From Thermodesulfovibrionia bacterium (lineage in GTDB: Bacteria > Nitrospirota > Thermodesulfovibrionia > UBA6902): a stretch of 64,000 nucleotides of DNA. This document shows, one piece after another, positions 1 to 64,000 of the stretch. The stretch covers positions 41,733 through 105,732 of the forward strand of contig JAGVNU010000028.1 in NCBI GenBank assembly GCA_020053105.1, given 5' to 3'. Position 1 is the first letter of the stretch; every line of letters starts with the position of its first letter. A program made the position numbers and the translations under genes. The notes under the pieces were generated by a model that did no database searches, had not been told where the DNA came from, and saw nothing but the letters and a program-made list of their open reading frames with translations.

Positions 1-85
1 GTATTGAACATCTTGAGTTATTTATAAAATATACTACGCGACAAACCAGAAACAATCCAAAACACTTCCGGCTGATCTCCCGAAT

Positions 86-649
86 CTATGCCGTCAGATT
101 ATGACATGACCGCTTAATATCCGAAAAAGTCTTCAGGGCCTCATGGGCGTGTGAAATGATCCAGAAAGAAGTCTGTTCAACCGGAACGGCATTTACATCC
201 CCGAATATAAACTCCGTTGCTCTGGAGCCGAACTGGTCCTGATAACCGGTAACATCATTCCACGAGTCATGGTATATTTTATACCTGTCCTTTAATGAAT
301 CGGGTCCGTCAATGGACTCCGCGGATTTGCCATATGCCAGGGAATACAAATTATGTATTTCATCTATCAGCGATTGATTGGACCTGGAGAATTTTTTGTC
401 CACAAGCCAGAAATTTATCGCCACTATTTCATGAAACAGTTTGTGCTTATGCAATCCACTGAACAGCGATTCTGTTTTGGAATGCTCCTCTTTTATAAAC
501 GAGAGCGCATGGTCAACACAGGTATCGAACAACAGCCTGCCGAGCTCTTTTTGCGCCCCGTCCCGGGGCAATTTCCGAATTGCCTTCAGCCTGCCGCTAT
601 GGGAATTGTCTTTGCCGTTGAAAACCTTTTTAACTAACGCAGTAATCAT
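86..649 (-). CDS. Hypothetical protein
   Basis: I do not recognise the family. The product is about 187 residues, soluble and mixed alpha-helical, with no signal peptide and no clear membrane segment. The N-terminus is basic and the middle carries several His and Trp residues. The ORF track begins at a GTG at 658. I prefer the ATG at 649 because AAAGGTG lies six bases before it. The gene follows YggT on the same strand after a very small gap and probably ends the operon that contains it. Real-gene status is supported by the uninterrupted frame, the ribosome-binding site and tight spacing. Function is unknown. Confidence 0.6.
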   Translation of the reverse strand: MITALVKKVFNGKDNSHSGRLKAIRKLPRDGAQKELGRLLFDTCVDHALSFIKEEHSKTESLFSGLHKHKLFHEIVAINFWLVDKKFSRSNQSLIDEIHNLYSLAYGKSAESIDGPDSLKDRYKIYHDSWNDVTGYQDQFGSRATEFIFGDVNAVPVEQTSFWIISHAHEALKTFSDIKRSCHNLTA

Positions 650-662
650 AAGTAACACCTTT

Positions 663-932
663 TTACCGCCAGGAAGCGGGTTTGAAAATTATAACAATTG
701 CGAGCCTTATAATGATAATTAATAAAATCGAAAGGGCAGGGACCCACCCTCCCTTTGCAAATGGGAATATCCTTTGAGTCAGCCTGAAGACCGGGTCAGT
801 CACCTTTGCAAAAGCAGTTGTCATGATGTTTTGCCTGGCGCCGATGATGAGCGTCAGGAGGACCCTTCCAAGGACCATCCACATGAGGAACGACAATGTG
901 TAGTTGACAAGCTGAAAAATATAAATGCTCAT
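663..932 (-). CDS. YggT family membrane protein
   Basis: An 89-residue integral membrane protein with one YggT-type repeat. A hydrophobic segment at about residues 4-27 and another at about 66-84 flank a conserved-looking middle containing TDPVFRLTQRIFP. YggT proteins are inner-membrane proteins found near cell-division or pyrroline-reductase genes. Their exact role is unsettled, with links to osmotic tolerance and to envelope or division functions. The length matches single-repeat family members. It lies between the acetate symporter and a hypothetical gene on the same strand. A palindromic repeat separates it from the symporter, so it may be transcribed separately. Confidence 0.85.
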   Translation of the reverse strand: MSIYIFQLVNYTLSFLMWMVLGRVLLTLIIGARQNIMTTAFAKVTDPVFRLTQRIFPFAKGGWVPALSILLIIIIRLAIVIIFKPASWR

Positions 933-950
933 AGGTTATATAATTTACTC

Positions 951-1011
951 CTCTGTGGTTACCCTTGGCAAGGGGATGTTTTGCAGGGGCGCTGCATGCA
1001 ACGCCCCTGCA
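951..1011. repeat. GTAGGGGC-family palindromic repeat, copy 1
   Basis: The core is a hairpin, TGCAGGGGCG...CGCCCCTGCA (982-1011), with a TGCATGCA centre. To its left, CTGTGGTTACCCTTGGCA (about 951-968) matches the segment CTGTGGTTGCCCTGGGCA inside proS near 53237, so this is the same family. It sits between the symporter 3' end and yggT, where the hairpin could terminate or stabilise the symporter mRNA. Confidence 0.7.
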
Positions 1012-1021
1012 TTTGAAAACT

Positions 1022-3028
1022 TTACTCCGCGTGCGTCTGTGCAGAACCTCTTGGAATTCTGACACTCTCTACGAATTCCTGCAGCTCGTGAGAAGGAGGT
1101 GCAGTCAATCTTGAGACAATGTAAATCGTGATGAACCCGAGCGGAATGCCGAACAGGCCGGACGAAATGGTCTTTACCCCGAACCAGTTCAGTCCGTAGA
1201 ACCTGCTGCCTATCATGTAAAACAGGCACATAGAGAAGCCTAACCACATGCCCGTAAGCGCGCCGGCCTTATTGGCCCGTTTGTCCCAGATGCCCATAAC
1301 AAGGGCCGGGAAGAACGACGCAGCCGCAATCGAGAACGCCCACGCCACGAGCTCGACTATGATCGTAAGCTTAAAGGTGGCGACATAGGCGGAGATAAGC
1401 GCGACTACCACAAGAAGCACCCTTGAAATCGTAAGCCTCTTCAGGATCGAGGCGTTCGGGTTGATCATCTTGTAGTAAAGATCGTGCGAAAGCGAGTTTG
1501 AGATGGTCAGAAGCAGACCGTCCGCAGTTGAAAGCGCTGCTGCAAGACCGCCTGCTGCCACAAGCCCTGAAACAACGTACGGAAGGCCCGCTATCTCAGG
1601 CGTTGCAAGCACGATTGCGTCAGCCCCGATTGTCAGCTCGTAGAACTGGAGTATGCCGTCGGCGTTCAGGTCTTTGAATGAGACCAGCCCTACCTTGGCC
1701 CAGTTCGCCATCCATGCAGGCAGCGATGCTATCGGCAGTCCTACGACATTGCTCAGCACCTCGTTTCTTGCAAAGGCGGCATATGCCGGAGCTGTGAAGT
1801 AAAGCAGGAATATGAAAAAGAGCGACCATCCGACAGAGATACGCGCCTGCTTGACCGATGGGACCGTGTAGTATCTCATGAGAATATGAGGCAGCCCCGC
1901 TGTTCCTACCATGAGGCAGAAAGTCAGGGCCAGCATATTCAGCATGTCCAGCCTCGCGAACGGTTCCAGATATGGTTTGATGGGTTTTGATTTGCCATCA
2001 GCAGCCGCTTTTGCCGCTTTCCATTTCTCTGTCGCTTCTGTTGGGTTTTTGGGAAGCGCTGCTATGGATTTCTGTATCGCTTCCCTGTCAGCCGCAGGGG
2101 CATCGACAGGAAGCGCGGCAAGCTTGTCTTCAAGCGCCTGGTTCTTTGCCGCAAGGGCCGCAGGAACATCTTTCATGTCAGCGGCGATCTTTTCCGATTC
2201 AACCTTCCATAGGCCCATGACCTCTATTTCTTTCGGGTCCGCATTTATTGCCTTTTCCTTTGCGTCTATCTTCTGCAGCACCTGCCCGTACATGACCTCC
2301 GATACAGGTATCCCTGTTGTGTTATAGGACATGACCGTCACAGGGACGAGATACGCAAGGATCAGGATGATGTACTGGGCGACCTGTGTCCAGGTGACCG
2401 CCTTCATGCCTCCCAACATCGAGCAGACCAGGATGCCTGCGAGACCGACAAAGACGCCGATCTGGAAATCAATACCAAGGAACCGGCTCATGATGATTCC
2501 CACACCCGTGACCTGTGCGATGAGGTAGGTGAATGACGCGATTATCGCCGCGATGATCCCTATTGTTCGCGCCGCGCTGCCGCCGTACCGTGCGCCGAGA
2601 AAGTCGGGGATCGTGTATTGTCCGAATTTTCTCAGATATGGGCCGAGGAACACCGCCAGGAGCACGTATCCGCCGGTCCACCCCATGACATAGGCAAGGC
2701 CGTCATACCCGAGACCGAAGATGGTCCCGGCCATTCCGATAAAGGAAGCTGCGGACATCCAGTCTGAGCCGGTCGCCATTCCGTTGAAAAGCGCGGGGAC
2801 CGATCTTCCTGCAACATAATACTCTGAGACCTTGGCAGTCCGCGATGATATGCCGATAAGTGCGTAAAGCCCTATGGTAATGCCCATGTACGTGTAACCG
2901 ATGGCTGCATTCGACATACCCATCTTCTCTCCGAAACCGAGAGCGATGACGAAGAGGATAAAGCCCCCGGTGTACATCAAGTAGATCTTGCCGAGGTTGT
3001 CCAAGAATGATGATTTTCCGTTTGCCAT
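1022..3028 (-). CDS. actP: Cation:acetate symporter (SSS family, ActP/VC_2705 type)
   Basis: A 668-residue polytopic transporter of the sodium:solute symporter (SLC5) family that probably imports acetate or other short monocarboxylates with Na+. Membrane segments cover most of the chain. YYVAGRSVPALFNGMATGSDWMS and GLVAAGGLAAALSTADGLLL-type stretches are typical of the ActP branch. Two features stand out. A hydrophilic Ala/Lys-rich segment of about 100 residues (roughly 240-350) interrupts the membrane region. A perfect EF-hand-like loop, DLNADGILQFYE, lies near residues 452-464. The DUF4212 gene starts just upstream and is its usual small partner. The block with the exonuclease and DUF294 genes is a conserved acetate-uptake neighbourhood. 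The substrate is inferred from family and context. Confidence 0.88.
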   Translation of the reverse strand: MANGKSSFLDNLGKIYLMYTGGFILFVIALGFGEKMGMSNAAIGYTYMGITIGLYALIGISSRTAKVSEYYVAGRSVPALFNGMATGSDWMSAASFIGMAGTIFGLGYDGLAYVMGWTGGYVLLAVFLGPYLRKFGQYTIPDFLGARYGGSAARTIGIIAAIIASFTYLIAQVTGVGIIMSRFLGIDFQIGVFVGLAGILVCSMLGGMKAVTWTQVAQYIILILAYLVPVTVMSYNTTGIPVSEVMYGQVLQKIDAKEKAINADPKEIEVMGLWKVESEKIAADMKDVPAALAAKNQALEDKLAALPVDAPAADREAIQKSIAALPKNPTEATEKWKAAKAAADGKSKPIKPYLEPFARLDMLNMLALTFCLMVGTAGLPHILMRYYTVPSVKQARISVGWSLFFIFLLYFTAPAYAAFARNEVLSNVVGLPIASLPAWMANWAKVGLVSFKDLNADGILQFYELTIGADAIVLATPEIAGLPYVVSGLVAAGGLAAALSTADGLLLTISNSLSHDLYYKMINPNASILKRLTISRVLLVVVALISAYVATFKLTIIVELVAWAFSIAAASFFPALVMGIWDKRANKAGALTGMWLGFSMCLFYMIGSRFYGLNWFGVKTISSGLFGIPLGFITIYIVSRLTAPPSHELQEFVESVRIPRGSAQTHAE

Positions 3029-3029
3029 T

Positions 3030-3311
3030 TTATTTCTCCTCCTCCTCTTCTACCCCGAATTCTTTGTCATACTTGTTCATTTTGAACGCGTAGTTGAATA
3101 TGAGCCACACGAACACGATGAGGGAGCCCTGAGCGGCCATGTAATAACCGAACGGGAACCCTAGGATCACTATGTTGTTGAGCTCTTTCACGAAGAAGGC
3201 GCAGACGTAAGTGACAATGAACCATATAACCATGGTAAATATTGTAAGTCTTATGTTCTTCTTCCAGTACAAATTACGAGTTTCTTTTGAAACTTCCTGA
3301 AGCTCTTTCAT
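3030..3311 (-). CDS. DUF4212 family small subunit of the acetate symporter
   Basis: A protein of about 93 residues with two hydrophobic segments (about residues 21-42 and 52-76) and an acidic tail ending in a run of Glu. DUF4212 proteins are encoded directly before ActP-type SSS transporters and are thought to act as an accessory subunit. The ORF track starts at a TTG at 3332. I choose the ATG at 3311 because AAGGAGG lies about ten bases upstream and the TTG would lie within that leader. The stop is one base from the symporter ATG, so the two are translationally coupled. Confidence 0.85.
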   Translation of the reverse strand: MKELQEVSKETRNLYWKKNIRLTIFTMVIWFIVTYVCAFFVKELNNIVILGFPFGYYMAAQGSLIVFVWLIFNYAFKMNKYDKEFGVEEEEEK

Positions 3312-3411
3312 GCCATTTAATCCTCCTTTCAAAGTTTGAATCGTGAATTTTTTCTTTTACCTCTCTATCCCCCCTGATCACCTCCTTTTCCCTGAAGTAA
3401 TAACAGCGTAT

Positions 3412-4059
3412 TCATGCCTTTCCTATTTTCAAGAGGTCCCTTATGCTTTTTACGCCGGACCCGGGCAGTGAGCTTAAAAACCGCTGGAAGAGCTGGGCGG
3501 TAATGAACGCGTCGCTCAGGGCGTTGTGCCCCTCGTTGAATGAAATGCTATACTCCCTTGCAATAGAGAACAGGTCGAGTTCGTCCCGCCTGGCAGTGTA
3601 ATGCCTGCTGAATGGTCCTTCATTGGATTTTATCCATTCGTATATTTTGCAGGTGTCCACTGCCGCGTTCTTCATATTTTTTCTGCCGGTGCGTTTCAAT
3701 TCCTTGTTGATGAAATTAATGTCAAGCGATACAAAATGCCCGACTATAACACTGTCCCCGCAAAAGGCTGACAGTTCATCCAGCACAGCGTCTATCGCTG
3801 GTTTCTGCTCAACCTCGGACGGAGTAATCCCGTGTATCAGGATGTTTTTGTGGTCCATACCGCTGGACGGATGAATGAGCTGGTAAAATGACGCGCCTAT
3901 ATCTATCCTTGCGCCTTTCATCCTGACTGCGCCGATAGAGACTATAGAGTCCTTTTTTAGATCAAGTCCCGTGAGTTCTGTATCAATCACGGTGTATTCC
4001 GCTTCCCCGATTGCCAGAGGCGCTGTGTCATCTTTTCTAGAGAAGAAGCCTGCCAGCAT
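3412..4059 (-). CDS. DEDDh-type 3'-5' exonuclease (DnaQ-like)
   Basis: A 215-residue protein of the DNA polymerase III epsilon / RNase T superfamily. The DEDDh motifs are visible: IDTELTGLD near residue 26 (Asp and Glu metal ligands), HFVSLDINFINKEL in the middle, and HNALSDAFITAQLF near the end (the His and last Asp). It lacks the polymerase-binding tail of replicative epsilon. In acetate-symporter operons of many proteobacteria such an exonuclease sits between DUF294 and DUF4212/actP, exactly as here. Its substrate is unknown, and the context suggests nucleotide or signal turnover rather than proofreading. The gap to the upstream DUF294 gene is one base, so the genes are co-transcribed. Confidence 0.85.
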   Translation of the reverse strand: MLAGFFSRKDDTAPLAIGEAEYTVIDTELTGLDLKKDSIVSIGAVRMKGARIDIGASFYQLIHPSSGMDHKNILIHGITPSEVEQKPAIDAVLDELSAFCGDSVIVGHFVSLDINFINKELKRTGRKNMKNAAVDTCKIYEWIKSNEGPFSRHYTARRDELDLFSIAREYSISFNEGHNALSDAFITAQLFQRFLSSLPGSGVKSIRDLLKIGKA

Positions 4060-4060
4060 A

Positions 4061-5968
4061 TTATTGGTTCACCATCCCCGGCCTGTATAATTCTGTGATT
4101 GCCTCCTGAATATTCAGGATGAGCTGGAAGGATTCCTTCAGGGATTTTTTCTCAAGTCCGCTGAGATTGTTCGGGTTGATGAAATTGTCCGGTTCCAGGG
4201 ACTTCCCCATCAGGGCTATCTGGTGATGGATCCTGAGGAGGCTGATGAACTCAAAAGCCTGCTCTATCTCCTCGCCGAGTTCCATGACTATCGGATGCTT
4301 GTCTTTGAGAGAGCGCAGCCTTTCAAGGGTGGAGGTCTCGGACAGGCCTCTTTCAAGTGCAAACAGCCTTGCGATATCTACTATTGGGCCGATGCCCCGG
4401 AATTTGAGATTGAACTCGTCCTTATGCACCCCGCCTTTTTCAACGATAAAGGACTTGAAGAAACCGAGCGGGGGTCGGTTGTTCATTATAGTGCCTGCCA
4501 TGCGGGCAAAGAAAACGTTCTGATTTTTCAGGGTCTTGTTAAGGTATGCTCTTAATTTATCCGCGAGCTTGATGTCTCCATGCACAGGACGGAAGTCGAA
4601 GAATATTAGTGAAAATAATAAAGAATCCGGGGTCGGGGTATTTATCCATTTTGAAAAATAGTCTTTCCAGATTTTTAAGGGCTGACGCCATTTCGGATTG
4701 CTTGCCATATAACCGGCCGGGCAATTTGGAAAGCCGCATGCGACCAGTGCCTCTTTTACAAAGTCGGAAAATCCTTTAAAATATTCCTCTGCTTTCTTCC
4801 CGTCTCCGGGGGATTTCGGGTCTTCGTAGATAATCGCATTGTCCTGATCGGTCTTGAATGTCTGCTCTTTTCTGCCTTCGCTGCCGAACACAATGAAACA
4901 GTAATCGACCGGCGGTTTCCCGAATTTTCTTTCAGCGATCTCGAGTATCTTCCTGACGAGACGGTCGTTGATCTCTGATATTATCCTTGTGATATTGCCT
5001 GCCTTTGCTCCTTCTTTAAGCAGTAGGTTGACTATCCTGTTGATCTTTTTTGAGACCGGCACAAGGTCCTCGATGTTCTGGCGGGTCTCTATGTCCCGGA
5101 CAACGGAGATGGGGGAAGTGCCCTGCAGCATCATAAGGTCGTGATTTGTCAGGATGCCTCTTAATTTCCCATCATCAATTACAAGCAGATGATGAATGTT
5201 GTAGCGGATCATTTTAAGCAGGGCCTCAAAACAGTAGTCCCTCGCCTCTGTTGTCATAAGCGGGACACTCATTATGCTGCTGATCGGCTCAGCCACATTA
5301 AGGCCCTTTGAGACGACCTTGTCGCGGAGGTCCCTGTCCGTAACGATACCGGCAGGCAGGTTGTCCTGATCTACGAGGACAAGCGAGCTTATCTTCCTCT
5401 TTGACATCACCTCTGCGGCGTCTTTTATGGAAATCTCATTGGGCGCAGTTACTGCTGTCCTGGATGCCAGTTCTCCGACCGGTGTCGTAAACAGGAGTTT
5501 GTCGCCGCCGCCGTACAACAGGCTTTTGCTGTGCATTTCACTGAAGGTCTTATCTATGTATTTATTAAGGAATGATTTGAGGAAATACTCTGAGAAGGCC
5601 GCGTTGCCATCCAGGAGCCCCTGTATGGTTTCTTTAGTTACGAGGTAGCAGATTGTGTCCTCCACGGCTTTGACATTGGCGCGGGACCTGTCTCCACGGA
5701 TTAGGGAGAGAAGGCCGAAGGTGTCACCCTCGCTCCTGTAATCAATTACAACTTCCTCGTTAACATCGGGTCTTATGAATACCTTGACCCCGCCTTTTTT
5801 TATGATCCTGAGAAAGTCACTAGGCGGCCCGTCCTGCTGTAATATAAGCGTGTCTTTCGGGTAAAACTCGACGATGACCCCGCCGGCAATATTGCCCAGC
5901 GTGGCATCATCCAGTTCCTGAAAGGGCTGGATATTACTGAGAAAGTCTTTTACCTCTTTTACAGTCAT
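4061..5968 (-). CDS. DUF294 putative nucleotidyltransferase with cNMP-binding and CBS domains (paralogue 1)
   Basis: A 635-residue multidomain signalling protein. Residues 1-135 form a cyclic-nucleotide-binding-like domain (FYPKDTLILQQDGPPSD). Residues 165-290 hold two CBS domains (GIVTDRDLRDKVV, GILTNHDLMMLQG), which usually bind adenosine nucleotides. Around 355-372, GSEGRKEQTFKTDQDNAI is the nucleotidyltransferase core of the GlnD-like DUF294 family. The C-terminal 170 residues are the helical DUF294_C domain. It presumably modifies a protein or small molecule in response to nucleotide state, with no target known. It is the first gene of the acetate operon, 60 bases below a sigma-54 promoter. 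A paralogue with the same domain order lies at 7820-9712. Confidence 0.85.
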   Translation of the reverse strand: MTVKEVKDFLSNIQPFQELDDATLGNIAGGVIVEFYPKDTLILQQDGPPSDFLRIIKKGGVKVFIRPDVNEEVVIDYRSEGDTFGLLSLIRGDRSRANVKAVEDTICYLVTKETIQGLLDGNAAFSEYFLKSFLNKYIDKTFSEMHSKSLLYGGGDKLLFTTPVGELASRTAVTAPNEISIKDAAEVMSKRKISSLVLVDQDNLPAGIVTDRDLRDKVVSKGLNVAEPISSIMSVPLMTTEARDYCFEALLKMIRYNIHHLLVIDDGKLRGILTNHDLMMLQGTSPISVVRDIETRQNIEDLVPVSKKINRIVNLLLKEGAKAGNITRIISEINDRLVRKILEIAERKFGKPPVDYCFIVFGSEGRKEQTFKTDQDNAIIYEDPKSPGDGKKAEEYFKGFSDFVKEALVACGFPNCPAGYMASNPKWRQPLKIWKDYFSKWINTPTPDSLLFSLIFFDFRPVHGDIKLADKLRAYLNKTLKNQNVFFARMAGTIMNNRPPLGFFKSFIVEKGGVHKDEFNLKFRGIGPIVDIARLFALERGLSETSTLERLRSLKDKHPIVMELGEEIEQAFEFISLLRIHHQIALMGKSLEPDNFINPNNLSGLEKKSLKESFQLILNIQEAITELYRPGMVNQ

Positions 5969-6027
5969 AAGTTGTGACTTTTTTTATATTTTTAGGGGAC
6001 AATAATTAAAATAGATGGATAGAGTAA

Positions 6028-6043
6028 AGCAAGGCACATGCCC
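6028..6043 (-). promoter_or_regulatory. Sigma-54 (-24/-12) promoter for the DUF294-exonuclease-DUF4212-actP operon
   Basis: On the minus strand the sequence reads GGGCATGTGCCTTGCT. Against the consensus TGGCACG-N4-TTGCW it keeps the GG at -24, the GC at -12 and the correct 12-base offset. Transcription would begin near 6017, about 50 bases before the DUF294 start. An intact NtrC-family activator is encoded immediately upstream (6257-7606). Confidence 0.7.
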
Positions 6044-6140
6044 ATAGGGCGGTAGTTATTTGAACTTATTGAAAATAAAGGCATAATTGTCTCGGGATGG
6101 GTTCAGGGCCAGCTTTTCCTTTCGGGGCAATATATGGTGG

Positions 6141-6262
6141 ATGTTACTTTAAGTATCGTTATAACGGAAGAATTCAAGAAAATTATTAAATATCAGGCAG
6201 TTTAGGGATGTTACTTTTTGTAATTAGGTCTTGGGAGGACGTGAAAAAATGTAACGTTACTT
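6141..6262. promoter_or_regulatory. Candidate enhancer region with repeated GTTAC motifs
   Basis: ATGTTACTTT occurs at 6141-6150, again at 6208-6217, and as the palindromic ATGTAACGTTACTT at 6249-6262, about 100-230 bases upstream of the sigma-54 promoter. That is the usual position of binding sites for NtrC-type activators. The last copy overlaps the 3' end of the regulator gene. This is inference from spacing and repetition only. Confidence 0.4.
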
Positions 6263-7606
6263 GCCCCTGATGAGGCCCCATCTCTTTCTTTTTTCCCATA
6301 GCGATTTTCTTGTTATACCAAGCATGTCTGCCAATTCATTTTCACCGCGTGTTGACTGATACCGGAGAATAAACTCCTTGGTATACCCCTCAATTGAGAG
6401 GACCTTGTCAAGTGCTTCGCAGGGAAAGTCATCAATGACCTGGAGTGTTTCCGGAAGATGTTCCGGCAATATCATGTCCCGGTCCGTTACGAGCACTGCC
6501 CTTTCAATAATGTTCTGCAGTTCACGTACATTCCCGTGCCATGAATAATTCATCAGCAGGGTCTGCGCCATGTCATCAATTGTCGCTATGTGCTTGCCAA
6601 GCTCGTTTGAATATTTATTGAGGAAATGTCTTGCGAGTACCATGATGTCTTCCTTTCGTTCTCGCAGCGGGGGGAGCTTCAGCGTTACAACATTGATTCT
6701 ATAGTAGAGGTCTTCCCTGAAGACACTGTCCTTGACTGCCTTTACAGGGTCCCTGTTTGTCGCGGTTATAAAGCGCACGTCGATCTTTCTGCTCTGAACG
6801 CCGCCAAGGGGACGGATCTCCAGATCATCAATTACGCGGAGGAGCTTTGCCTGTAAGGAAAGAGTCATGTCCGCAATTTCATCAAGGAATACTGTTCCGC
6901 TGTCGGCCTCTTCAAATAATCCCCTTTTGAAAGTTACCGCGCCGGTGAAGGCGCCTTTGGTGTACCCGAACAGTTCGGACTCAAGGAGATTTTCCGGGAT
7001 GGCGCTGCAATTTATAGGGATGAACGGTTTTTCCCGCCTTGAGCTGTTGTAGTGTATTGCCCGAGCAAACAGTTCTTTCCCGGTGCCGGTCTCGCCGAGC
7101 AGGAGGACGTTGCTCTTTGAGTCGGCGATCTTCTTGACTTCATCTATGAGGGAAGTGATGACCTTGCTCTGCCCGACTATCTTTCCGAAATCATATCTGT
7201 TTTCAATCTGCTTTTTCAGGATGAGGTTTTCAGCCTTAAGCGCCTTTTCCCTCAACGCGTTTTTGATGGTCCTTTTCAGTTCTTCATGAATGATGGGTTT
7301 AACTACATAGTCGTATGCGCCGGCCCTCAAAGCGCCCACCGCTGTTTCCAGAGAGGCATACGCGGTTATCACAATAACGGATTGCTCGGGATATTTTTCT
7401 CTTACCCTGCGCACAAGTTCTATACCGTCAATTCCCGGAAGGATGATATCTGTGATGATGAGATCGTATGTGCCGTCTTCAATGCTTTGGAGGGCGGACT
7501 CGGCGCTGTTTGCGGAATCAACGGCATACCCTTCCTGCGAAAGAACCCTTTTCAGCGACTCCCTGAGTGTCCCTTCGTCTTCAACTATGAGTATTCGTTC
7601 AGCCAT
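6257..7606 (-). CDS. Sigma-54-dependent response regulator, NtrC family (intact)
   Basis: A 449-residue activator with the full domain set. The receiver has phospho-acceptor Asp53 (YDLIITDIILPG), Thr81 and Lys103. The AAA+ domain (about 145-375) carries Walker A GETGTGKE, the sigma-54 contact loop GAFTGA at about 218-223, Walker B VFLDEI and RERKEDI near its end. The C-terminal Fis-type helix-turn-helix is within GENELADMLGITRKSLWEKR. It should activate sigma-54 promoters when phosphorylated, and the nearest is the acetate operon promoter just downstream. No kinase gene is adjacent. The SSS histidine kinase at 15965-18919 is the attractive partner, because its own neighbouring regulator is a degenerate paralogue of this protein. 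Confidence 0.92.
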   Translation of the reverse strand: MAERILIVEDEGTLRESLKRVLSQEGYAVDSANSAESALQSIEDGTYDLIITDIILPGIDGIELVRRVREKYPEQSVIVITAYASLETAVGALRAGAYDYVVKPIIHEELKRTIKNALREKALKAENLILKKQIENRYDFGKIVGQSKVITSLIDEVKKIADSKSNVLLLGETGTGKELFARAIHYNSSRREKPFIPINCSAIPENLLESELFGYTKGAFTGAVTFKRGLFEEADSGTVFLDEIADMTLSLQAKLLRVIDDLEIRPLGGVQSRKIDVRFITATNRDPVKAVKDSVFREDLYYRINVVTLKLPPLRERKEDIMVLARHFLNKYSNELGKHIATIDDMAQTLLMNYSWHGNVRELQNIIERAVLVTDRDMILPEHLPETLQVIDDFPCEALDKVLSIEGYTKEFILRYQSTRGENELADMLGITRKSLWEKRKRWGLIRGK

Positions 7607-7644
7607 TTCAACCTCTCTGCGTTAATTTGGAAAATGCATTCAAC

Positions 7645-7791
7645 ATAATGCAGATGTTGGAAAATAATTTGTTTTTCGATACCTTGAACGTAGTTTCAAT
7701 CAAGGTCAGGCTTCATATTTTAACAAAGTCACATGTACAATTTGATGAAATTTATCGAGTTAAACAAATTATTTTTCAATGTCTGCATTAT
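7645..7791. mobile_element. MITE-like element, copy B (about 147 bp)
   Basis: Imperfect inverted arms of about 35 bases bound the element: ATAATGCAGATGTTGG... at 7645-7679 and ...TCAATGTCTGCATTAT at 7755-7791. Internal blocks TTTCAATCAAGGT and ATCGAGTTAAA also occur in the reverse complement of the ftsA-ftsZ element at 49317-49463, which has the same length. It encodes no protein. It lies between DUF294 paralogue 2 and the response regulator, so it may hold or interrupt the regulator's promoter. Confidence 0.65.
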
Positions 7792-7819
7792 TCGGATCAA
7801 TTGCATTATTTTATTGCTT

Positions 7820-9712
7820 TTAAACAATCAAAGGCTTGTACATCTCAACAACCGTCCCCTGCAGTTTCGATATAAGATGGAACGCCTCTCTGATTGTCCT
7901 TTTTTCAAGGTTGCTGAGCTTGTCAGGGTTTATAAAGTTTTCCGGTGAACGCCCTTCCTTTATCTGCTCATACTGATAATGCATCCTCAGCATCATAATA
8001 AACTCAAAGGCGTGCATAAGCTCATTGTGATACTCTTTGACCGCGGGATGCGTGATCTTAAGCGCGCCTATCCTGTCAAGAGTGGCGGTCAGTTTTATCC
8101 CGCTTTCGAGGGCGAAGAGCCTGATTATATCATTAAGCGGCATCACGCCCTTGAGCTTCAGGTCGAATTCATTTTTATGTTCACCGCTTTTTTCAACGAC
8201 GAACGATTTCAGGAACCCGATGGGAGGGCTGTTCTTTACAATTATATTGGCCATTTGCCCGAGAAATATTTTGTTCTTTGCGATAAGCGGCATATAAAAA
8301 CTGCCCAGTTCGTTGCATAAGCTGAATTTGCCGTGCACGGGTCTCATGTCAAAAAATATAAGGGATTTAAGGACTGCTTCCGGGGTCGGGCGCGATATCC
8401 AGTTTTCGAAATATTCCTTCCACCGCTTAAGAGGCTTGCGCCATTTTGGGTTGCTCGCCATGTAATCCGCCCGGCATGAAGAAAACCCTATTTGTATGAG
8501 GCTGTCTTTTATGAACCCGGCAAGCGCGGAAAAATATTTCTCCGCCTCTTCTTCAGCCTCAGCCGATGGCGTGTCTGCATAGATGATAGCATTGTCCTGG
8601 TCGGTCTTGAACGTCTGTTCCTTCCTCCCTTCGCTGCCGTAAACGATAAAACAGTAAGGCACTGGCGGCTGTCCGAATTTCCTCTCCGCGATCTCGATGA
8701 CCTTTTTCAGCAGCCTGTCGTTTATCTCGGTGATAATGCCGGTAATACTGCTGGCCTTTGTGCTTTCCTGCAGAAGCAGTCCTATTATAGTATTCATCTT
8801 TGCCGAGACAGTGACGAGATCTTCAATGGTCTGCTGTTTCTCAATATCATTTACAAAGGACAATGGCGACGTCCCCTGAAGGAGCATCAGGTCATGATTG
8901 GTGATGATGCCTTTTAATTCCCCCTCTTTAATTACGATCATATGGTGTATGTTGTACTTGATCATCTTCAGCACCGCATCAAAACATGAATCGTTCGCGT
9001 CGACCCTGATGAGGGAAATGCTCATGATGTTTTTAACCGGGTCCGTCACATTGCGTGCGCTTGCAACGACCCTCCGCAGGTCGCGGTCTGTGATGATCCC
9101 GGCAGGGACATTGTTCCTGTTCAAAACAATCAATGAGCTGATCCTGTGCTTTGCCATGACCTGCGCGGCTTCCTGAAGAGTCGTGTCTTCCGGGACTGTT
9201 ATCACCTCTTTGGCAATGTCTCCGGAAGGTGTTGTGAACAGAAGCCGGTCGGTCCCGCTGTAGGCGAGGCTTCTGCCCTTCATCTCCTCAAACGTCCTTT
9301 CAACGTACCTCGTCAGGTGAGACATGAAATACTCGGCAAACGCAGGCCTTGACTCGATCAGCTTTAATACCTTGTCCCTGCCGAGGGTATAGCAGATGGT
9401 ATCATCGGCGGCAATGACCGTGGTCTTCTGCTTGTCCCCTGCAATCAGGGAAACGAAACCGAAGCTGTCACCTTCTCCCCTGTAATCAATAATTGAGTCG
9501 GTCCCGCCTTCAGCCTTCATCAATATCTTTACGCTGCCTTTCTTTATTGTCCGGACAGCTTCGCTGGGAGGTCCGTCCTGCTTCAGGATGACCGTATCTT
9601 TCGGATAGAATTCCATTGACAGATTGTGCGCGACGTCCTTCAGGACCGGTTCATCAAGGAGCTGAAAAGGGGGGTTCTTCTTTAAAAAGCCTATCGCTTC
9701 TTCGAGGATCAT
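7820..9712 (-). CDS. DUF294 putative nucleotidyltransferase with cNMP-binding and CBS domains (paralogue 2)
   Basis: About 630 residues and collinear with the protein at 4061-5968: a cNMP-binding-like domain (FYPKDTVILKQDGPPSE), two CBS domains (GIITDRDLRRVV, GIITNHDLMLLQG), the nucleotidyltransferase core GSEGRKEQTFKTDQDNAI near residue 360, and a helical DUF294_C domain. The ORF track adds 22 N-terminal residues. I reject them because that stretch reads through a palindromic repeat, and the first protein also begins just before its homologous LSNIQPFQ-like segment. The start is therefore the ATG at 9712. It lies upstream of the response-regulator gene on the same strand, separated by the MITE. 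The two copies suggest duplication and divergence of one signalling enzyme around the regulator. Confidence 0.85.
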   Translation of the reverse strand: MILEEAIGFLKKNPPFQLLDEPVLKDVAHNLSMEFYPKDTVILKQDGPPSEAVRTIKKGSVKILMKAEGGTDSIIDYRGEGDSFGFVSLIAGDKQKTTVIAADDTICYTLGRDKVLKLIESRPAFAEYFMSHLTRYVERTFEEMKGRSLAYSGTDRLLFTTPSGDIAKEVITVPEDTTLQEAAQVMAKHRISSLIVLNRNNVPAGIITDRDLRRVVASARNVTDPVKNIMSISLIRVDANDSCFDAVLKMIKYNIHHMIVIKEGELKGIITNHDLMLLQGTSPLSFVNDIEKQQTIEDLVTVSAKMNTIIGLLLQESTKASSITGIITEINDRLLKKVIEIAERKFGQPPVPYCFIVYGSEGRKEQTFKTDQDNAIIYADTPSAEAEEEAEKYFSALAGFIKDSLIQIGFSSCRADYMASNPKWRKPLKRWKEYFENWISRPTPEAVLKSLIFFDMRPVHGKFSLCNELGSFYMPLIAKNKIFLGQMANIIVKNSPPIGFLKSFVVEKSGEHKNEFDLKLKGVMPLNDIIRLFALESGIKLTATLDRIGALKITHPAVKEYHNELMHAFEFIMMLRMHYQYEQIKEGRSPENFINPDKLSNLEKRTIREAFHLISKLQGTVVEMYKPLIV

Positions 9713-9758
9713 GGTAGTTAATAATATACTACAAGATGGGAATCCTTGCCGCCCTCCC

Positions 9759-9786
9759 GTAGGGGCATGGCGCGCCATGTCCCTAC
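9759..9786. repeat. GTAGGGGC-family palindromic repeat, copy 2
   Basis: A nearly perfect 28-base palindrome, GTAGGGGCATGG...CCATGTCCCTAC, between the divergent DUF294 paralogue 2 and the DJ-1/PfpI gene. It is related to the hairpins at 982-1011 and 58310-58341 and to the repeat inside proS. Confidence 0.7.
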
Positions 9787-9862
9787 ATGGTATGTGAACG
9801 CGACGCGAGGGGATTATTGATATTGTATAATATCCGGGAACAGATGATGAAGGAGGTCTGCC

Positions 9863-10405
9863 ATGGCAAAAGTTGTTATTATTCTGGCCGATGGGTTTGA
9901 AGAGCTTGAAGCAGTGGCCATTATTGATGTGCTCAGGAGAGCGGGGATCGGTGTCATATCAGCGGGTCTTCACGAAGGGCCTGTATCAAGCGCCCGTAAT
10001 GTTAAGGTAATACCCGATACGGTTATTGATACCATTAAAACAGATGATTTTGACATGCTCGTCCTGCCCGGCGGCATGCCCGGCGCTGCTAACCTTGATG
10101 CCGATGAAAGGGTGGGGGGCCTGATAAGGGACTTCAACAGCAAGGGGAAAATGACCGGAGCGATCTGCGCCGCACCTTATGTCCTGGCTAATGCCGGCAT
10201 CCTCAAAGGCAAACGCGTGACATCTTTTCCATCCTTCAAAGACAAACTCGGTCCAGCGATCTATGAGGAAAAAGCCGTTGTCGAGGACGGTAACATAATG
10301 ACCAGCAGGGGGCCGGGGACCGCATTATATTTCGCGCTGGCCATTGTTGAAAGGCTCGCGGGAAGAGAAAAGGCGCAGCAGGTAAAAGAAGCGATGCTGG
10401 TATAG
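9863..10405 (+). CDS. DJ-1/PfpI family protein
   Basis: A 180-residue cytosolic protein of the DJ-1/ThiJ/PfpI superfamily. The nucleophile elbow GAICAAPYVLA near residue 100 holds the conserved Cys, and ADGFEELEA near the N-terminus supplies the conserved Glu. LVLPGGMPGAANL is also typical. Members are deglycase-like or chaperone proteins of the YajL type, or have unassigned thiol chemistry, and the sequence alone cannot distinguish these. A strong GAAGGAGG ribosome-binding site precedes the ATG, and TATAAT at 9826-9831 is a plausible -10 with no clear -35. It is a single gene, divergent from DUF294 paralogue 2. Confidence 0.9.
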   Translation: MAKVVIILADGFEELEAVAIIDVLRRAGIGVISAGLHEGPVSSARNVKVIPDTVIDTIKTDDFDMLVLPGGMPGAANLDADERVGGLIRDFNSKGKMTGAICAAPYVLANAGILKGKRVTSFPSFKDKLGPAIYEEKAVVEDGNIMTSRGPGTALYFALAIVERLAGREKAQQVKEAMLV

Positions 10406-10428
10406 TCAACAGTTTTAAAAAAAGTTTC

Positions 10429-10505
10429 AGCCGTTTGAATAGCTTGAACCCCTTGAACAGCGAAACGGCTCAAGGGTTGGAACAGTTCAAGCTGCTGGAA
10501 CGGTT
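10429..10505. repeat. GTTCAA-type inverted repeats between convergent genes
   Basis: Nested inverted repeats: AGCCGTTT (10429) pairs with AAACGGCT (10463), and AGCTTGAAC (10441) pairs with GTTCAAGCT (10485), with CCCTTGA and TCAAGGG inside. The alternative pairings make a cruciform possible. It lies between the convergent DJ-1 and membrane-protein genes and may terminate transcription both ways. A shorter related hairpin is at 55593-55616. Confidence 0.55.
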
Positions 10506-10514
10506 ATTTATATG

Positions 10515-11024
10515 TTACCTGCAGAAAACACACGCAAACAGGAACCTTCTGGCAAAGTAAAAGGTAATGACCCCGGGAACGCTTAACTGTATTAATGGCG
10601 CCAATCCGATTCCGTATATCGTTGGCATAGCAGGCAAATAAGCCCATTCTTTTAAAAGCAGTACCCCTCTGTATTCAATTGCGACCGCTGTTATCAGGCC
10701 GACTGCAAACGCCGCGGAGAGTTGACTCCACTTCATTGAACGGACCCAGAGGATGTCCCGCCATAATCCTGCCACCCCGAGATAAATTGCAAGGACAAGA
10801 GTAGCATCAACAAACGCGGCTTCCATGATCATTAATATATATATGTCCGCTTTGAACTTGAATCCCTGATAAAGAAAGGCCTCGTGTGCCGACTTCCATA
10901 TGTAGTTCAGCAGTAAGGATATTACAAAGATCACCACAAGCGTCAGGGAAATGTGGCTTTTCCTCAGATGATTATCCAATGGCTGTTTCGATCCTTTGGA
11001 TGTTTCTTTCACCAGGTCACTCAT
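10515..11024 (-). CDS. Hypothetical four-helix membrane protein
   Basis: A 169-residue protein I do not recognise. A polar N-terminus of about 25 residues precedes four hydrophobic segments (about 27-45, 64-86, 100-120 and 136-163), so it is an integral membrane protein. The second half contains conserved-looking polar residues within the membrane (EYRGVLLLKEWAY). It stands alone between the DJ-1 gene and the A+T-rich cassette, with no informative neighbours. No catalytic motif is visible. Confidence 0.6.
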   Translation of the reverse strand: MSDLVKETSKGSKQPLDNHLRKSHISLTLVVIFVISLLLNYIWKSAHEAFLYQGFKFKADIYILMIMEAAFVDATLVLAIYLGVAGLWRDILWVRSMKWSQLSAAFAVGLITAVAIEYRGVLLLKEWAYLPAMPTIYGIGLAPLIQLSVPGVITFYFARRFLFACVFCR

Positions 11025-11189
11025 AAAATTCTTTAACGCTCTTGGTAATCAGGAAACAGTATAGACAACATTCAGGATCACATAACTCCTCCGCCTGTGA
11101 TAAAAAATAACATTATACCGGCCCGCTAAAAGCCGGAGGCTGACGTTTCCTCATTCTCCAATCCCGTCGAAGGGAATAATAGATCCATT

Positions 11190-11579
11190 TTATCGCAAAT
11201 GAAATTTATTGACCTTGTTGACTTCGTCTTCCAATTGCAGCGCAATTGATATGTTTTTTGACCGATCGTCATAATCAGCCCAACCTAAAATATTTGCATG
11301 TCTCTCTGGAGTATCATCAGGAACTACTTCCAGCCCTTTATCAGTAACTTTAGATGTAACAATATCACCTCTGCCAAGAATCTCCTTTTGAATGTGACGG
11401 TCTCCTAAAGACCATATTTCATCATCTGATATTCCAGATGTTCTGAAAACAGAAGTCTCCCCGTTTTTGGTAGGCATAAAGACAGTCCATTTGATGGTAT
11501 TATTTGAAGGTCTGTAATGCTGTTTGGACGTTGCAAATCGAGTGAGAATTTCTGCAGGAGATATTGGAGCTGGAGGCAA
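11190..11579 (-). CDS. Hypothetical protein, third gene of the TIGR04255 cassette
   Basis: A 129-residue soluble protein with no family I recognise. The start is a TTG, supported by the AGGAAGGT ribosome-binding site ten bases upstream. That site overlaps the end of the preceding gene. It contains a TVFMPTKNGETSVFRTSGIS stretch and an acidic, Lys-rich end, and it looks like a compact beta-rich domain. It lies eight bases after the 168-residue gene and is almost certainly co-transcribed with it. The A+T-rich composition matches the other two cassette genes and differs from the flanking signalling genes, which suggests acquisition as a unit. Confidence 0.7.
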   Translation of the reverse strand: MPPAPISPAEILTRFATSKQHYRPSNNTIKWTVFMPTKNGETSVFRTSGISDDEIWSLGDRHIQKEILGRGDIVTSKVTDKGLEVVPDDTPERHANILGWADYDDRSKNISIALQLEDEVNKVNKFHLR

Positions 11580-11586
11580 CGCTGTT

Positions 11587-12093
11587 CTACCTTCCTGAAT
11601 ATAATCGTTTAAGATTGGATATTATAGCTGGGGGCAAAGAGCTTCCGAAATATTCAATCCCGTGCGTCTTGTTAGTTCCGTATAAACCTGCGTAAATAAT
11701 TTCACTTTTCCCGCTTACACTTACGACAAAAATTGACCGATTCCCTCTGTACCATTCCAGAGCTATCTCGCCATTTGGTTCGGCGGTAATAGAAGGCATG
11801 GGGAATGTCATATTTGAAGGTAGCAAGTAAATTAATTTTGCTGCATCTAATACAGCATCTTCTGATACGGGAAGTGCGCCCGTTCCATCCCAGTCTTCAA
11901 CAGAACACTCCTTAAATACTTCCATGAGGGCGGCAATTGTTTCTTCAATAGGACGGCTAAAGGTTTCAGTCCTTCTGAAATCCCCGATTACCTTATCACA
12001 AAACGTTTTCAGGCCTTCAAAATCAGGACTAAATCCAAAATCCAAAAAATTAGAAACGCTTGGACAATTAGGACAATAAGTTGCTGTGCTCAT
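11587..12093 (-). CDS. Hypothetical protein with DWDG motif, second gene of the TIGR04255 cassette
   Basis: A 168-residue soluble protein. Near the N-terminus it has a CPNCPS motif, the only Cys pair in the protein. Around residue 74, EDWDGTGALPVSEDAV resembles a motif I have seen in small proteins encoded beside TIGR04255 genes. The C-terminal half is predicted beta-rich (EIALEWYRGNRSIFVVSVSG). The start ATG overlaps the stop of the TIGR04255 gene by four bases, so expression is coupled. Function unknown. It may be a partner or antitoxin-like subunit of the first gene, but nothing in the sequence proves that. Confidence 0.72.
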   Translation of the reverse strand: MSTATYCPNCPSVSNFLDFGFSPDFEGLKTFCDKVIGDFRRTETFSRPIEETIAALMEVFKECSVEDWDGTGALPVSEDAVLDAAKLIYLLPSNMTFPMPSITAEPNGEIALEWYRGNRSIFVVSVSGKSEIIYAGLYGTNKTHGIEYFGSSLPPAIISNLKRLYSGR

Positions 12094-12833
12094 TTGTAAA
12101 GCTCCTGTAATTTTTTTGTGATACTATTGAAAAATATTTCATTCTTGAAATTTCGTAAATTTTCTAATTTGTTCCAAGTATCTTTTTCGGTGAGACCATC
12201 CGGATTATGATGAATAGCATCTATATCCAATATTATAGGTAATGATTTGCTTGTGTCAATTATTGTTTCCAGTGCCTGGGCTATAATCGCGAATGAATTA
12301 ATAGACGGTTTTGGCAACACTATGCGACTGAAAAAACTGCTTATCCCCTGAGGCAATTTCTCCGGTACAATAGGAGGAGCTGTCAAATATTCTCCGAAAT
12401 CTCCTATTGGCATTGGTATATTTAAGTTATTTATATATCTTACAGCAACTCTGTAAATTAATTCCGGAGAGGTAATATCAGCATACATTTTCCATAATCT
12501 ATAAGCTTCGTCACGTAGTTGATTCCAGGTAATATATGGTTGCAATCTGCTGAAAGTGAATCCGTCCAGTCTTGTTTGGACTATTTGTTTCTTATCAGTC
12601 GTTATATAACGATACCCATGCATTTTGGCTTCTGATGACTTCACTATCACTTCTGCCTTGGGCTCAAGCTTAAATTCCGATACTTTTTGTTCCTGTTTGA
12701 CAGGGTATTGCTCTCTTATTAATTCATGAATAAAGTCTATTCTATTGACATCAACTGATGAAGGTAATTTCACACGAATATCGATAAGCGCTTCGGTAAT
12801 AGGGGCATTTTTTAATGTAGGGTATTTTTCCAA
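12090..12833 (-). CDS. TIGR04255 family protein, first gene of a three-gene cassette
   Basis: A 247-residue protein recognised by its N-terminal motif NAPITEALIDIRVKLP and by a central RVAVRYINNLNIPMP segment, both characteristic of the sporadically distributed family TIGR04255. No enzymatic motif or membrane segment is visible. Family members occur patchily across bacteria with small unknown partner genes, and their function is not established. Here it starts an A+T-rich operon of three genes with a four-base overlap and an eight-base gap. The cassette lies alone between unrelated genes, as expected for an accessory, defence-like or toxin-antitoxin-like module. That reading is inference. Confidence 0.8.
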   Translation of the reverse strand: MEKYPTLKNAPITEALIDIRVKLPSSVDVNRIDFIHELIREQYPVKQEQKVSEFKLEPKAEVIVKSSEAKMHGYRYITTDKKQIVQTRLDGFTFSRLQPYITWNQLRDEAYRLWKMYADITSPELIYRVAVRYINNLNIPMPIGDFGEYLTAPPIVPEKLPQGISSFFSRIVLPKPSINSFAIIAQALETIIDTSKSLPIILDIDAIHHNPDGLTEKDTWNKLENLRNFKNEIFFNSITKKLQELYK

Positions 12834-12961
12834 ATGTATATGACCTTAACTGACGGATTTAATACTATAACGGTTTATTGTTACTCAAAGATTAGCTGTG
12901 TAATTTTCATCATTATATCAAAATTAAAATATCATAACCACAATATTATTCGTTCAAAGGC

Positions 12962-13153
12962 GTGAAAACGGAAAAGACCCCTCGAAAAGATCGTCTGAAT
13001 TATCTTGTGACAATCATTGACAGGAGGTTTATAAGTTTTCTTTCGGCGACAACCGGATTCATTCTCATCGTCTTGCAAGTAGGTCAGATGTTGTTAAGGA
13101 ACAAGAAAACAATCAAACTTGATCAGTCAGGCGACCTCAACGGCCGACCGTGA
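12962..13153 (+). CDS. Possible small membrane protein (doubtful)
   Basis: A 63-codon frame with a GTG start, a basic N-terminus and one hydrophobic segment (RFISFLSATTGFILIVLQVG). There is no good ribosome-binding site, and its last bases overlap the 3' end of the convergent GGDEF gene. The roughly 300 bases between the TIGR04255 start and that gene hold nothing else that I can see. It may be a real single-pass peptide or chance. Confidence 0.25.
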   Translation: MKTEKTPRKDRLNYLVTIIDRRFISFLSATTGFILIVLQVGQMLLRNKKTIKLDQSGDLNGRP

Positions 13154-14762
13154 GACCGCTTATAAGCTTCACCAGTGAATTTTCAAGGTCCGCGTCCAGT
13201 CTTATAAATTCCAGTCCGGTCTCATATGAATATTTGCCGTTCCCGTTATTTACCTGGCGCGACCATACGACCTTGCCGCGAGGGTGGAGTGTTTCGTTCT
13301 CGGGTGTCACTATTTTTATTTCATACTCGGAATCAGGGGACACTATTTCCGGCGTTTCCAGACATATGCCGCCGAGGCTGATATTTTTTACAATTGCCCC
13401 GTTTTTACCACCGAGCGCCGCCCGATATCCGTTTGTCACGCCGATGCGAGGATGAGAGCGTGTTTCCTTCCACGACGTATTTTTCAAACGCTGTTCGTGG
13501 TACTGTTTTTTGTCCTTATACATGGCGGCATCGGCCCTTAGCAAAAGGTCCCCTGTGGAGCATGGATTGGCGGGGTCGAAGTGGGCGGAGCCGATGCTGA
13601 ACGAGATTGTATAATCCCTTTTATTCCCCCGGTTGAAAATGCCGGTACTGGTCCTGAGATTGCCGATTACGATACTGTCTATATCGACATCAGAGTGTTC
13701 CGTTAAAAGCACTGCAAATTCATCTCCCCCGATTCGCGCCAGGATATCGGACTCGCGAAAGGTCTTTTTCAGTATGGCAGCGCTGTCAATGAGCGCCCGG
13801 TCACCTGCGTCATGGCCGAGGGTATCATTAATTGTCTTCATATCATTAAGGTCGATGTACAGGAGTGACATTCTTCTTTTTGTGCGGTCAGCCAGTTTGC
13901 ACTGCTGTTCTGCAAGCCTGAAAAAGCCCCGCCGGTTAAACAGGCCTGTCAGATCATCAGTAACAGCGGTCATGCGGAGCTGTTCCTCCAGCTGCTTGCG
14001 TCTGGTAATGTCTCTCACCGTACCCGCGGAATGCCATTTATTATTGATCCGGAAAGATGAAACAGATAACTCCAGTGGGAAATTTGAGCCGTCCTTCTTT
14101 GTCCCGGTCAACTCAAGCGTTTTCCCGATTACCTCGCATTGACCTGTTTCGCTGAAAACCGGGAGCTTCCGGTAATACTGCAGTCGTGCCTCTTCAGACA
14201 CCATCATATCATGGAGTTTCCTGCCGAGGACCTCATGTTCTGCGTAGCCGAACACCCTTTCAGCCGCCTTGTTGAAATAGGTTATGACTCCGTCTCCATC
14301 CATGACGATTATCCCGTCCAGGGAGGAATCGGAGATGGCCCGCGCCCGCGTCTCACTTGCCCGGAGCTGGACTTCCGCTTTCTTCCTTGCAATGGAATAA
14401 TGAATGGACCGCAGCAGTAATCTGCGGCCGACCTGACCCTTGACCAGGTAATCCTGTGCTCCGCTTTTTACCGCGTTTATTGCGGTTGTTTCATCTTCCA
14501 GGCCCGTCATTATGATGACAGGTACATCACCCACCAGGGTGATGACACTTTCCAATGAATCGATATCACAGAAATCAGGCAGGTTAAGGTCAAGCATTAT
14601 CACATCGATGGCTGATGACAGCAGGATTTCCAGCCCTGCTTTCAGCGTTCCGGCTTGGTCAATGATATAGACCCGGTCTTTCGCCTCTCTTAAAAGCTCC
14701 TTTATTATTCTGACATCCCCGGGATTATCCTCGATCAGCAGGATATGCAGTTCATTACTCAT
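13137..14762 (-). CDS. Response regulator with PAS, GGDEF and PilZ domains (probable diguanylate cyclase)
   Basis: A 541-residue cyclic-di-GMP signalling protein. It has a receiver domain with Asp58 (VIMLDLNLPD), then a PAS domain (about 140-255, SSLDGIIVMDGDGVITYFNKA), then a GGDEF domain (about 262-425) with an intact RIGGDEF active site and an RESD inhibitory site just before it. A PilZ-like domain (about 432-541) carries NISLGG. It should make c-di-GMP under phosphorylation control, and the PilZ domain may sense the product. Joining synthase and PilZ receptor in one chain suggests self-regulation. It is monocistronic and precedes the SSS-kinase operon on the same strand after a gap of about 136 bases, with no obvious kinase partner. 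Confidence 0.9.
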   Translation of the reverse strand: MSNELHILLIEDNPGDVRIIKELLREAKDRVYIIDQAGTLKAGLEILLSSAIDVIMLDLNLPDFCDIDSLESVITLVGDVPVIIMTGLEDETTAINAVKSGAQDYLVKGQVGRRLLLRSIHYSIARKKAEVQLRASETRARAISDSSLDGIIVMDGDGVITYFNKAAERVFGYAEHEVLGRKLHDMMVSEEARLQYYRKLPVFSETGQCEVIGKTLELTGTKKDGSNFPLELSVSSFRINNKWHSAGTVRDITRRKQLEEQLRMTAVTDDLTGLFNRRGFFRLAEQQCKLADRTKRRMSLLYIDLNDMKTINDTLGHDAGDRALIDSAAILKKTFRESDILARIGGDEFAVLLTEHSDVDIDSIVIGNLRTSTGIFNRGNKRDYTISFSIGSAHFDPANPCSTGDLLLRADAAMYKDKKQYHEQRLKNTSWKETRSHPRIGVTNGYRAALGGKNGAIVKNISLGGICLETPEIVSPDSEYEIKIVTPENETLHPRGKVVWSRQVNNGNGKYSYETGLEFIRLDADLENSLVKLISGLTVGR

Positions 14763-14898
14763 TGTTTTCTCCTTGACGTCAACTCTGATGCATGGATATT
14801 AATTAAATTTTACAATAAATAAAACCGGCTGTACAGGCAGGGCTTATCCCCGGATATTCTATTTCTGCCGGGACAGGGCCGGGCGTGAACTAATATGA

Positions 14899-15972
14899 TT
14901 AATTTTTCAGTGCAGGCAGGTGGTCCGTCCCGATTACCTCACCGTCAGATATTAATACCGCCCGTTCGATCACATTCTGAAGCTCCCTCACATTTCCGGG
15001 CCAGTCATAATTGACCAGGAGCTCCAGCGCGCTGCTGTCCAGCGATCTGATGCTGCTGCAAAATTCCTCGGAGTATTTCTGGATGAAATAGTAAACCAGT
15101 GGCTCGATGTCCTCTTTTCTCTCCCGGAGGGAAGGTATCCGTATCGTAATGCCCCGTATAATCTGGAGGAGTTCTCTGCTGAATGAGCCTTCCTGTAAGG
15201 CGGCTTCAATGTCCCTGTCTGTTGCGGCGATGGTCCTGAGGTCCCGCTCTTTAAGCAGGGTCAGCAGCATGCTCTGGAGTTCGGCATTCAGGCAAAGAAT
15301 GTCATTAAGAAATATCACCCCGCCGTCCGCGGCGTCAAGGGCCTGCCGGATTGAATTTGTGTCAGCGGTATTGCACGGTATCGGGAGGAAGGGTTTTTGA
15401 GTCTTTCTTATGCTGTGCAGGAGCTTCGCGCAGAGTTCCTTTTCCGTCCCCGTTTTCCCGATCACAAGGAGATTGGCCGGGCTGTCCGCGATGCTTTTTA
15501 TTTCATCTATGAGCTTCCGCATGGCAGGGCTTTTATAGAGCGATATTGTTTCTATGTCATATTTATTTTCAAGCTGGCACTTTAGCAGGAGGTTTTCCTT
15601 TTGCAGCGCTTTCTGGTTGATCGCGTTTTTTACTATCTGTTTGATTTCTTCATGCATGACCGGCTTTACGATATAGTCATAGGACCCCGCGCGGAGCGCC
15701 TCGACCGCAGTCTCCAGGGAGGCGTATGCTGTCATTACCACAACGATCTGTTCGGGATTGTCCTCCCTTATCTTCCGGATCAGTTCTATTCCATTTATCC
15801 CGGGCAGAATGATGTCGGTCACTATAAGGTCATATGGCCTCTCCTGAAGTATGGCAAGGGCTGATTCAGCGGTATTGACTGTATCAACAAGATAGCCTTC
15901 TCTTGAGAGCACTCTCTTCAGGGACTCGCACAGGGTCTCTTCATCTTCTACGATAAGCAGTCTTTTATCCAT
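14899..15972 (-). CDS. Degenerate NtrC-like response regulator lacking the GAFTGA loop and HTH
   Basis: A 357-residue paralogue of the intact regulator at 6257-7606. The receiver is well kept: Asp53 in YDLIVTDIILPG, Thr81 and Lys103. The AAA+ part is decayed. Walker A reads GKTGTEKE instead of GETGTGKE. The stretch that should hold GAFTGA is deleted, running straight from PIPCNTADTN to AADGGVIFL. Walker B reads VIFLNDI. The protein stops at DHLPALKN, where the paralogue continues into a Fis-type HTH. It therefore cannot contact sigma-54 or bind DNA in the usual way. The start overlaps the SSS-kinase gene by eight bases, so it is surely expressed with it. It may be a phosphate sink, an oligomerisation partner of the intact regulator, or a decaying gene. 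Confidence 0.88.
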   Translation of the reverse strand: MDKRLLIVEDEETLCESLKRVLSREGYLVDTVNTAESALAILQERPYDLIVTDIILPGINGIELIRKIREDNPEQIVVVMTAYASLETAVEALRAGSYDYIVKPVMHEEIKQIVKNAINQKALQKENLLLKCQLENKYDIETISLYKSPAMRKLIDEIKSIADSPANLLVIGKTGTEKELCAKLLHSIRKTQKPFLPIPCNTADTNSIRQALDAADGGVIFLNDILCLNAELQSMLLTLLKERDLRTIAATDRDIEAALQEGSFSRELLQIIRGITIRIPSLRERKEDIEPLVYYFIQKYSEEFCSSIRSLDSSALELLVNYDWPGNVRELQNVIERAVLISDGEVIGTDHLPALKN

Positions 15973-18919
15973 CCTGTTCCTTAGGGAGCCTTATCATGAA
16001 GGTGGTTCCTTCTCCTTTCCCGCTTTTAACGTTAATCGTGCCGTTATGGTCTTTGATTATACCATAGCAAATGCTCAGCCCAAGCCCCGTTCCTTTGCCC
16101 GGTGTCTTGGTGGTATAAAAAGGGTCGAAGATCCTGTCCAGTGCGGACTCTTCTATGCCTGTGCCTGTGTCTTTAAAGATAATCTCAATAAATCTGCCGG
16201 CCTGTTTTATGGAAATAGTAAGCGCGCCTCCGTCAGGCATCGCGTCAAGGGCATTGAGTATGAAGTTGAAAAACATCTGCTGCATCTGGTCCGGGTTCAT
16301 TTTTAATGGTGGGATTTCGTCGACATCGAGTTTCAGTTTGATGTTCTTAAACCTCTTGTCGTAACTAATAAGGTTGATCGTCCGGTTGAGGATATCGGAG
16401 ATGCCGGTGACGGTCTTTTCCGAAGATGATATCCTTGCGAAATCGCCGAGGCTCCTGACTATATTAACAATACGTTCAATATGGCTGTTAATGGTCTTGA
16501 GCGACGTTTCCGTGAATTTTATATCATCTTCCGAATCCAGTTTCTGGGCCCTCAATTCCTGGACAAGGGAAGATATTGATGCAAGCGGGTTTCCTATCTC
16601 ATGCGATATACCGGCGGTAAGTCTCCCTATGCTCGCAAGTTTTGAGGAGTGCAGGAGCTGTTCCTCCATCTTCTTTTTTTCGGTTATGTCTTCGATAATG
16701 ACGACGAAGCCGCCGGACGGGTCTTTCAGGGGACTGACATTGATCTTGAATGACTGCATGGCAGGGGTCTGGACTATCATTTCGCCGTGCATGCCCTGCG
16801 TAAAGAGCTCGCCTTTCATCCACGGCATCAGATGTATGAGGGACATGTTGAATGCTGATGGTTTCTTTATCCCCGTGATGGTCTCCATCTCCCTGTTCCA
16901 GTATTTGACCCTGAACGCGGAATCAATAGTTACGATGCCGACCGGGGCGCTTTCGATAATGTTTTCGCTGAAATCCTTGAGATATGCCAGGTCCCTGTTT
17001 GCATTGGCAAGTTCCTGCCTGGAAAGCCGGAGGGTGTCTGTTATCTGTTTTATGGAGCTGGACAGCTCCCCCCTTTCCTGGTCGGTGAGCGTGAACTTGT
17101 CTTCAAATATTATGGCGGCTATCGGGGAGCCGAGCGCTCCGGACAATATTTTTTCAGCTTCGTGTCTGATCCTGATCAGGTCGTTCTGTGAAACAGACTC
17201 CCGGGGGATGTTGTTTCGTGAAAGGAAATTCGTGATGAATTCTTTTGCCTCTTTCTTCCCTGTATAATGCCCAAGTATGTCCTCGATCTGCTCAATGCTG
17301 TATATGCCCCGGGCAGGGAGCATCCTCGATGAATATGATTCAACGAATTTAAATGCCTGTCTCTCTTCCTCCGCGTCCTGGGAGGTAAAAATCGAAACGC
17401 CGACATAGAGCACAATATTAAACAGAAGCCCCCAGAATAAAGAATGGCTCCAGCGGTCAAGGCCCTCCAGTCCGAATAACGCGGTAGGATTAAGGAACGT
17501 TGAATTGAATATCTTTCCCCAGAAACCTTCATTTTCAATAATGCCTGCCCTCGTGAGCGCGGGGATCATGAGCGTATACATCCATACGGTGAAACCCGCG
17601 ATGATGCCCGCTATCGCGCCCTTCTTGTTCCCGCCTTTCCAGTAAAGTCCGAAAAGGAGCGGCGGCGCGAATATTGTGACTGCTTCAAATGACTTCAGCC
17701 CGATGTCAACCAGGCTGTAGAAATGTCCGATATAGACCGCGAAGAGATATCCGAGAAAGATCAGACCTATAATGATGACCCTTCTTGTATTAAGTATCAT
17801 CAGGTAAAAACCCTTCATGGCGTTCATCCGCCAGAGCGCGGGCATCACAAAGCTGTTCATCACCATCGTGCTTAGCGCCAGTGATTCGACAATGACCATG
17901 GCGGTGGCGGCTGAGAACCCCCCGATGAAGGCCAGGAGTGCAAGATGGGGGACCCCGTGCTTAAGAGGTATGGTGAGCATGAAAAAATCGGCGCTCTGCT
18001 GAGGTTCCCCGAGTAGCAGACCGCCGTAAGCTATGGGCAGAACAAAGATGTTTATGAGAAACAGGTAAAGGGGGAAGAGCCACATCGCCTTTTTGATGTG
18101 TTCATCTGATGAGTTTTCTACAACGGACACATGAAACTGTCTCGGCAGAAACATGATTGCCATCATTGAGAGAAACGTTAGTGAGGCCCATTCCGTGAAA
18201 CTGACATTGGAATTTCCTCCAAGCGTCATCAGGCCCGCGAATTCTGAATTTCTGATCCTGTCGAAAATGCCTCCGATGCCGTCAAACAGCCCATACGAGA
18301 CAAAGACACCCACGGAAATGAAGGCGATCAGCTTTATGGCCGATTCAAAGGCGATCGCGAAGATAAGCCCGCCGTGCCGTTCGGAAACATCGACCTTCCT
18401 CGCCCCGAAAAATATCGCGAAGACCCCGAGCACAAGGGTTATCAGCCATCCCGCAAAACCACTCCCTTCAGACTGTCCCGTGAGGATGGAAAAGGTCGTC
18501 ATGATCGCCTTGAGCTGAAGTCCGAGATATGGGGTTATGCCGATTACCGCTACAAGCGTTACGAGGACGGAAAGGAATAGCGAGTTGCCGTAACGTGAGG
18601 CGATAAAGTCAGACATCGTGGTGATCCTGTTTTCCTTGCATATATACACAATCTTTCTCAGGACAATCCACCACAGTGCCGCCATCAGCGTCGGGCCGAT
18701 ATATATAGTGAGAAAACTCAGGCCTGCGTTTGCGGCCTTGCCCACGCTGCCGTAAAACGTCCACGAGGTGCAGTAGACCGCGAGTGAGAGGGAATAGACA
18801 TACGGGTTTGATACGAGTTTGCTGCCACTCTGTTCTTTCCGCTCTGCGATATATGCGATCAGAAAGAGCAGAAGCAGGTAAACAAAGATGATAGAGAATA
18901 AAACCGTTATGGAAAACAA
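15965..18919 (-). CDS. SSS-transporter-fused histidine kinase (CrbS-like)
   Basis: A 984-residue sensor kinase. The first 510 or so residues form a sodium:solute symporter (SLC5) domain with about 12-13 membrane segments. A STAC-like linker follows (about 540-620), then a coiled coil, a PAS domain (about 655-760), a HisKA domain with phospho-acceptor His near 772 (GISHEIGNPLASIS), and a HATPase domain ending in GTGLGLSICYGIIKDHNG. This architecture is that of CrbS, which controls acetate metabolism genes in Vibrio and related bacteria, and of related SSS kinases. Transported or sensed acetate is the likely signal, which fits the ActP operon 10 kb away. The start is a TTG directly after the stop of the 58-residue peptide gene. 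The stop overlaps the degenerate regulator. Confidence 0.9.
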   Translation of the reverse strand: MFSITVLFSIIFVYLLLLFLIAYIAERKEQSGSKLVSNPYVYSLSLAVYCTSWTFYGSVGKAANAGLSFLTIYIGPTLMAALWWIVLRKIVYICKENRITTMSDFIASRYGNSLFLSVLVTLVAVIGITPYLGLQLKAIMTTFSILTGQSEGSGFAGWLITLVLGVFAIFFGARKVDVSERHGGLIFAIAFESAIKLIAFISVGVFVSYGLFDGIGGIFDRIRNSEFAGLMTLGGNSNVSFTEWASLTFLSMMAIMFLPRQFHVSVVENSSDEHIKKAMWLFPLYLFLINIFVLPIAYGGLLLGEPQQSADFFMLTIPLKHGVPHLALLAFIGGFSAATAMVIVESLALSTMVMNSFVMPALWRMNAMKGFYLMILNTRRVIIIGLIFLGYLFAVYIGHFYSLVDIGLKSFEAVTIFAPPLLFGLYWKGGNKKGAIAGIIAGFTVWMYTLMIPALTRAGIIENEGFWGKIFNSTFLNPTALFGLEGLDRWSHSLFWGLLFNIVLYVGVSIFTSQDAEEERQAFKFVESYSSRMLPARGIYSIEQIEDILGHYTGKKEAKEFITNFLSRNNIPRESVSQNDLIRIRHEAEKILSGALGSPIAAIIFEDKFTLTDQERGELSSSIKQITDTLRLSRQELANANRDLAYLKDFSENIIESAPVGIVTIDSAFRVKYWNREMETITGIKKPSAFNMSLIHLMPWMKGELFTQGMHGEMIVQTPAMQSFKINVSPLKDPSGGFVVIIEDITEKKKMEEQLLHSSKLASIGRLTAGISHEIGNPLASISSLVQELRAQKLDSEDDIKFTETSLKTINSHIERIVNIVRSLGDFARISSSEKTVTGISDILNRTINLISYDKRFKNIKLKLDVDEIPPLKMNPDQMQQMFFNFILNALDAMPDGGALTISIKQAGRFIEIIFKDTGTGIEESALDRIFDPFYTTKTPGKGTGLGLSICYGIIKDHNGTINVKSGKGEGTTFMIRLPKEQDG

Positions 18920-19096
18920 TTATCCCCCGTCGTTGCTTTTACTTTTATAAATGGTAGCGATAAAAATAAGGGCGATAAAAATAAACCACGCAAGGAATAG
19001 ATATTTTGAGAGGCCGTATCTGAATATGCTCATGATGGGCCAGCTGAAAAGAATAATGCCGAGGGCAAAAAGGAATATCCATATGTCTCTTTTCAT
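18920..19096 (-). CDS. 58-residue membrane peptide preceding the SSS kinase
   Basis: Too short for the ORF track. It reads MKRDIWIFLFALGIILFSWP..., with two hydrophobic segments (about 5-26 and 32-50) and a short basic tail ending KSKSNDGG. The stop is immediately followed by the kinase start, so the genes are coupled. Small two-helix proteins of this type precede SSS-domain proteins elsewhere, as DUF4212 precedes ActP here. It may be a small subunit of the transporter-like sensor domain. There is no clear ribosome-binding site at the ATG. The clean membrane topology and position argue for a real gene. Confidence 0.7.
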   Translation of the reverse strand: MKRDIWIFLFALGIILFSWPIMSIFRYGLSKYLFLAWFIFIALIFIATIYKSKSNDGG

Positions 19097-19141
19097 AGAA
19101 CAATATTACAATAAAATCAATTTATATAAAACAGGCCGTGC

Positions 19142-21010
19142 TTATAATGAGACCTCCATGGCACTGAGCCTTTCCTCAAATTCGCGGGTCCTGCTGTCAA
19201 GCTCCGCATGGAGCTGCTCCAGTTCGGGAAACAGGGAGTCGATCCTTGACTTTGCATCGTGAAGGGCCTTTGAGATGGTTTTAATTGTATTGCCGTCGCC
19301 CTTCAGGGAGGCTTCGTACAGTTCTTTATTGTCCTCGCCGGTCTTTTCTTCGAGGTGGATGATCTCGCTTTCGATTTCATCAATCCTTTTTTGAAGCGCT
19401 CCCAGTGTCCTTGATTTTTCATTGATCAGTTCAGCCCGGAGACGACGGATGTATTTTTTATCTGCAGGCTGGGCAACAGGTGATGCCGCTGCAGTCTCAG
19501 TCTGGGTCATCTTCTGTTCACCTTTCCACCCGACACGGTCCAGAAAGTCCTGGTATGTCCCTTCAAAAAGCGTTACCTTCCCGTCATCGAAAACAATCAG
19601 CCGGGTTGCCAGAGTATGGAGTATCATCTCACTGTGTGTAACGATAATGACTGCGCCCCCGAATTCATCAATTGCCTCAACAAGAGATTCAGTCGACTCC
19701 ATATCAAGGTGGTTGGTGGGCTCATCCAGCAGCAGCATATTGGCGGGACTGACCAGGAGCTTTCCGAGCAGGACCCGGCTCCTTTCACCCCCTGAAAGGA
19801 CGCTGATCTTTTTCAGCGCCTGATCGCCGGGAAACATCATGGCGCCGCAAATTTTACGGGCCGCTCCCCGGTTATGTTCCGGGTGTACGTCCATGATCTC
19901 TTCTTCCACGGTCTTGACCGGGTTTAGCCGGTTTATGTTTGTCTGGCCGAAATACGCAAGTTTCAGGTCCCGGTGATAGTGTACGGTACCGCCCAGGGGG
20001 GCCAGCTCACCGGCAAGGAGGTTCAGGAGTGTGGTCTTGCCCTTGCCGTTTTTTCCTATGATGGCTATGCGGTCTTTTTTCCCAGCATAGAGGCCCAGTT
20101 TCTCAATCAACTTCGGCGACCCGTCGTCAAATCCGAAAGACAGGTCTTTCACCTCCATGAGATGTTTACCCGTAAACGGAGCTGAGTTAAAAGTGAATTC
20201 AAGGTCTTTTATTTCGGTCAGTCTCTCAAGCCGTTCTTTTTTCTGCAGGGCCTTGATCCTTGACTGTACTGCCTTCGCCTTGGTCGCCTTGGACCTGAAG
20301 CGGTTTATGAACTGCTCGACTTCCTTCCTCTTTTTCTCGTCGTTTGTCCGGGTCTTTTCGTGTATCTCTTCTTCCAGCAGAAGCTGCTGATATACCTTTT
20401 CCGTGGGACCGGCTACCTTCCGGATCTTGCAGCGGTGTATTGCCATAGTATGAGTGGTGACGCTGTCCATGAAGCTGCGGTCATGGGTGATGATAATGAG
20501 CTCCTTCTGCCAGCTGCGCAGGAATTGCACGAGCCAGCGAAGGGACACTATGTCAAGGTAGTTCGTAGGTTCGTCAAGGAGCAGTATGTCAGGGTCCGAG
20601 GCCAGCACCTTGGCAAGGTTCAGTCTTACCTGGTAGCCTCCGGAAAGGGCGGTGGGAGAGGCAACGAAATCGTCTGTGGAAAATCCGAGTCCCATAAGGA
20701 TGGTTTCCGCCTTATATTTCTCATCCGGGCCTTCTTCGGCAGAGGGAAGGCTGAGGCATGCCTCCTTCAATACCGTATCCTCGGTAAAACTCAGATGCTG
20801 TGAAAGATGTCCTGTCCTGTAGCCATTTGGGATGCCGATAGTCCCGGAGTCAGGGTGTTCCTGCCCGAGTATCATCCTGAAAAGCGTGGTCTTGCCGTGG
20901 CCGTTTCTTCCTATAAGCCCCACACGCTCTCCGGGATTAATGGTAAAGCCGGCCTTATCGAATACAACCTGCTGTCCGTATGCCTTGTCTAAATTGCTGA
21001 CCTGTATCAT
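19142..21010 (-). CDS. ABC-F family ATPase
   Basis: A 622-residue soluble protein with two ABC domains and no membrane segments. Domain 1 has GRNGHGKTT and ALSGGYQVRLNLAK with LLLDEPTNYLD. Domain 2 has GKNGKGKTT and VLSGGERSRVLLGK with LLLDEPTNHLD. The linker between them (about 225-280) is charged and helical, like the ABC-F P-site tRNA-interacting motif. The C-terminal 100 residues form a coiled coil as in Uup/YheS-type members. ABC-F proteins act on ribosomes in translation or antibiotic protection, and Uup-like members also affect genome stability. The SSS-kinase operon follows 45 bases downstream on the same strand. The exact subfamily is not certain. Confidence 0.9.
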   Translation of the reverse strand: MIQVSNLDKAYGQQVVFDKAGFTINPGERVGLIGRNGHGKTTLFRMILGQEHPDSGTIGIPNGYRTGHLSQHLSFTEDTVLKEACLSLPSAEEGPDEKYKAETILMGLGFSTDDFVASPTALSGGYQVRLNLAKVLASDPDILLLDEPTNYLDIVSLRWLVQFLRSWQKELIIITHDRSFMDSVTTHTMAIHRCKIRKVAGPTEKVYQQLLLEEEIHEKTRTNDEKKRKEVEQFINRFRSKATKAKAVQSRIKALQKKERLERLTEIKDLEFTFNSAPFTGKHLMEVKDLSFGFDDGSPKLIEKLGLYAGKKDRIAIIGKNGKGKTTLLNLLAGELAPLGGTVHYHRDLKLAYFGQTNINRLNPVKTVEEEIMDVHPEHNRGAARKICGAMMFPGDQALKKISVLSGGERSRVLLGKLLVSPANMLLLDEPTNHLDMESTESLVEAIDEFGGAVIIVTHSEMILHTLATRLIVFDDGKVTLFEGTYQDFLDRVGWKGEQKMTQTETAAASPVAQPADKKYIRRLRAELINEKSRTLGALQKRIDEIESEIIHLEEKTGEDNKELYEASLKGDGNTIKTISKALHDAKSRIDSLFPELEQLHAELDSRTREFEERLSAMEVSL

Positions 21011-21261
21011 TGTTTTCTTCAGATTCTATTCTAAGATTTTGGCCTCTGCTAATTCAATCAATCGTACATCGCTATCATAGCTATTGTTCTGAATAATTGA
21101 TATTTTCTGTTTTAAATCTACGGGCAATGTGATAATATGTCGTTAACAGTAGAAATCCGATAGGTTATGGTAATGAGATTTAAATTACATCTGGCATCTG
21201 TTGTGATAAATCTTTTGAAAATACCGGGCTCTCAACGACCCGGATTCTCATGGAGGTGGGT

Positions 21262-21492
21262 ATGAAGGCACTAATTGAAAGAATGGCAAAGGCTCTGGTG
21301 GACTTACCGGAGGAGGTTTCAGTTGGAGAGGTGGCTGGAGAAAGAACTGTTGTTTTTGAATTGCGAGTTGCCAAAACCGATATAGGCAAGATTATCGGAA
21401 AACAGGGGAATACGGCACGGGCGATAAGAACAGTTCTGAGCGCTGCCGGTACAAAACTCGGTAAGCGCTGCGTGCTTGAAATATTGGAGTAG
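21262..21492 (+). CDS. KH domain RNA-binding protein (KhpA/YlqC-like)
   Basis: A protein of about 76 residues consisting of a single KH domain with the RNA-binding loop [13 protein letters not shown] (GxxG). It is the size of KhpA/YlqC, which binds many RNAs and is often encoded between rpsP and rimM. Those genes are absent here. I choose the ATG at 21262 because ATGGAGGTGGGT directly before it supplies a strong ribosome-binding site. The ORF-track ATG at 21250 is part of that site. The 250 bases upstream, shared with the divergent ABC-F gene, show no other feature. Confidence 0.88.
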
Positions 21493-21595
21493 GCTTAGTA
21501 ATACCCTAGGGATTAAATCTAATTGCAAAAGCTGTGAGTAGTTATGAGAAGAATGCGGCCTTCTCCGGAAGGCAGGTCTCGGTCCTTTCAACAAA

Positions 21596-21609
21596 ATGTT
21601 GCGCAACAT
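21596..21609. promoter_or_regulatory. 14-base palindrome over the start of the HTH/zinc-ribbon gene
   Basis: ATGTTGCGCAACAT is a perfect palindrome that includes both candidate start codons (21596 and 21608). It could be an autoregulatory operator or a start-region hairpin. This is inference. Confidence 0.35.
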
Positions 21610-21937
21610 GAAAAACAAACCAAAAAAACCTTTTGTTCCTGATGAAAGACAGGAGACGGTGAGGAAGAATATAATATCAGTCCTTGAAGAGCAGCCTCTC
21701 TCGGCCAAGGACATTTCAGGGCTCGTCAGGATCCCGGAGAAAGCTGTATATGATCATCTCCAGCACATTCAAAAGTCAGTCACAAGGAGAGGACTGAGTT
21801 TGATAATTGCCCCGTCGGAATGCAAAAAGTGCGGCTTTGTTTTTGAAAAAAGAGAAAAGTTCAAGAAACCCGGCAAGTGTCCGGAGTGCCGGAATGAAGC
21901 AATAACAGAGCCTGTTTATTCAATAAAATCAGTATGA
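21596..21937 (+). CDS. Winged-helix regulator with C-terminal zinc ribbon
   Basis: A 113-residue protein. Residues 15-70 form an ArsR-like winged helix (RKNIISVLEEQPLSAKDISG, then KAVYDHLQHIQKS). Residues 75-105 form a rubredoxin-like zinc ribbon with paired cysteines CKKCGF and CPECRN. Two-part proteins of this size are annotated as transcriptional regulators in several anaerobic bacteria and archaea, and their targets are unknown. The start could be 21596 or the Met at 21608. Neither has a good ribosome-binding site. It is monocistronic after the KH gene, and the Zn ribbon suggests metal binding or structural use. Confidence 0.8.
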   Translation: MLRNMKNKPKKPFVPDERQETVRKNIISVLEEQPLSAKDISGLVRIPEKAVYDHLQHIQKSVTRRGLSLIIAPSECKKCGFVFEKREKFKKPGKCPECRNEAITEPVYSIKSV

Positions 21938-22002
21938 TCCCGGACTTGTTGCCGCTTGGTTTCTGGGACTGCAGTCTGAAGATTTATTCAACACGAAAGT
22001 AT

Positions 22003-22030
22003 TTGAAAAATTTCCGTTGCCTGCTATAAT
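22003..22030 (+). promoter_or_regulatory. Sigma-70 promoter, TTGAAA-N16-TATAAT
   Basis: TTGAAA (22003-22008) and TATAAT (22025-22030) are separated by 16 bases in a region without a large ORF. A start site near 22037 would give a leader of about 80 bases before the small ORF at 22120. Confidence 0.55.
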
Positions 22031-22119
22031 GTAATTATCAGATACTCAGAAAACGACAGATTATAAAAACAGTAAGTTAGTCACATAAACTTAAAAACGT
22101 TTTCGCAGGAGATCAGGGA

Positions 22120-22230
22120 ATGATCACCTTCAAACTCAATTCGAATCCGGTATACAATAATTCTCTCCCGTCAATGTTGCATAGCGATTCTGCTCAATTG
22201 CTGTCTCCTGATTTATCGAATTACGTTTAA
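22120..22230 (+). CDS. Small ORF of 36 codons with strong ribosome-binding site
   Basis: It begins MITFKLNSNPVYNN and ends LSPDLSNYV. It is preceded by CAGGAGATCAGGGA and lies downstream of a good sigma-70 promoter. No homology is recognised. It may be a real peptide, a leader peptide for the 110-residue frame that begins 12 bases later, or the 5' piece of a broken gene. Confidence 0.4.
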   Translation: MITFKLNSNPVYNNSLPSMLHSDSAQLLSPDLSNYV

Positions 22231-22241
22231 ATGAAAAAACA

Positions 22242-22574
22242 ATGACGACTGTTATTAATTTCAATATCCTGAATTTCTTCCGGTTAACGCAGAATAACCA
22301 TACGGTTAATGATGTTCGGATCAATAACAATATTTCTTCCAGTAAAAAGGACGAATCTGCGGGAAGTGACAGGACCATAGATGTGACACCATACAATAGA
22401 ATGACTGCCGGCAGCGGGGAATTAATTGTTCGGGACAATCCGGTCCCGGATAGAAAAGTCCCCCATGCGCAGTTGATAATGGTCCCGGCCGCTGCTGATA
22501 ATACCTACGACCGCAGGGGAAACGCAATTCGGATATATCAGTCAAAAGGGACGCATATTGATTCATACGTTTAA
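22242..22574 (+). CDS. Hypothetical protein (uncertain)
   Basis: A 110-codon frame beginning MTTVINFNILNFF. The composition is protein-like and polar, with DRTIDVTPYNRMTAGSGE in the middle and RIYQSKGTHIDSYV at the end. There is no ribosome-binding site of its own, so coupling to the 36-codon ORF twelve bases upstream would be needed. Frames on the opposite strand (22136-22438 and 22321-22626) look less like protein. The family is not recognised. With the small ORF and promoter it fills most of a 746-base stretch otherwise without genes. The final 110 bases before DUF5661 hold only that gene's ribosome-binding site. Confidence 0.4.
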   Translation: MTTVINFNILNFFRLTQNNHTVNDVRINNNISSSKKDESAGSDRTIDVTPYNRMTAGSGELIVRDNPVPDRKVPHAQLIMVPAAADNTYDRRGNAIRIYQSKGTHIDSYV

Positions 22575-22683
22575 TAAACCTGCCGCACTGTTCTTTCAAT
22601 CTGATTGCTGCAATAAAATTCATCATGCCCCAGTTTTTGTTGCTCGTTAGAGGGCTGTTGGGAATATTTTATAAGGAGGCTTA

Positions 22684-23121
22684 ATGGAAATACCTCAATA
22701 TGTAACTGTCGATGAAGTGAAAAGGGTGTGCAGGGAGCTTAATATCAGTGACTGGACGGCAATGACAGAACCAAAGGTTTCACCTGAGGAGGGTAAAATA
22801 ATTTTAAACGAGGTGAATTCCTCTGGGATGAATATAGATATCGGGGACTTTTGCATGGGCCTGGAAGTTGAGCTTGAACACGGCACAAGATTCAAGGATG
22901 CAAATGTCACAAATAATCATCCGGTCTTAACAGGGAAGATTGTGTTGGCCCATCTGAAGGAATCCCTGGATTATTACAAGCGTCTTGAAGTCGCAGAGCT
23001 TGAGGGGGACCTTATCCAGGCGCTTACTGCGGGGAATCCCGTAAAAGTCGATAGCAAACTCAGAAAACTTGTAAAGGCCAGACTGCTTCTGAGCGAGGCA
23101 GAGGCAAAGCAGCTGAAATAG
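22684..23121 (+). CDS. DUF5661 family protein
   Basis: A 145-residue soluble protein. GLEVELEHGTRF, followed by NVTNNHPVLTGKIVLAHLKE and DYYKRLEVAE, is the hallmark of DUF5661, whose function is unknown. The C-terminal 35 residues form a Leu/Lys/Ala-rich helical tail. A strong TAAGGAGG site precedes the ATG by four bases. The gene is monocistronic and convergent with secG, with about 20 bases between the stops. Confidence 0.85.
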   Translation: MEIPQYVTVDEVKRVCRELNISDWTAMTEPKVSPEEGKIILNEVNSSGMNIDIGDFCMGLEVELEHGTRFKDANVTNNHPVLTGKIVLAHLKESLDYYKRLEVAELEGDLIQALTAGNPVKVDSKLRKLVKARLLLSEAEAKQLK

Positions 23122-23142
23122 GTTTTAATTGTTTGAATTTTG

Positions 23143-23523
23143 CTACTGTTTGGTTTCCGGTGTCTGCGCAGGGGTCGTCTGCGTTTCCCCCTGTCCGGGC
23201 GCAACAGGCTTTTGTTCCTGGAGAGGGCCGGATTTTGTATCAGAGGGGGGTATTGCCGGAGCTTCTTTTACCGGCGCTGATGATATTACGGATGTTCTCC
23301 TGACGGAATAAATCGCAAGTGACAGCGAAGTGATCATGAATAAAACAGCCGCAGCGGTCGTCAGTTTGCTGAGAAAAGTGGCAGCGCCTCTGCTTCCGAA
23401 AAGGGTCTGGCTTGAACCTCCGAATGCAGCGCCCATTTCAGCCCCCTTGCTGCTCTGGATCAATATAATGAAAATAAGAAACAAACATACGATTAAGTGA
23501 AGAATGACCACTGCTATATACAT
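23143..23523 (-). CDS. secG: Preprotein translocase subunit SecG
   Basis: A 126-residue membrane protein. The first hydrophobic segment (about 4-24) leads into IILIQSSKGAEMGAAFGGSS, the classic SecG loop, and LFGSRGAATFLSKLTTAAAVLFMI forms the second. The remaining 50 residues are a Pro/Gln-rich tail typical of longer SecG proteins. SecG assists SecYE in protein export across the inner membrane. The gene follows tpiA on the same strand with 13 bases between, the common tpiA-secG arrangement. Confidence 0.95.
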   Translation of the reverse strand: MYIAVVILHLIVCLFLIFIILIQSSKGAEMGAAFGGSSQTLFGSRGAATFLSKLTTAAAVLFMITSLSLAIYSVRRTSVISSAPVKEAPAIPPSDTKSGPLQEQKPVAPGQGETQTTPAQTPETKQ

Positions 23524-23536
23524 TTTATATTCCCTC

Positions 23537-24283
23537 TTATTTTTTTATTGCGCCTGTTACAATCTTTGCAAAACTGTCAGGCTTCAGGCTCGCGCCGCCA
23601 ACAAGCGCGCCGTCTACTTCCGGCTGTGACATCAAAGATTCAACATTGTCCGGAGTAACGCTTCCTCCATACTGTATGCGAACAGCGTCTGCGCCTTCTT
23701 TGTTCTTCCTCAGCCACTGCCGGATATATGTATGAGCTTCGTTTGCCTGTTCCTTGGTCGCGGTTTTACCTGTCCCGATTGCCCAGATTGGTTCATAAGC
23801 GATTGTTGTCCCGTCAAGAGACAGGTCTGCCAGCGAACCGGTGAGCTGTCTGTCCAATATATCAAATGTTTTGTTGGCTTCCCTTTCTTCCAGGGACTCT
23901 CCTACACAAAGAATGACGTCAAGGCCGTTTTTTCTTGCGGTCTTGATTTTCCTGTTTACGATATCATCGGTTTCGAAAAAAAACTGTCTTCTTTCGGAAT
24001 GACCGATAATGACACAGGAACACCCAACGGACCTGAGCATCACCGGGGATATTTCACCGGTGTAGGCCCCTTTTTCCTCATAAAATACAGTCTGAGCAGC
24101 CAGGATAACATTAGATGACTTAAGAAGCCTGGATGCCGCGCCCAAAGATGTGAAAGGAGGCGCAAGCAAAATGTCGACATCCGAAACATCTTTTACCAGC
24201 GGAAGAAACGAGTTAATAAACTCTTCCGTCTCCTCAACTGTCTTATTCATTTTCCAGTTTGCTGCTATGAATGGTTTTCGCAT
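23537..24283 (-). CDS. tpiA: Triosephosphate isomerase
   Basis: A glycolytic/gluconeogenic enzyme that interconverts dihydroxyacetone phosphate and glyceraldehyde 3-phosphate in the cytosol. About 248 residues with AANWKMNKT (catalytic Lys and Asn) at the N-terminus, IIGHSERR (electrophilic His) near 95, YEPIWAIGTGKTA (catalytic Glu, then flexible loop 6) near 165, and GGSV and GALVGGASL phosphate-binding turns. I take the ATG at 24283 rather than the TTG at 24289. The usual AGGAG site is rather far upstream for both. It is co-transcribed with secG. Confidence 0.97.
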   Translation of the reverse strand: MRKPFIAANWKMNKTVEETEEFINSFLPLVKDVSDVDILLAPPFTSLGAASRLLKSSNVILAAQTVFYEEKGAYTGEISPVMLRSVGCSCVIIGHSERRQFFFETDDIVNRKIKTARKNGLDVILCVGESLEEREANKTFDILDRQLTGSLADLSLDGTTIAYEPIWAIGTGKTATKEQANEAHTYIRQWLRKNKEGADAVRIQYGGSVTPDNVESLMSQPEVDGALVGGASLKPDSFAKIVTGAIKK

Positions 24284-24337
24284 AAGCAATAATTTAGTTC
24301 AATTCTCCTCTTAAAGTCAAGGCTGGCTTTAGCCCTG

Positions 24338-25645
24338 TTACCTTTGCGCCCTTCCTGTTGAATAGTAGTTGAAACCCATTTTTATTAATCTGTCGGGTTC
24401 GTATATATTGCGCAGATCAAAGAACAGCTTCCCTTTTGCAGTCTTCTTTAGTTTGTTGAGGTCTAAATTTCTGAACTGGTTCCATTCCGTAACTATTACC
24501 ACAGCGTCAGCGCCTTTGGCAGCATCATAGACATCGTTACAGAATGTGACTTTCGTAAGGAATGTTTTTGCATCTTCCATTGCAACCGGATCATAGGCCC
24601 TTATCCTGGCCCCTTCCTTTAACAGCTTGTTAATAATGAAGAGCGCTGGCGCGTCTCTCAGATCGTTTGTGTTTGGTTTGAAGGACAAACCGAGTATGCA
24701 TATAGTTTTGCCCTTTGGCTTTTCCAGCGCGGCTATTATTGTATCGGCGGCTTTTTCCTTCTGCACTTCATTGGCTTTTATCGTTGCCGATATGATTCCG
24801 AGATTGACGTTATGCTCCTTCCCGATCTGCAACAGGGCAAGGGTGTCTTTTGGAAAACACGAGCCGCCGTAGCCAGGGCCGGCGTGAAGAAATTTGGGGC
24901 CTATCCTCCGGTCAAGTCCCATTCCCTTTGCGACGGTCTGAACATTTGCTCCTACTATTTCGCAGAGATTGGCAAGCTCGTTGATAAAGGATATTTTTGT
25001 GGCCAGAAAGGCATTTGAAGCATATTTAATGAGTTCAGCGGTTTTAACATCTGTAATAACTATAGGAGTCTCAATAAGATACAGGGGACGGTAGAGATCT
25101 TTCATGATCGCGGTTGCCTGGTCGCTTGAAGTGCCTATTACGATCCTGTTGGGCCTCATAAAGTCTTCGATCCCGGCGCCTTCCCTTAGAAACTCAGGAT
25201 TGGATACAACATCAAAATCTATGTTCTCTTTAAGGTGTTTTGAGATAATTTTACGGACTTTCTCTCCGGTGCCTACAGGAACTGTGCTCTTGGTTACAAT
25301 TACTTTATAACTTTTTATATTTTTTGCAATTTCCTTTGCAACTTCCTCGACATATTTCATCTCTGCGGAACCATCCCCCCGCGGCGGGGTTCCCACTGCA
25401 ATAAAAATAACGAGAGATGAATCCACTGCCTCAGCGATGTCGGATGTAAAGTGCAGGCGGCCGGCCTTGATATTTCTCTGCATTATCTCTTCAAGGCCAG
25501 GCTCATAAAACGGCACAAGCCCTTTTTTCAGTGATTTTATCTTCTTAGCATCGTTGTCCACACAGGTGACGTTTAAGCCAAACTCCGCAAAACATGCCCC
25601 TGTGATCAGGCCGACATAACCGCTTCCAATTACAGAAATATTCAT
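24338..25645 (-). CDS. ugd: UDP-glucose 6-dehydrogenase
   Basis: About 435 residues. The enzyme oxidises UDP-glucose twice with NAD+ to UDP-glucuronate for polysaccharide or LPS synthesis. The N-terminal Rossmann fold has GSGYVGLITGACFAEFG, and the catalytic Cys lies in GPGYGGSCFPKDT near 260. The C-terminal domain has LGLSFKPNTNDLRDAP. The start is set at the ATG at 25645, after GGGGAGG. The ORF-track start adds 11 residues across this site. The gene lies downstream of the DUF3108 and heptosyltransferase genes on the same strand, so it belongs to an envelope-polysaccharide group. Confidence 0.95.
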   Translation of the reverse strand: MNISVIGSGYVGLITGACFAEFGLNVTCVDNDAKKIKSLKKGLVPFYEPGLEEIMQRNIKAGRLHFTSDIAEAVDSSLVIFIAVGTPPRGDGSAEMKYVEEVAKEIAKNIKSYKVIVTKSTVPVGTGEKVRKIISKHLKENIDFDVVSNPEFLREGAGIEDFMRPNRIVIGTSSDQATAIMKDLYRPLYLIETPIVITDVKTAELIKYASNAFLATKISFINELANLCEIVGANVQTVAKGMGLDRRIGPKFLHAGPGYGGSCFPKDTLALLQIGKEHNVNLGIISATIKANEVQKEKAADTIIAALEKPKGKTICILGLSFKPNTNDLRDAPALFIINKLLKEGARIRAYDPVAMEDAKTFLTKVTFCNDVYDAAKGADAVVIVTEWNQFRNLDLNKLKKTAKGKLFFDLRNIYEPDRLIKMGFNYYSTGRAQR

Positions 25646-25811
25646 TTTGCCTCCCCAGGTAATATTAAGAAAATCCACTATGCTTTTTGCTGTTTATTCT
25701 GTTTTTTTTAACAAAATAATGAATCTCTATCCTGCAAATAGCAAGCTTTAGTTAAATATGATACATGATTATTTATCAATATGGGAAGAGAAAGGCCATT
25801 GCAGAATTATA

Positions 25812-26570
25812 TCAATATTGACCTTCTACAAGCTCGGCAGAGAAATGACCTATTATAGCCTTGCTTTTCATCAGGACCGGCAGTTTCCTGTCGTCATCTG
25901 TGGCCCAAATGGTGATATCCCCGGTCTTAGGGAAAATCCCTTCGGACTTTAAAATTGGTTTTACCACTATGGTATCGAATTCCCCTGCCGGCACCTTGAC
26001 CGTTTCCTTCCTCAGTACCTGTACTTCGGTATTCCAGAGTTTTCCGCTGTCAAAGATATCCATGAAAGCTTTCTGCCCTATTTTAAGGTCCCATTTTGTC
26101 ATTTCGTAAAAGGCTGACAGTGGATCGTATGCCGGTTTGTCATAAAAGAATTCCTCAATCGAGTCATCCAGGATATTATGATATATGATTTTCTGGGGCT
26201 TCCCGTCGGGTTTTCTTTCAAAGTATGTGACCTTGTCCCTCTTGTGGCGGCCCTGCTGCACTTTTACGATAAACTTCTTTGGGTATCCGTCGGGATAAAG
26301 TGTGCTCTCGGAAATATCGTCAACCGGATAGAAGAAAGTGACAAAAGGCGCTGATGTGGCATGGGTCCTTATCGTTATGCCTTCAGGTGTACTGGTGTAG
26401 TCCATTACCGCCTCACCTGCCTTAATCCCGGACCAGTATATATAGTAAACGAATCTCTTGTTTATTGAGGAACCGGCTTCAAGGGACGCCGGGAAGATCA
26501 GGAGGCATGCAAGCAAAGACAATAAATGCTTCAGTTTTGGGACCTGGAACTTGAATTTTGACCGCTTCAT
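25812..26570 (-). CDS. DUF3108 domain protein, exported
   Basis: About 252 residues with a signal peptide (LLSLLACLLIFPASLEA, cleavage near residue 33) after a basic N-terminus. The mature part is beta-rich and matches DUF3108 in segments such as YIYWSGIKAGEAVMDY and KVPAGEFDTIVVKP. These periplasmic proteins are of unknown function and occur in envelope contexts. The start ATG at 26570 overlaps the stop of the heptosyltransferase gene by four bases and has GAGAAGG upstream. The ORF-track start adds ten residues inside the upstream gene. Confidence 0.85.
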   Translation of the reverse strand: MKRSKFKFQVPKLKHLLSLLACLLIFPASLEAGSSINKRFVYYIYWSGIKAGEAVMDYTSTPEGITIRTHATSAPFVTFFYPVDDISESTLYPDGYPKKFIVKVQQGRHKRDKVTYFERKPDGKPQKIIYHNILDDSIEEFFYDKPAYDPLSAFYEMTKWDLKIGQKAFMDIFDSGKLWNTEVQVLRKETVKVPAGEFDTIVVKPILKSEGIFPKTGDITIWATDDDRKLPVLMKSKAIIGHFSAELVEGQY

Positions 26571-28144
26571 GAAACAGCCTTCTCCCGCGCCAATATCCAC
26601 TCAACGGCATCGTTTAAATCTTTTGCAATATAAGCAGCTTCCGTCTTTTCGAAAAGCGGCGTCGGAGATAACAATATGCCGGTGGACCCTGTTTTCCCGG
26701 CAAGCAATACGTCCGATTCCCGGTCACCTATTATATAGGATAATTTTAAATTTATGAGGTGCCTGTTTCTTGCTTTAAGCAGTAAAAGCGGTTCAGGCTT
26801 TCTGCAGCTGCACTTTTCATCCGGGTGATGGGGACAGTAGTAGAAATCATCTATCCCCAGTTCTTTCTCGATATATTCATTTGATTGTTTTACAAACTCT
26901 CGATCTACTATCCCCCGTGCAATACCTGACTGGTTTGTTATACCGATGAGTTTAAAGCCTGCTCCTTTTAATTTCTTTAACCCGGCCTTTGTGCCGCGCA
27001 ATATCACAAGGCCATCAAAACTGTTCAGATAATGTTTGTCTTCGATGAGGGTCCCGTCTTTATCCAGGAATACAGCTTTAGTGACCGGAAGGATTTCCCT
27101 GACTGCGCAAAGAACTTCATCGGCCGTAACAGCGGTCATACAATTGAGATGGCCTTCGGGGCACTCTCTTTTCATGCAGGGGGCGCACGGCAGGTCTTTA
27201 GCAATAATCCTGTGCCCTTCTCCGAAAGGACCTGTCGCTGTTTTGTCAGTGGAACCGAATATGGCGACTATCGGTACAAGCAGAGCTGAGGCCATATGCA
27301 TCGGCCCCGAATCATTTGTTACAAAGACATCACATTCAGATATCAAAGCAGCAAGCTCCCGCAGATTTGTTTTGCCGGCCATCACCAGTATGCGTGATCC
27401 TATTTTCTCTATTTTCATTCTAATTTTCAACCTGTTGATTTCTGTAATAATGTCATCCGCGATTTCAATCTCTGAAGGGCTGCCGAATATAACAACCCGT
27501 CCGTTAAGCTCGTTGATTACTTTTATTATCAGTTCCGCGAATTGTTCAGGAGGCCATCTCTTTGCAGATCCGAAGGTTGCGCCGGGATTGATTCCGATTA
27601 ACGGGCCCCGGTCAGCGCTGAAATAGGAAGACAGGGTTTTTCTTGCCGACTGCCTTTCATTATCAGTTAAATATAAATACGGCTGCGCATCTGCAGGTTC
27701 GATACCCGCTGACTTGAGGAGATTCAGGTAATAATAAACCTGATGCTGTTCGAGGATATCTTTTTCAACAGGCACAGCCTTCGTTAAAAGGAACCCGCGT
27801 CCGTCTCTTTTATATCCGATCCTTTCCGGAATTCCTGAGAGCCAGGCGATCAGGGCGGCGTCAAAGGCATTCTGGAGGAGTATGGCCTTATCGAATGCCT
27901 TCTCGCGCAGTTTTTTTGCAAGTTTGAGCCTTCCTGTATACCTTTTGAAACTGTCATCGTAGAGGATGATTTCATCAATATCAGGGTTCTCTCTGAATAT
28001 TTCTGAAACCCATGGTTTGACCAAAAGACTTATATGAGCATCAGGGAATGCACGGCGGATGGACCTGACCGCAGGGATTGTGATAACCGCATCACCGATC
28101 CAGTTAACGCCGCGTATCAGAATTTTTTGTGGATCAGCAGTCAC
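26567..28144 (-). CDS. Fusion of lipopolysaccharide heptosyltransferase (WaaF-like) and heptose 1,7-bisphosphate phosphatase (GmhB-like)
   Basis: A 525-residue bifunctional protein for LPS inner core. Residues 1-345 are a GT9 glycosyltransferase (KILIRGVNWIGDAVITIPAVR; later FVTNDSGPMHMASAL and IFGSTDKTATGP). Residues 355-525 are a HAD phosphatase with AVFLDKDGTLIED as nucleophile motif, ITNQSGIARG, and the GmhB-type zinc site CPHHPDEKCSCRKPEP. The first domain transfers heptose from ADP-heptose. The second would dephosphorylate heptose 1,7-bisphosphate during ADP-heptose synthesis. Joining a precursor enzyme and a transferase is unusual but chemically sensible. DUF3108 is coupled downstream. 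The exact transferase class (WaaF versus WaaC) is not proven. Confidence 0.9.
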   Translation of the reverse strand: MTADPQKILIRGVNWIGDAVITIPAVRSIRRAFPDAHISLLVKPWVSEIFRENPDIDEIILYDDSFKRYTGRLKLAKKLREKAFDKAILLQNAFDAALIAWLSGIPERIGYKRDGRGFLLTKAVPVEKDILEQHQVYYYLNLLKSAGIEPADAQPYLYLTDNERQSARKTLSSYFSADRGPLIGINPGATFGSAKRWPPEQFAELIIKVINELNGRVVIFGSPSEIEIADDIITEINRLKIRMKIEKIGSRILVMAGKTNLRELAALISECDVFVTNDSGPMHMASALLVPIVAIFGSTDKTATGPFGEGHRIIAKDLPCAPCMKRECPEGHLNCMTAVTADEVLCAVREILPVTKAVFLDKDGTLIEDKHYLNSFDGLVILRGTKAGLKKLKGAGFKLIGITNQSGIARGIVDREFVKQSNEYIEKELGIDDFYYCPHHPDEKCSCRKPEPLLLLKARNRHLINLKLSYIIGDRESDVLLAGKTGSTGILLSPTPLFEKTEAAYIAKDLNDAVEWILAREKAVS

Positions 28145-28246
28145 GAATATTCCAATGGAAACAATAAATTATTAATAACATAGCATAGAAGCTTCAGCTA
28201 TTATAACAACAGAACACACGAGTTCGAAGGATAACCAGGATATTAA

Positions 28247-30709
28247 TTACCTGCCCGATTTTTTGTCTTTTTTGCTTTTACCGTCGTGTTTTTTGTTCTT
28301 GCCGTTATCATTGTTTTCCGGGTCTTTTTCCCCTTTCAGGGCCTCGGACAGTTCTTTCAGTTTTTTTGCGACCAGAAAATTAAACGTGCCTTCCGGATAC
28401 GTGCCGTCAGTCTGCATTTCGCCGGGGTGCATGCCGGTGAGAACTTCTATTCCGTCTTCGATCTTGTCAATGGAATATATTGTAAATTTTCCGTTTACAA
28501 CCGCGTCAATGACGTCAGCTTTTAACATAAGGTTCATTAAATTACGCTTTGGAATGATGACCCCGTGTCCGCCGTTAAGACCGGAAAGTTTGCATACTTC
28601 GTAAAAACCTTCTATCTTTTCATTTACCCCGCCTATAGGCTGGACGTCCCCGTGCTGGTTCATTGAACCCGTGATTGCATAAGATTGTTTAAGCGGTACC
28701 CCAGATATGCTGCTTAAAAGGGCATAGACCTCAGCGCACGTGGCGCTGTCGCCCTCAATGCCTCCGTATAATTGTTCGAACGTGAGGTATGCGGTCAGGC
28801 TTAGAGACTGCTTTATGGCATATTTGCCTCCGAGGTAGCCGATAAGAATCAATATTGCCTTTTCATGAATTTTTCCGCTCATCTTTGTTTCTCTTTCAAT
28901 GTTGATAATGCCTGCCCTTCCGGCATATGTCCTGGCCGTAATCCGTGAAGGCATTCCAAACCGGTAATCTCCGAGGTCAAGGACTGAGAGGCCGTTTATC
29001 TGACCCACAACAGCCCCTTCCGTGTCAATGAGGATGGTCCCTTCCTCTGTTGCTTCGAGAATTTTTTTCTCCACCTTATTGCTGCGATACGTTTTCTCTT
29101 CGAAAGCTTTATCGACATCTCCGGCTGTCACAAGGCTGTGTTTATTGTACTTTGCCCAGTGATCGGCCTCCCTGAGAAGGTCTGCTATGTCGCTGAATTT
29201 GGCTGACAGCTTGCGCTGATGTTCTGCTAGTCTCGAACCATACTCAATGACCTTTGCAACTGCATCACGATCAAATGGCCGCAGGCCCCTTTCATCGCAC
29301 TTTGCTTTTATGAAACTGGCATACTTGAGCATGTGATCGGGATTTCTGTCCATACGGTTTTCATAATCGGCTTTTACTTTAAACAGTTCCCTGTACTCCT
29401 CATCCAGATTATAGAGGAGATAATAAAGGCGGGGGTTTCCTACCAGAACAATTTTTACATTAAACGGAATTGCCTGGGGCTTCAGTGTAGCTGTGGACAA
29501 TAAGCGGTACTGTTCCCATACGTCTTCTATTTTTATTTCTTTGTCTTTTATCGTCCTTTTGAGGGCATCATAGGAAAAAATATTTTTCAGGAGTTCAAGT
29601 GCGTCGATGACCAGATATCCTCCGTTTGCCTGCTGAAGCGAGCCTGTCTTTATCATGGTGAAATCTGTCATCGCAACGCCATATTGCAGTTTATGCTCGA
29701 CCCGTCCAAAAAGGTTATAGTACGTCGGATTGCTCTCTATTACGACAGGAGCGCCCTTTAACTCATGGTTATTGACGAATACATTGACGGAATATCTGAC
29801 AAATGAGGGCTCAGATTTTGCAGGCCTCATAAACTGGAGAGACGGGGCTGCCTGTTCTTCCTGCGGTTTGAAATCATCAAGATGCTCAAGAATATCTTCC
29901 ATGACCTGTTCCAGGTAATTAGGGACTTCCGAATTGTCGTTATAAGCTTTCTTTAACTCTTCTATCCTGTGGCCTATTGAAGACAGCGTGGCCTGACGCT
30001 CAAGATCTTTCATCAGGTCCTTGATCTTCTTTTCTTCTTCCCTTACAATTCTTATCACATCATCAAGCTTTTCCTGGAGCTCTTTGCCGATAGTTTCGAT
30101 CTTCTTTTTTACCCGTGGTTCAAGGCCCTCATATTCTTCCTCGCTTAGTGTTTCGCCGGTTGTTTTAACGGGGACCAGGATAAGTCCGCTGACGGTTTTT
30201 CTCAGCGTAAAGTCCTTGTCCTTTGCTTCCTTTTCAAGATCGGTAAACTGTTCTTTCTGTTTATGCTGGAAGTCTTCCAGGATTTTAGTGCGCTGTTTTT
30301 CATATTCTTTGGATTCAAAGATCTTGGGAATTTCCTGCCGGAGCACGGTTATCAGTTCGTCCATTTCTTTTTGGAATGCAAGCCCGGTACCCGGCTTAAG
30401 GCTGATAGCGCGGGGCAGGTCGATATTTTTAAAGTTGTAAACATAACACCAGTCATTAGGGATCGTTTCATTCTTTGATTTGTCTTCCAGGATTGTCTTT
30501 ATAGTGGTCAATTTGCCGGTGCCGCTTTCCCCGAGAATGTAAATATTGAATCCGTGACTGTCAATATCGAGGCCGAACTGTAAAGCGCTTAAAGCCCTTT
30601 TCTGCCCGATCGTTTCGGTCAATGTGGGAATATCATCTGTTGTTTTAAAGGGTAGTTCGTCCGGTTTACAGCAAGAGTAGAGATCTTCTTTATCGACTTT
30701 TTGTAACAT
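28247..30709 (-). CDS. Lon-family ATP-dependent protease with AAA_32-type N-terminus
   Basis: An 820-residue cytosolic protease of the S16 family, not of classical LonA layout. Walker A GESGTGK is near residue 61, close to the N-terminus, and a long coiled-coil region (about 150-290) is inserted in the ATPase part. The LGDYRFGMPSRITA segment leads into the protease domain with Ser in GDSATCAEVY (about 653) and Lys in GGVNEKIEG (about 698). The last 40 residues are a Lys/Asp-rich tail that is probably disordered. Such proteins degrade damaged proteins. A TTGTCA-N17-TATAAT promoter lies upstream. It is likely a single gene. Confidence 0.9.
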   Translation of the reverse strand: MLQKVDKEDLYSCCKPDELPFKTTDDIPTLTETIGQKRALSALQFGLDIDSHGFNIYILGESGTGKLTTIKTILEDKSKNETIPNDWCYVYNFKNIDLPRAISLKPGTGLAFQKEMDELITVLRQEIPKIFESKEYEKQRTKILEDFQHKQKEQFTDLEKEAKDKDFTLRKTVSGLILVPVKTTGETLSEEEYEGLEPRVKKKIETIGKELQEKLDDVIRIVREEEKKIKDLMKDLERQATLSSIGHRIEELKKAYNDNSEVPNYLEQVMEDILEHLDDFKPQEEQAAPSLQFMRPAKSEPSFVRYSVNVFVNNHELKGAPVVIESNPTYYNLFGRVEHKLQYGVAMTDFTMIKTGSLQQANGGYLVIDALELLKNIFSYDALKRTIKDKEIKIEDVWEQYRLLSTATLKPQAIPFNVKIVLVGNPRLYYLLYNLDEEYRELFKVKADYENRMDRNPDHMLKYASFIKAKCDERGLRPFDRDAVAKVIEYGSRLAEHQRKLSAKFSDIADLLREADHWAKYNKHSLVTAGDVDKAFEEKTYRSNKVEKKILEATEEGTILIDTEGAVVGQINGLSVLDLGDYRFGMPSRITARTYAGRAGIINIERETKMSGKIHEKAILILIGYLGGKYAIKQSLSLTAYLTFEQLYGGIEGDSATCAEVYALLSSISGVPLKQSYAITGSMNQHGDVQPIGGVNEKIEGFYEVCKLSGLNGGHGVIIPKRNLMNLMLKADVIDAVVNGKFTIYSIDKIEDGIEVLTGMHPGEMQTDGTYPEGTFNFLVAKKLKELSEALKGEKDPENNDNGKNKKHDGKSKKDKKSGR

Positions 30710-30819
30710 GCGCTGCCCTCCCTGTTCATCAAGAGAATAAAATATTATAAGTGCAAATAATACTTGTTGTATGACGCTGAATACAAAAGCAAAACGGCTT
30801 ATTGTAATTTGATGCTGAC

Positions 30820-30848
30820 ATTATAGCTTTGATAATCATTGTTGACAA
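30820..30848 (-). promoter_or_regulatory. Sigma-70 promoter of the Lon-family protease gene
   Basis: Read on the minus strand, TTGTCA (30848-30843), 17 bases, then TATAAT (30825-30820). Transcription would start near 30812, about 100 bases before the ATG at 30709. Spacing and hexamers are near consensus. No heat-shock promoter was recognised. Confidence 0.6.
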
Positions 30849-30950
30849 GTTTTATTTGGTGGGAGGTTATAACTATATTAAATTAAATTTGAGAAGCAAT
30901 CATAGAAACAGAAGAATAATCTCCAGGTTGACCTTTGGCAGAAACCGTTT

Positions 30951-31823
30951 TCAGCTTCGAGGATGGTGCTTTTTGTGTATTTTCCGCAGTCGTTCAGGCG
31001 TGACCTTTGTATATATTTGAGTTGTTGAAATATCAGTATGCCCGAGCATTTTCTGAAGTGCCCTCAGGTCGGCTCCGCCGTCTAAAAGGTGGCTTGCAAA
31101 ACAGTGACGAAGAGTATGAGGGGATATTTTAACTGATAGTTCAGCAGAATATTTTTTTATTAACTGCCATAATCTCTGCCTTGTCATTGGCTTACCACCT
31201 TTAGCAAGGAACAGGTAATTGCTGGTCTTCTTTTTTAAAAAAACAGGTCTTGATTCATTAATATAGCGCTTGATTGTTGACAATGCCTGTTCATGGATCG
31301 GGACAACCCGTTGCTTCGACCCCTTCCCTGTTAATGTTAGAAATCCGGCTTCAAAATTTATATCGCCTGTTTTTAAATTGACAACTTCGCTGGCCCGTAA
31401 GCCGGATGAGTACATAATCTCAAGCATTGCCCTGTCCCTTAGCGAGAGGTTATTCCCTTCAGGCTTTTTTAACAGTGAAGAAACTTCGTCCGTTCCGATT
31501 ATCCTGGGAATGCGTTTCCAGCCCTTTGGCGTTAGAAGATTTTCAATGGGATCTTCTTTTAACAGCCCATCCATCAGCATGAATTTGCAGAGTCCGCGCA
31601 GTGTGGCCAGGTTTCTTGCCACAGTACTGGCCTGATTCCCCGAATCACGAAGATAGCTGATAAAGGAGAGGATGTCTTCCCTCTTAAAGCTGTTTATATC
31701 TTGACAGGCACCTTGAAGGAATTTTCTGAATTTCTGAATGTCCCGTCCATATGACTCTATCGTATTTGCCGAAAGTCCTTTTTCGACGGTCAAATAATTA
31801 AGGAATCTTTCTGCCGGGTCCAT
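30951..31823 (-). CDS. xerD: Tyrosine recombinase XerD-like
   Basis: A 290-residue site-specific recombinase that resolves chromosome dimers at dif during division. It has an N-terminal SAM-like DNA-binding domain (1-100), then the catalytic domain with Arg143 (SGLRASEVVNL), Lys near 167, His236/Arg239 (HTLRH), His262 (LGHTDISTTQIYT) and Tyr271. The length matches XerC/XerD, and GGADLRALQKMLGH is shared with both, so XerC cannot be fully excluded. It is divergent from the dcw cluster. No dif site was recognised in the neighbourhood. Confidence 0.9.
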   Translation of the reverse strand: MDPAERFLNYLTVEKGLSANTIESYGRDIQKFRKFLQGACQDINSFKREDILSFISYLRDSGNQASTVARNLATLRGLCKFMLMDGLLKEDPIENLLTPKGWKRIPRIIGTDEVSSLLKKPEGNNLSLRDRAMLEIMYSSGLRASEVVNLKTGDINFEAGFLTLTGKGSKQRVVPIHEQALSTIKRYINESRPVFLKKKTSNYLFLAKGGKPMTRQRLWQLIKKYSAELSVKISPHTLRHCFASHLLDGGADLRALQKMLGHTDISTTQIYTKVTPERLRKIHKKHHPRS

Positions 31824-31984
31824 TATTCATATCAGGATACACGATACAGTTGTTTCGACGCAAGGAAATATTGAATATTGGCCGGCCCATTGAAAGTACA
31901 ATCGAAAACATGCCCCATAAATGGTATGGATAAGAAAATTACCCCACAAAATGTAGTAACTGTAAAAAAATATTATTTTTTCTC

Positions 31985-32013
31985 TTGACAAGTATTAAAA
32001 ACATAAATATACT
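31985..32013 (+). promoter_or_regulatory. Consensus sigma-70 promoter of the dcw cluster
   Basis: TTGACA (31985-31990), 17 bases, TATACT (32008-32013). Transcription would begin near 32020, directly before the MraZ boxes, and read through mraZ-rsmH and the following cell-wall genes. Confidence 0.85.
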
Positions 32014-32024
32014 CAGTTGTATTG

Positions 32025-32050
32025 GTGGGAAAAAGTGTCATAAAGTGGAG
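32025..32050 (+). promoter_or_regulatory. MraZ operator: three direct repeats GTGNNN spaced by four bases
   Basis: GTGGGA-aaaa-GTGTCA-taaa-GTGGAG lies between the promoter and the mraZ start, giving a 10-base period. MraZ proteins bind tandem GTGGG-type repeats of this period upstream of their own gene and repress the dcw operon. The third repeat overlaps the ribosome-binding site. Confidence 0.8.
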
Positions 32051-32055
32051 GAAGG

Positions 32056-32508
32056 ATGTTAGGTTTTTCTGGAAAGCATTATAATTCTCTGGATCCGAAA
32101 GGGAGATTAATCGTCCCTGCGCCTTATCGTGAGATCCTTTCCTCAAATCATTCCTCCCAGCTAATTATAACAAATGAGGTGTTTGACAGGTGTTTATGTG
32201 CTTATGCTGTTGACGAATGGCAGAAGCTGATAGAGAAAGTAAATCAAATGCCCCAGACATCTGACGCAGTTAAATATTTCATGCGCAGGGTGATCGGCTC
32301 TGCTGTTGAATGCGAAATTGACAAGCAGGGCAGAGTGCTTGTTTCTTCAGCGCTCAGAGTGGACGCGGGATTAAACAGCGAAGTCGTTTTATTGGGTCTT
32401 GGAAACAGGATTGAGATATGGAACAGGAATGAATTTGAGGGCGTAGCGGACCCGTCCAAGATAGATAAGCAGTCTTTTAAAGAGGAATTTACAAAGCTTG
32501 GTCTGTAA
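32056..32508 (+). CDS. mraZ: Transcriptional regulator MraZ
   Basis: A 150-residue DNA-binding protein with two AbrB-like half domains. The first has LDPKGRLIVPAPYRE and the second CEIDKQGRVLVSSALR. MraZ forms ring oligomers that bind tandem repeats before its own gene and tune the dcw operon, counteracted by RsmH. The matching operator and a consensus promoter are immediately upstream. The start ATG follows GTGGAGGAAGG. As in most bacteria it is the first gene of the cluster, with rsmH next. Confidence 0.95.
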   Translation: MLGFSGKHYNSLDPKGRLIVPAPYREILSSNHSSQLIITNEVFDRCLCAYAVDEWQKLIEKVNQMPQTSDAVKYFMRRVIGSAVECEIDKQGRVLVSSALRVDAGLNSEVVLLGLGNRIEIWNRNEFEGVADPSKIDKQSFKEEFTKLGL

Positions 32509-32590
32509 GAAGCTTAAAGTGAATATGTTAAACCGTAATATCACATATTTCATATTTTGTATTTCGGGTATGAATATATCTGCGTGGTAA

Positions 32591-33466
32591 ATGGAAATTG
32601 TTCATGTCCCGGTAATGCGGGAGGAGGTCCTGGACGCATTGAAAATAGAGAATTCCGGCATATACGTTGATGCAACAGTTGGCTTGGGCGGGCATGCTGA
32701 AGGCATTATGCAGCGTGCGGCGGGATGCACATTGATAGGCATTGACAGAGATGATCAGGCAATCGAAATCGCAGGCCGGCGTTTAACGGATTATAAAACA
32801 GTCCATTTTATACAGGACAGTTTTTCAAATATCGGGACCGTTGTGAGGGAACTGGGTTATAACAAAGTAAACGGGATACTCCTTGATCTTGGAGTGTCCA
32901 CCCTGCATCTGAAATCGGAAGGCCGGGGATTCAGCTTTCTTAAGGATGAACCTCTGGACATGAGAATGGACAAAAGACAGGCATTAACAGCTGAAACAGT
33001 GATAAATAAATATTCTGAAAAAGACCTTGCCGACATCATATGGAAATTCGGAGAGGAGAGATTCAGCAGAAGGATAGCGAAGGCGATAGTAATGGCCCGT
33101 CATAAGAGTCCGGTCAGGTCCTGCGGAGATCTTGCCGAAATCATTGAAAAGTCGGTGAAAAGACGCGGGCGAATCCACCCTGCCACGAGGACTTTTCAGG
33201 CATTGAGGATAGAAGTTAATAAGGAGTTAGAGGAATTGCCGGCAGCCATAGAGGCAGGGGTGGAACTGCTTGATACCGGGGGTAGATTATGTATTTTATC
33301 CTATCATTCACTCGAAGACAGGATAGTAAAGCACGCATTCAGGAAACTGGCAAAGGAAGGCCTCTTTAATATTATTACAAGAAAACCATTGGTTCCAGGC
33401 AGACCGGAACGCCAAAGCAATCCTTCATCAAGGAGCGCAAAACTAAGAGTGGGGGAAAAGATATGA
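32591..33466 (+). CDS. rsmH: 16S rRNA (cytosine1402-N4)-methyltransferase
   Basis: A 291-residue SAM-dependent methyltransferase acting on C1402 of 16S rRNA. Motif I is VDATVGLGGHAEGI. DRDDQAIEIA binds the SAM ribose, and GILLDLGVSTLHL and FSFLKDEPLDMRMD are family signatures. The C-terminal LCILSYHSLEDRIVKHAF is also diagnostic. The length is typical. The stop overlaps the ftsL start by four bases. RsmH of other bacteria modulates MraZ activity. Confidence 0.96.
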   Translation: MEIVHVPVMREEVLDALKIENSGIYVDATVGLGGHAEGIMQRAAGCTLIGIDRDDQAIEIAGRRLTDYKTVHFIQDSFSNIGTVVRELGYNKVNGILLDLGVSTLHLKSEGRGFSFLKDEPLDMRMDKRQALTAETVINKYSEKDLADIIWKFGEERFSRRIAKAIVMARHKSPVRSCGDLAEIIEKSVKRRGRIHPATRTFQALRIEVNKELEELPAAIEAGVELLDTGGRLCILSYHSLEDRIVKHAFRKLAKEGLFNIITRKPLVPGRPERQSNPSSRSAKLRVGEKI

Positions 33467-33795
33467 TCGCAAGAAGAGCAAGAAATCATAAAAATGGGGG
33501 GACGCTTGTTAAGGCCGGATTCTTCATTTATATAGGTATCAGCCTGCTTGCCATCGTATGGCTGAAGGCTGCTGTAGTCAATCTGGAATACGAGATTGGA
33601 AAGATTGACAGGCTGAGGGCTGACCTGGTGAGCGACAGAGAAAGGGCAGTTGCGCAACGGGCCAATTTCTATTCGATGGGCAACGTAGAGAATGTTGCGT
33701 TAAGCCGGCTTGGCATGAGCAATCCGGAAAGGGACAATATATTCTTTGTCACGCGGACCTCCGCTGCAGGTCCACGTACGGCATCAATGAAGTAA
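33463..33795 (+). CDS. ftsL: Cell division protein FtsL-like
   Basis: A 110-residue bitopic protein with a basic cytoplasmic N-terminus, one membrane segment (about 18-38), then a periplasmic coiled coil (VVNLEYEIGKIDRLRADLVSDRE) and a short end with MGNVENVALSRLGMSNPE, the usual FtsL C-terminal motif region. FtsL joins FtsQ/FtsB in the divisome and activates FtsWI. Sequence conservation is low in this family, so the call rests on size, topology and position between rsmH and ftsI. Confidence 0.85.
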   Translation: MIARRARNHKNGGTLVKAGFFIYIGISLLAIVWLKAAVVNLEYEIGKIDRLRADLVSDRERAVAQRANFYSMGNVENVALSRLGMSNPERDNIFFVTRTSAAGPRTASMK

Positions 33796-33896
33796 AGTTG
33801 GAGCAGGCATTATTAACAGACGGCGGCAGTGAGTTTTGATAAATGAGAATAATTATATTATGGGATGAGGAATAGTGACAGGGAGCATGTATCAAA

Positions 33897-35708
33897 TTGT
33901 TAAATAGAAAAATACGAAGGGGAAAGACTGACAGAATAGAGACTAGAAAACTGTGGGACGAGGACCCTGTAGAAATACCGCTTCAGAAAAGCAAAAAGAG
34001 GGCTTTTGTACTTGTTACTATTATTCTTTTTTGTTTCGCCGCAATATTCCTGCGTCTGATAAACCTGATGGTTCTTGATCACGACAAGCTGTCGCAACGG
34101 GCCGCGCAGCAATACATTAAAGAAAAGGTCCTGACCCCGCAGAGGGGCGTTATATGGGACAGGAGGATGAAGGAGCTTGCGACGAACATCGAAACGGATT
34201 CCCTGTTTGCAGTACCTTCGCAGATAGAAGACACGCGCACCCTGTCATCAGAGATAGCCCCGATAATAAAGGTCTCAACCGGAGAGATTGACGGCATTTT
34301 GTCAAAGAGGAGAAAGAAGTCCTTTGCATGGCTGGCTAGGAGAGTGGACCTGGACACGAGCCATAAACTGAGTGAGCTGAAGGAGCGTTTAGGCAATGGG
34401 GACATAGGTATTGTGAAGGAGCCGAAGCGCTGCTATCCAAAAGGGCAGATAGCCTCGCATATTTTGGGATTCTCAAATATTGACGATCATGGTATTGCCG
34501 GACTTGAACTTGTCTACAACGAATATTTGAAAGGTGAGGTCAAAAGCGTTTCTGTGGGAGTCGATGCCCGGGGGAGTAGCTACACCGGTGATATTAAAAA
34601 AGCCATGCCGGGAAACAATATTATTCTGACTATTGACGAAGGTCTTCAGTATATTGTTGAAAGAGAATTAGCAGCCGCAATGGAGCAGTGGAAGGCAAAG
34701 GCTGTCACCGCAATCATGATGGACCCAATGACAGGCGAGATTCTTGCGCTTTCCAACAGGCCTACATACGATCCCAATTTTCCGGCAGCAGCGGGGGCAG
34801 AAGAAAAGAGAAACAGGGCGATCACGGACATCTTTGAGCCTGGCTCTACCATGAAATCAATCCTAGCAAGCGCGGCGCTGGAAGAAAAGGCGGTCAGCCT
34901 TAGAGACATGTTTGATGTATCCAGGGGCGCCATCACGGTGGGCGGAAAGACAATCCATGATGTTCACCGGCATGGTGTACTCAACTTTCAGGAGATCATC
35001 CAGAAATCATCAAATGTCGGCGCGGTCAAGATCGGACAGAGACTTGGCGCAGCGAAATATTATGAGTATATAAAGAAGTTCGGCTTTGGAGACAAGACCG
35101 GCATAGATTTTCCCGGCGAAGTGAGAGGAATCGCAAGAAATGTTAAAAACTGGTCGGGTACTTCACTTGCCGCAATGTCAATAGGACAGGAAATCGGGAT
35201 GACGCCCCTGCAGATGGTTAGGGCGTATTCTGCTATAGCAAACGGAGGCTCTTTAATGAAGCCTTATATAGTGTCGGATATTATTTCTCCCTCCGGTAAG
35301 GTCATTAAAAAGATGGTCCCTACGGAGGAAAGGCGTGTTATATCCAAGGCCACTTCCGACAAAATGAAAGACATACTGAAGACGGTCGTTGAGGAAGGGG
35401 GCACGGCACAGAAGGCAAGTATACGCGGCAATCTGGTCGCCGGGAAAACCGGCACCGCACAGATATTCGATCCAAAGATCGGACGTTACTCCGGGGACAG
35501 ATTCGCAAGTTCCTTTGTCGGCTTTGTTCCTGCAGACAACCCGAGGATAGCCCTGATAGTAGTTGTCTATGAACCGAGGGGGGGATCATATGGAGGGCTT
35601 GTCGCGGCCCCTGTGTTTAGAAACATTATCGAACATACATTTGCATATCTTGACGTGCCGATGGAAAAAGATGAGAACCGGGTCGTGCTCGTCAGTGCAG
35701 CGCAGTAG
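33897..35708 (+). CDS. ftsI: Peptidoglycan transpeptidase FtsI/PBP3
   Basis: A 603-residue class B penicillin-binding protein for septal cross-linking. It has a cytoplasmic basic N-terminus, one membrane segment (about 38-60), a dimerisation domain, then the transpeptidase with active-site SxxK in EPGSTMKS, SSN in QKSSNVGA and KTG in VAGKTGTAQ. It lacks PASTA repeats. The start is a TTG at 33897 with GGGAG 11 bases before it, and no in-frame ATG is nearby. It acts with FtsW (encoded at 41525). Confidence 0.93.
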   Translation: MLNRKIRRGKTDRIETRKLWDEDPVEIPLQKSKKRAFVLVTIILFCFAAIFLRLINLMVLDHDKLSQRAAQQYIKEKVLTPQRGVIWDRRMKELATNIETDSLFAVPSQIEDTRTLSSEIAPIIKVSTGEIDGILSKRRKKSFAWLARRVDLDTSHKLSELKERLGNGDIGIVKEPKRCYPKGQIASHILGFSNIDDHGIAGLELVYNEYLKGEVKSVSVGVDARGSSYTGDIKKAMPGNNIILTIDEGLQYIVERELAAAMEQWKAKAVTAIMMDPMTGEILALSNRPTYDPNFPAAAGAEEKRNRAITDIFEPGSTMKSILASAALEEKAVSLRDMFDVSRGAITVGGKTIHDVHRHGVLNFQEIIQKSSNVGAVKIGQRLGAAKYYEYIKKFGFGDKTGIDFPGEVRGIARNVKNWSGTSLAAMSIGQEIGMTPLQMVRAYSAIANGGSLMKPYIVSDIISPSGKVIKKMVPTEERRVISKATSDKMKDILKTVVEEGGTAQKASIRGNLVAGKTGTAQIFDPKIGRYSGDRFASSFVGFVPADNPRIALIVVVYEPRGGSYGGLVAAPVFRNIIEHTFAYLDVPMEKDENRVVLVSAAQ

Positions 35709-35784
35709 GTGGCAAGCAGTAATAGAAAAAACAGTTCCGGGAAATAAAAAACCGTTTTTTAAATGGATTTCTTAAACATGATAC

Positions 35785-37305
35785 ATGATAGAATTAAAAC
35801 TTACAGAGTGTCTGAGGATAAAATCCCGGATCGGACCGCAGGATAAGGACATAAAAGGGATCGCCTATGATTCAAGACGGGTAAAAAAAGATTTTCTTTT
35901 CGTGGCTGTCAGGGGATTGTCCGTTGACGGCCATGATTACATAGATGACGCAATTAGCAGGGGGGCTTCTGCAGTGGTTGCAGAGCATGCAGTTGAATTG
36001 AAAAGAGCAAGGAAACTTGCCGGACAGGACGAGATCACAGTCATTGAGGTCTCCGATTCAAGGGAGGCTTTGGCCCTCATTTCTGCGTCTTTTTACGGTC
36101 ATCCTTCAAAGAGTTTGTCGCTTATAGGCATTACAGGGACAAACGGAAAAACCACAACCAGTTATATTACGAAAAGCATTATCGAAGCGGGGGGGAAGAC
36201 GTCCGGCCTCCTGGGAACGATTTGTTATATGACAGGCAGTGGTATTACAAATGCGTTTAATACGACCCCGGAATCAATGGACCTTCAGAGGTATTTAAGC
36301 GAAATGGTGAATAATCAGATGGACTACGCGGTCATCGAGGTCTCTTCCCATGCCCTGTCCCTGAAGAGAGTGGAGGGTTGTTCTTTCCGGACTGCCGCGT
36401 TTACCAACTTCACCCATGACCATCTGGATTTTCACGGTACTATGGATGAGTACTACAGAGCCAAGCGCAGGCTCTTTAAGTATCTCAGTAAAGACGGCAG
36501 CGCTGTGCTGAACACTGATGACCCGATGATAAGGCCGCTGGCACAGAAGCTGAATTGTAACGTCATAACGTGCGGTATTGAAGAAGGGGCCATGATAAGG
36601 GCGGAGAACATAAGAGAATCAGGAGTCAGGGGGGCCGGATTCAGTATGTCTTTCGACGTCAGGACGCCGGAAGGCAGATTTGAAATTAATTCGTCTCTTA
36701 TCGGACGTTTTAATGTCTATAACATTCTTATGTCCATAGGCATAGCGTATTCACTGGGCGTTAAGGAAAATATAATCCGGGACGGAATAAAACACGCGAA
36801 GCCTGTTGACGGGCGGTTTGAGAACATTGACGAGGGGCAGGATTATTTATGCATCGTTGATTATGCGCATACAGAGGACGCGTTAAGAAAACTTATTGAA
36901 GAGGCAAGGTTCATCACAGAAAAGAGGGTCATCACGGTTTTCGGATGCGGCGGTGACAGGGACAGGACCAAGCGGCCTGTAATGGGCGGTGTTGCAACCG
37001 AGCTGAGTGATCTGGCTGTTATTACCTCGGACAATCCGCGGTCGGAAGAGCCCTCAGAGATCATAATGGATATCTTAAGGGGAGTCAAAAAGAACAATTA
37101 CACTGTACAGCCTGTCAGGGATGAGGCCATCAGGGAGGCGATATCAATGGCAAAAGAAGGAGACACGGTGCTGATAGCAGGGAAGGGCCACGAAAATTAT
37201 CAGGAGGTAAACGGAGTGAGACATCACTTCAGTGATAAAGAGATCGCAAGAGAGGCGATAAATAAAAGATTAAAAGGGCACATGCCCCGGAACACAAAGG
37301 GATAA
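35785..37305 (+). CDS. murE: UDP-MurNAc-L-Ala-D-Glu:meso-diaminopimelate ligase
   Basis: A 506-residue cytosolic Mur ligase that adds the third peptide residue. The ATP loop is ITGTNGKTTTSYI near 115, with a YAVIEVSSHALSLKRVEG-type middle and AAFTNFTHDHLDFHG. SDNPRSEEP near 417 is the DNPR motif that marks meso-diaminopimelate rather than lysine as substrate, so the wall type can be read from the sequence. The gap to ftsI is about 75 bases, and murF follows. Confidence 0.96.
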   Translation: MIELKLTECLRIKSRIGPQDKDIKGIAYDSRRVKKDFLFVAVRGLSVDGHDYIDDAISRGASAVVAEHAVELKRARKLAGQDEITVIEVSDSREALALISASFYGHPSKSLSLIGITGTNGKTTTSYITKSIIEAGGKTSGLLGTICYMTGSGITNAFNTTPESMDLQRYLSEMVNNQMDYAVIEVSSHALSLKRVEGCSFRTAAFTNFTHDHLDFHGTMDEYYRAKRRLFKYLSKDGSAVLNTDDPMIRPLAQKLNCNVITCGIEEGAMIRAENIRESGVRGAGFSMSFDVRTPEGRFEINSSLIGRFNVYNILMSIGIAYSLGVKENIIRDGIKHAKPVDGRFENIDEGQDYLCIVDYAHTEDALRKLIEEARFITEKRVITVFGCGGDRDRTKRPVMGGVATELSDLAVITSDNPRSEEPSEIIMDILRGVKKNNYTVQPVRDEAIREAISMAKEGDTVLIAGKGHENYQEVNGVRHHFSDKEIAREAINKRLKGHMPRNTKG

Positions 37306-37360
37306 AGACCTTGCTGATTATTCAGTCAGTGAAAGTCTGTGGCGGATTAAGCAGAATACT

Positions 37361-38737
37361 ATGTTAACTGTAGAAGACATCATCAAAGCAACCGGCGGAG
37401 AGCTTCTCTCCGGGAACGCTAAAACATTTGACGGCGTCTCCATCGATTCCAGAAAAATTTCCGAAGGTGAATTGTTTTTTGCAATCAGGGGAGAACGGTT
37501 TGACGGGCACGACTTTCTGGAAAATGCCCTTTGTAAGGGCAGCGGTGCAGTGGTTGACATGAGACCGGCATCATTGCCCGGGGGCAAGGTCATCATTTAT
37601 GTGAATGATACCCTCAGGTCTTTACAGGACCTGGCCCATTTTCTCAGGATGAAACGTGATATACCGGTGGTGGCGGTGACCGGAAGTAACGGCAAGACCA
37701 CAACCAAAGAGATGACCTACGGGATACTTTCAGGGAAATTCAGGACACTGAAAAATGAAGGGAACCTTAATAATCATATCGGACTGCCGCTGAGCCTTAC
37801 ACGGCTGGACCATTCGGATGAAGTGGTTGTCCTTGAAATGGGCATGAACGCGGCCGGTGAAATCAGAAGATTATGTGAGATAGCCGGACCCACCCACGGG
37901 GTGATAACCAATGTAGGCTCGGCCCATGTAGGAAGGCTTGGCAGTTATGAAGCAGTCCGTTCAGCAAAACTTGAGGTCCTTGAAAGGGTAAGTACGGCTG
38001 TCGTCAATAACGACGATGGATTTCTGATGAAGGGAATCGAAGAATTAAAGAATTTCAGAGGGGAAATCATCACCTTCGGCATAACTAACGCTTCCAATGT
38101 TATGGCAAAAAATCTGAAGGTTTCGCAAATGGGCAGCGCTTTCTTGCTTGAGACAGGGGAAGCGGAGAGCGTATGGGTCAGTCTGAATGTTCCCGGTCTT
38201 TTTAATGTTTACAACGCCCTTGCGGCCTCAGCCGTATGCGTGTCTCTGGGAGTGGAAATTGAAGAAATAAAAACAGCCCTTGAAAAGTATAAGGGCATAC
38301 CGATGAGGTTCGAGATATTGAGGAAACGGGGGATTACGGTAATAAATGATTCATATAATGCAAATCCGTCCTCAATGGAAAAATCGGTCCATGAGCTCAC
38401 CCGTCTCGGCGCAGGCGTGAGAACAGTGGCTGTTCTCGGCGACATGCGTGAGCTGGATGAGTTTTCGGAACACGAACACAGGACAATCGGAAACATTGTC
38501 CGGGAGACCGGAGTGGATGTCTTTGTTGCTGTAGGGGAAATGATGGGACTGGCAGCAGAAGAAAGCAGGAGGGTGAAACGCGGGAAGGCGGCTCCCGTCG
38601 TATACACGTTTCCAGACGCTGACTCGGCAAAAGAGAATATCATGGATATTCTGAAGCAGGGCGACACAGTGCTCGTAAAGGGATCAAGGTCAATGTACAT
38701 GGAAAAAATTATTGAAGGGATAACGGATGTTATATAA
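37361..38737 (+). CDS. murF: UDP-MurNAc-tripeptide:D-Ala-D-Ala ligase
   Basis: A 458-residue Mur ligase that adds the D-Ala-D-Ala dipeptide. The ATP-binding loop is VTGSNGKTTTKEM near 107. LNNHIGLPLSL is a MurF signature, and GITNVGSAHVG-type and INDSYNANPSSME motifs follow. Its stop overlaps mraY by 11 bases, indicating coupling. The length is typical. Confidence 0.95.
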   Translation: MLTVEDIIKATGGELLSGNAKTFDGVSIDSRKISEGELFFAIRGERFDGHDFLENALCKGSGAVVDMRPASLPGGKVIIYVNDTLRSLQDLAHFLRMKRDIPVVAVTGSNGKTTTKEMTYGILSGKFRTLKNEGNLNNHIGLPLSLTRLDHSDEVVVLEMGMNAAGEIRRLCEIAGPTHGVITNVGSAHVGRLGSYEAVRSAKLEVLERVSTAVVNNDDGFLMKGIEELKNFRGEIITFGITNASNVMAKNLKVSQMGSAFLLETGEAESVWVSLNVPGLFNVYNALAASAVCVSLGVEIEEIKTALEKYKGIPMRFEILRKRGITVINDSYNANPSSMEKSVHELTRLGAGVRTVAVLGDMRELDEFSEHEHRTIGNIVRETGVDVFVAVGEMMGLAAEESRRVKRGKAAPVVYTFPDADSAKENIMDILKQGDTVLVKGSRSMYMEKIIEGITDVI

Positions 38738-39809
38738 ACTGTTTTACGCCCTCTATGATGTTTATTCACCTTTTAACGTATTCCGTTATATTACGTTCAG
38801 GACCGCGCTTGCCATCATCACGGCGATAATGACGACGCTGATATTGGGTCCATGGATGATTGGAAAACTGAGGAAGTGGAGTTTTACCCAGCATGTCAGG
38901 GATGATGGGCCACAGACCCACTTAGGTAAAGAAGGGACCCCTACAATGGGTGGACTGTTGATCATTCTGTCCGTTACAACCAGTGTGTTACTATGGGGGG
39001 ATTTAAGCAACAGATATGTATTAATAATGATCGGGGCATTGCTGGGATTTGGTCTGATCGGATTTATAGACGACTATCTCAAGTCGATTAAGAAGAACCC
39101 GAAGGGACTGGGAGGATGGTATAAATTCGGCGCCCAGATCGTGCTGGCGCTCATAATAGGATTTTTCTTTTACCGCGACCCGAATGATATCTATGCCGCG
39201 AAATTAAGCATCCCCTTCTTCAAAAAATGGCTGATAGACCTTGGGTGGTTTTATATCCCGTTTTCCGTTTTTGTTATTGTAGGCTCTTCAAATGCAGTCA
39301 ATCTGACTGACGGCATAGACGGGCTCGCCATCGGACTGGTGGGGATAGCATGCCTGGCTAACGGGGCGCTTGTCTATATATCGGGCCATGCCGGGTTTTC
39401 GCAATACCTGAATGTTCTGTTCCTGCCGGGCACCGGCGAACTCACGGTTTTCTGCGGGGCCATGTTCGGAGCGTCGCTTGGTTTTTTGTGGTTCAACAGC
39501 TACCCGGCCGAGATTTTTATGGGGGACGTGGGCTCCCTCAGTCTTGGCGGGGCACTTGGAACGCTTGCGGTAATAACCAAACAGGAGATAGTCCTGGTGA
39601 TCGTCGGAGGTATTTTTGTTATTGAGACTGTTTCGGTAATGATACAGGTGGCTTCATTCAAGCTGACCGGCAAGAGGGTATTCAGGATGGCCCCTATTCA
39701 CCATCATTTTGAAGTAAAGGGATGGCCTGAGCCAAAGGTGATTGTACGGTTCTGGATAGTTGGGATTGTTCTGGCCCTGTTGAGTTTAACTACTTTGAAA
39801 GTGAGATGA
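38727..39809 (+). CDS. mraY: Phospho-MurNAc-pentapeptide translocase
   Basis: A 360-residue inner-membrane enzyme with about ten membrane segments. It transfers phospho-MurNAc-pentapeptide to undecaprenyl phosphate to make lipid I. FIDDYLKSIKKNPKGL holds the conserved Asp pair, NLTDGIDGLA and FMGDVGSLSLGG are catalytic loops, and APIHHHFEVKGWPE is the MraY-specific His loop. It overlaps murF. Confidence 0.97.
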   Translation: MLYKLFYALYDVYSPFNVFRYITFRTALAIITAIMTTLILGPWMIGKLRKWSFTQHVRDDGPQTHLGKEGTPTMGGLLIILSVTTSVLLWGDLSNRYVLIMIGALLGFGLIGFIDDYLKSIKKNPKGLGGWYKFGAQIVLALIIGFFFYRDPNDIYAAKLSIPFFKKWLIDLGWFYIPFSVFVIVGSSNAVNLTDGIDGLAIGLVGIACLANGALVYISGHAGFSQYLNVLFLPGTGELTVFCGAMFGASLGFLWFNSYPAEIFMGDVGSLSLGGALGTLAVITKQEIVLVIVGGIFVIETVSVMIQVASFKLTGKRVFRMAPIHHHFEVKGWPEPKVIVRFWIVGIVLALLSLTTLKVR

Positions 39810-39831
39810 AATACATATAACAGCTGGTAAG

Positions 39832-41328
39832 ATGATAAAAGTGGAACAAGTCAAAAAAAATAAGTTTAAAGGGAAAAACATCCTGGTAGTCGGGCTTGCA
39901 AGAAGCGGCACAGGCGCTGCCAACCTTCTTTCGGAATTAGGGGCCAGGGTATCGATTACTGACAGGAAATCCCCTGACAAGTTAGAAGAGCAGAGAAAAC
40001 AGTTGCTGCCCGGCGTGAAGTTCATAGATGAAGACAAAGCCGGGGGAGTTATCGATTCCCTGGATATGATAGTCATAAGTCCCGGGGTCCCTCTTTATGT
40101 CCCGCTTCTGGTCAAGGCAAATATCAAAGGGATACCTGTTATTGGAGAACTTGAGCTGGCTTATCAGGTGGGGAGATCAGTACTCAGCGGCCGGCAGTTA
40201 GATAGTGGCGGGGCGCTGCCTCGTAATTTCAAACTGACGCCTGTGTTTATCGGCATTACCGGTTCGAACGGAAAATCGACCACAACGACACTTGTTGACC
40301 TTATGCTGAAAGATGCAGGATTTAAGACACTGCTTGCAGGAAATATCGGCAATGCCCTGACAGAAGAAATTTCAAAGATCGTAGAGACGGGTTTAAAAAC
40401 AGTCTCTGCATATCCTGACTATTTTGTTACAGAAATTTCGAGTTTTCAACTTGAGACAATAGAGGAGTTCAGGCCGAATGTTGCCGCAATTCTTAACATA
40501 ACGCCTGACCATCTCGACAGATATGACAGCATGAAGGATTACTCTGATGCAAAGGCAAGGATTATTGAAAACCAGACCAGTGAAGATTATCTGGTCCTCA
40601 ACGCGGACGACCCGGAGACAATGAAGGTTGTAAGCGAAAAACTGGAAGATAAAAGTGAAAAACCGAAAATTGTTTATTTTAGCCGTATGTTCGAGGTGGA
40701 GGGCGCATATTTGAAGGACGGCCTGATACGTTTCAATTTGCCTGAATCCCATATTCAGCCTTCAGACTTCACGCTTCGGCCTTCAGACTTTAAGATTAAG
40801 GGAGCGCACAACATTGAAAATGCTATGGCAGCTTCCCTTATGGCTATTGTTTCAGGATGCGGGACTGATGCTGTCAGAAACGTCCTGATGGATTTTTCGG
40901 GACTTGAACACAGGGTTGAATTTGTTGATGATATAAATGGCGTCAGATTTATTAATGACTCAAAAGGCACGAATGTCGGAGCTGTGGCCAAATCGCTTGC
41001 GGATTTTGAAAACATAATCCTGATTATGGGCGGGCTGGATAAAGGGAGCGACTTTTCGGCGCTGGGGGACTTAATAAAAAGCAAGGTCAAGCTGCTTTTA
41101 TTGATCGGCGCGGCAGCGGATATAATAGCAGAGGCACTGGGGTCGTTTACCGAGACGCACAGAGTGTCCGGCCTCGGGGAGGCGGTCGCCCTGTCTATGT
41201 CAAAGGCCTCGTCAGGGGACATCGTAATGCTGTCTCCGGGCTGTGCCAGCTTTGACATGTATAAAGACTTTGAGGACAGGGGAAGAAAGTTTAAGGAAGC
41301 GGTAAGGGAGTTTAAAAATAGAAAATGA
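39832..41328 (+). CDS. murD: UDP-MurNAc-L-Ala:D-Glu ligase
   Basis: A 498-residue Mur ligase adding D-Glu. NILVVGLARSGTGAANLL starts the UDP-binding domain, GITGSNGKSTTTTL is the ATP loop near 145, and INDSKGTNVGAVAKSL and LSPGCASFDMYKDFEDRG follow. It is somewhat longer than usual. Residues about 303-325 hold a repeated PSDF stretch encoded by a tandem CTTCAGACTT-like repeat that looks like repeat DNA absorbed into the frame. A long A+T-rich inverted repeat begins just after the stop. Confidence 0.94.
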   Translation: MIKVEQVKKNKFKGKNILVVGLARSGTGAANLLSELGARVSITDRKSPDKLEEQRKQLLPGVKFIDEDKAGGVIDSLDMIVISPGVPLYVPLLVKANIKGIPVIGELELAYQVGRSVLSGRQLDSGGALPRNFKLTPVFIGITGSNGKSTTTTLVDLMLKDAGFKTLLAGNIGNALTEEISKIVETGLKTVSAYPDYFVTEISSFQLETIEEFRPNVAAILNITPDHLDRYDSMKDYSDAKARIIENQTSEDYLVLNADDPETMKVVSEKLEDKSEKPKIVYFSRMFEVEGAYLKDGLIRFNLPESHIQPSDFTLRPSDFKIKGAHNIENAMAASLMAIVSGCGTDAVRNVLMDFSGLEHRVEFVDDINGVRFINDSKGTNVGAVAKSLADFENIILIMGGLDKGSDFSALGDLIKSKVKLLLLIGAAADIIAEALGSFTETHRVSGLGEAVALSMSKASSGDIVMLSPGCASFDMYKDFEDRGRKFKEAVREFKNRK

Positions 41329-41330
41329 TT

Positions 41331-41498
41331 AAATCTCAAATTACAGGCACCAAATTTCAAATAATATTCAAATCCCAAATGCCAATTAACAAAACCAATC
41401 ACAATACAACGTCTAATAATTTGAGCAAAAACTGTTTAGGTCATTGGAATTTGATTGTTGGGATTTATTTGATATTTGTAATTTGTAGTTTGAGATTT
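41331..41498. repeat. A+T-rich long inverted repeat between murD and ftsW
   Basis: The left end AAATCTCAAATTACA (41331) is mirrored by TTTGTAGTTTGAGATTT ending at 41498. The arms are built from degenerate CAAATT/CCAAAT units on the left and their complement on the right. Imperfect pairing covers about 70 bases per arm. It resembles A+T-rich palindromic repeats seen in many environmental genomes. The 66-codon frame across it is not a gene. In this position it could form a large hairpin in the dcw mRNA. Confidence 0.65.
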
Positions 41499-41524
41499 CA
41501 TTTTATCCCGGGGTATGGAAGATA

Positions 41525-42715
41525 ATGAATACTAAATATACCCGCAGCATATTAATTTCTGTATTGTTACTTGTTGGGATTGGTACCGTGATGGTCTACA
41601 GCTCCACTGCCCTCTTGTCGATGAGGGAAAATGGAAGCGGATTTAATTTTTTATGGAAGCATCTTTTCACTGTGTTCATCGGGACTGCCGTTATGTTACT
41701 GCTCTCAAGAACAGATTACCGGAAATACAGGGCGCTGGTGTATGTTCTGCTTGGATTGTCCGTTGTATTATTAGCGCTGGTATTTATGCCGGGTATCGGA
41801 ATTTCTGCCAACGGGGCAAGGAGATGGTTGAGGCTTTGGCCGACGACATTTCAGCCTTCAGAACTTGTAAAAGTGGTCATGGTGATTTTCCTCGCGGATT
41901 ATATGGACAAAAACCTTGACCGCATGAAGGACTTCCGTTATGGTATCGCGATTCCTCTCGGTGTCATGCTCTTTTTTCAGGTCATTATTATCCGGCAGCC
42001 TGACTTCGGAGCAGTAATGAGTCTTGGGATACTTACCTTTGCGCTGCTCATATTGGGGGGGGCCAGACTGAGACATATAGGCTCACTTGCGCTTCTTGCG
42101 CTCCCGGCTGTTTACATGCTTATTATGACATCTTCATACCGCTCCAAAAGGCTGTTGTGTTTCCTCGATCCGTGGAAGGATGCACAGGGCTGCGGATTTC
42201 AGCTTATCCAGTCTTTTATTGCCTTCGGCAACGGAAGTTTATGGGGGCTCGGTCTTGGAGGCAGCAAACAGAAACTGTATTTTCTGCCCGAGGCGCATAC
42301 CGACTTTATTTTTTCCCTTATCGGGGAGGAACTCGGCCTGGTTGGGGCAATGGTCGTGATCGCCATTTTTATCTGGTTGTTTGTAAAAGGGTTTCAGGTG
42401 TCGCTCAGGACCAGCGACCCGTTCAGTTATTTTCTGACCCTTGGCCTGACTATGCTCATAGGGGTGCAGGCCATTATAAATATTGCGGTATCAACAGGCT
42501 TGATGCCGACAAAGGGGCTGCCGCTGCCTTTTATAAGTTATGGCGGGTCAGCGCTTCTTATTAATATGGCAGCAGCGGGAATACTTATGAATATTGCAAA
42601 AAATTCGGATATCACTTCTCTCCCCTCCCCTCATACCCTGTACGTTAAGGGGGAAAGCAGGGGGGCCCTGATGAGGGCGGGAAGGGCACATTCCTGGAGT
42701 CACAGGCAAAGATGA
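41525..42715 (+). CDS. ftsW: Septal peptidoglycan glycosyltransferase FtsW
   Basis: A 396-residue SEDS-family membrane protein with about ten segments. It polymerises lipid II at the septum with FtsI. NGARRWLRL, QPSELVKVVMVIFLADY and PEAHTDFIFSLIGEELG are SEDS signatures, and the active-site Asp lies in that last loop. GLPLPFISYGGSALLINM closes the conserved part near residue 355. The last 35 or so residues (SLPSPHTLYVKGESRG...) are unlike the family and are encoded by C/G-rich repeat-like DNA. The stop overlaps murG by four bases. Confidence 0.95.
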   Translation: MNTKYTRSILISVLLLVGIGTVMVYSSTALLSMRENGSGFNFLWKHLFTVFIGTAVMLLLSRTDYRKYRALVYVLLGLSVVLLALVFMPGIGISANGARRWLRLWPTTFQPSELVKVVMVIFLADYMDKNLDRMKDFRYGIAIPLGVMLFFQVIIIRQPDFGAVMSLGILTFALLILGGARLRHIGSLALLALPAVYMLIMTSSYRSKRLLCFLDPWKDAQGCGFQLIQSFIAFGNGSLWGLGLGGSKQKLYFLPEAHTDFIFSLIGEELGLVGAMVVIAIFIWLFVKGFQVSLRTSDPFSYFLTLGLTMLIGVQAIINIAVSTGLMPTKGLPLPFISYGGSALLINMAAAGILMNIAKNSDITSLPSPHTLYVKGESRGALMRAGRAHSWSHRQR

Positions 42716-43887
42716 AAATTATTATCGCAGGAGGAGGAACAGGAGGACATATTTTCCCTGCGTTAGCGCTTGCAAAGGAATTAAGAAACACCAGCGCTGA
42801 CGTGAGAGTTACTTTTGTCGGAACTGCCAGAGGTCTGGAGGCCAGGGTCATCCCCAAGGAGGGGTATGATATCAGGTTTATAAGGTCTGAAGGTCTTGTG
42901 GGCAAGGGGCTTTTTAAGACTGCGAAATCACTCATGAAGGTCCCGATATCGCTGAAGGATTCATATGACATACTGAAGGACATTAAACCGGACCTGGTCC
43001 TGGGTGTCGGGGGATACAGTTCAGGCCCTGTGGTCCTGTGCGCGAAGATGATGGGTATACCAACAATCATACATGAACAGAATACAGTCCCCGGGTTTGC
43101 GAACAAGATCCTCGGTGGATTTGTCGATACCGTTGCAGTCACGTACCATGAGAGCATAAAATATTTCCCCCCTGGGAAAACCTATCTGACCGGCAACCCC
43201 ATAAGGGCGGAGATACTGAAGGGCAGCAGGGACAGGGGCTATGAGAATTTCAGTCTTGACCGGGACCGTTTTACGATATTTGTGTTCGGCGGAAGTTCAG
43301 GGGCAAGCAGCATCAATAAGGCAGTTGCCGAGGCATTGGCATACCTTGAGCCGCTGAAAGACCGTATACAGTTTCTGCATCAGACAGGAGACAGGGAGTG
43401 TGATTCGGTAAAAGAGGTATACCGATCTAGAGAATTCAGGGGGACGGTCATCCCCTTTGCGTATGAAATGGCGGACGCCTATGCTGTGGCGGACCTCATT
43501 ATTTCGCGGGCCGGGGCCACTACGCTTGCTGAGCTGACTGCGTGCGGCAAGGCCGCCATTTTAGTGCCGTATCCGTACGCGGCCGCGAACCATCAGGAAA
43601 TCAATGCAAGAAAACTCTGGGACATAGGCGCAGCGCAGATGGTCCTTGAAAGAGACCTTAACGGCAAAACGCTCTCGGACCTGATTAAGCATCTGCTGGA
43701 GCAGCCCGACGATATAGGGGAAATGGAACGCACAAGCAAGACGCTCGGCAGCAGTGATGCGGCGAGAAAAGTAGTTGAACTTATGATGGGACTATTAAAA
43801 AAAAAGACAGAATATAGAAGACCGGTGACAGGACACAGAGAACAGATGATTTCAAAGATAATTGATAAAGGACATGTGAATGTATAA
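42712..43887 (+). CDS. murG: UDP-GlcNAc:lipid I GlcNAc transferase
   Basis: A 391-residue GT28 enzyme on the cytoplasmic membrane face, converting lipid I to lipid II. The glycine-rich loop IAGGGTGGHIFPALALAKEL is at the N-terminus, and FGGSSGASSINKAV, PFAYEMADAYAVADLIISRAGA and TLAELTACGKAAILVPYP follow. The tail from about 362 (EYRRPVTGHREQM) extends past the normal end and is encoded by purine-rich, tandem-like DNA. The last bases overlap murC by eight. Confidence 0.95.
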   Translation: MKIIIAGGGTGGHIFPALALAKELRNTSADVRVTFVGTARGLEARVIPKEGYDIRFIRSEGLVGKGLFKTAKSLMKVPISLKDSYDILKDIKPDLVLGVGGYSSGPVVLCAKMMGIPTIIHEQNTVPGFANKILGGFVDTVAVTYHESIKYFPPGKTYLTGNPIRAEILKGSRDRGYENFSLDRDRFTIFVFGGSSGASSINKAVAEALAYLEPLKDRIQFLHQTGDRECDSVKEVYRSREFRGTVIPFAYEMADAYAVADLIISRAGATTLAELTACGKAAILVPYPYAAANHQEINARKLWDIGAAQMVLERDLNGKTLSDLIKHLLEQPDDIGEMERTSKTLGSSDAARKVVELMMGLLKKKTEYRRPVTGHREQMISKIIDKGHVNV

Positions 43888-45310
43888 ACGGTTTGAAAAA
43901 GTGCACTTTGTAGGGATAGGCGGCGTCGGCATGAGCGGCATTGCCGAGGTGCTGCATAATCTCGGTTATGAAGTGGAGGGCTCTGATCTGAAGGGGTCTG
44001 AAACAACAAAAAGGCTTACGGCAATGGGGATCAGCATAAGCATCGGCCACAGGGCGGAAAATGTGAGGAAGGCCGATGTGGTTGTTATATCTTCCGCGGT
44101 CAAGTCCAGTAATCCGGAAGTGGAAGCCGCAAGAAAACTGTCGATCCCCGTAATCCCAAGGGCCGAGATGCTTGCCGAGCTGGCAAGGCTCAAATACGGG
44201 GTGCTTGTGGCCGGGGCGCACGGGAAGACGACTACGACCTCCCTGGTTGCGAGTGTCCTAGGTGAAGGAAAGCTGGACCCCACCGTTGTTATCGGCGGCA
44301 AGCTTAAAGGCATAGGAAGCAATGCAAAGCTCGGCTGGGGAGAGTTCCTTGTAGCTGAAGCGGATGAAAGCGACGGTTCATTTCTGAAACTGTCGCCCAC
44401 TATCGCTGTCGTGACAAATATAGACAGGGAGCATATGGATTATTTTAAAAACATCGAAGAAATAAAAGGCGCCTTTCTTTCATTTATAAATAAGGTGCCC
44501 TTTTACGGACTGTCGATACTTTGCGGTGACAATGATTATATTAAAGAACTGATGCCGAAGATCCAGCGCAGGTTTATTACATACGGACTGGGTGAAGGCA
44601 TGGACCTTACGGCAAGGGACATAAGGACAGAGGGTCTGGGTTCAGTATTTGAAGCGGTCCTGAACGGCAAGTCTCTCGGACCGTTTAAGGTGCCATTAAT
44701 AGGCAGGCACAATGTCAGCAACAGCCTGGCAGCAATTGCGGTCGCCAATGAACTGAAGGTCAGCATGGACATCATAAGAGAGGCCCTCAGGAATTTCAGC
44801 GGGGTCCAGAGGAGGTTTGAGTTAAAAGGGACTGCTGACGGTATTAATGTGGTTGATGACTACGGACACCACCCTGCCGAGATCATGGCCACGCTGAAGG
44901 CGGCACGGGAAGCGCGGGACGCGGCGCTCAGGGCACAGGATACGGCGCCGGGAACACAGGCTGCGGGACGCGGAAGGATTGTGGTCCTTTTCCAGCCGCA
45001 CCGCTACACGAGGACCAGAGACCTGCTCAGTGAATTCATCGACGCATTTTCGGACGCGGACAAGGTGATATTAATGGACATATATCCTGCCGGGGAAAAG
45101 CCGCTGCCGGGAGTCAATTCACAGCTCCTGTACAGAGGAATAAAGGACACTGGCAAGGACATTGAGTATATATCGAACAGGGAGGAGATACTGGACTACC
45201 TTGATGCGGAATTGAAAGAAGGGGAGATGCTGCTGACCCTGGGCGCGGGAGATGTGTGGAAGATCGGTGAGGAGTTTCTAAAGGTGAAATCCAATGCTTA
45301 TAGAAGGTAA
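43880..45310 (+). CDS. murC: UDP-MurNAc:L-alanine ligase
   Basis: A 476-residue first Mur ligase. VHFVGIGGVGMSGIAEVL begins the UDP domain, AGAHGKTTTTSLVA is the ATP loop near 113, EADESDGSFLKL and DDYGHHPAEI are signatures, and QPHRYTRT lies in the C-terminal domain. Between DDYGHHPAEI and QPHRYTRT, residues about 342-367 are an Ala/Arg-rich insertion (ALRAQDTAPGTQAAG) encoded by G+C-rich repetitive DNA. The end overlaps murB. Confidence 0.95.
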   Translation: MYKRFEKVHFVGIGGVGMSGIAEVLHNLGYEVEGSDLKGSETTKRLTAMGISISIGHRAENVRKADVVVISSAVKSSNPEVEAARKLSIPVIPRAEMLAELARLKYGVLVAGAHGKTTTTSLVASVLGEGKLDPTVVIGGKLKGIGSNAKLGWGEFLVAEADESDGSFLKLSPTIAVVTNIDREHMDYFKNIEEIKGAFLSFINKVPFYGLSILCGDNDYIKELMPKIQRRFITYGLGEGMDLTARDIRTEGLGSVFEAVLNGKSLGPFKVPLIGRHNVSNSLAAIAVANELKVSMDIIREALRNFSGVQRRFELKGTADGINVVDDYGHHPAEIMATLKAAREARDAALRAQDTAPGTQAAGRGRIVVLFQPHRYTRTRDLLSEFIDAFSDADKVILMDIYPAGEKPLPGVNSQLLYRGIKDTGKDIEYISNREEILDYLDAELKEGEMLLTLGAGDVWKIGEEFLKVKSNAYRR

Positions 45311-46235
45311 TGTAATGCAGGATTTGGAAACTGAGATCAGAAAACTTATAAAAGGCGAAATTAAATTCGATGAGCCCTTGTCTGCGCATACGTCGCTGGG
45401 GATAGGCGGGCCTGTTGACATCATGGTCTTTCCTGAAGACCCCACGTCACTTAAGAATGTACTGCTGGTCGCTGAAAAAGAAAATATCCCTGTATTTGTT
45501 CTTGGCGCGGGAACGAACCTGCTTGCTTCGGACAGTAGAATAGAAGGACTGGCCGTGTCCCTGAAGGCCTTCAGGAGCATAGAATTAACAAGAGACTCAG
45601 ATGAGAATAATGTTGTTCTATATGCCGGCTCAGGGGTGCCTCTTCCAATGCTTGTAAACTTTGCGCGGAAGTACGGCTATTCAGGCATAGAGGCCCTTGC
45701 CGGAATCCCCGGTTATGTCGGCGGAGCTGTTTATATGAACGCCGGGTCGTTCGGCACGGAAATGAAGGATGTAATTGTCTCTGTGGCAAGCATGAATTCA
45801 CACGGCGAAATTATGATTTCAGATAAGGACAAACTGGGATTTTCATACAGGAGTTTCAATTTGCCTGCGGGTTCGATTATACTCAGCGCCAATATAATTC
45901 TCAGAAGAGACGACCCCGCTGAAGTGGACAGACGCACAAGGGAATTCTTAAGCAGGAAAAAAACCTCGCAGCCTCTCGGGGAATTATCTGCCGGGTGTGT
46001 CTTTAAAAATCCGCCGGGCGACTCTGCAGGCAGGTTAATAGACGCTGCCGGATGCAAAGGAATGAGAACAGGCGGCGTGGAAGTCAGCAGGGTGCATGCA
46101 AATTATTTTATAAATAAAGGCGGGGCGACCTGCAGGGATTTTATAGAGCTTATGCAAACTGTAAAGGCAAAGGTCAAGGCATACAGCGGGACTGACCTTG
46201 AACCGGAGGTAAAGATTACAGGAGAGATTATATGA
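45294..46235 (+). CDS. murB: UDP-N-acetylenolpyruvoylglucosamine reductase
   Basis: A 313-residue FAD enzyme that reduces the enolpyruvyl group to make UDP-MurNAc. [16 protein letters not shown] and [11 protein letters not shown] form the FAD domain. [18 protein letters not shown] and [19 protein letters not shown] (catalytic Ser in the last) are signatures. The start at 45294 lies inside murC. An alternative ATG at 45315, after AGAAGG, would remove seven residues and avoid the overlap. The end overlaps ddl by four bases. Confidence 0.94.
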
Positions 46236-47188
46236 CTAAAGCATTGGCGACAAAAAAAAGGGTAGGCGTATTGATGGGAGGGCTCTCTGCGGAGAGGGAC
46301 ATTTCCATGAGAAGCGGACTTGCCGTATATCAGGGCCTGCAGGAACTGGGGTATAACGTTGCGCTTGTAGATGTCGGCAAAGACATAGTGGATGTAATAA
46401 AGAAAGAGAAGGTGAAGATCGCCTTCCTCGCTCTCCACGGAGGCACAGGAGAAAACGGGGCCATTCAGGGACTGCTTGATGTGATCGGCATTCCTTATAC
46501 TGGGTCAGGCGTCCTGGCATCTGCCCTTGCCATGGATAAAGAGGCCTCAAAGAAGATCTTTATGTATCACGGACTGAGTGTAGCTCCATTTATAGTTGTC
46601 AGTCAGGGGCCCAAAGTCAAAGGTAAAAAAACACCGGGGCCCGGAACAATGAACCCTGACTTTCCGCTTCCGTGGGTCGTAAAGCCGACTACCGAGGGGT
46701 CCAGCATAGGGGTCAGCATTGTAAAAGAGGAAAGCGGCCTGAAGGCTGCGGTGGACAAGGCCTTTTCATTCGGCCCCAGGGTGATTGTTGAGAAGTTCAT
46801 AAAGGGCAGGGAGCTTCATATTGCCGTGGTCGGCGGCAGGGTGCTTGGCGGGGTAGAAGTAAGACCCTCTCTGGAATTTTATAATTATGAGGCGAAATAT
46901 ACATCGGGACTGACCGAGTATATAATACCGCCTGAGATTGATGAAGCGGTATATGAAAATACAAAAGGCATGGCCCTTAAAACCTTTCAGGCGCTGGGAT
47001 GCTCCGGGGCCGCGAGAGTTGATTTCATCGTAGAAGAAGGCAGTAATACGCCGTATGTGCTCGAAGTCAATACGCTGCCCGGTATGACTACGACGAGCCT
47101 GCTTCCGAAAATTGCAGCTTCGGCCGGCATGGACTTTAAAGCCCTTATAGAGGAGATACTCAGGCTTGCAGTCAAAGAGAAGGAATAA
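46232..47188 (+). CDS. ddl: D-alanine--D-alanine ligase
   Basis: A 318-residue ATP-grasp ligase supplying the dipeptide for Mur[20 protein letters not shown] starts the protein, and [14 protein letters not shown] and [19 protein letters not shown] follow. [14 protein letters not shown] is the ATP-grasp loop, and RVDFIVEE with [16 protein letters not shown] gives the metal ligands. A small insertion ([12 protein letters not shown]) precedes the ATP-grasp part. The end overlaps ftsQ. Confidence 0.95.
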
Positions 47189-47957
47189 AAAAAACAAGGC
47201 AGCCTCCAGGCGTGGAGGGAAAGCCGTATTATTTTTTAAAAGGGCGACCATGGTCCTCCTGGCAGTTGTCGTCACTGCGGCGGCTGTACTGGGGCTGAAA
47301 ATGTTCGCGGAGCAATTAAGGGTGGAAGATATTATAATTTCAGGCAACTCCCGCCTTGAAAGGGAAGATGTTCTGGATTCCCTGAAAGTAAGAAGGGGAG
47401 AGTCGCTTTTAAATCTTCATTTCTCAGAACTCAGGGGACGGCTTAAAGCGAACTCCTGGATAAAAAAAGTGGACCTGAGAAAACAGTACCCGGACACACT
47501 TGAAATCAGGATCGAAGAAGCGGAGCCAAAGGCCCTGTTAAGCATTAATGACCAGTTGTACCTTGTTGACGGGGACGGGAACAGGCTTGAGAGCATTAAA
47601 GGTGAGACGACCCCCTTCCTGCCGGTGATAAAGAACATTGATCCCGTGCTGAGAAAAGAAATGAGTGAGGCACTCAAGCTGGTCGCGGCAATGTCAGGCA
47701 AAGGCGCTTTTGCCGATAGGGAGTCCATAGAAATCGGTCTTGAGTCATACGGGCTCACGGTCCGGATGGACGGTGAGTTTATAAAGGTCGGTTACGACGA
47801 CTACGAGGAAAAATTTGCGAGATGGATAGAGCTTGAACCGGAGATCAGAAAGAGGGGTCTGCCGGTCCAGTATGTTGACCTGAGATTCAAGGACTCCGTA
47901 ATAGTGAAGCCTGTGGAAGAAGAGAAGGAAGCTAAAAAAGAGAAAGGCAAGGCCTAG
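47166..47957 (+). CDS. ftsQ: Cell division protein FtsQ
   Basis: A 263-residue bitopic divisome protein: a basic N-terminus ([16 protein letters not shown]), a membrane segment (about 27-47), then a POTRA domain ([20 protein letters not shown]) and the FtsQ domain ([21 protein letters not shown]). It ends in a Lys/Glu-rich tail. It links FtsBL with early divisome proteins. The start is a TTG inside ddl. The identification is supported by topology and position before ftsA. Confidence 0.93.
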
Positions 47958-47964
47958 TCCTGAA

Positions 47965-49308
47965 ATGTATTTTGGATTTGTGAAAGAAACGGCATTAAAA
48001 AAAGACCATCTTGTTGTGGGGCTTGATATCGGCACGACCAGGATATGCGCAGTTGTCGCCGAGGTGTCTTCTATGCAAAAACAGGGGAAGCGGGGCTTTT
48101 TCACGAAGTTTAAAAAAGCAGACGTATTGCAGGATGATCACTATAACGTCCACGGCAGCGGCATCAATATAATAGGTGTCGGCAGTGCGCCTTCAAGGGG
48201 CATCAAAAAAGGCGTAATAACGAATATCGAGAGTACTGTGGATTCAATAGTTGAGGCGGTACAGGAGGCGGAAACAGCGGCAGGGGTGGACATAAAGGCC
48301 GTTCATATAACTATTACCGGAGCGCATATCGGCTGCCTCTCCAGCCACGGCGTTATCGCAGTAAAAGAAAAAGAGATAGGGCACAGGGAAGTGGACCATG
48401 TGATAGAAGCGGCAAGGGCGGTCGCGATCCCCTTTGACAGGGAGATACTCCATGTGGTCCCATCGGGATTTATTGTGGACGGACAGAGCGGCATTACCGA
48501 CCCGAGAGGGATGGCGGGCGTGAGGCTTGAAACAAATGTGAAGATAATAACCGGCGCTACAGCTTCCGTTCAGAACCTGATGAGGAGCTGCGAGAAGGCG
48601 GGCCTGGATGTGACAGGCGTTGTTTTTCAGCCCATTGCCTCTGCGGCAGCTGTTTTGACCCAGGATGAAAAGGACCTCGGAGTTGCAGTTATTGATATCG
48701 GAGGCGGGACAACGGACATGGCGCTCTATTACGACGGCAGTATCTGTCATTCAGCCGTCTTTGCCGTCGGCGGAAACAATTTTACAAATGACGTTGCCGT
48801 CGGCTTAAGGACCCCGGCGCAGGAGGCCGAGCGGATAAAGAAGAAGCATGGTTGTGTAATGATATCATGCATTAAAAGCGATGAAGAGATAGAGATAGGT
48901 TCTGCTGACGGTAAACTGTTCAGAAGTATACCGAGAAGACATCTGATCGAGATCCTCCAGCCCAGGGCCGAAGAATTGTTCGGGCTCCTGAAAGACGAAA
49001 TTACAGCCGGGGGGTTTCAGAAGGTCATCAATTCAGGTGTTGTACTTACAGGAGGCGCTGCTGCGATGGAAGGAATGGCCGCTATGGCTGAGAACATCCT
49101 TGAACTTCCTGTGAGGATAGGGACGCCGACCGGCTTTGAAGGGGCAGATGAAATGAAAGGAGACCCTTCCTTTGCGGCTGCTGCGGGACTGGCAATATAC
49201 TGCGCGGAAGAAAGCATGCCTTTGACGGGATTCAATAGCAGCGGGATAGTCGGGATGAAGGCAAAGGTGAAGGGGTGGTATGAGGAGGCCTTTAAAATAT
49301 TCAGCTAA
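47965..49308 (+). CDS. ftsA: Cell division protein FtsA
   Basis: A 447-residue actin-like ATPase that tethers FtsZ to the membrane. VVGLDIGTTRICAVVAEV is the phosphate-1 loop, VIDIGGGTTDMALYYDG is phosphate-2, and VVLTGGAAAMEGMAAMA forms the adenosine motif. An amphipathic C-terminal helix (VKGWYEEAFKIF) is the membrane anchor. Residues about 35-60 hold an unusual charged insertion (KQGKRGFFTKFKKADVLQ) in subdomain 1A, where most FtsA proteins have a tight turn. ftsZ follows after a MITE-like element. Confidence 0.95.
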   Translation: MYFGFVKETALKKDHLVVGLDIGTTRICAVVAEVSSMQKQGKRGFFTKFKKADVLQDDHYNVHGSGINIIGVGSAPSRGIKKGVITNIESTVDSIVEAVQEAETAAGVDIKAVHITITGAHIGCLSSHGVIAVKEKEIGHREVDHVIEAARAVAIPFDREILHVVPSGFIVDGQSGITDPRGMAGVRLETNVKIITGATASVQNLMRSCEKAGLDVTGVVFQPIASAAAVLTQDEKDLGVAVIDIGGGTTDMALYYDGSICHSAVFAVGGNNFTNDVAVGLRTPAQEAERIKKKHGCVMISCIKSDEEIEIGSADGKLFRSIPRRHLIEILQPRAEELFGLLKDEITAGGFQKVINSGVVLTGGAAAMEGMAAMAENILELPVRIGTPTGFEGADEMKGDPSFAAAAGLAIYCAEESMPLTGFNSSGIVGMKAKVKGWYEEAFKIFS

Positions 49309-49316
49309 TGAAAATG

Positions 49317-49463
49317 AATGCGGACACCTTGGAATGATTTATTTAACTCGATGGACTTATTATTGAAATTATGCGCTTAGCTTTGAATGAAATATACGTC
49401 AATACCTTGATTGAAATTGCGTTTATGGTATCGAAATATAATTCATTCCAAGGTGTCCGCATT
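49317..49463. mobile_element. MITE-like element, copy A (147 bp, 21-base terminal inverted repeats)
   Basis: Perfect 21-base inverted termini: GCGGACACCTTGGAATGA within 49317-49337, and its complement within 49443-49463. No ORF lies inside. Its reverse complement shares the blocks TTTCAATCAAGGT, TTTCGATACC and ATCGAGTTAAA with the element at 7645-7791, in the same order and with the same total length. It sits between ftsA and ftsZ. No target-site duplication is obvious. It probably moves by a transposase encoded elsewhere. Confidence 0.75.
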
Positions 49464-49525
49464 TATTGTTTTAATGAAAGATGAAAGTTGATATTAATTA
49501 TAAAAATTTTTAGAAGGAGGTTATT

Positions 49526-50674
49526 ATGAGAATTTTTGATCTGGAAGAGGTCCAAAACAGGGTAACGGCAAAAATCAAGATTGTAGGCGTAGGGGGAGGG
49601 GGAAGCAACGCGGTCAACAGCATGATAGCGTCAAGCCTGTCAGGTGTTGAATTTATCGCCATTAATACTGACGCCCAGGCGCTTGAATCCTCACTCGCAA
49701 ACCAGTGCATCCAGATTGGCAATACATTGACCAAGGGACTTGGCGCCGGCGCAAATCCTGAGGTAGGCAGGCAGGCGGCGCTTGATGACAGGAGTTTGAT
49801 CGAACAGGCCATAGGCGGCGCTGATATGGTATTTATAACCGCCGGTATGGGTGGCGGGACAGGGACCGGAGCAGCCCCGGTTGTTGCTGAGACCGCAAAA
49901 CAGATGGGCATTCTCACGACAGCCGTTGTCACGAGGCCGTTTCTCTTTGAAGGGAACAAAAGGGCCAGGAATGCGGAACAGGGGATCAAGGAACTGAGAA
50001 AATATGTTGACTCAATCATTATCATTCACAATAACAGGCTTCTGGACATTACCGAGAAGCATACCCCGTGGCTGCAGGCGCTGAACCTGGCCAATGATGT
50101 CCTGAGGCAGGCGGTAAAAGGCATATCCGACCTGATACTCGTCCCCGGCCTGATTAACCAGGACTTTGCTGATATCAGGACAATTCTGTTAGACAGCGGA
50201 AGGGCCCTTATGGGAATCGGAAATGCAGACGGTGAAAACAGGGCCGTTAACGCTGCGAAGATGGCGATCAAGAGTCCCCTGCTGGAGGAGACCTCCATTG
50301 ATGGAGCAAAAGGCGTATTGATTAACATCACTGGAGGCTCCTCCTTATCCTTCCATGAGGTCAATGAAGCTGCCAGTCTTGTAAGGGAGGCAGCGGATGA
50401 AGACGCTGAGATTATATTCGGCTCGGTCATCGACCCTGATATGGACGACAGGATTATCGTTACGGTGATAGCCACCGGCTTTGAGGAAAAGCCCCGCGCT
50501 GTTATGCCCTCCTATGATAAATGGAGGCCCTCAAAGGACGTTAATACCCTGAAGGGGGCCGGCCGGCTCCTGTCAAAAGAGATGATGATAGAAGGCGGTG
50601 AAAATTATCTTGATGTCCCTACGTTTATGCGTAAAAACGGTGTGACGGATGATAAAGAAATCAGCATAATGTAA
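49526..50674 (+). CDS. ftsZ: Cell division protein FtsZ
   Basis: A 382-residue tubulin-like GTPase forming the Z ring. [15 protein letters not shown] starts the GTPase domain. [15 protein letters not shown] is the tubulin signature G-box, and [13 protein letters not shown] follows with the T7-loop Asp. The C-terminal peptide ([12 protein letters not shown]) is the conserved FtsA-binding tail, followed by 10 extra residues. A strong GAAGGAGG site precedes the ATG. The intervening MITE may separate it from ftsA transcription or carry a promoter. Confidence 0.97.
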
Positions 50675-50742
50675 GAACGGCCAACGTTGTTCCGGCATTT
50701 GTGCGGGGATGCCGGCAGCATGTAACTGTTCAGGCATATGCG

Positions 50743-52245
50743 TTACAGTCGCTCCTTATATTTCAGCTCCCTGAAACGGATAATGAAGGAGGTCCCCCCG
50801 TGCCTCCGGAATTCTATGCTGCCACGGAGTTGATGAATAGTAAGGTTGGTGACAAGCTGCAATCCCAGAGATTTTGTATTCCTGATATCTATATTTTCCG
50901 GAATGCCGATGCCGTCATCACTGACGGTCAGTTCATATTCGCTGTCCAGCGCACTACCGGCAGCTGTTTTTTTCAGTTCTATAACGATGCTCCCGCCCTT
51001 GCCCTCAGGAAACGCATGTTTAAGTGAATTCGAAATCAGCTCGTTGATGATCAGGCCGCACGGAATGGCCGTATCTATCCCGAGGATGATCTCACCGGCA
51101 TTTATTGCTAATGAAATATTCCCGGATGATGTGCCGTAGAATGTGAGCAGGCCGTTTGCAAGGCTTGTTATATAGTCATTAAATTCGATGCTGGAAAGGT
51201 TTTTCGAGAGGTAGAGTTTTTCATGGACCAGTGCCATGGAGCTTATTCTGTTGCGGCTTTCATCAAATAGCGCCACATAGCGGGGCTCGTCGATCTGACT
51301 GGACTGGAGATTCAGCAGGCTGGTAATGACCTGCATATTGTTCTTGGTCCTGTGATAGATTTCTTTCAGCAGGACATCTTTTTCCCCGAGAGAAGCGCTG
51401 AGCTGTTCCTGCGCCAGTCTGCGCTCGCTTATTTCAAGAAGGAGCTCCTTATTGGCGGACTGAAGACTGTCGGAACGTTTCTGAAGCCGGTCTCTTAACT
51501 CCCAGTTGAAGATTTTCAGTATCCCGCTTATGGACCAGGCCAGTGCAAGAGCGCAGATGGCGCGGAACGCCTGTACCGGGACCCCGGTTGCTGCAATAAA
51601 TGATTCCGTGTTTAGCAGGTTTGATGGGAAGATATCGGTTTTGGGAACGATCAGGCCGCCCAGCATCCCGTAAATCAGGAACGAGCCGCCGGCGCACATG
51701 AAATACTTTTTCACTCTGAGAGGCCCTAGTATCTCCTTCTGATATTTGTATTCAGACAAAAAGCTGAAACCGATCAAGATCCCTCCTGGAAGTCCCAGTG
51801 CATATCTGGTCAGGGTGCTTCCCACCTCCCAGAAATCATGGGACAGATACGCGCCGACAACGATCATGAGCGATACAAGAGGCAGCAGCCACCATCCAAA
51901 ATGGCCGGCGATCTTCCTCTTCCACGCATGGGCATTTGCCATGTTCAGACGGAAAAACCGCCTGCCGAACTCGAAAAGAAAGAGGTATGATATGACCAGA
52001 CATAACCAGCGGACAGCGTCCAGCAGATCATGCCGGCCTCTTATTATCGCCCACATATCGAGAAGTTCATTAGCGCCGTGGGTGATGCCGAACATTGCCA
52101 GGAGCCAGAAAATGTCCGCAATCTTGTGCTCGCTGTCTTTTTTGGGCTGTAAAAGGACCGCAATTCCCATTATTAAAAAGGCGAGACCATAGATGAAAAA
52201 AACTACATCTAAGTTATTGACTAATGCCTGACCGATTGTTTCCAT
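50743..52245 (-). CDS. Membrane-bound HisKA_2-type sensor histidine kinase
   Basis: A 500-residue kinase. The N-terminal 245 residues hold about seven membrane segments, with YGLAFLIMGIAVLLQP at the first and a His/Asn-rich ITHGANELLDMW loop. A coiled coil (250-290) precedes the HisKA_2 dimerisation domain with phospho-acceptor His298 in KEIYHRTKNNMQVI. The HATPase part contains IINELISNSLKHAFPEG and VSDDGIGIPE. The HisKA_2/HWE group often signals to unconventional response regulators. No regulator lies nearby, so it is an orphan. It is convergent with ftsZ and divergent from proS. The ligand is unknown. Confidence 0.88.
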   Translation of the reverse strand: METIGQALVNNLDVVFFIYGLAFLIMGIAVLLQPKKDSEHKIADIFWLLAMFGITHGANELLDMWAIIRGRHDLLDAVRWLCLVISYLFLFEFGRRFFRLNMANAHAWKRKIAGHFGWWLLPLVSLMIVVGAYLSHDFWEVGSTLTRYALGLPGGILIGFSFLSEYKYQKEILGPLRVKKYFMCAGGSFLIYGMLGGLIVPKTDIFPSNLLNTESFIAATGVPVQAFRAICALALAWSISGILKIFNWELRDRLQKRSDSLQSANKELLLEISERRLAQEQLSASLGEKDVLLKEIYHRTKNNMQVITSLLNLQSSQIDEPRYVALFDESRNRISSMALVHEKLYLSKNLSSIEFNDYITSLANGLLTFYGTSSGNISLAINAGEIILGIDTAIPCGLIINELISNSLKHAFPEGKGGSIVIELKKTAAGSALDSEYELTVSDDGIGIPENIDIRNTKSLGLQLVTNLTIHQLRGSIEFRRHGGTSFIIRFRELKYKERL

Positions 52246-52493
52246 CTGCCCACGAATCCATGACCCTGTTGATTTTGCGTTTCCTTTCCCTGATAGAACG
52301 GGAATTAAGTCCTGTTTATTTTACTTGCTTTAATAAAAAAATAATATTCAATTCCAGGTAAAGACATCATGAAATTTATAACGAGGCATATAACATGAGC
52401 AATTCCCTTTAACTATACTTTTATTAAGACCCCACATGTGATAAAATACTCTGATTTTAATCCGGAATTCAGACCAATAATGAGAGGCGACTT

Positions 52494-54212
52494 ATGAAAT
52501 TATCACAGCTGTTTGTCCCTACGTTGCGTGAAATACCTGCTGAGGCAGAGGCTGTCAGCCATATACTTATGCTCCGTGCGGGGTATGTCAGACAGCTTGC
52601 TGCCGGTCTATACATCTACCTCCCGCTTGCATGGAGGGTAATGAAAAGAATAAACGCGATTATCAAGGAAGAGATGGATGCCATAGGCGCCCAGGAGATA
52701 TCAATGCCCGGCCTCCATCCTGCTGAAATCTGGGAAAAGACCGGCAGGTGGGGCGACATAGGCGACGAGATGTTCAGGCTGAAAGACCGGGGAGGCAGGG
52801 ACATGTGTCTCGGTATGACCCATGAGGAAATAATTACATGGCTTGCGTCAATGGAGATACGATCATACAGGAATCTGCCGCAGATGTGGTATCAGATACA
52901 GACAAAATTCAGGGACGAGGCCAGACCAAAAAGCGGAATTCTCAGGACACGCGAGTTTATTATGAAGGACAGTTACAGCTTTGACAGAGATGAGAAAGGG
53001 CTTGAAGAGAGCTATCAGAAACATGCGGAGGCTTATCACAGGATTTTCCAGAGATGCGGACTTGCGTTTTATCAGGTTGAAAGCGATCCGGGAATGATGG
53101 GAGGCGCTACTGCCCATGAATTTATGGCCCCAAGCCCCGCAGGCGAGGACACAATCGTGATTTGCGATAAGTGCGGATACGCGGCCAATGTTGAGCTTGC
53201 ACTGTCGATACCGAAATCTTCTGTAGGGACAACCCCCTGTGGTTGCCCTGGGCAGGCACAGGGACCTGCCCCTGCAGAAGACATCCCCACTCCCGACAAA
53301 AGAACTGTCGCAGAGGTTTCAGCATTTCTGAAAACAGATCCTTCATGTTTTATAAAAAGCCTTTTGTTAATCGGCACGGAAGGCCCTTTCCTTGCGCTCG
53401 TTAGGGGCGACCAGGATCTCCATGAAAAGAAACTGCAAAGGCTGATAGGAGAGTTCAGGCCCGCGCTGAAAGACGAAGTAAAGAACATCCTTGGAGTCGG
53501 GGCCGGCTTCATAGGTCCGCATAATAATAAACTGAAAAAGATCGCCGACATTTCCCTGAAGGAGGGCGTATACATTTCAGGGGCAAACAGGGAAGGGTTT
53601 CACACGAAGGGGATAATACCCGGCTCACATTTTGATGCTGAATGGCATGATATCCATGTTGCAAAACGCGGTGACGGCTGTTCACGCTGCCGCACAGCCC
53701 TCCGGGAGGAAAATGTAATCGAGATCGGCAATATATTTAAGCTGGGCACGAAATACTCCCAGCCGCTGAGGGCCGTATACCTTGATGAAAACGGCGGAGA
53801 GAAGACGATAGTAATGGGCAGTTACGGAATAGGCCCTGCGCGGATTGCCGCTGCCGCTGTGGAACAGAATAATGACGGCGACGGGATTATCTGGCCGTTG
53901 AGTATCGCGCCTTTTGATGTCGAGATTGTTGTCCTCTCCGGTGACGATAAAGAGCTTTTAGATACTGCTGGAAGGATATACCGGGAGCTGCAGGACGAAA
54001 AATTTGATGTCCTTATGGATGACAGGGATGAAAGGCCGGGAGTGAAATTTAAAGACGCTGACCTGTTAGGGATCCCTGCACAGATAATTATCGGCAAGAA
54101 GGCGTTAAAGGAAGATCTTGTAGAATTTAAGATCAGGAAGACGAAAGAGACGGAGCGCATTGCTCCCGCTGACGCAGTTGCCAGAGTCAGGCAGCTTTAC
54201 GGAAGGCAGTGA
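52494..54212 (+). CDS. proS: Prolyl-tRNA synthetase (bacterial type)
   Basis: A 572-residue class II aminoacyl-tRNA synthetase that charges tRNA-Pro. Motif 1 region GLYIYLPLAWRVMKRIN, motif 2 QTKFRDEARPKSGILRTREF, an insertion (editing) domain (about 225-410) and motif 3 region GSYGIGPARIAAAAVEQ are present. The anticodon-binding domain ends the chain. Residues about 243-261, just before the editing domain, are encoded by a copy of the GTAGGGGC repeat and read SSVGTTPCGCPGQAQGPAPA. This is an in-frame insertion in an essential enzyme. A bidirectional terminator follows the gene. Confidence 0.96.
   Translation: MKLSQLFVPTLREIPAEAEAVSHILMLRAGYVRQLAAGLYIYLPLAWRVMKRINAIIKEEMDAIGAQEISMPGLHPAEIWEKTGRWGDIGDEMFRLKDRGGRDMCLGMTHEEIITWLASMEIRSYRNLPQMWYQIQTKFRDEARPKSGILRTREFIMKDSYSFDRDEKGLEESYQKHAEAYHRIFQRCGLAFYQVESDPGMMGGATAHEFMAPSPAGEDTIVICDKCGYAANVELALSIPKSSVGTTPCGCPGQAQGPAPAEDIPTPDKRTVAEVSAFLKTDPSCFIKSLLLIGTEGPFLALVRGDQDLHEKKLQRLIGEFRPALKDEVKNILGVGAGFIGPHNNKLKKIADISLKEGVYISGANREGFHTKGIIPGSHFDAEWHDIHVAKRGDGCSRCRTALREENVIEIGNIFKLGTKYSQPLRAVYLDENGGEKTIVMGSYGIGPARIAAAAVEQNNDGDGIIWPLSIAPFDVEIVVLSGDDKELLDTAGRIYRELQDEKFDVLMDDRDERPGVKFKDADLLGIPAQIIIGKKALKEDLVEFKIRKTKETERIAPADAVARVRQLYGRQ
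53222..53276. repeat. GTAGGGGC-family palindromic repeat inside proS, copy 3
   Basis: TGTAGGGACAACCCCC at the left and GACCTGCCCCTGCA at the right are near mirror images, with GTTGCCCTGGGCAGGC in the middle. It resembles the repeat families with paired GTAGGGGCG ends found in many genomes and matches copy 1 near 951. It keeps the proS reading frame open. Confidence 0.7.
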
Positions 54213-54267
54213 AGTTGTCCCTGTTTTTGATCTGACAGGTTTTCGGAACTATACATTCGGGCGAAAA

Positions 54268-54300
54268 AAAGCCTGTGCAGCTTCAGACTGCACAGGCTTT
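54268..54300. terminator. Bidirectional intrinsic terminator between proS and the parvulin gene
   Basis: A 13-base perfect stem, AAAGCCTGTGCAG / CTGCACAGGCTTT, with a seven-base loop. It is flanked by A-runs on the left and T-runs on the right, so it works for the plus-strand proS and the minus-strand lipoprotein gene. Confidence 0.85.
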
Positions 54301-54311
54301 TAAAATTGCTC

Positions 54312-55223
54312 TTACTTTGCGTGTGGATTGGGGGTGGTTGTCTGAGCGCCTTCAGACGGTTCCTGAGGAAGAGATATAGCTTTAAGGTTTTCTGCGTTTT
54401 TGACTACCTTAAGCTCTCCCTTTAACTTCTCGACGTATGCATCAAATGCCTTTTTCCTCTTCTCTCCGAGAAGCTGTCTTTGAATTGATTCCGCGGACTG
54501 TTCAAAACTGGCCCTGGTCCCCTGCTTTATATCAGTCAGTTTGATGATATGATAGCCGAAGCGGGTCTTGACCGGTTCGCTGACTTCCCCGGGTTTCAGG
54601 CTTGCCGCAGCGTTTTCAAATTCCGGCACCATTTTCCCCCTTGTGAAATAACCAACGTCGCCGCCCTTGTCAGCAGAGCCCTGGTCTTTGGAGAATTTCT
54701 TGGCAAGGTCGCCAAAGCTTTCGCCTTTTTTAATCCTCGCATGTATGTCCTTTGCCTCTTTTTCCGTCTCTACAAGAATGTGGCTTGCCTTCAACTCTGT
54801 GCCTATTGTAAATTTGTCGGCGTTCTGATCATAGAAGGCCCTGACCTCGGAATCATCCACAACGGCTTTTTCCTCGACTTCTTTCTTGAGTACAAGGGAC
54901 ACGAGAGTCATTTTTTCAAATTCCTTGATTTTATCAACATATTCCGGGTCCTTATTGAGTTTCATTTTCAGCGCGTGCTGATAAATAAGCTCCCTCTTGA
55001 TAAGCTCATCAAGAAACTTGTCCTTACCTTCGTCCCCCTGGAACTGCTGTCTGGCCCAATCCGGTATTCTGCCGACTTCCTTAATAAAGTCGTCCTTAGT
55101 AATTTCGGCCTTGTCCACTTTCGCGATAACAGGCCCCCCTGTCTTTCCCCCGCCGGGTTTATTACATCCGGTTGCTGAAAACAGGCAAACGATTAGTAGG
55201 GCATAAAACGGTACTTTTTTCAT
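54312..55223 (-). CDS. Parvulin-type peptidylprolyl isomerase lipoprotein (PpiC/SurA/PrsA-like)
   Basis: About 303 residues. It has a lipoprotein signal (MKKVPFYALLIVCLFSATGC, lipobox SATGC), so the mature protein is anchored by the Cys. An N-terminal SurA-like helical region (about 35-130, DFIKEVGRIPDWARQQFQG) precedes a rotamase domain (about 140-240) with ASHILVETEKEAK and GDVGYFTRGKMVPEFENAA. It assists folding of exported proteins in the periplasm. I use the ATG at 55223 with AAGGAG upstream, since the ORF-track start adds 22 residues before the signal peptide. Confidence 0.92.
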   Translation of the reverse strand: MKKVPFYALLIVCLFSATGCNKPGGGKTGGPVIAKVDKAEITKDDFIKEVGRIPDWARQQFQGDEGKDKFLDELIKRELIYQHALKMKLNKDPEYVDKIKEFEKMTLVSLVLKKEVEEKAVVDDSEVRAFYDQNADKFTIGTELKASHILVETEKEAKDIHARIKKGESFGDLAKKFSKDQGSADKGGDVGYFTRGKMVPEFENAAASLKPGEVSEPVKTRFGYHIIKLTDIKQGTRASFEQSAESIQRQLLGEKRKKAFDAYVEKLKGELKVVKNAENLKAISLPQEPSEGAQTTTPNPHAK

Positions 55224-55362
55224 ATGACTTCTCCTTGTGAGGTATTTAAGATTAGACTGTTTTATACCATAACGGGGCAGGTATTTCAATAGGATATCGT
55301 CGTTGCGGGTGCCTGAAAGATAAATACATCAGAACACTAACAGGCAGCCATTATTTTATAAT

Positions 55363-55584
55363 ATGTGCATGAGAAAGAGGCTGTATCTTAGAGTCGGAGA
55401 CAGGGTCAATCACCTCGGTCACTCGGCGTGGGGGCCAGGGGAAGTAGTTGAAGAAAGGCATTCCGATCTTTCAGGGGGCTTCTGTTTAGTAAGGGTATTA
55501 TTCGAAGACGGCAATGAAAGGTCCTTCATTAACGATCTTGACAGCGCGCATTGCTGCTATTATGCTGGGGTAAGATTACTCTGA
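55363..55584 (+). CDS. DUF3553-like small protein
   Basis: A 73-residue protein containing RVGDRVNHLGHSAWGPGEVVE and VRVLFEDGNERSF, like DUF3553, a small SH3/Tudor-like beta barrel also found at the end of UvrD/PcrA-type helicases. It may bind nucleic acid or a helicase, which is inference. The start may be 55363 or the Met at 55369. No ribosome-binding site is clear. It stands alone between the divergent parvulin gene and the convergent A-adding enzyme gene. Confidence 0.7.
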   Translation: MCMRKRLYLRVGDRVNHLGHSAWGPGEVVEERHSDLSGGFCLVRVLFEDGNERSFINDLDSAHCCYYAGVRLL

Positions 55585-55592
55585 AACGTTCG

Positions 55593-55616
55593 AACGGTTC
55601 AAACTGTTTGACCGTT
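55593..55616. repeat. GTTCAAAC hairpin between convergent genes
   Basis: AACGGTTCAAAC and TTTGACCGTT pair to form a short hairpin after the DUF3553 stop, extending into the stop of the A-adding enzyme. It is related to the GTTCAA repeats at 10429-10505 and may terminate transcription in both directions. Confidence 0.5.
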
Positions 55617-58227
55617 ATACCGGGCATTTCTCTTTAACAAATTCTATCTCTTCTTCACGGCTTCTTATCCGCCTTTCAAGTCTCGCCTCAAGCAAGGCTT
55701 TCAATATCTTTTTGAATAACGGCCCCGGCGCGTAACCCATTTTCTTCAGGTCCTTTCCCGTCAGTTCCGGCTTTATTTTTCTCAGGGTCGTCAGATACAG
55801 AGACATGGCTTTTTTCTGTTCCTTGTCCCTGGTCCGGGCCATGGCAAAGAGGATTGTCGGGACATTGAGAGGCGTCAGTATAAAATAAATTTCTTTTTCA
55901 GATGCCCCTTTCAGTCCGGCAAGGACCTTCCCCGATTTCTCAATGCCGTCAAGTATTTCCTTCCTGGCAGAAGGCGGGACATAAAGCCTCTTCAGCGCCT
56001 CGCTTCTTTCCGGCGGGGTCAATTCATTAAGCAGCGCCATGAGAAACAGATGCGACCTGTTCAGCTCTTCCTCAATGAAGAGGAGTTTGAACCAGGCAAA
56101 GGTCTCCTGTATGGCTTCAACTGTATCTTTAAGGGTTTGAGTAAGCGCGAGACCCTTATGAATAAATTTCAAGAGATCGAATTTGGACAATCTCGTGATG
56201 GCATTGATAGGTTCTGTTTCCGTGAATAACAGATTGAGTTCATCATACATCCTGGCGCCGGACAATTTATCAAAGAGATTTATGCGGACGGCGGTCTTTA
56301 TTAAATTCATAGTGTGCTTGCTTATTATGAAACCGAACCGCTCTGAGAACCTGATGGCCCTGAAGGCCCTTGTCGGGTCTTCAATGAAACTGAGGTTGTG
56401 GAGGATCCGTAAGGTCTTTTCCTTGATGTCGCGCTGTCCGCCGAAGAAGTCAAGAAGCTTTCCGAACTGATCGGGATTAAGCATTATTGCCATTGTGTTT
56501 ATGGTGAAGTCTCTCCGGTACAGGTCCTTTTTAATAGAGGACGTCTCTACGCGAGGCAGGGCTGCGGGAGATTCGTAATATTCGGTCCTTGAGGTTGCAA
56601 CATCAAATTTCAGAAACTCTGTTATGACAACTGCCGTGCCGAACCTCCTGTGGGTCTTTACTTTTACCCCGAACTTATTGCCCAGCGCCTGGGCAAAGGC
56701 TATCCCGTCTCCTTCGATTACGATGTCAATGTCGAAGTTCGGTTCGCCCCTCAGCAGGTCCCTGACAGATCCGCCCACCAGGTATGACGTAAATCCGAGA
56801 TCTCTGGCTGTTTCACCGCATAATCTGAGGAGATTATAAATCTCCGGCGGGAACCTGGACTTCAGTACAGCTGAAAGATTTTTACCGATAGAGGGCTTCT
56901 CCGTTAATCTTTCCTGGCCCGCTATCATGCTTTTTCTTAACAGGCTTTCATAAAGGGAACGCAGAAGGTCGGTGCGTGTTATTGCCCCGACGATATGGCC
57001 GTCTTCCACCACAGGCATAAATCTCTGGTTTTGTTCTATCATCATGGACTCGATCAAGGTTGTCGGCGTTGATGGCGACACTGAAGGCGCCTCGGTCGTG
57101 CAGAATTCAGAGGTCCTGCTCTGACCGAAACCGTGGAACAGGGCCTTTTCCACGACTTCCCTGGAAATGAGTCCGTAAAATGAGCTGTTTTTCAGGACAG
57201 GCAGCACATTTACTTCATACCGCGTCATGGCTTCTTCCGCGGTCTTGATCGTCTTGTTCCAGGGGATGCATTTCACGGGACTTGTCATAATGTCTTTTGC
57301 CGTTTTTGAGGGGTGTATCTTTCCCTTCAGGATGCTTAACAGCCTTTCCCCGGTTTCTTCCAGAGACATGTCCCTGACGACTGCGGAGGCTGCCTGCGGA
57401 TGGCCGCCACCGCCTATTTCGTGCAGGACTTCCGATACGTCGACCTCAGGCGAATGACTGCGTGCAATGACCTGCACCCTGTCAGCCATCATCACAAGGA
57501 GGAACATGGCATCCACATCTTCCATTTCCCGGATTTTATGTGCCAGAAAGGCGATATCTCCCATATAGGTTTCCCTGGAGGCCTTTGCTATTTTTATTCT
57601 TATATCATGAATGACGTAATCTTTAGCATTCTGAATAAGCTCATTAAGCAGGTCAATGTCCTGGGGACCGAGGTCTCTTTTGAAGAAGCTTGAGACGATT
57701 TTCAGGTTGGCCCCTTTTTTCAGGAGGTAGGCTGCTGCTGTTAAGTCCCTGACGGTAGTGGAAGGGAAAATAAGGGACCCTGTTTCCTCGTATATCCCAA
57801 GCATGAAAAGCGTGGCTTCGGCAGGGGAGAGAGGGATTTTGTCTTTCTGCAGCATCTCGGCGAATATTGTCGTAGTGGCCCCGACATTTTCTATGACCTC
57901 TTTGTGGCCCTTGGCATCAGTGTCTGTAAAAGGATGATGGTCATATATATGAATAATCAGGCCGTCCCGGCAGAGGACCTCCGAGAATTTACCGATCCTC
58001 TCAAAGTTCTTAACATCAACAAGGACCAGACGGGTGACTTTATGCGGATCGATATCCTTGAGTTTTTTGAATTCCAGGGACATTGCCGAGGTTGCCAGGA
58101 AGTCACGGACGGTTTTTTCCTGTGAGCCGGGGAATGCAAGCACTGCATCCGGATAATATTTTTTTGCCGCCACCATCGAAGCAAGCGCATCAAAGTCTGC
58201 ATTCAGATGAGTCGTAATAACATCCAT
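55615..58227 (-). CDS. DHH/CBS/tRNA nucleotidyltransferase fusion (probable A-adding enzyme)
   Basis: An 870-residue enzyme with three parts. Residues 1-310 form a DHH phosphoesterase (THLNADFDALAS, IYDHHPF near 97) with a DHHA1 GGGGHPQAASA motif. Residues 315-430 form a CBS pair. From about 460, a class II poly(A)-polymerase/tRNA nucleotidyltransferase has GGSVRDLLRGEPNFDIDIV near 486, followed by the head and neck helices. Proteins of this layout in Aquifex and Deinococcus-type organisms act as A-adding enzymes that finish tRNA CCA ends together with a separate CC-adding enzyme. The DHH part may remove nucleotides. It follows rpoD on the same strand. Confidence 0.88.
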   Translation of the reverse strand: MDVITTHLNADFDALASMVAAKKYYPDAVLAFPGSQEKTVRDFLATSAMSLEFKKLKDIDPHKVTRLVLVDVKNFERIGKFSEVLCRDGLIIHIYDHHPFTDTDAKGHKEVIENVGATTTIFAEMLQKDKIPLSPAEATLFMLGIYEETGSLIFPSTTVRDLTAAAYLLKKGANLKIVSSFFKRDLGPQDIDLLNELIQNAKDYVIHDIRIKIAKASRETYMGDIAFLAHKIREMEDVDAMFLLVMMADRVQVIARSHSPEVDVSEVLHEIGGGGHPQAASAVVRDMSLEETGERLLSILKGKIHPSKTAKDIMTSPVKCIPWNKTIKTAEEAMTRYEVNVLPVLKNSSFYGLISREVVEKALFHGFGQSRTSEFCTTEAPSVSPSTPTTLIESMMIEQNQRFMPVVEDGHIVGAITRTDLLRSLYESLLRKSMIAGQERLTEKPSIGKNLSAVLKSRFPPEIYNLLRLCGETARDLGFTSYLVGGSVRDLLRGEPNFDIDIVIEGDGIAFAQALGNKFGVKVKTHRRFGTAVVITEFLKFDVATSRTEYYESPAALPRVETSSIKKDLYRRDFTINTMAIMLNPDQFGKLLDFFGGQRDIKEKTLRILHNLSFIEDPTRAFRAIRFSERFGFIISKHTMNLIKTAVRINLFDKLSGARMYDELNLLFTETEPINAITRLSKFDLLKFIHKGLALTQTLKDTVEAIQETFAWFKLLFIEEELNRSHLFLMALLNELTPPERSEALKRLYVPPSARKEILDGIEKSGKVLAGLKGASEKEIYFILTPLNVPTILFAMARTRDKEQKKAMSLYLTTLRKIKPELTGKDLKKMGYAPGPLFKKILKALLEARLERRIRSREEEIEFVKEKCPV

Positions 58228-58309
58228 CTAGTAATTATATAGGTCAGGGCAGGAGTGTTCAAGGAAAATGCATTTGGAACTACGGGAAAAAATTATGCGG
58301 GGCACGTTG

Positions 58310-58341
58310 TTGCAGGGGCATGACGTGACATGCCCCTGCAA
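58310..58341. repeat. GTAGGGGC-family palindromic repeat, copy 4
   Basis: The near-perfect inverted repeat TTGCAGGGGCATG...CATGCCCCTGCAA (32 bases) lies just after the rpoD stop and before the A-adding enzyme gene. It could terminate or attenuate rpoD mRNA. It belongs to the same family as 982-1011, 9759-9786 and the proS repeat. Confidence 0.7.
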
Positions 58342-58348
58342 GGTTTGT

Positions 58349-59983
58349 TTAATTGTTCTTCTCAAGGAAGAGTTTAAGAGACTGGCTCCTCTGCGGATGT
58401 CTCAGCTTCCTCAGCGCCTTCCCTTCCAGCTGTCTTATACGTTCCCGTGTGACTTTGAAATATGTGCCGACTTCTTCGAGGGTGTGAGAGACATCATCTC
58501 CGATACCGAAACGCTTTCTGATAATATCAGCTTCTTTCCTGGACAGGGTGTCTATTACCTTTCTTACCTGGGTCTTCAGTTCCTGGTGTATGACCAGGTC
58601 GAGGGGGACCAGAGATGCCTTGTCCTCCAGGAAGTCTTCGAGGTGGCTGTCCTCATCGTTTCCGATCGGGGTTTCCAGGGATATCGGCTCCTTGCATACT
58701 TTGAGGATGGCCCTGACTTTTTCGATTGGAAGCCCCATTTGTGCGGCAAGTTCTTCGGCCCTGGGCTCTCTGCCGAGTTCCTGCACAAGGTTTTTTGAAA
58801 CGTGCGTCAGTCTGTTAATGGTTTCAATCATGTGCACGGGAAGCCGTATTGTTCTTGCCTGGTCTGCAAGCGCCCGTGTAATCGCCTGCTTTATCCACCA
58901 TGTAGCATAGGTGCTGAATTTGTAACCCTTTCTGTAATCGAACTTGTCAACGGCCCTCATCAATCCGATATTGCCTTCCTGAATAAGGTCGGATAAAGTG
59001 AGCCCTCTCCCGATGTATTTTCTCGCTATACTTATTACCAGTCTCAGGTTGGACTCTGTAAGAAGTTTCTTGGCGCTGTTTATTTCCATCTCGCTATCAA
59101 GAATTGCGTGTAACGCCTTTCCCACTTCTGCCCCTTTTAGCCCGAGCTTTGACTCAATAGCAGTCTTCCGGGCCCTGATATTTTTAAGGCTGTCCGATGG
59201 TGTTGCGGAGTCATAATTTTTTTTGCTCCTGGTTTTTTCGGCAGAGGAATGGGCTTTAATCTTAAGGTCGTCTGCCTCCCCGGTTAAAGTGATATACATT
59301 TCAGCCATTTGTTTGAACTTTGTCCGGAAGTCATCAATGACCCTGTCTTTTAAATGCAGGGAGGCGATTTTGCACACTATCCTGGAGTTCTTTTCAGCGA
59401 TAGCGGCTTTTATCGTCTCAGAACTTTTTTTACCTGATTTGCCGGAGGACAAACGCAGAGCAAGGGCGTTTTTTTTCCGGACCAGATATTTTAATGATTT
59501 AACGGAACTTAAAAAATTTTCCGAGATCAGGGCCTTGTCCGTCTCGGTCAGGTCGCGCAAGCGGGCGCCGGCACCGTTGTGGTTTGAGAAGACCGTTACT
59601 CCGGTATCTCCGGTCTGTTCCGGGCCGCTTCCATTCGTATCGATTTTTTCAATGGAGCATATGTTATTTATTGACACCAACTTGCCTTTTACCTGAGGCA
59701 GGAAGTTGAGAATGTGTTCAAGGACAAATGGGGCCTGAAAGATAATATTTTGAATACGTTCTTTCCCCTTTTCCATTTTAATCGCAATCTCAACTTCTCC
59801 CTGTTTATTGAGTAGAGGCAGCAGCTCCATATCGCGGAGATACATTTTTACAGGGTCATCAGAACTGTAGTTAATGGATGGAGTGATTCTTCTTGGCCCC
59901 CTCCCGGGATTTTCTTCCTCCTCCATTGCTCCATTGACGTCTCTTTCGTCTTTAAGCTCCAGGTACTCCAGCTGTTCTATCAT
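58349..59983 (-). CDS. rpoD: Sigma-70 family RNA polymerase sigma factor RpoD
   Basis: A 544-residue group 1-like sigma factor. Region 1.2 begins near residue 40 ([17 protein letters not shown]), so the acidic region 1.1 of classical RpoD is missing or reduced to a short Glu-rich start. A non-conserved region of about 200 residues follows. Region 2 is complete ([21 protein letters not shown] near 364), then regions 3 and 4, with the HTH in [29 protein letters not shown]. The size and full 2-4 regions argue for the housekeeping factor, though dnaG is not beside it. GGGGAG precedes the ATG. The N-terminus overlaps the small gene upstream. Confidence 0.92.
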
Positions 59984-60167
59984 TTTTTCTCCCCTTTGAA
60001 ATATGCGTTTTTGGTAATTTATTAAAAAAATTCAATTCTGCAATACCACTATAAATCTTAAATCCGTCTCCACTGAAGAACTCCCGGCTTTCTTCTCTGT
60101 GCCGGGGGTCAGAGAGATCCTCTAACGATTGAAGAATGACCGCTTCTGCAAGGCTCCTGTATCCCAT
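59952..60167 (-). CDS. Small conserved-looking protein upstream of rpoD
   Basis: About 71 residues. The first 50 read like a family of small helical proteins: [25 protein letters not shown] then [17 protein letters not shown] have seen similar patterns in phage-related or sigma-linked small proteins but cannot name a family. The start is set at the ATG at 60167 because AAGGAGAG lies just before it, while the ORF-track start adds 27 unlike residues. The 3' end overlaps rpoD by 32 bases, so rpoD translation may be coupled to it. Confidence 0.55.
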
Positions 60168-60186
60168 ATCTCTCCTTTTGTCTGAA

Positions 60187-60546
60187 TCAGAAGGCGCTTT
60201 CCTGATATTCGGGAGACCAGACAGTATCTGAAGCGCCCGAAATATCACATTTGTAAATTCCGTTTATATAATTCCTCGGGACTTCCGTAAGAATTATCGG
60301 GTTCTTAAGCCTGAGTGACGTGCAATACGCTTTTCTGATTAAATTGAAACAGGTCAAATCAATTCTCGATACTTTTTTCATATTCAGTACCGCCCGGTCC
60401 ATACCGTGGATGGCCCGCATAAGAAGCAATTTCAATTCGTCTTCATGTTCTGCCGTCAGCTCCCCGATGAGATTGAATATCCCCACGTTGTTGAACTGCT
60501 CAAATGTAAAATTAATATTCTTGCTCATGGCGCCAGTAGGTATCAT
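60187..60546 (-). CDS. STAS-domain protein (anti-anti-sigma type)
   Basis: A 119-residue protein with an anti-sigma-antagonist-like fold: GIFNLIGELTAEHEDELKLLL then AVLNMKKVSRIDLTCFNLIRKA. The usual phospho-Ser position (DSSG in SpoIIAA) is not clearly kept, since the sequence has IDLTC. It may therefore act as an unphosphorylated scaffold or use a different residue. The start at 60546 has GAGG before it and overlaps the upstream Cys-rich gene by four bases. It lies upstream of rpoD in a cassette with two Cys-rich small proteins. Confidence 0.75.
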   Translation of the reverse strand: MIPTGAMSKNINFTFEQFNNVGIFNLIGELTAEHEDELKLLLMRAIHGMDRAVLNMKKVSRIDLTCFNLIRKAYCTSLRLKNPIILTEVPRNYINGIYKCDISGASDTVWSPEYQESAF

Positions 60547-60737
60547 TTGTTCCTCAATGTCCTCTCGAATGGTTTTTCATCGACTGCTTTGTTTTTATAA
60601 ATGGCACAGGACTTATAATTGTTGCCGCAATAAGTTATAGCGGGTGTTATGGTTTTACTGTTAAGGTCAAAACAGTAACACTCGTTTAAAGGGTCCTTGA
60701 CCAATGGGCATAATTTATTCTTAATTTGAAAAAACAT
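60543..60737 (-). CDS. Small Cys-rich protein, 64 residues
   Basis: It contains five Cys: CPLVKDPLNECYCFDL, then YCGNNYKSCAIY. The spacing resembles small metal- or cluster-binding domains found in short proteins of sulfate-reducing and Nitrospirota genomes. I have no family name. The AAGGAG site lies before the ATG. The stop overlaps the STAS gene by four bases. Likely soluble, with possible Fe-S or Zn binding, which is inference. Confidence 0.6.
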   Translation of the reverse strand: MFFQIKNKLCPLVKDPLNECYCFDLNSKTITPAITYCGNNYKSCAIYKNKAVDEKPFERTLRNK

Positions 60738-60750
60738 TTAGCTGATCTCC

Positions 60751-60975
60751 TTAGGATGAATAGGTTTTAGATACCGTATCAACCTGTTTTAGATAGAAAA
60801 CACATCTGCAATGATTATCGTTTTTGCAATATTCCCGGATTTCAGAATTTGTCAGGATGTCGGGGACCATAAATCTCAGTCTGCAGAATGAAGACCCCGA
60901 TTCCGCCCATTCATTCAGGTTAGGACAAGTGGCATTTGCGTTGAAAGTTCTTTGCTCTGATACATTCATATTCAT
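60751..60975 (-). CDS. Small Cys-rich protein, about 74 residues
   Basis: The ORF track lists 123 codons from 61122. I prefer the ATG at 60975 because GAGG lies eight bases before it and a sigma-54-like promoter lies between the two starts. The product has NATCPNLNEWAESGSSFCR and EIREYCKNDNHCRCVFYLKQ, giving five Cys in two groups, similar in style to the next gene. It is the first gene of a Cys-rich/Cys-rich/STAS set that leads to rpoD. Function unknown. Confidence 0.55.
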   Translation of the reverse strand: MNMNVSEQRTFNANATCPNLNEWAESGSSFCRLRFMVPDILTNSEIREYCKNDNHCRCVFYLKQVDTVSKTYSS

Positions 60976-61062
60976 CTGCTTAACCTCAATTAAACGGTTA
61001 TTGATAACTGTAGAATATGGTTTTGAAAATCTTATAAGAGACTGCTTAGGTAATAAGCTTAT

Positions 61063-61078
61063 ATCAAGAAGCATGCCA
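61063..61078 (-). promoter_or_regulatory. Candidate sigma-54 promoter of the Cys-rich/STAS cassette
   Basis: On the minus strand it reads TGGCATG-CTTC-TTGAT, matching TGGCACG-N4-TTGCW at the -24 element and spacing, but with GA instead of GC at -12. The start would be near 61052, about 75 bases before the ATG at 60975. Palindromes lie about 180-240 bases upstream. Confidence 0.45.
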
Positions 61079-61255
61079 CGGCCCGGAGATAATAGCATGA
61101 CTTCCGGTATCCCCGATAACATTTAAATTGGACGTGTATTCGGGTTTGTAACATCTGGATTCTATGGGATTCAGAAGGAGGGCAGTTTTAACAGCAGAAA
61201 ATAATTACGAATAGTTAAATCAATGATTGTGGAAAGTTGGGGTGGCTGTATATGT

Positions 61256-61300
61256 GACATGTCTTGGCTTTGTGCTGTCATGAAAGCATGACATGTCATG
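61256..61300. promoter_or_regulatory. Cluster of TGTCATG/CATGACA palindromes (candidate enhancer)
   Basis: GACATGTC (61256-61263), TGTCATG (61276-61282), CATGACA (61287-61293) and the perfect palindrome CATGACATGTCATG (61287-61300) lie within 45 bases, just downstream of the NtrC-family regulator gene and upstream of the candidate sigma-54 promoter. The position and two-fold symmetry suit binding of a dimeric activator. Confidence 0.5.
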
Positions 61301-61319
61301 GTTCTGAGTAGTTTAATGT

Positions 61320-63011
61320 CTATTCTGTTTGTATATTATATTTTTCTATTTTTCTGTAAATTGTCCTTACGTTGACCCCCAGAAATCTTGCTGCCTTGGA
61401 CTTGTTTCCTCCCGCTCTTTTAAGGGCGTCTGCAACGGCATCCGGACCGTCAGTATTTACATCCGGATGAGAGGTAAGATTTTTCCCTGGATGATCGGTA
61501 ATGCTTTTTGGGAGATGGTCAATAATAATAGTGTCTTGCTTCGCTACTACAAAGGCATGCTCCAGTGTGTGTTCCAGTTCCCTGATATTGCCTGGCCATG
61601 AGTAATCCATAAACAGCGCCTTTACATCTTCAGATATGGCAGTTACATTTTTATTGAATTTATCGTTGAACTTCTGGATAAAAGAATCAACCAGCAGTGG
61701 TATGTCGTCCTTCCGGTCCCGTAGAGGGGGCAGGGCCAGTTCAACGACTTTCAGGCGGTAATAGAGGTCTTCCCTGAACTGGCCGCTCCTGACTTTCCGC
61801 GAGAGGTCCTGGTTTGTTGCGGTAATTACACGGACGTCTGCTTTTATCGGGGTAGAATCTCCAACGCGCTCAAACACCTTGTCTTGCAGCACCCTCAACA
61901 GCCGTAACTGCATCTGCGGGGACAGGTCCCCGATTTCATCCAGAAAGATACTCCCCCCCTCGGCCTTCTGGAATCTGCCGATCTTATCTTTATCTGCCCC
62001 GGTAAAGGCGCCCCTGACATGTCCGAAGAGTTCGCTTTCAAGCAGGCTTTCGGAAAGGGCTGAGCAGTTAACCTTTACCAGCGGCCTGCTGCTGCGTTTC
62101 CCTTTATAATGTATTGCTTCTGCTACAAGTTCTTTCCCGGTGCCGCTTTCACCTGTAATCAAAGCAGTGGTTTCTACATCAGCGAGGTCTTCTATAAGGG
62201 AATATATCCTCTGCATTTGCATGTTTTGTCCGATGATATGATGAAATTTCCGGCGCTCTCCGAGGTCCCGCTCCAGTTCACTGAGGCGCGTCTCGTCTCT
62301 TACTATCATCACGGCCCCTGAGAATGACCCCATGTTGATAAGGGGCCAGGTTGATATTGTAACCACCTGTTTGTGCCTGCCGTTATATTCACACTCTGTT
62401 CGCTGGACTTCGAAAGGATGTTTTTCAAGTATGGTTTTTTTCAGTACCTCAAGGCACTTGTAATTGCAGTTTGTCTGTATTGCGCCAAGGGACTTGCCTA
62501 AAGAACCGCGGGTCAATCCGCAGATATTTTCTGCGGCCTCATTTGCTTCAAGAACAGCCAGGTCTTTATCAACCGTAATAATGGCGTCCTTTACGCTCTT
62601 GAAGATTGCTTCAAGGTTGGTGCGGTATTTCTCGTTTTCGTCCCTGAGGGCCTTGTTCTGCAGGGCCATGCCGGTTATATGAAGCAGTATCTCCTGCTTG
62701 ACAGGTTTGAAAATATAATCAAAGGCGCCTAACCGGAGAGCCGCGGACGCAGTCTCAACATTGGGGTATCCGGTTATCATTACAACTTGACAGTTCAGTC
62801 CCCTGTTTTTGATTTCCTTCAGGAGGTCGATCCCGGTCTTGCCTCCTAAAACAATATCCATGAATATGAGATCAAAATCATTCCGGGAAAGTACTTCGAG
62901 GGCCTCATTGTACTCCCCGGCGGTGGCCACCTCATGCCCCTCATCCGAAAGGAAGCTGTCAAAGGTGAAACGTATACTTTCTTCGTCGTCTACTATTAGA
63001 ATTTTTGCCAT
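61320..63011 (-). CDS. Sigma-54-dependent response regulator with PAS domain
   Basis: A 563-residue NtrC-family activator with an extra sensor domain. The receiver has Asp52 (DLIFMDIVLGG). The PAS domain (about 130-235, KSVKDAIITVDKDLAVLEANE) has a Cys pair in the NCNYKCLEVL stretch. The AAA+ domain has GESGTGKE near 292, GAFTGA near 334 and SIFLDEIGDL. The C-terminal HTH is KAARFLGVNVRTIYRKIEKY. The kinase encoded eight bases upstream is its partner. It probably activates the Cys-rich/STAS cassette promoter just downstream, and perhaps others. Confidence 0.93.
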   Translation of the reverse strand: MAKILIVDDEESIRFTFDSFLSDEGHEVATAGEYNEALEVLSRNDFDLIFMDIVLGGKTGIDLLKEIKNRGLNCQVVMITGYPNVETASAALRLGAFDYIFKPVKQEILLHITGMALQNKALRDENEKYRTNLEAIFKSVKDAIITVDKDLAVLEANEAAENICGLTRGSLGKSLGAIQTNCNYKCLEVLKKTILEKHPFEVQRTECEYNGRHKQVVTISTWPLINMGSFSGAVMIVRDETRLSELERDLGERRKFHHIIGQNMQMQRIYSLIEDLADVETTALITGESGTGKELVAEAIHYKGKRSSRPLVKVNCSALSESLLESELFGHVRGAFTGADKDKIGRFQKAEGGSIFLDEIGDLSPQMQLRLLRVLQDKVFERVGDSTPIKADVRVITATNQDLSRKVRSGQFREDLYYRLKVVELALPPLRDRKDDIPLLVDSFIQKFNDKFNKNVTAISEDVKALFMDYSWPGNIRELEHTLEHAFVVAKQDTIIIDHLPKSITDHPGKNLTSHPDVNTDGPDAVADALKRAGGNKSKAARFLGVNVRTIYRKIEKYNIQTE

Positions 63012-63019
63012 AATGATAT

Positions 63020-64000
63020 TTAATGCCTGACCGGCAGCTCTACTGTAACTTTAGTAAACTTGCCTTCAACACTATCGACTGCAAGTCTGCCTCCATGGTC
63101 ACTTATTATGCCGTGACTGATGCTCAATCCCAGGCCTGTGCCTATGCCACCGGGCTTGGTGGAAAAAAACGGGTTCATTATTTTATTCAGTATGCCGGGA
63201 CTAATACCGGTCCCACTGTCATGGAATATGACACGAATATACGGTTGCGGTCCGTCTGTAAACTCCTGAGCAAGGATTTCAAGCATTTTATTTTCATGTG
63301 TTCCTTCGTATTTACTGTTAAGGGCATAACGGGCATTGCTTATGATATTTAAAAATACCTGCTCGATCTGTTGGGGCTGAACAAAAACGACAGGCAGTGT
63401 CCGTGGTATATTCAGGACCAGAATAATACCGTCTTTTCGCAACTGGATTTCGGTAAGGCCCAGTGTTTCTGAAATGATTTCGACCATATTGGCCGGCATT
63501 CTGTCCCCTATGTTGTCCCGTGCAAAAGAAAGCAGGTTTCTAACAATATTTGCGATGCGGTCGCCTTCTTTTATGATTCTCCTGGTGATATCATATTCCA
63601 TGCTGCCTTCTGAATTCTTGTTCAGCAACATCTGTGAATAGTTGATAATGCCGTTAATCGGATTGTTGATTTCATGTGCCACCCCGGCGGCAAGCTCGCC
63701 GAGCGCTGCCAGGTGGCTGGCGCGGACGGCCTCTGCCTCAGCCCGCTTGCGGTCGGTTATATCTTCAATGATTTCCATGAAGCGGTAAATATTCTTATTT
63801 TCATCCAGTTCAGGGATCGTGGTCACCCTGATAAATTTATCTTTCATGGGCCGCTCCATTGTTACAGGCTTTTTTGAGGAAGTACACTCACCTCTTTTGC
63901 AGAAAGAGCATATTTTCTCAGGCCCCCTTTTTGCCGGATCATCAGCATATTCGCCCACTGCGTCATAACATGTTTTCCCGGTCAATTCTCCTTCGCTGAA
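63020..64000 (-). CDS. PAS-domain sensor histidine kinase (partial, cut by window edge)
   Basis: The reading frame continues past the window end. The ORF-track start at 63985 is a TTG (Leu) in mid-domain, and the codons beyond it are open. Visible parts are the end of a PAS domain with Cys-rich GKTCYD and CSFCKRGECTSS segments, then a PAS C-terminal box (IEDITDRK). The HisKA domain has His in GVAHEINNPINGIINY, and the HATPase domain ends in GTGLGLSISHGIISDHGG. No membrane segment is in the visible part. The Cys pattern in the PAS domain suggests redox or metal sensing, which is inference. It forms a two-component pair with the sigma-54 regulator encoded downstream. Confidence 0.92.
   Translation of the reverse strand, partial: FSEGELTGKTCYDAVGEYADDPAKRGPEKICSFCKRGECTSSKKPVTMERPMKDKFIRVTTIPELDENKNIYRFMEIIEDITDRKRAEAEAVRASHLAALGELAAGVAHEINNPINGIINYSQMLLNKNSEGSMEYDITRRIIKEGDRIANIVRNLLSFARDNIGDRMPANMVEIISETLGLTEIQLRKDGIILVLNIPRTLPVVFVQPQQIEQVFLNIISNARYALNSKYEGTHENKMLEILAQEFTDGPQPYIRVIFHDSGTGISPGILNKIMNPFFSTKPGGIGTGLGLSISHGIISDHGGRLAVDSVEGKFTKVTVELPVRH

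Follow-up and report, generated by a model that had tools for sequence, protein, structure and literature searches.

The ftsA-ftsZ spacer and a related locus

The window analysed here, a 64,000-nucleotide stretch of a Thermodesulfovibrionia genome, carries two copies of a repeat with inverted arms (Table 1). The first lies between ftsA and ftsZ, its forward orientation being the sense of both genes, and the second between genes for a sigma-54 response regulator and a DUF294/CBS protein, again in the sense of both neighbours; FtsA, FtsZ and the products flanking the second copy were identified with Pfam. At 49317-49463 the ftsA-ftsZ copy was described in the initial annotation as ending in perfect 21 bp terminal inverted repeats, which is exactly the case (AATGCGGACACCTTGGAATGA), and the three internal blocks quoted there as common to copy 1 and the reverse complement of copy 2 are all present in order. 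Alignment of these two sequences gave a local score of 61, the best of 2000 dinucleotide shuffles reaching 37, and a 44-nt stretch of copy 1 matches copy 2 at 82%. In the ftsA-ftsZ copy the outermost 16 bp depart from the usual sequence, the arms common to other copies reading GCAGACATTG.

Table 1. Features of the two repeat copies and their surroundings. The bounds of copies 1 and 2 were set by the covariance model and lie slightly outside those of the initial annotation.
Feature	Position	Strand	Basis or remark
Copy 1, ftsA-ftsZ spacer	49314-49466	+	cmsearch 153.1 bits; blastn copies
Copy 1 left arm, perfect 21-bp inverted repeat	49317-49337	+	
Copy 1 right arm, perfect 21-bp inverted repeat	49443-49463	+	
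Inner helix, left side TCGAT, within conserved block TTTAACTCGAT	49348-49352	+	pairs with ATCGA
Inner helix, right side ATCGA, within conserved block GGTATCGAAA	49430-49434	+	
Copy 1 loop region, conserved blocks CTTTGAAT, AATATAC and CCTTGATTGAAATTGCGTTTA	49353-49427	+	
ftsA stop codon TAA	49306-49308	+	left edge of copy 1, where other copies show TTAA
Copy 2	7644-7792	-	cmsearch 144.1 bits
DUF294/CBS gene, one flank of copy 2	7820-9778	-	Pfam
Sigma-54 response regulator gene, other flank of copy 2	6257-7606	-	Pfam
Copy 2 3' extension TTGAATGCATTTTCCAAATTAA	7622-7643	-	matches outer end AATGCATTTTTTGGGTTAA of other copies

Family, termini and distribution

A repeat family represented at ftsA-ftsZ and beside the sigma-54 regulator had been proposed from these two loci, and it proved larger than noted: a genome-wide blastn search with both copies returned 14 further near-complete copies plus truncated ones, giving at least 16 near-complete copies in a 3.27 Mb genome. 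Thus, neither a lack of further copies nor an alignment at the level of shuffled sequence, the two outcomes named beforehand as speaking against a family, was found. The flanks of the 16 near-full copies are unrelated, and once the copies are oriented the same blocks follow in the same order in all of them. The core measures 149-154 bp in almost all copies, and in young, well-kept copies the full element extends to ~185 bp with TTAA at each end. Alignment of copies with their flanks gave a left end of TTAACCC(A/G)AATAATGCAG and a right end of AATGCATTTTTTGGGTTAA, closing in GGGTTAA, and showed that similarity stops at TTAA, the sequence beyond differing between copies. The right arm holds ~13 additional bases near its base.

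Covariance-model and blastn searches placed the element in 20 of 41 relatives and, across the class, presumably Thermodesulfovibrionia, in 51 of 200 genomes, with 30 of 108 genera represented. Among the carriers with a name, two are groundwater Nitrospirae MAGs. Two genomes contain ~53 left ends apiece, a reversed control pattern matching hardly at all, and identity between copies within a genome reaches ~96%, which points to recent spread. A strict-pattern search across the phylum gave no match in genomes outside the class, the viral contigs, phages and plasmids searched contained no match to the repeat, and a search of an incomplete literature library returned no description of the Nitrospirota family. 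No Rfam covariance model matched the repeat; the locus L025:2407-2782 gave a match resembling the cspA thermoregulator at 55.9 bits, below the gathering score of 78 (E 5e-12).

A subfamily in genomes G004, G012 and G014 (L280:1501-1749, L257:1501-1740, L255:662-930 and L323) has an extra domain of ~75-80 nt, GCATTC...AAATGCGAATGTAAGGAA...TTCGCTCAC...GTGAGC..GCATTC, placed at the same left-arm point, which appears structured, with apparent hairpins of its own. The loop inserts of L344 and L353 (G080) consist of a common C-rich repeat, CCCCCCTT..GTCCCCCCTTG(C/G)CAAGGGG, and at L076:3633-3776 (G001) another MITE-like element, TGTTGCGGAAA...TTTCCGCAACA, sits inside a copy of the family.

Filled and empty orthologous sites

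Orthologous sites within the genus carry the element in some species and lack it in others. Copy 2 occurs in G000 and G003 and is missing from G001 and G002; the ftsA-ftsZ copy occurs in G000 and G002, is represented by a 47-nt hairpin remnant in G003 and is missing from G001 and G004; several further sites vary between species in the same manner. TTAA stands at both ends of the element, and no clean empty site showing a single TTAA was found. Sharing of the ftsA-ftsZ copy with one sister species, together with loss, reduction or absence in three, argues against an essential role of this copy in ftsZ control. The G000 and G002 orthologs at this site differ in their outer arms, each of which is self-complementary. 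In G080, internal deletions with differing breakpoints affect many copies.

Reduced copies in the form of short self-complementary hairpins were seen at ftsA-ftsZ in G003 and at two other sites in G002 and G003 (L231 and L246), and look as if the hairpin was retained once the loop had gone. The G001 ftsA-ftsZ spacer (L109) contains another kind of hairpin repeat, GTCATTCCCGC...GCGGGAATCC, flanked on both sides by TTAATGAGAA, and the G000 element has TAATGAAA on both of its sides.

Gene context and orientation

Between co-directional genes, as delimited by simple ORF calls, 47 copies are sense-oriented and 8 antisense (p 8e-8), and a second, cruder set gave 17:4. A further nine copies lie behind a same-sense gene and themselves face a convergent one, and seven lie between divergent genes. 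Placement is typically 0-30 nt past a stop codon and ~20-60 nt ahead of the next start. Measured from the upstream stop codon, the core most often lies exactly 5 nt away (8 of 59 copies), the value expected where the TAA of TTAA is itself the stop codon, and the stop codon of the upstream gene is often supplied in this way by the element. GC skew in two one-contig genomes showed no clear replichores by which copies could be oriented relative to replication.

Fold, covariation and strand asymmetry

The terminal inverted repeats form imperfect arms of ~31 bp. In the covariance check on 96 copies, 295 stem cells were changed on both sides, compared with a shuffled mean of 83 and with at most 79 in slid controls. 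The inner helix TCGAT/ATCGA was paired in 96% of cells across these 96 copies; no other inner helix is conserved across clades. The loop is kept as sequence, with blocks conserved across families and throughout the class. Calculated as RNA, the mean minimum free energy is -41 kcal/mol for the reverse strand and -35 kcal/mol for the forward strand.

Broken pairs are unevenly distributed between the strands. Read on the forward strand they comprise 271 A.C cells and 60 G.T cells, 37 of the latter sitting in one edge pair; with that pair left out, changes counted on a tree amount to 62 from Watson-Crick to A.C and 18 from Watson-Crick to G.T (p ~8e-7). Transitions in unpaired loop columns are balanced (212:212), so that mutation bias does not explain the 62:18 ratio, and the RNA prior in Infernal should push the opposite way, which makes the asymmetry conservative. 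Since an A.C mismatch on the forward strand is a G.T or G.U wobble on the opposite one, it is the reverse strand whose ability to fold is maintained, and its fold is, judged from this substitution pattern, under selection. The wobble preference would fit folded single-stranded DNA and RNA alike. About half of the copies contain two adjacent mismatches that the reverse strand would present as tandem G.A.

The suggestion that the conserved interior and the fold are functional is supported by covarying arms, strand-specific wobbles and conserved loop blocks. The promoter proposed among the possible functions is unsupported, the best scores at the right end being only slightly above shuffles. No terminator was found for a reverse-strand transcript. 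Other candidate contents were a small ORF in the loop, rejected on reading the alignment because indels shift the frame between copies, and an IHF site, where by eye only some copies fit WATCAANNNNTTR.

Search for a mobilising enzyme

A transposase with matching termini, which the initial annotation had suggested looking for, was not found in the carrier genomes; these are draft MAGs in which a partner could be missed, so that the failure is weak evidence. The MITE-like character of the family stands as regards its multiple copies, its inverted termini and the variable occupancy of orthologous sites, but not as regards a transposase gene with matching ends. Among specific candidates, an IS1380/piggyBac-like MITE moved into TTAA by IS1380 was rejected because no IS1380-type transposase occurs in 11 carriers. 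In IS200/IS605-type palindromic non-autonomous elements and REPs, one strand folds as the active form. Unlike these, the Nitrospirota repeat has arms that reach the very termini; Y1 transposases occur in genomes both with and without it, and no Y1 gene is flanked by its ends, which led to rejection of a Y1 transposase as mover. When 40 left-end loci were inspected for larger autonomous copies, each proved to be a complete copy, a truncated one or one with an internal deletion.

Comparison with known small repeats

The family behaves like the small intergenic repeats that have been reviewed as bacterial MITEs (PMC2229807, PMC10969869). The nearest in habit is ERIC/IRU of enterobacteria, which is likewise intergenic, with a conserved interior and many copies across related genera, is found in transcripts, has no known transposase and acts in an orientation-dependent manner (PMC2229807). 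ERIC has terminal repeats of ~7 bp and TA ends, whereas the Nitrospirota repeat has ~31-bp arms, TTAA ends, no apparent kinship to ERIC in sequence, and selection on the fold of one strand; compared with the description in PMC2229807, rather than by alignment of an ERIC sequence, it falls outside ERIC by its ends and arms. Correia/NEMIS of Neisseria, at 107-155 bp, shares long terminal inverted repeats and hairpins in mRNA (PMC2229807), but has 24-bp repeats and TA ends and lies mostly upstream of genes, with promoters, whereas the Nitrospirota repeat lies downstream of stop codons and has no convincing promoter. YPAL/RU-2 of Yersinia and QMITE2 of Coxiella are also small repeats, found in 3' regions a short way past genes (PMC2229807, PMC10969869), but differ in ends, target behaviour and host range.

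Interpretation

The family is dispersed and near-constant in length, with polymorphic sites, complementary arms, a favoured reverse-strand fold and a preference for the sense orientation behind stop codons. The reading that we tentatively favour, from comparison of the copies, is an interspersed mobile element, non-autonomous and ~150-185 bp long, that would be recognised as its folded reverse strand and whose insertions would be filtered by the host. The reverse strand is predicted to fold into the ~31-bp imperfect hairpin with the inner TCGAT/ATCGA helix and the conserved loop. A trans-acting enzyme would recognise the strand in this folded, single-stranded state, most likely as ssDNA, when the element moves into TTAA. 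The host may then tolerate mainly those copies that lie past a stop codon and place the forward strand in the operon mRNA; as this strand folds more weakly (-35 versus -41 kcal/mol), downstream genes of the operon should suffer less, and copies in the opposite orientation would put the tighter hairpin in the mRNA and be lost. Fixed copies would decay through internal deletion, leaving short hairpins.

An unlikely alternative is a conventional MITE belonging to a DDE transposon that acts on double-stranded DNA and duplicates a TTAA target, with template-switch repair of quasi-palindromes, not selection, keeping the arms complementary. The TTAA at both ends and the CCC/GGG termini suit such an element, as does the concerted replacement of whole arms between the G000 and G002 orthologs, and hairpins can arise and persist through template switching (PMC8794818). 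Replacement of whole arms, as in the ftsA-ftsZ copy, could arise by this route and to that extent counts against the folded mobile element. The DDE model does not predict the 62:18 strand asymmetry with its neutral loop control, nor interior blocks conserved class-wide at nearly constant length, and searches of the draft carrier genomes revealed no parental transposon.

Slightly less likely again is a structured non-coding RNA whose gene is the reverse strand and has been copied to many places in the genome; the sense bias would then simply set the RNA antisense to the operon. Covariation, G-U-type wobbles on the reverse strand and the possible tandem G.A in about half of the copies would agree with an RNA, but it finds no Rfam match, its right end lacks a consistent promoter, no terminator was found, and conservation of its inner helices does not extend across clades.

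Improbable in our estimate is a forward-strand intercistronic mRNA element of the ERIC/NEMIS kind, whose hairpin would set RNase cleavage and flanking mRNA levels to the benefit of the host. It would account for the 47:8 sense orientation, the stop-codon-proximal placement and the retention of the ftsA-ftsZ copy at an orthologous site in two species, and has precedents reviewed in PMC2229807 and PMC10969869; against it, selection acts on the fold of the opposite strand and sister species freely lose copies at given sites. An integron attC-like or HEARO-like recombination site is most improbable. Strand-specific folding, TTAAC/GTTAA at the base and the 13 nt that bulge asymmetrically from the right arm would suit one, but random bases beyond TTAA leave the element without the attC core RYYYAAC/GTTRRRY, and HEARO has no match among the Rfam models.

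A mobile element acting through its folded reverse strand, combined with host filtering, is the simplest account that joins both asymmetries. It is possible, but doubtful, that the family represents an undescribed kind of mobile element, in which selection and mobilisation would both act on a single strand, ssDNA or RNA, folded around a conserved loop and moved by some enzyme throughout this class of Nitrospirota.

Significance

The kind of repeat, ERIC/NEMIS-like, is already known; what appears to be new is the Nitrospirota family, the conservation of its loop across the class and the strand-specific constraint measured here. ERIC-type intergenic repeats have been known for decades with no agreed mover. 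The present family offers a quantitative sign that selection sees the fold of one strand, across many copies of graded age, and with many sequenced copies carrying this sign the spread of such repeats becomes a testable question. Long hairpins within essential operons such as ftsA-ftsZ, in some species and not in their sisters, constitute a natural experiment on intercistronic hairpins.

Follow-up and report, generated by a model that had tools for sequence, protein, structure and literature searches.

As a rule, sigma factors of the RpoD type are linked to dnaG and serve housekeeping control. In the macromolecular synthesis operon the genes stand in the order rpsU-dnaG-rpoD/sigA (PMC2824700); in the Rrp2-RpoN-RpoS pathway of Borrelia burgdorferi, an NtrC-like activator and sigma-54 drive a sigma-70-family factor (PMC2940757, PMC3037356). 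The cassette analyzed here, for which a search of an open literature library found no previous description, resembles this Borrelia sigma-54 to sigma-70 relay most closely in its apparent logic. The two differ in that the Borrelia target is RpoS, whereas here it would be an RpoD-type factor, and in that the putative activator of the cassette carries a cysteine-bearing PAS domain and is encoded next to it. Furthermore, new small proteins are encoded in the operon behind the predicted promoter, and the paired activator sites are conserved. We think it probable, on balance, that the locus is a self-contained relay running from kinase to regulator, sigma-54, operon and RpoD-type sigma factor. In most of one environmental Nitrospirota family, an RpoD-type sigma factor would then depend on a sigma-54 operon that responds to a signal. 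The locus also exposes three conserved, unannotated protein families and a regulator with clear predicted DNA sites.

Organization of the locus

The window, by which we mean the whole 64-kb stretch of DNA analyzed, forms the terminal part of contig C4 in the 3.27-Mb genome assembly of an uncultured Nitrospirota bacterium (G000; 124 contigs, 83% complete). The contig ends inside the kinase gene, whose 5' end lies beyond both window and contig. Read in the window's numbering, all cassette features are on the minus strand:

63020-64000, minus strand: sensor histidine kinase with Cys-bearing PAS (a weak match), HisKA and HATPase_c domains (Pfam)
61320-63011, minus strand: NtrC-type regulator with REC, PAS containing C-x3-C...EC, AAA+ with GAFTGA, and HTH_8 (Pfam, sequence)
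61289-61298, unstranded: predicted upstream activator site, TGACATGTCA, one of a conserved pair spaced 34 bp apart
61255-61264, unstranded: second predicted upstream activator site, one mismatch, TGACATGTCT on the plus strand
61060-61078, minus strand: predicted -24/-12 (sigma-54) promoter TGGCATGCTTCTTGATATA, start expected near 61052
60751-60975, minus strand: mini-1, 74 aa, four-Cys family CPxL..W...C...PS..EL..YC......CP.Y
60543-60737, minus strand: mini-2, 64 aa, family CPfV..P...CYC..L.S..I..AI.YC......CeIY
60187-60546, minus strand: STAS protein, 119 aa, without phospho-Ser, conserved Cys in loop
59952-60167, minus strand: P4, 71 aa, helical protein, motif ...FFxGEGF
58349-59983, minus strand: RpoD-type sigma factor, 544 aa, with regions 1.2, 2, 3 and 4 and without region 1.1

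The gene order is thus kinase, NtrC-type regulator, palindromes and promoter, mini-1, mini-2, STAS, P4 and sigma. The last five genes are separated by 13, -4, 19 and -32 nt, and because of these distances mini-1 to sigma likely form a single operon. A sequence-only reading of this DNA had listed two mini-proteins with five cysteines each, a STAS protein lacking the phospho-Ser motif and a small protein overlapping rpoD, all in a cassette leading into that gene; each of these elements is present. Genomic contexts in other assemblies were taken from raw frames, and distant neighbors may carry wrong labels.

Predicted sigma-54 promoter and activator sites

The same reading had proposed a -24/-12 promoter with a start near 61052, preceded by palindromes and controlled by the adjacent NtrC-type regulator. 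The candidate promoter, TGGCATGCTTCTTGATATA at 61078-61060, is an exact match to a footprint-derived pattern and the only one in the window, and its position agrees with that start. A -24/-12 element lies between the regulator and the first mini gene in 29 of 39 distinct related loci (consensus CTGGCAYRNTTCTTGT/A), compared to a mean of 0.24 loci and a maximum of 2 in 300 shuffles. The -12 element reads TTGA or TTGT instead of the usual TTGC, a point against the assignment. In the whole genome TGGCAYRNTTYTTGH has three matches, one at the cassette, one before flgB and one before a PII gene adjoining an ammonium-transporter-like frame. Both flgB and the PII gene are classical sigma-54 targets, and these two matches provide an independent control for the promoter pattern, one that also suggests use of TTGA or TTGT as the -12 element here. 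Furthermore, rpoN was found in all 12 genomes tested, this one included (G000:C23, 437 bits).

The palindromes at 61255-61264 and 61289-61298 constitute two TGACATGTCA sites 34 bp apart. The palindrome is present in 28 of the 39 loci versus 0.7 in shuffles, and the sites occur as a pair in many of the loci of this family. Among the nearest relatives the distances from palindrome to promoter are 220-223 and 186-189 nt, and in another clade TGGCATGCCA-like sites lie ~131-133 nt from the promoter. The conserved promoter and the paired sites together support sigma-54 control by the neighboring regulator as the probable arrangement. Of the two outcomes set to overturn the earlier reading, unconserved mini-protein frames and a sigma-70-type start, the sequence shows neither.

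Kinase and NtrC-type regulator

The regulator contains REC, an AAA+ sigma-54 interaction domain and a Fis-type HTH (Pfam), with HVRGAFTGAD in its sequence, and shares these features with the NtrC-family enhancer-binding proteins represented by the AtoC, ZraR and PrdR models. In contrast to these proteins, it scores below the equivalog cut-offs listed, has a conserved C-x3-C...EC motif in a PAS domain between REC and AAA+, and appears to be dedicated to its own cassette. The motif, C-x3-C and then EC, is kept in 34 of 36 relatives, and the remaining two have a shorter spacing; named relatives come from Nitrospirae/Nitrospiraceae assemblies such as UBA6902 and SURF_66. The complete kinases of close relatives carry PAS, GAF and REC domains. 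An adjacent kinase/NtrC pair with cysteines in PAS, as first read from the sequence, is indeed found here, with cysteines in both sensor PAS domains. A second TGACATGTCA pair was not found in the G000 genome with up to three mismatches allowed, and therefore the regulator may serve only the cassette operon.

Mini-2 lies directly downstream of such a regulator in 38 of the 42 distinct loci that have enough upstream sequence. This genome has a second kinase-regulator-mini-2 set (C63; L302:5520-7817), without STAS, P4 or sigma. The cysteine PAS is also kept in regulators 56-61% identical to the one in the window, from assemblies of Scalindua, Brocadiaceae, another member of the Planctomycetota and Nitrospinia (L025-L032); mini genes were not seen near them.

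A possible redox- or metal-responsive relay

In the relay that we favor, the histidine kinase, probably cytosolic, would sense a signal via Cys-bearing PAS domains. This signal is probably redox state or a metal, because the regulator PAS has its cysteine motif and the complete kinases of relatives are PAS/GAF proteins. A redox- or metal-responsive module had been suggested before: the conserved cysteines of the minis and PAS domains stand, and it is from these that we infer the signal itself. The kinase would phosphorylate the adjacent regulator, which has its own cysteine-bearing PAS, and the regulator would bind the two TGACATGTCA sites and activate sigma-54 polymerase at the predicted promoter. 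One transcript would then give mini-1, mini-2, STAS, P4 and the sigma factor, which would join core polymerase and, judging by its regions 2.4 and 4.2, raise transcription of RpoD-type promoters. Genome-wide transcription could in this way shift in response to what is probably a redox or metal signal.

The steps up to the operon are supported by sequence conservation, and the later steps are put forward as plausible extensions. Besides the unusual -12 element and a possible further promoter for sigma inside the operon, two observations weigh against the relay, namely that the regulator, minis and P4 stand without the sigma gene in other families and that some genomes of the window's family hold the sigma gene elsewhere. 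The idea that the module could feed into sigma-factor control hence applies to the window's family; it does not describe the module as such, as mini-1, mini-2 and P4 occur without sigma in other families and the cassette is mostly sigma-free outside this one.

Type and origin of the sigma factor

The last gene of the operon had been labeled rpoD, and its product is indeed an RpoD-type factor, in which regions 1.2, 2, 3 and 4 are all present. It scores 372.5 bits against the RpoD C-terminal model (cut-off 354) and 280.7 bits against the RpoS model TIGR02394, below the cut-off of 378.7. The label needs correcting in that Pfam finds no region 1.1 in this protein, and that a second RpoD, with region 1.1, is encoded at G000:C5, the only place in the genome where PF03979 matched.

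In phylogenetic trees the window sigma falls inside the clade of dnaG-linked sigma factors. Trees and gene contexts lead us to regard it as the orthologue, in this class, of the dnaG-linked RpoD; it lacks region 1.1 and in its family has left the dnaG operon. As in the macromolecular synthesis operon, dnaG is still directly followed by this sigma gene in 20 sampled genomes, which belong to other, related families and to early branches of the window's own. In contrast, dnaG has no sigma gene behind it in 14 genomes of the window's family, the sister genome G003 among them, and the sigma gene is mostly found in the sigma-54 cassette (23 of 37 family genomes, plus G040); dnaG itself was not found in the incomplete G000 genome. 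In f6 and f10 the dnaG-linked sigma still has region 1.1, so the loss of this region came later. We dropped the idea that the window sigma is just a group 2 paralogue with no tie to the dnaG-linked copy, given the dnaG contexts and the trees. Genomes of f6 and f10 (L315, L316, L317) may thus encode a pair of RpoD factors that both have region 1.1. Behind dnaG, where the sigma gene used to stand, the window's family has a conserved 68-69 aa Cys-containing protein (MKDPFMQKTYAVETGKLHLPCPH...; L279:3270-3479, L281:3267-3473, L286:742-951, L289:677-886).

The alternative that survives best is that the sigma gene is a passenger: it would have been inserted behind a regulator-mini-P4 module that is older and plays no part in sigma control, and would be transcribed mostly from a promoter of its own. 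In support, sigma-free copies of the module are widespread, a tRNA nucleotidyltransferase gene that recurs between genomes often lies behind the sigma gene, which has other contexts in some family genomes, and sigma-70-like matches inside the operon could supply a further promoter for it. However, the arrangement is kept in those 23 of 37 genomes despite divergence, with the P4 and sigma frames often overlapping, and G040 has a cassette sigma besides its dnaG-linked copy; we therefore regard a passenger as unlikely. This A-adding tRNA nucleotidyltransferase gene (window 55615-58227) stands behind sigma in several family genomes, including at a sigma locus away from the cassette (L303).

A further possibility is that housekeeping falls to the window sigma, with the cassette tuning its level in all conditions. 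It is an orthologue of the dnaG-linked RpoD and clears the RpoD C-terminal cut-off, yet G000 and 129 of 150 relatives have the RpoD with region 1.1, whose branches are shorter. Because the latter type is nearly universal and is also the only one in two f14 genomes where just one RpoD matched, it is the likelier housekeeping factor, and we find a housekeeping role for the window sigma improbable; it is probably not the sole such factor. Its regions 2.4 and 4.2 closely resemble their counterparts in E. coli RpoD, and our judgement is therefore that the window sigma is an auxiliary factor of RpoD specificity.

The cassette sigma and dnaG-linked sigma of G040 are sisters (100/98 support), which suggests a separate capture; forcing the cassette copy into the family's clade gave a p-AU of 0.059, so that one clade is not formally rejected. 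G013, G022 and G026 have a second sigma factor; in G013 and G026 its gene follows that of a third Cys mini-protein, with another NtrC-type regulator nearby. Tentatively, and with less confidence than we place in the relay itself, we suggest that the dnaG-linked RpoD orthologue was placed under a thiol- or metal-sensing sigma-54 switch whose three small-protein families gate the response, and that similar, separate captures could have taken place in G040 and in G013, G022 and G026.

The STAS protein and P4

The STAS assignment is marginal (PF01740, 22.9 bits versus a cut-off of 22.6). Where the phospho-Ser loop is expected the protein has RIDLTCFNL, without conservation of the serine, and a cysteine occupies the usual glycine position of the loop in nearly all cassette members, with glycine in a non-cassette relative (L263). 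SpoIIAA/RsbV-type anti-sigma antagonists likewise have a STAS domain near a sigma factor gene, whereas the window protein differs from them in having no phospho-Ser, no kinase partner and a conserved cysteine in the loop.

The open frame of P4, at 98 aa, is too long; we set the start at ATG 60167, behind AAGGAGA, because relatives show a conserved start there, and the resulting 71-aa protein overlaps the sigma start by 32 nt. P4 relatives were found in 80 of 200 genomes at E<=0.001, and Q13, D17 and F30 are invariant in 55 members. Its model has three helices, with high confidence over the first 40 residues, and a fold search with this model gave nothing significant. P4 weakly matches the unnamed phage family phrog_7024 in 13 of the 55 members.

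STAS and P4 could in principle form a partner switch, as anti-anti-sigma and anti-sigma factors that hold the sigma factor until a redox cue arrives. The STAS domain is weakly similar to anti-sigma factor antagonists, P4 overlaps the sigma gene, and the conserved cysteine could stand in for phosphorylation. However, none of the operon's frames encodes an anti-sigma kinase of the HATPase_c type, P4 lies away from any sigma in many genomes, and other families have a REC domain in the STAS slot (a single REC domain in f17 genomes), so that we doubt this reading as much as the housekeeping one. The many sigma-free contexts likewise weaken P4 as a dedicated anti-sigma factor. Within the favored relay, STAS would probably be a binding partner whose loop is set by cysteine instead of phosphorylation, and P4 probably a small helical adaptor. 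Where P4 does not stand near sigma, the next gene often encodes a protein of 65-90 aa that contains a KGvVIDWG motif (L196, L197, L205, L209, L211).

The cysteine-rich mini-proteins

Mini-1, mini-2 and P4 each represent a conserved family for which neither Pfam nor PDB yielded a relative; NCBIfam searches with the two minis gave no credible relative either, and profile comparison showed no sign of homology between them. Mini-1 has cysteines at 17, 31, 50, 56 and 58, and an alignment of 43 family members keeps four of these without exception. Those of mini-2 are at 10, 20, 22, 37 and 44; across 40 aligned members four never vary and the fifth rarely does. Mini-1 relatives occur in 121 of 200 genomes with matches at E<=1, many of these weak, and mini-2 relatives in 70 of 200 at E<=0.001. 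Of 396 genomes sampled across the phylum, 48 have mini-2, and every one of these belongs to the window's class. Against the nearest relative, pN/pS is 0.39 for mini-1, 0.23 for mini-2, 0.28 for STAS and 0.39 for P4. That the small frames and palindromes are chance features is refuted by this purifying selection, by conservation across genera and families and by fixed order and spacing, even though single-palindrome counts within the window alone are unremarkable.

The minis most likely bind a metal or Fe-S center, or undergo thiol chemistry; the structure model of mini-2 is poor (mean pLDDT 53.7). In the relay they would feed back on the kinase/regulator pair, since mini-2 is nearly always directly behind such a pair. 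Mini-1 relatives, each paired with another Cys mini-protein that ends CPIFLaKvLRRR, directly adjoin pstS, pst transporter genes and phoU in several families (L113, L114, L116, L123; for example L116:7449-8022), which suggests a link of both kinds of small protein to phosphate uptake. The third Cys mini-protein family, CRxxFSCLSG..CLCE...CdY..sFGYSyvCNCPvRkEi, which in G013 precedes the second sigma factor, is part of the cassette in some genomes (L023:4624-4863, L107:4273-4509, L110:15708-15986, L203:5082-5321, L265:6862-7101).
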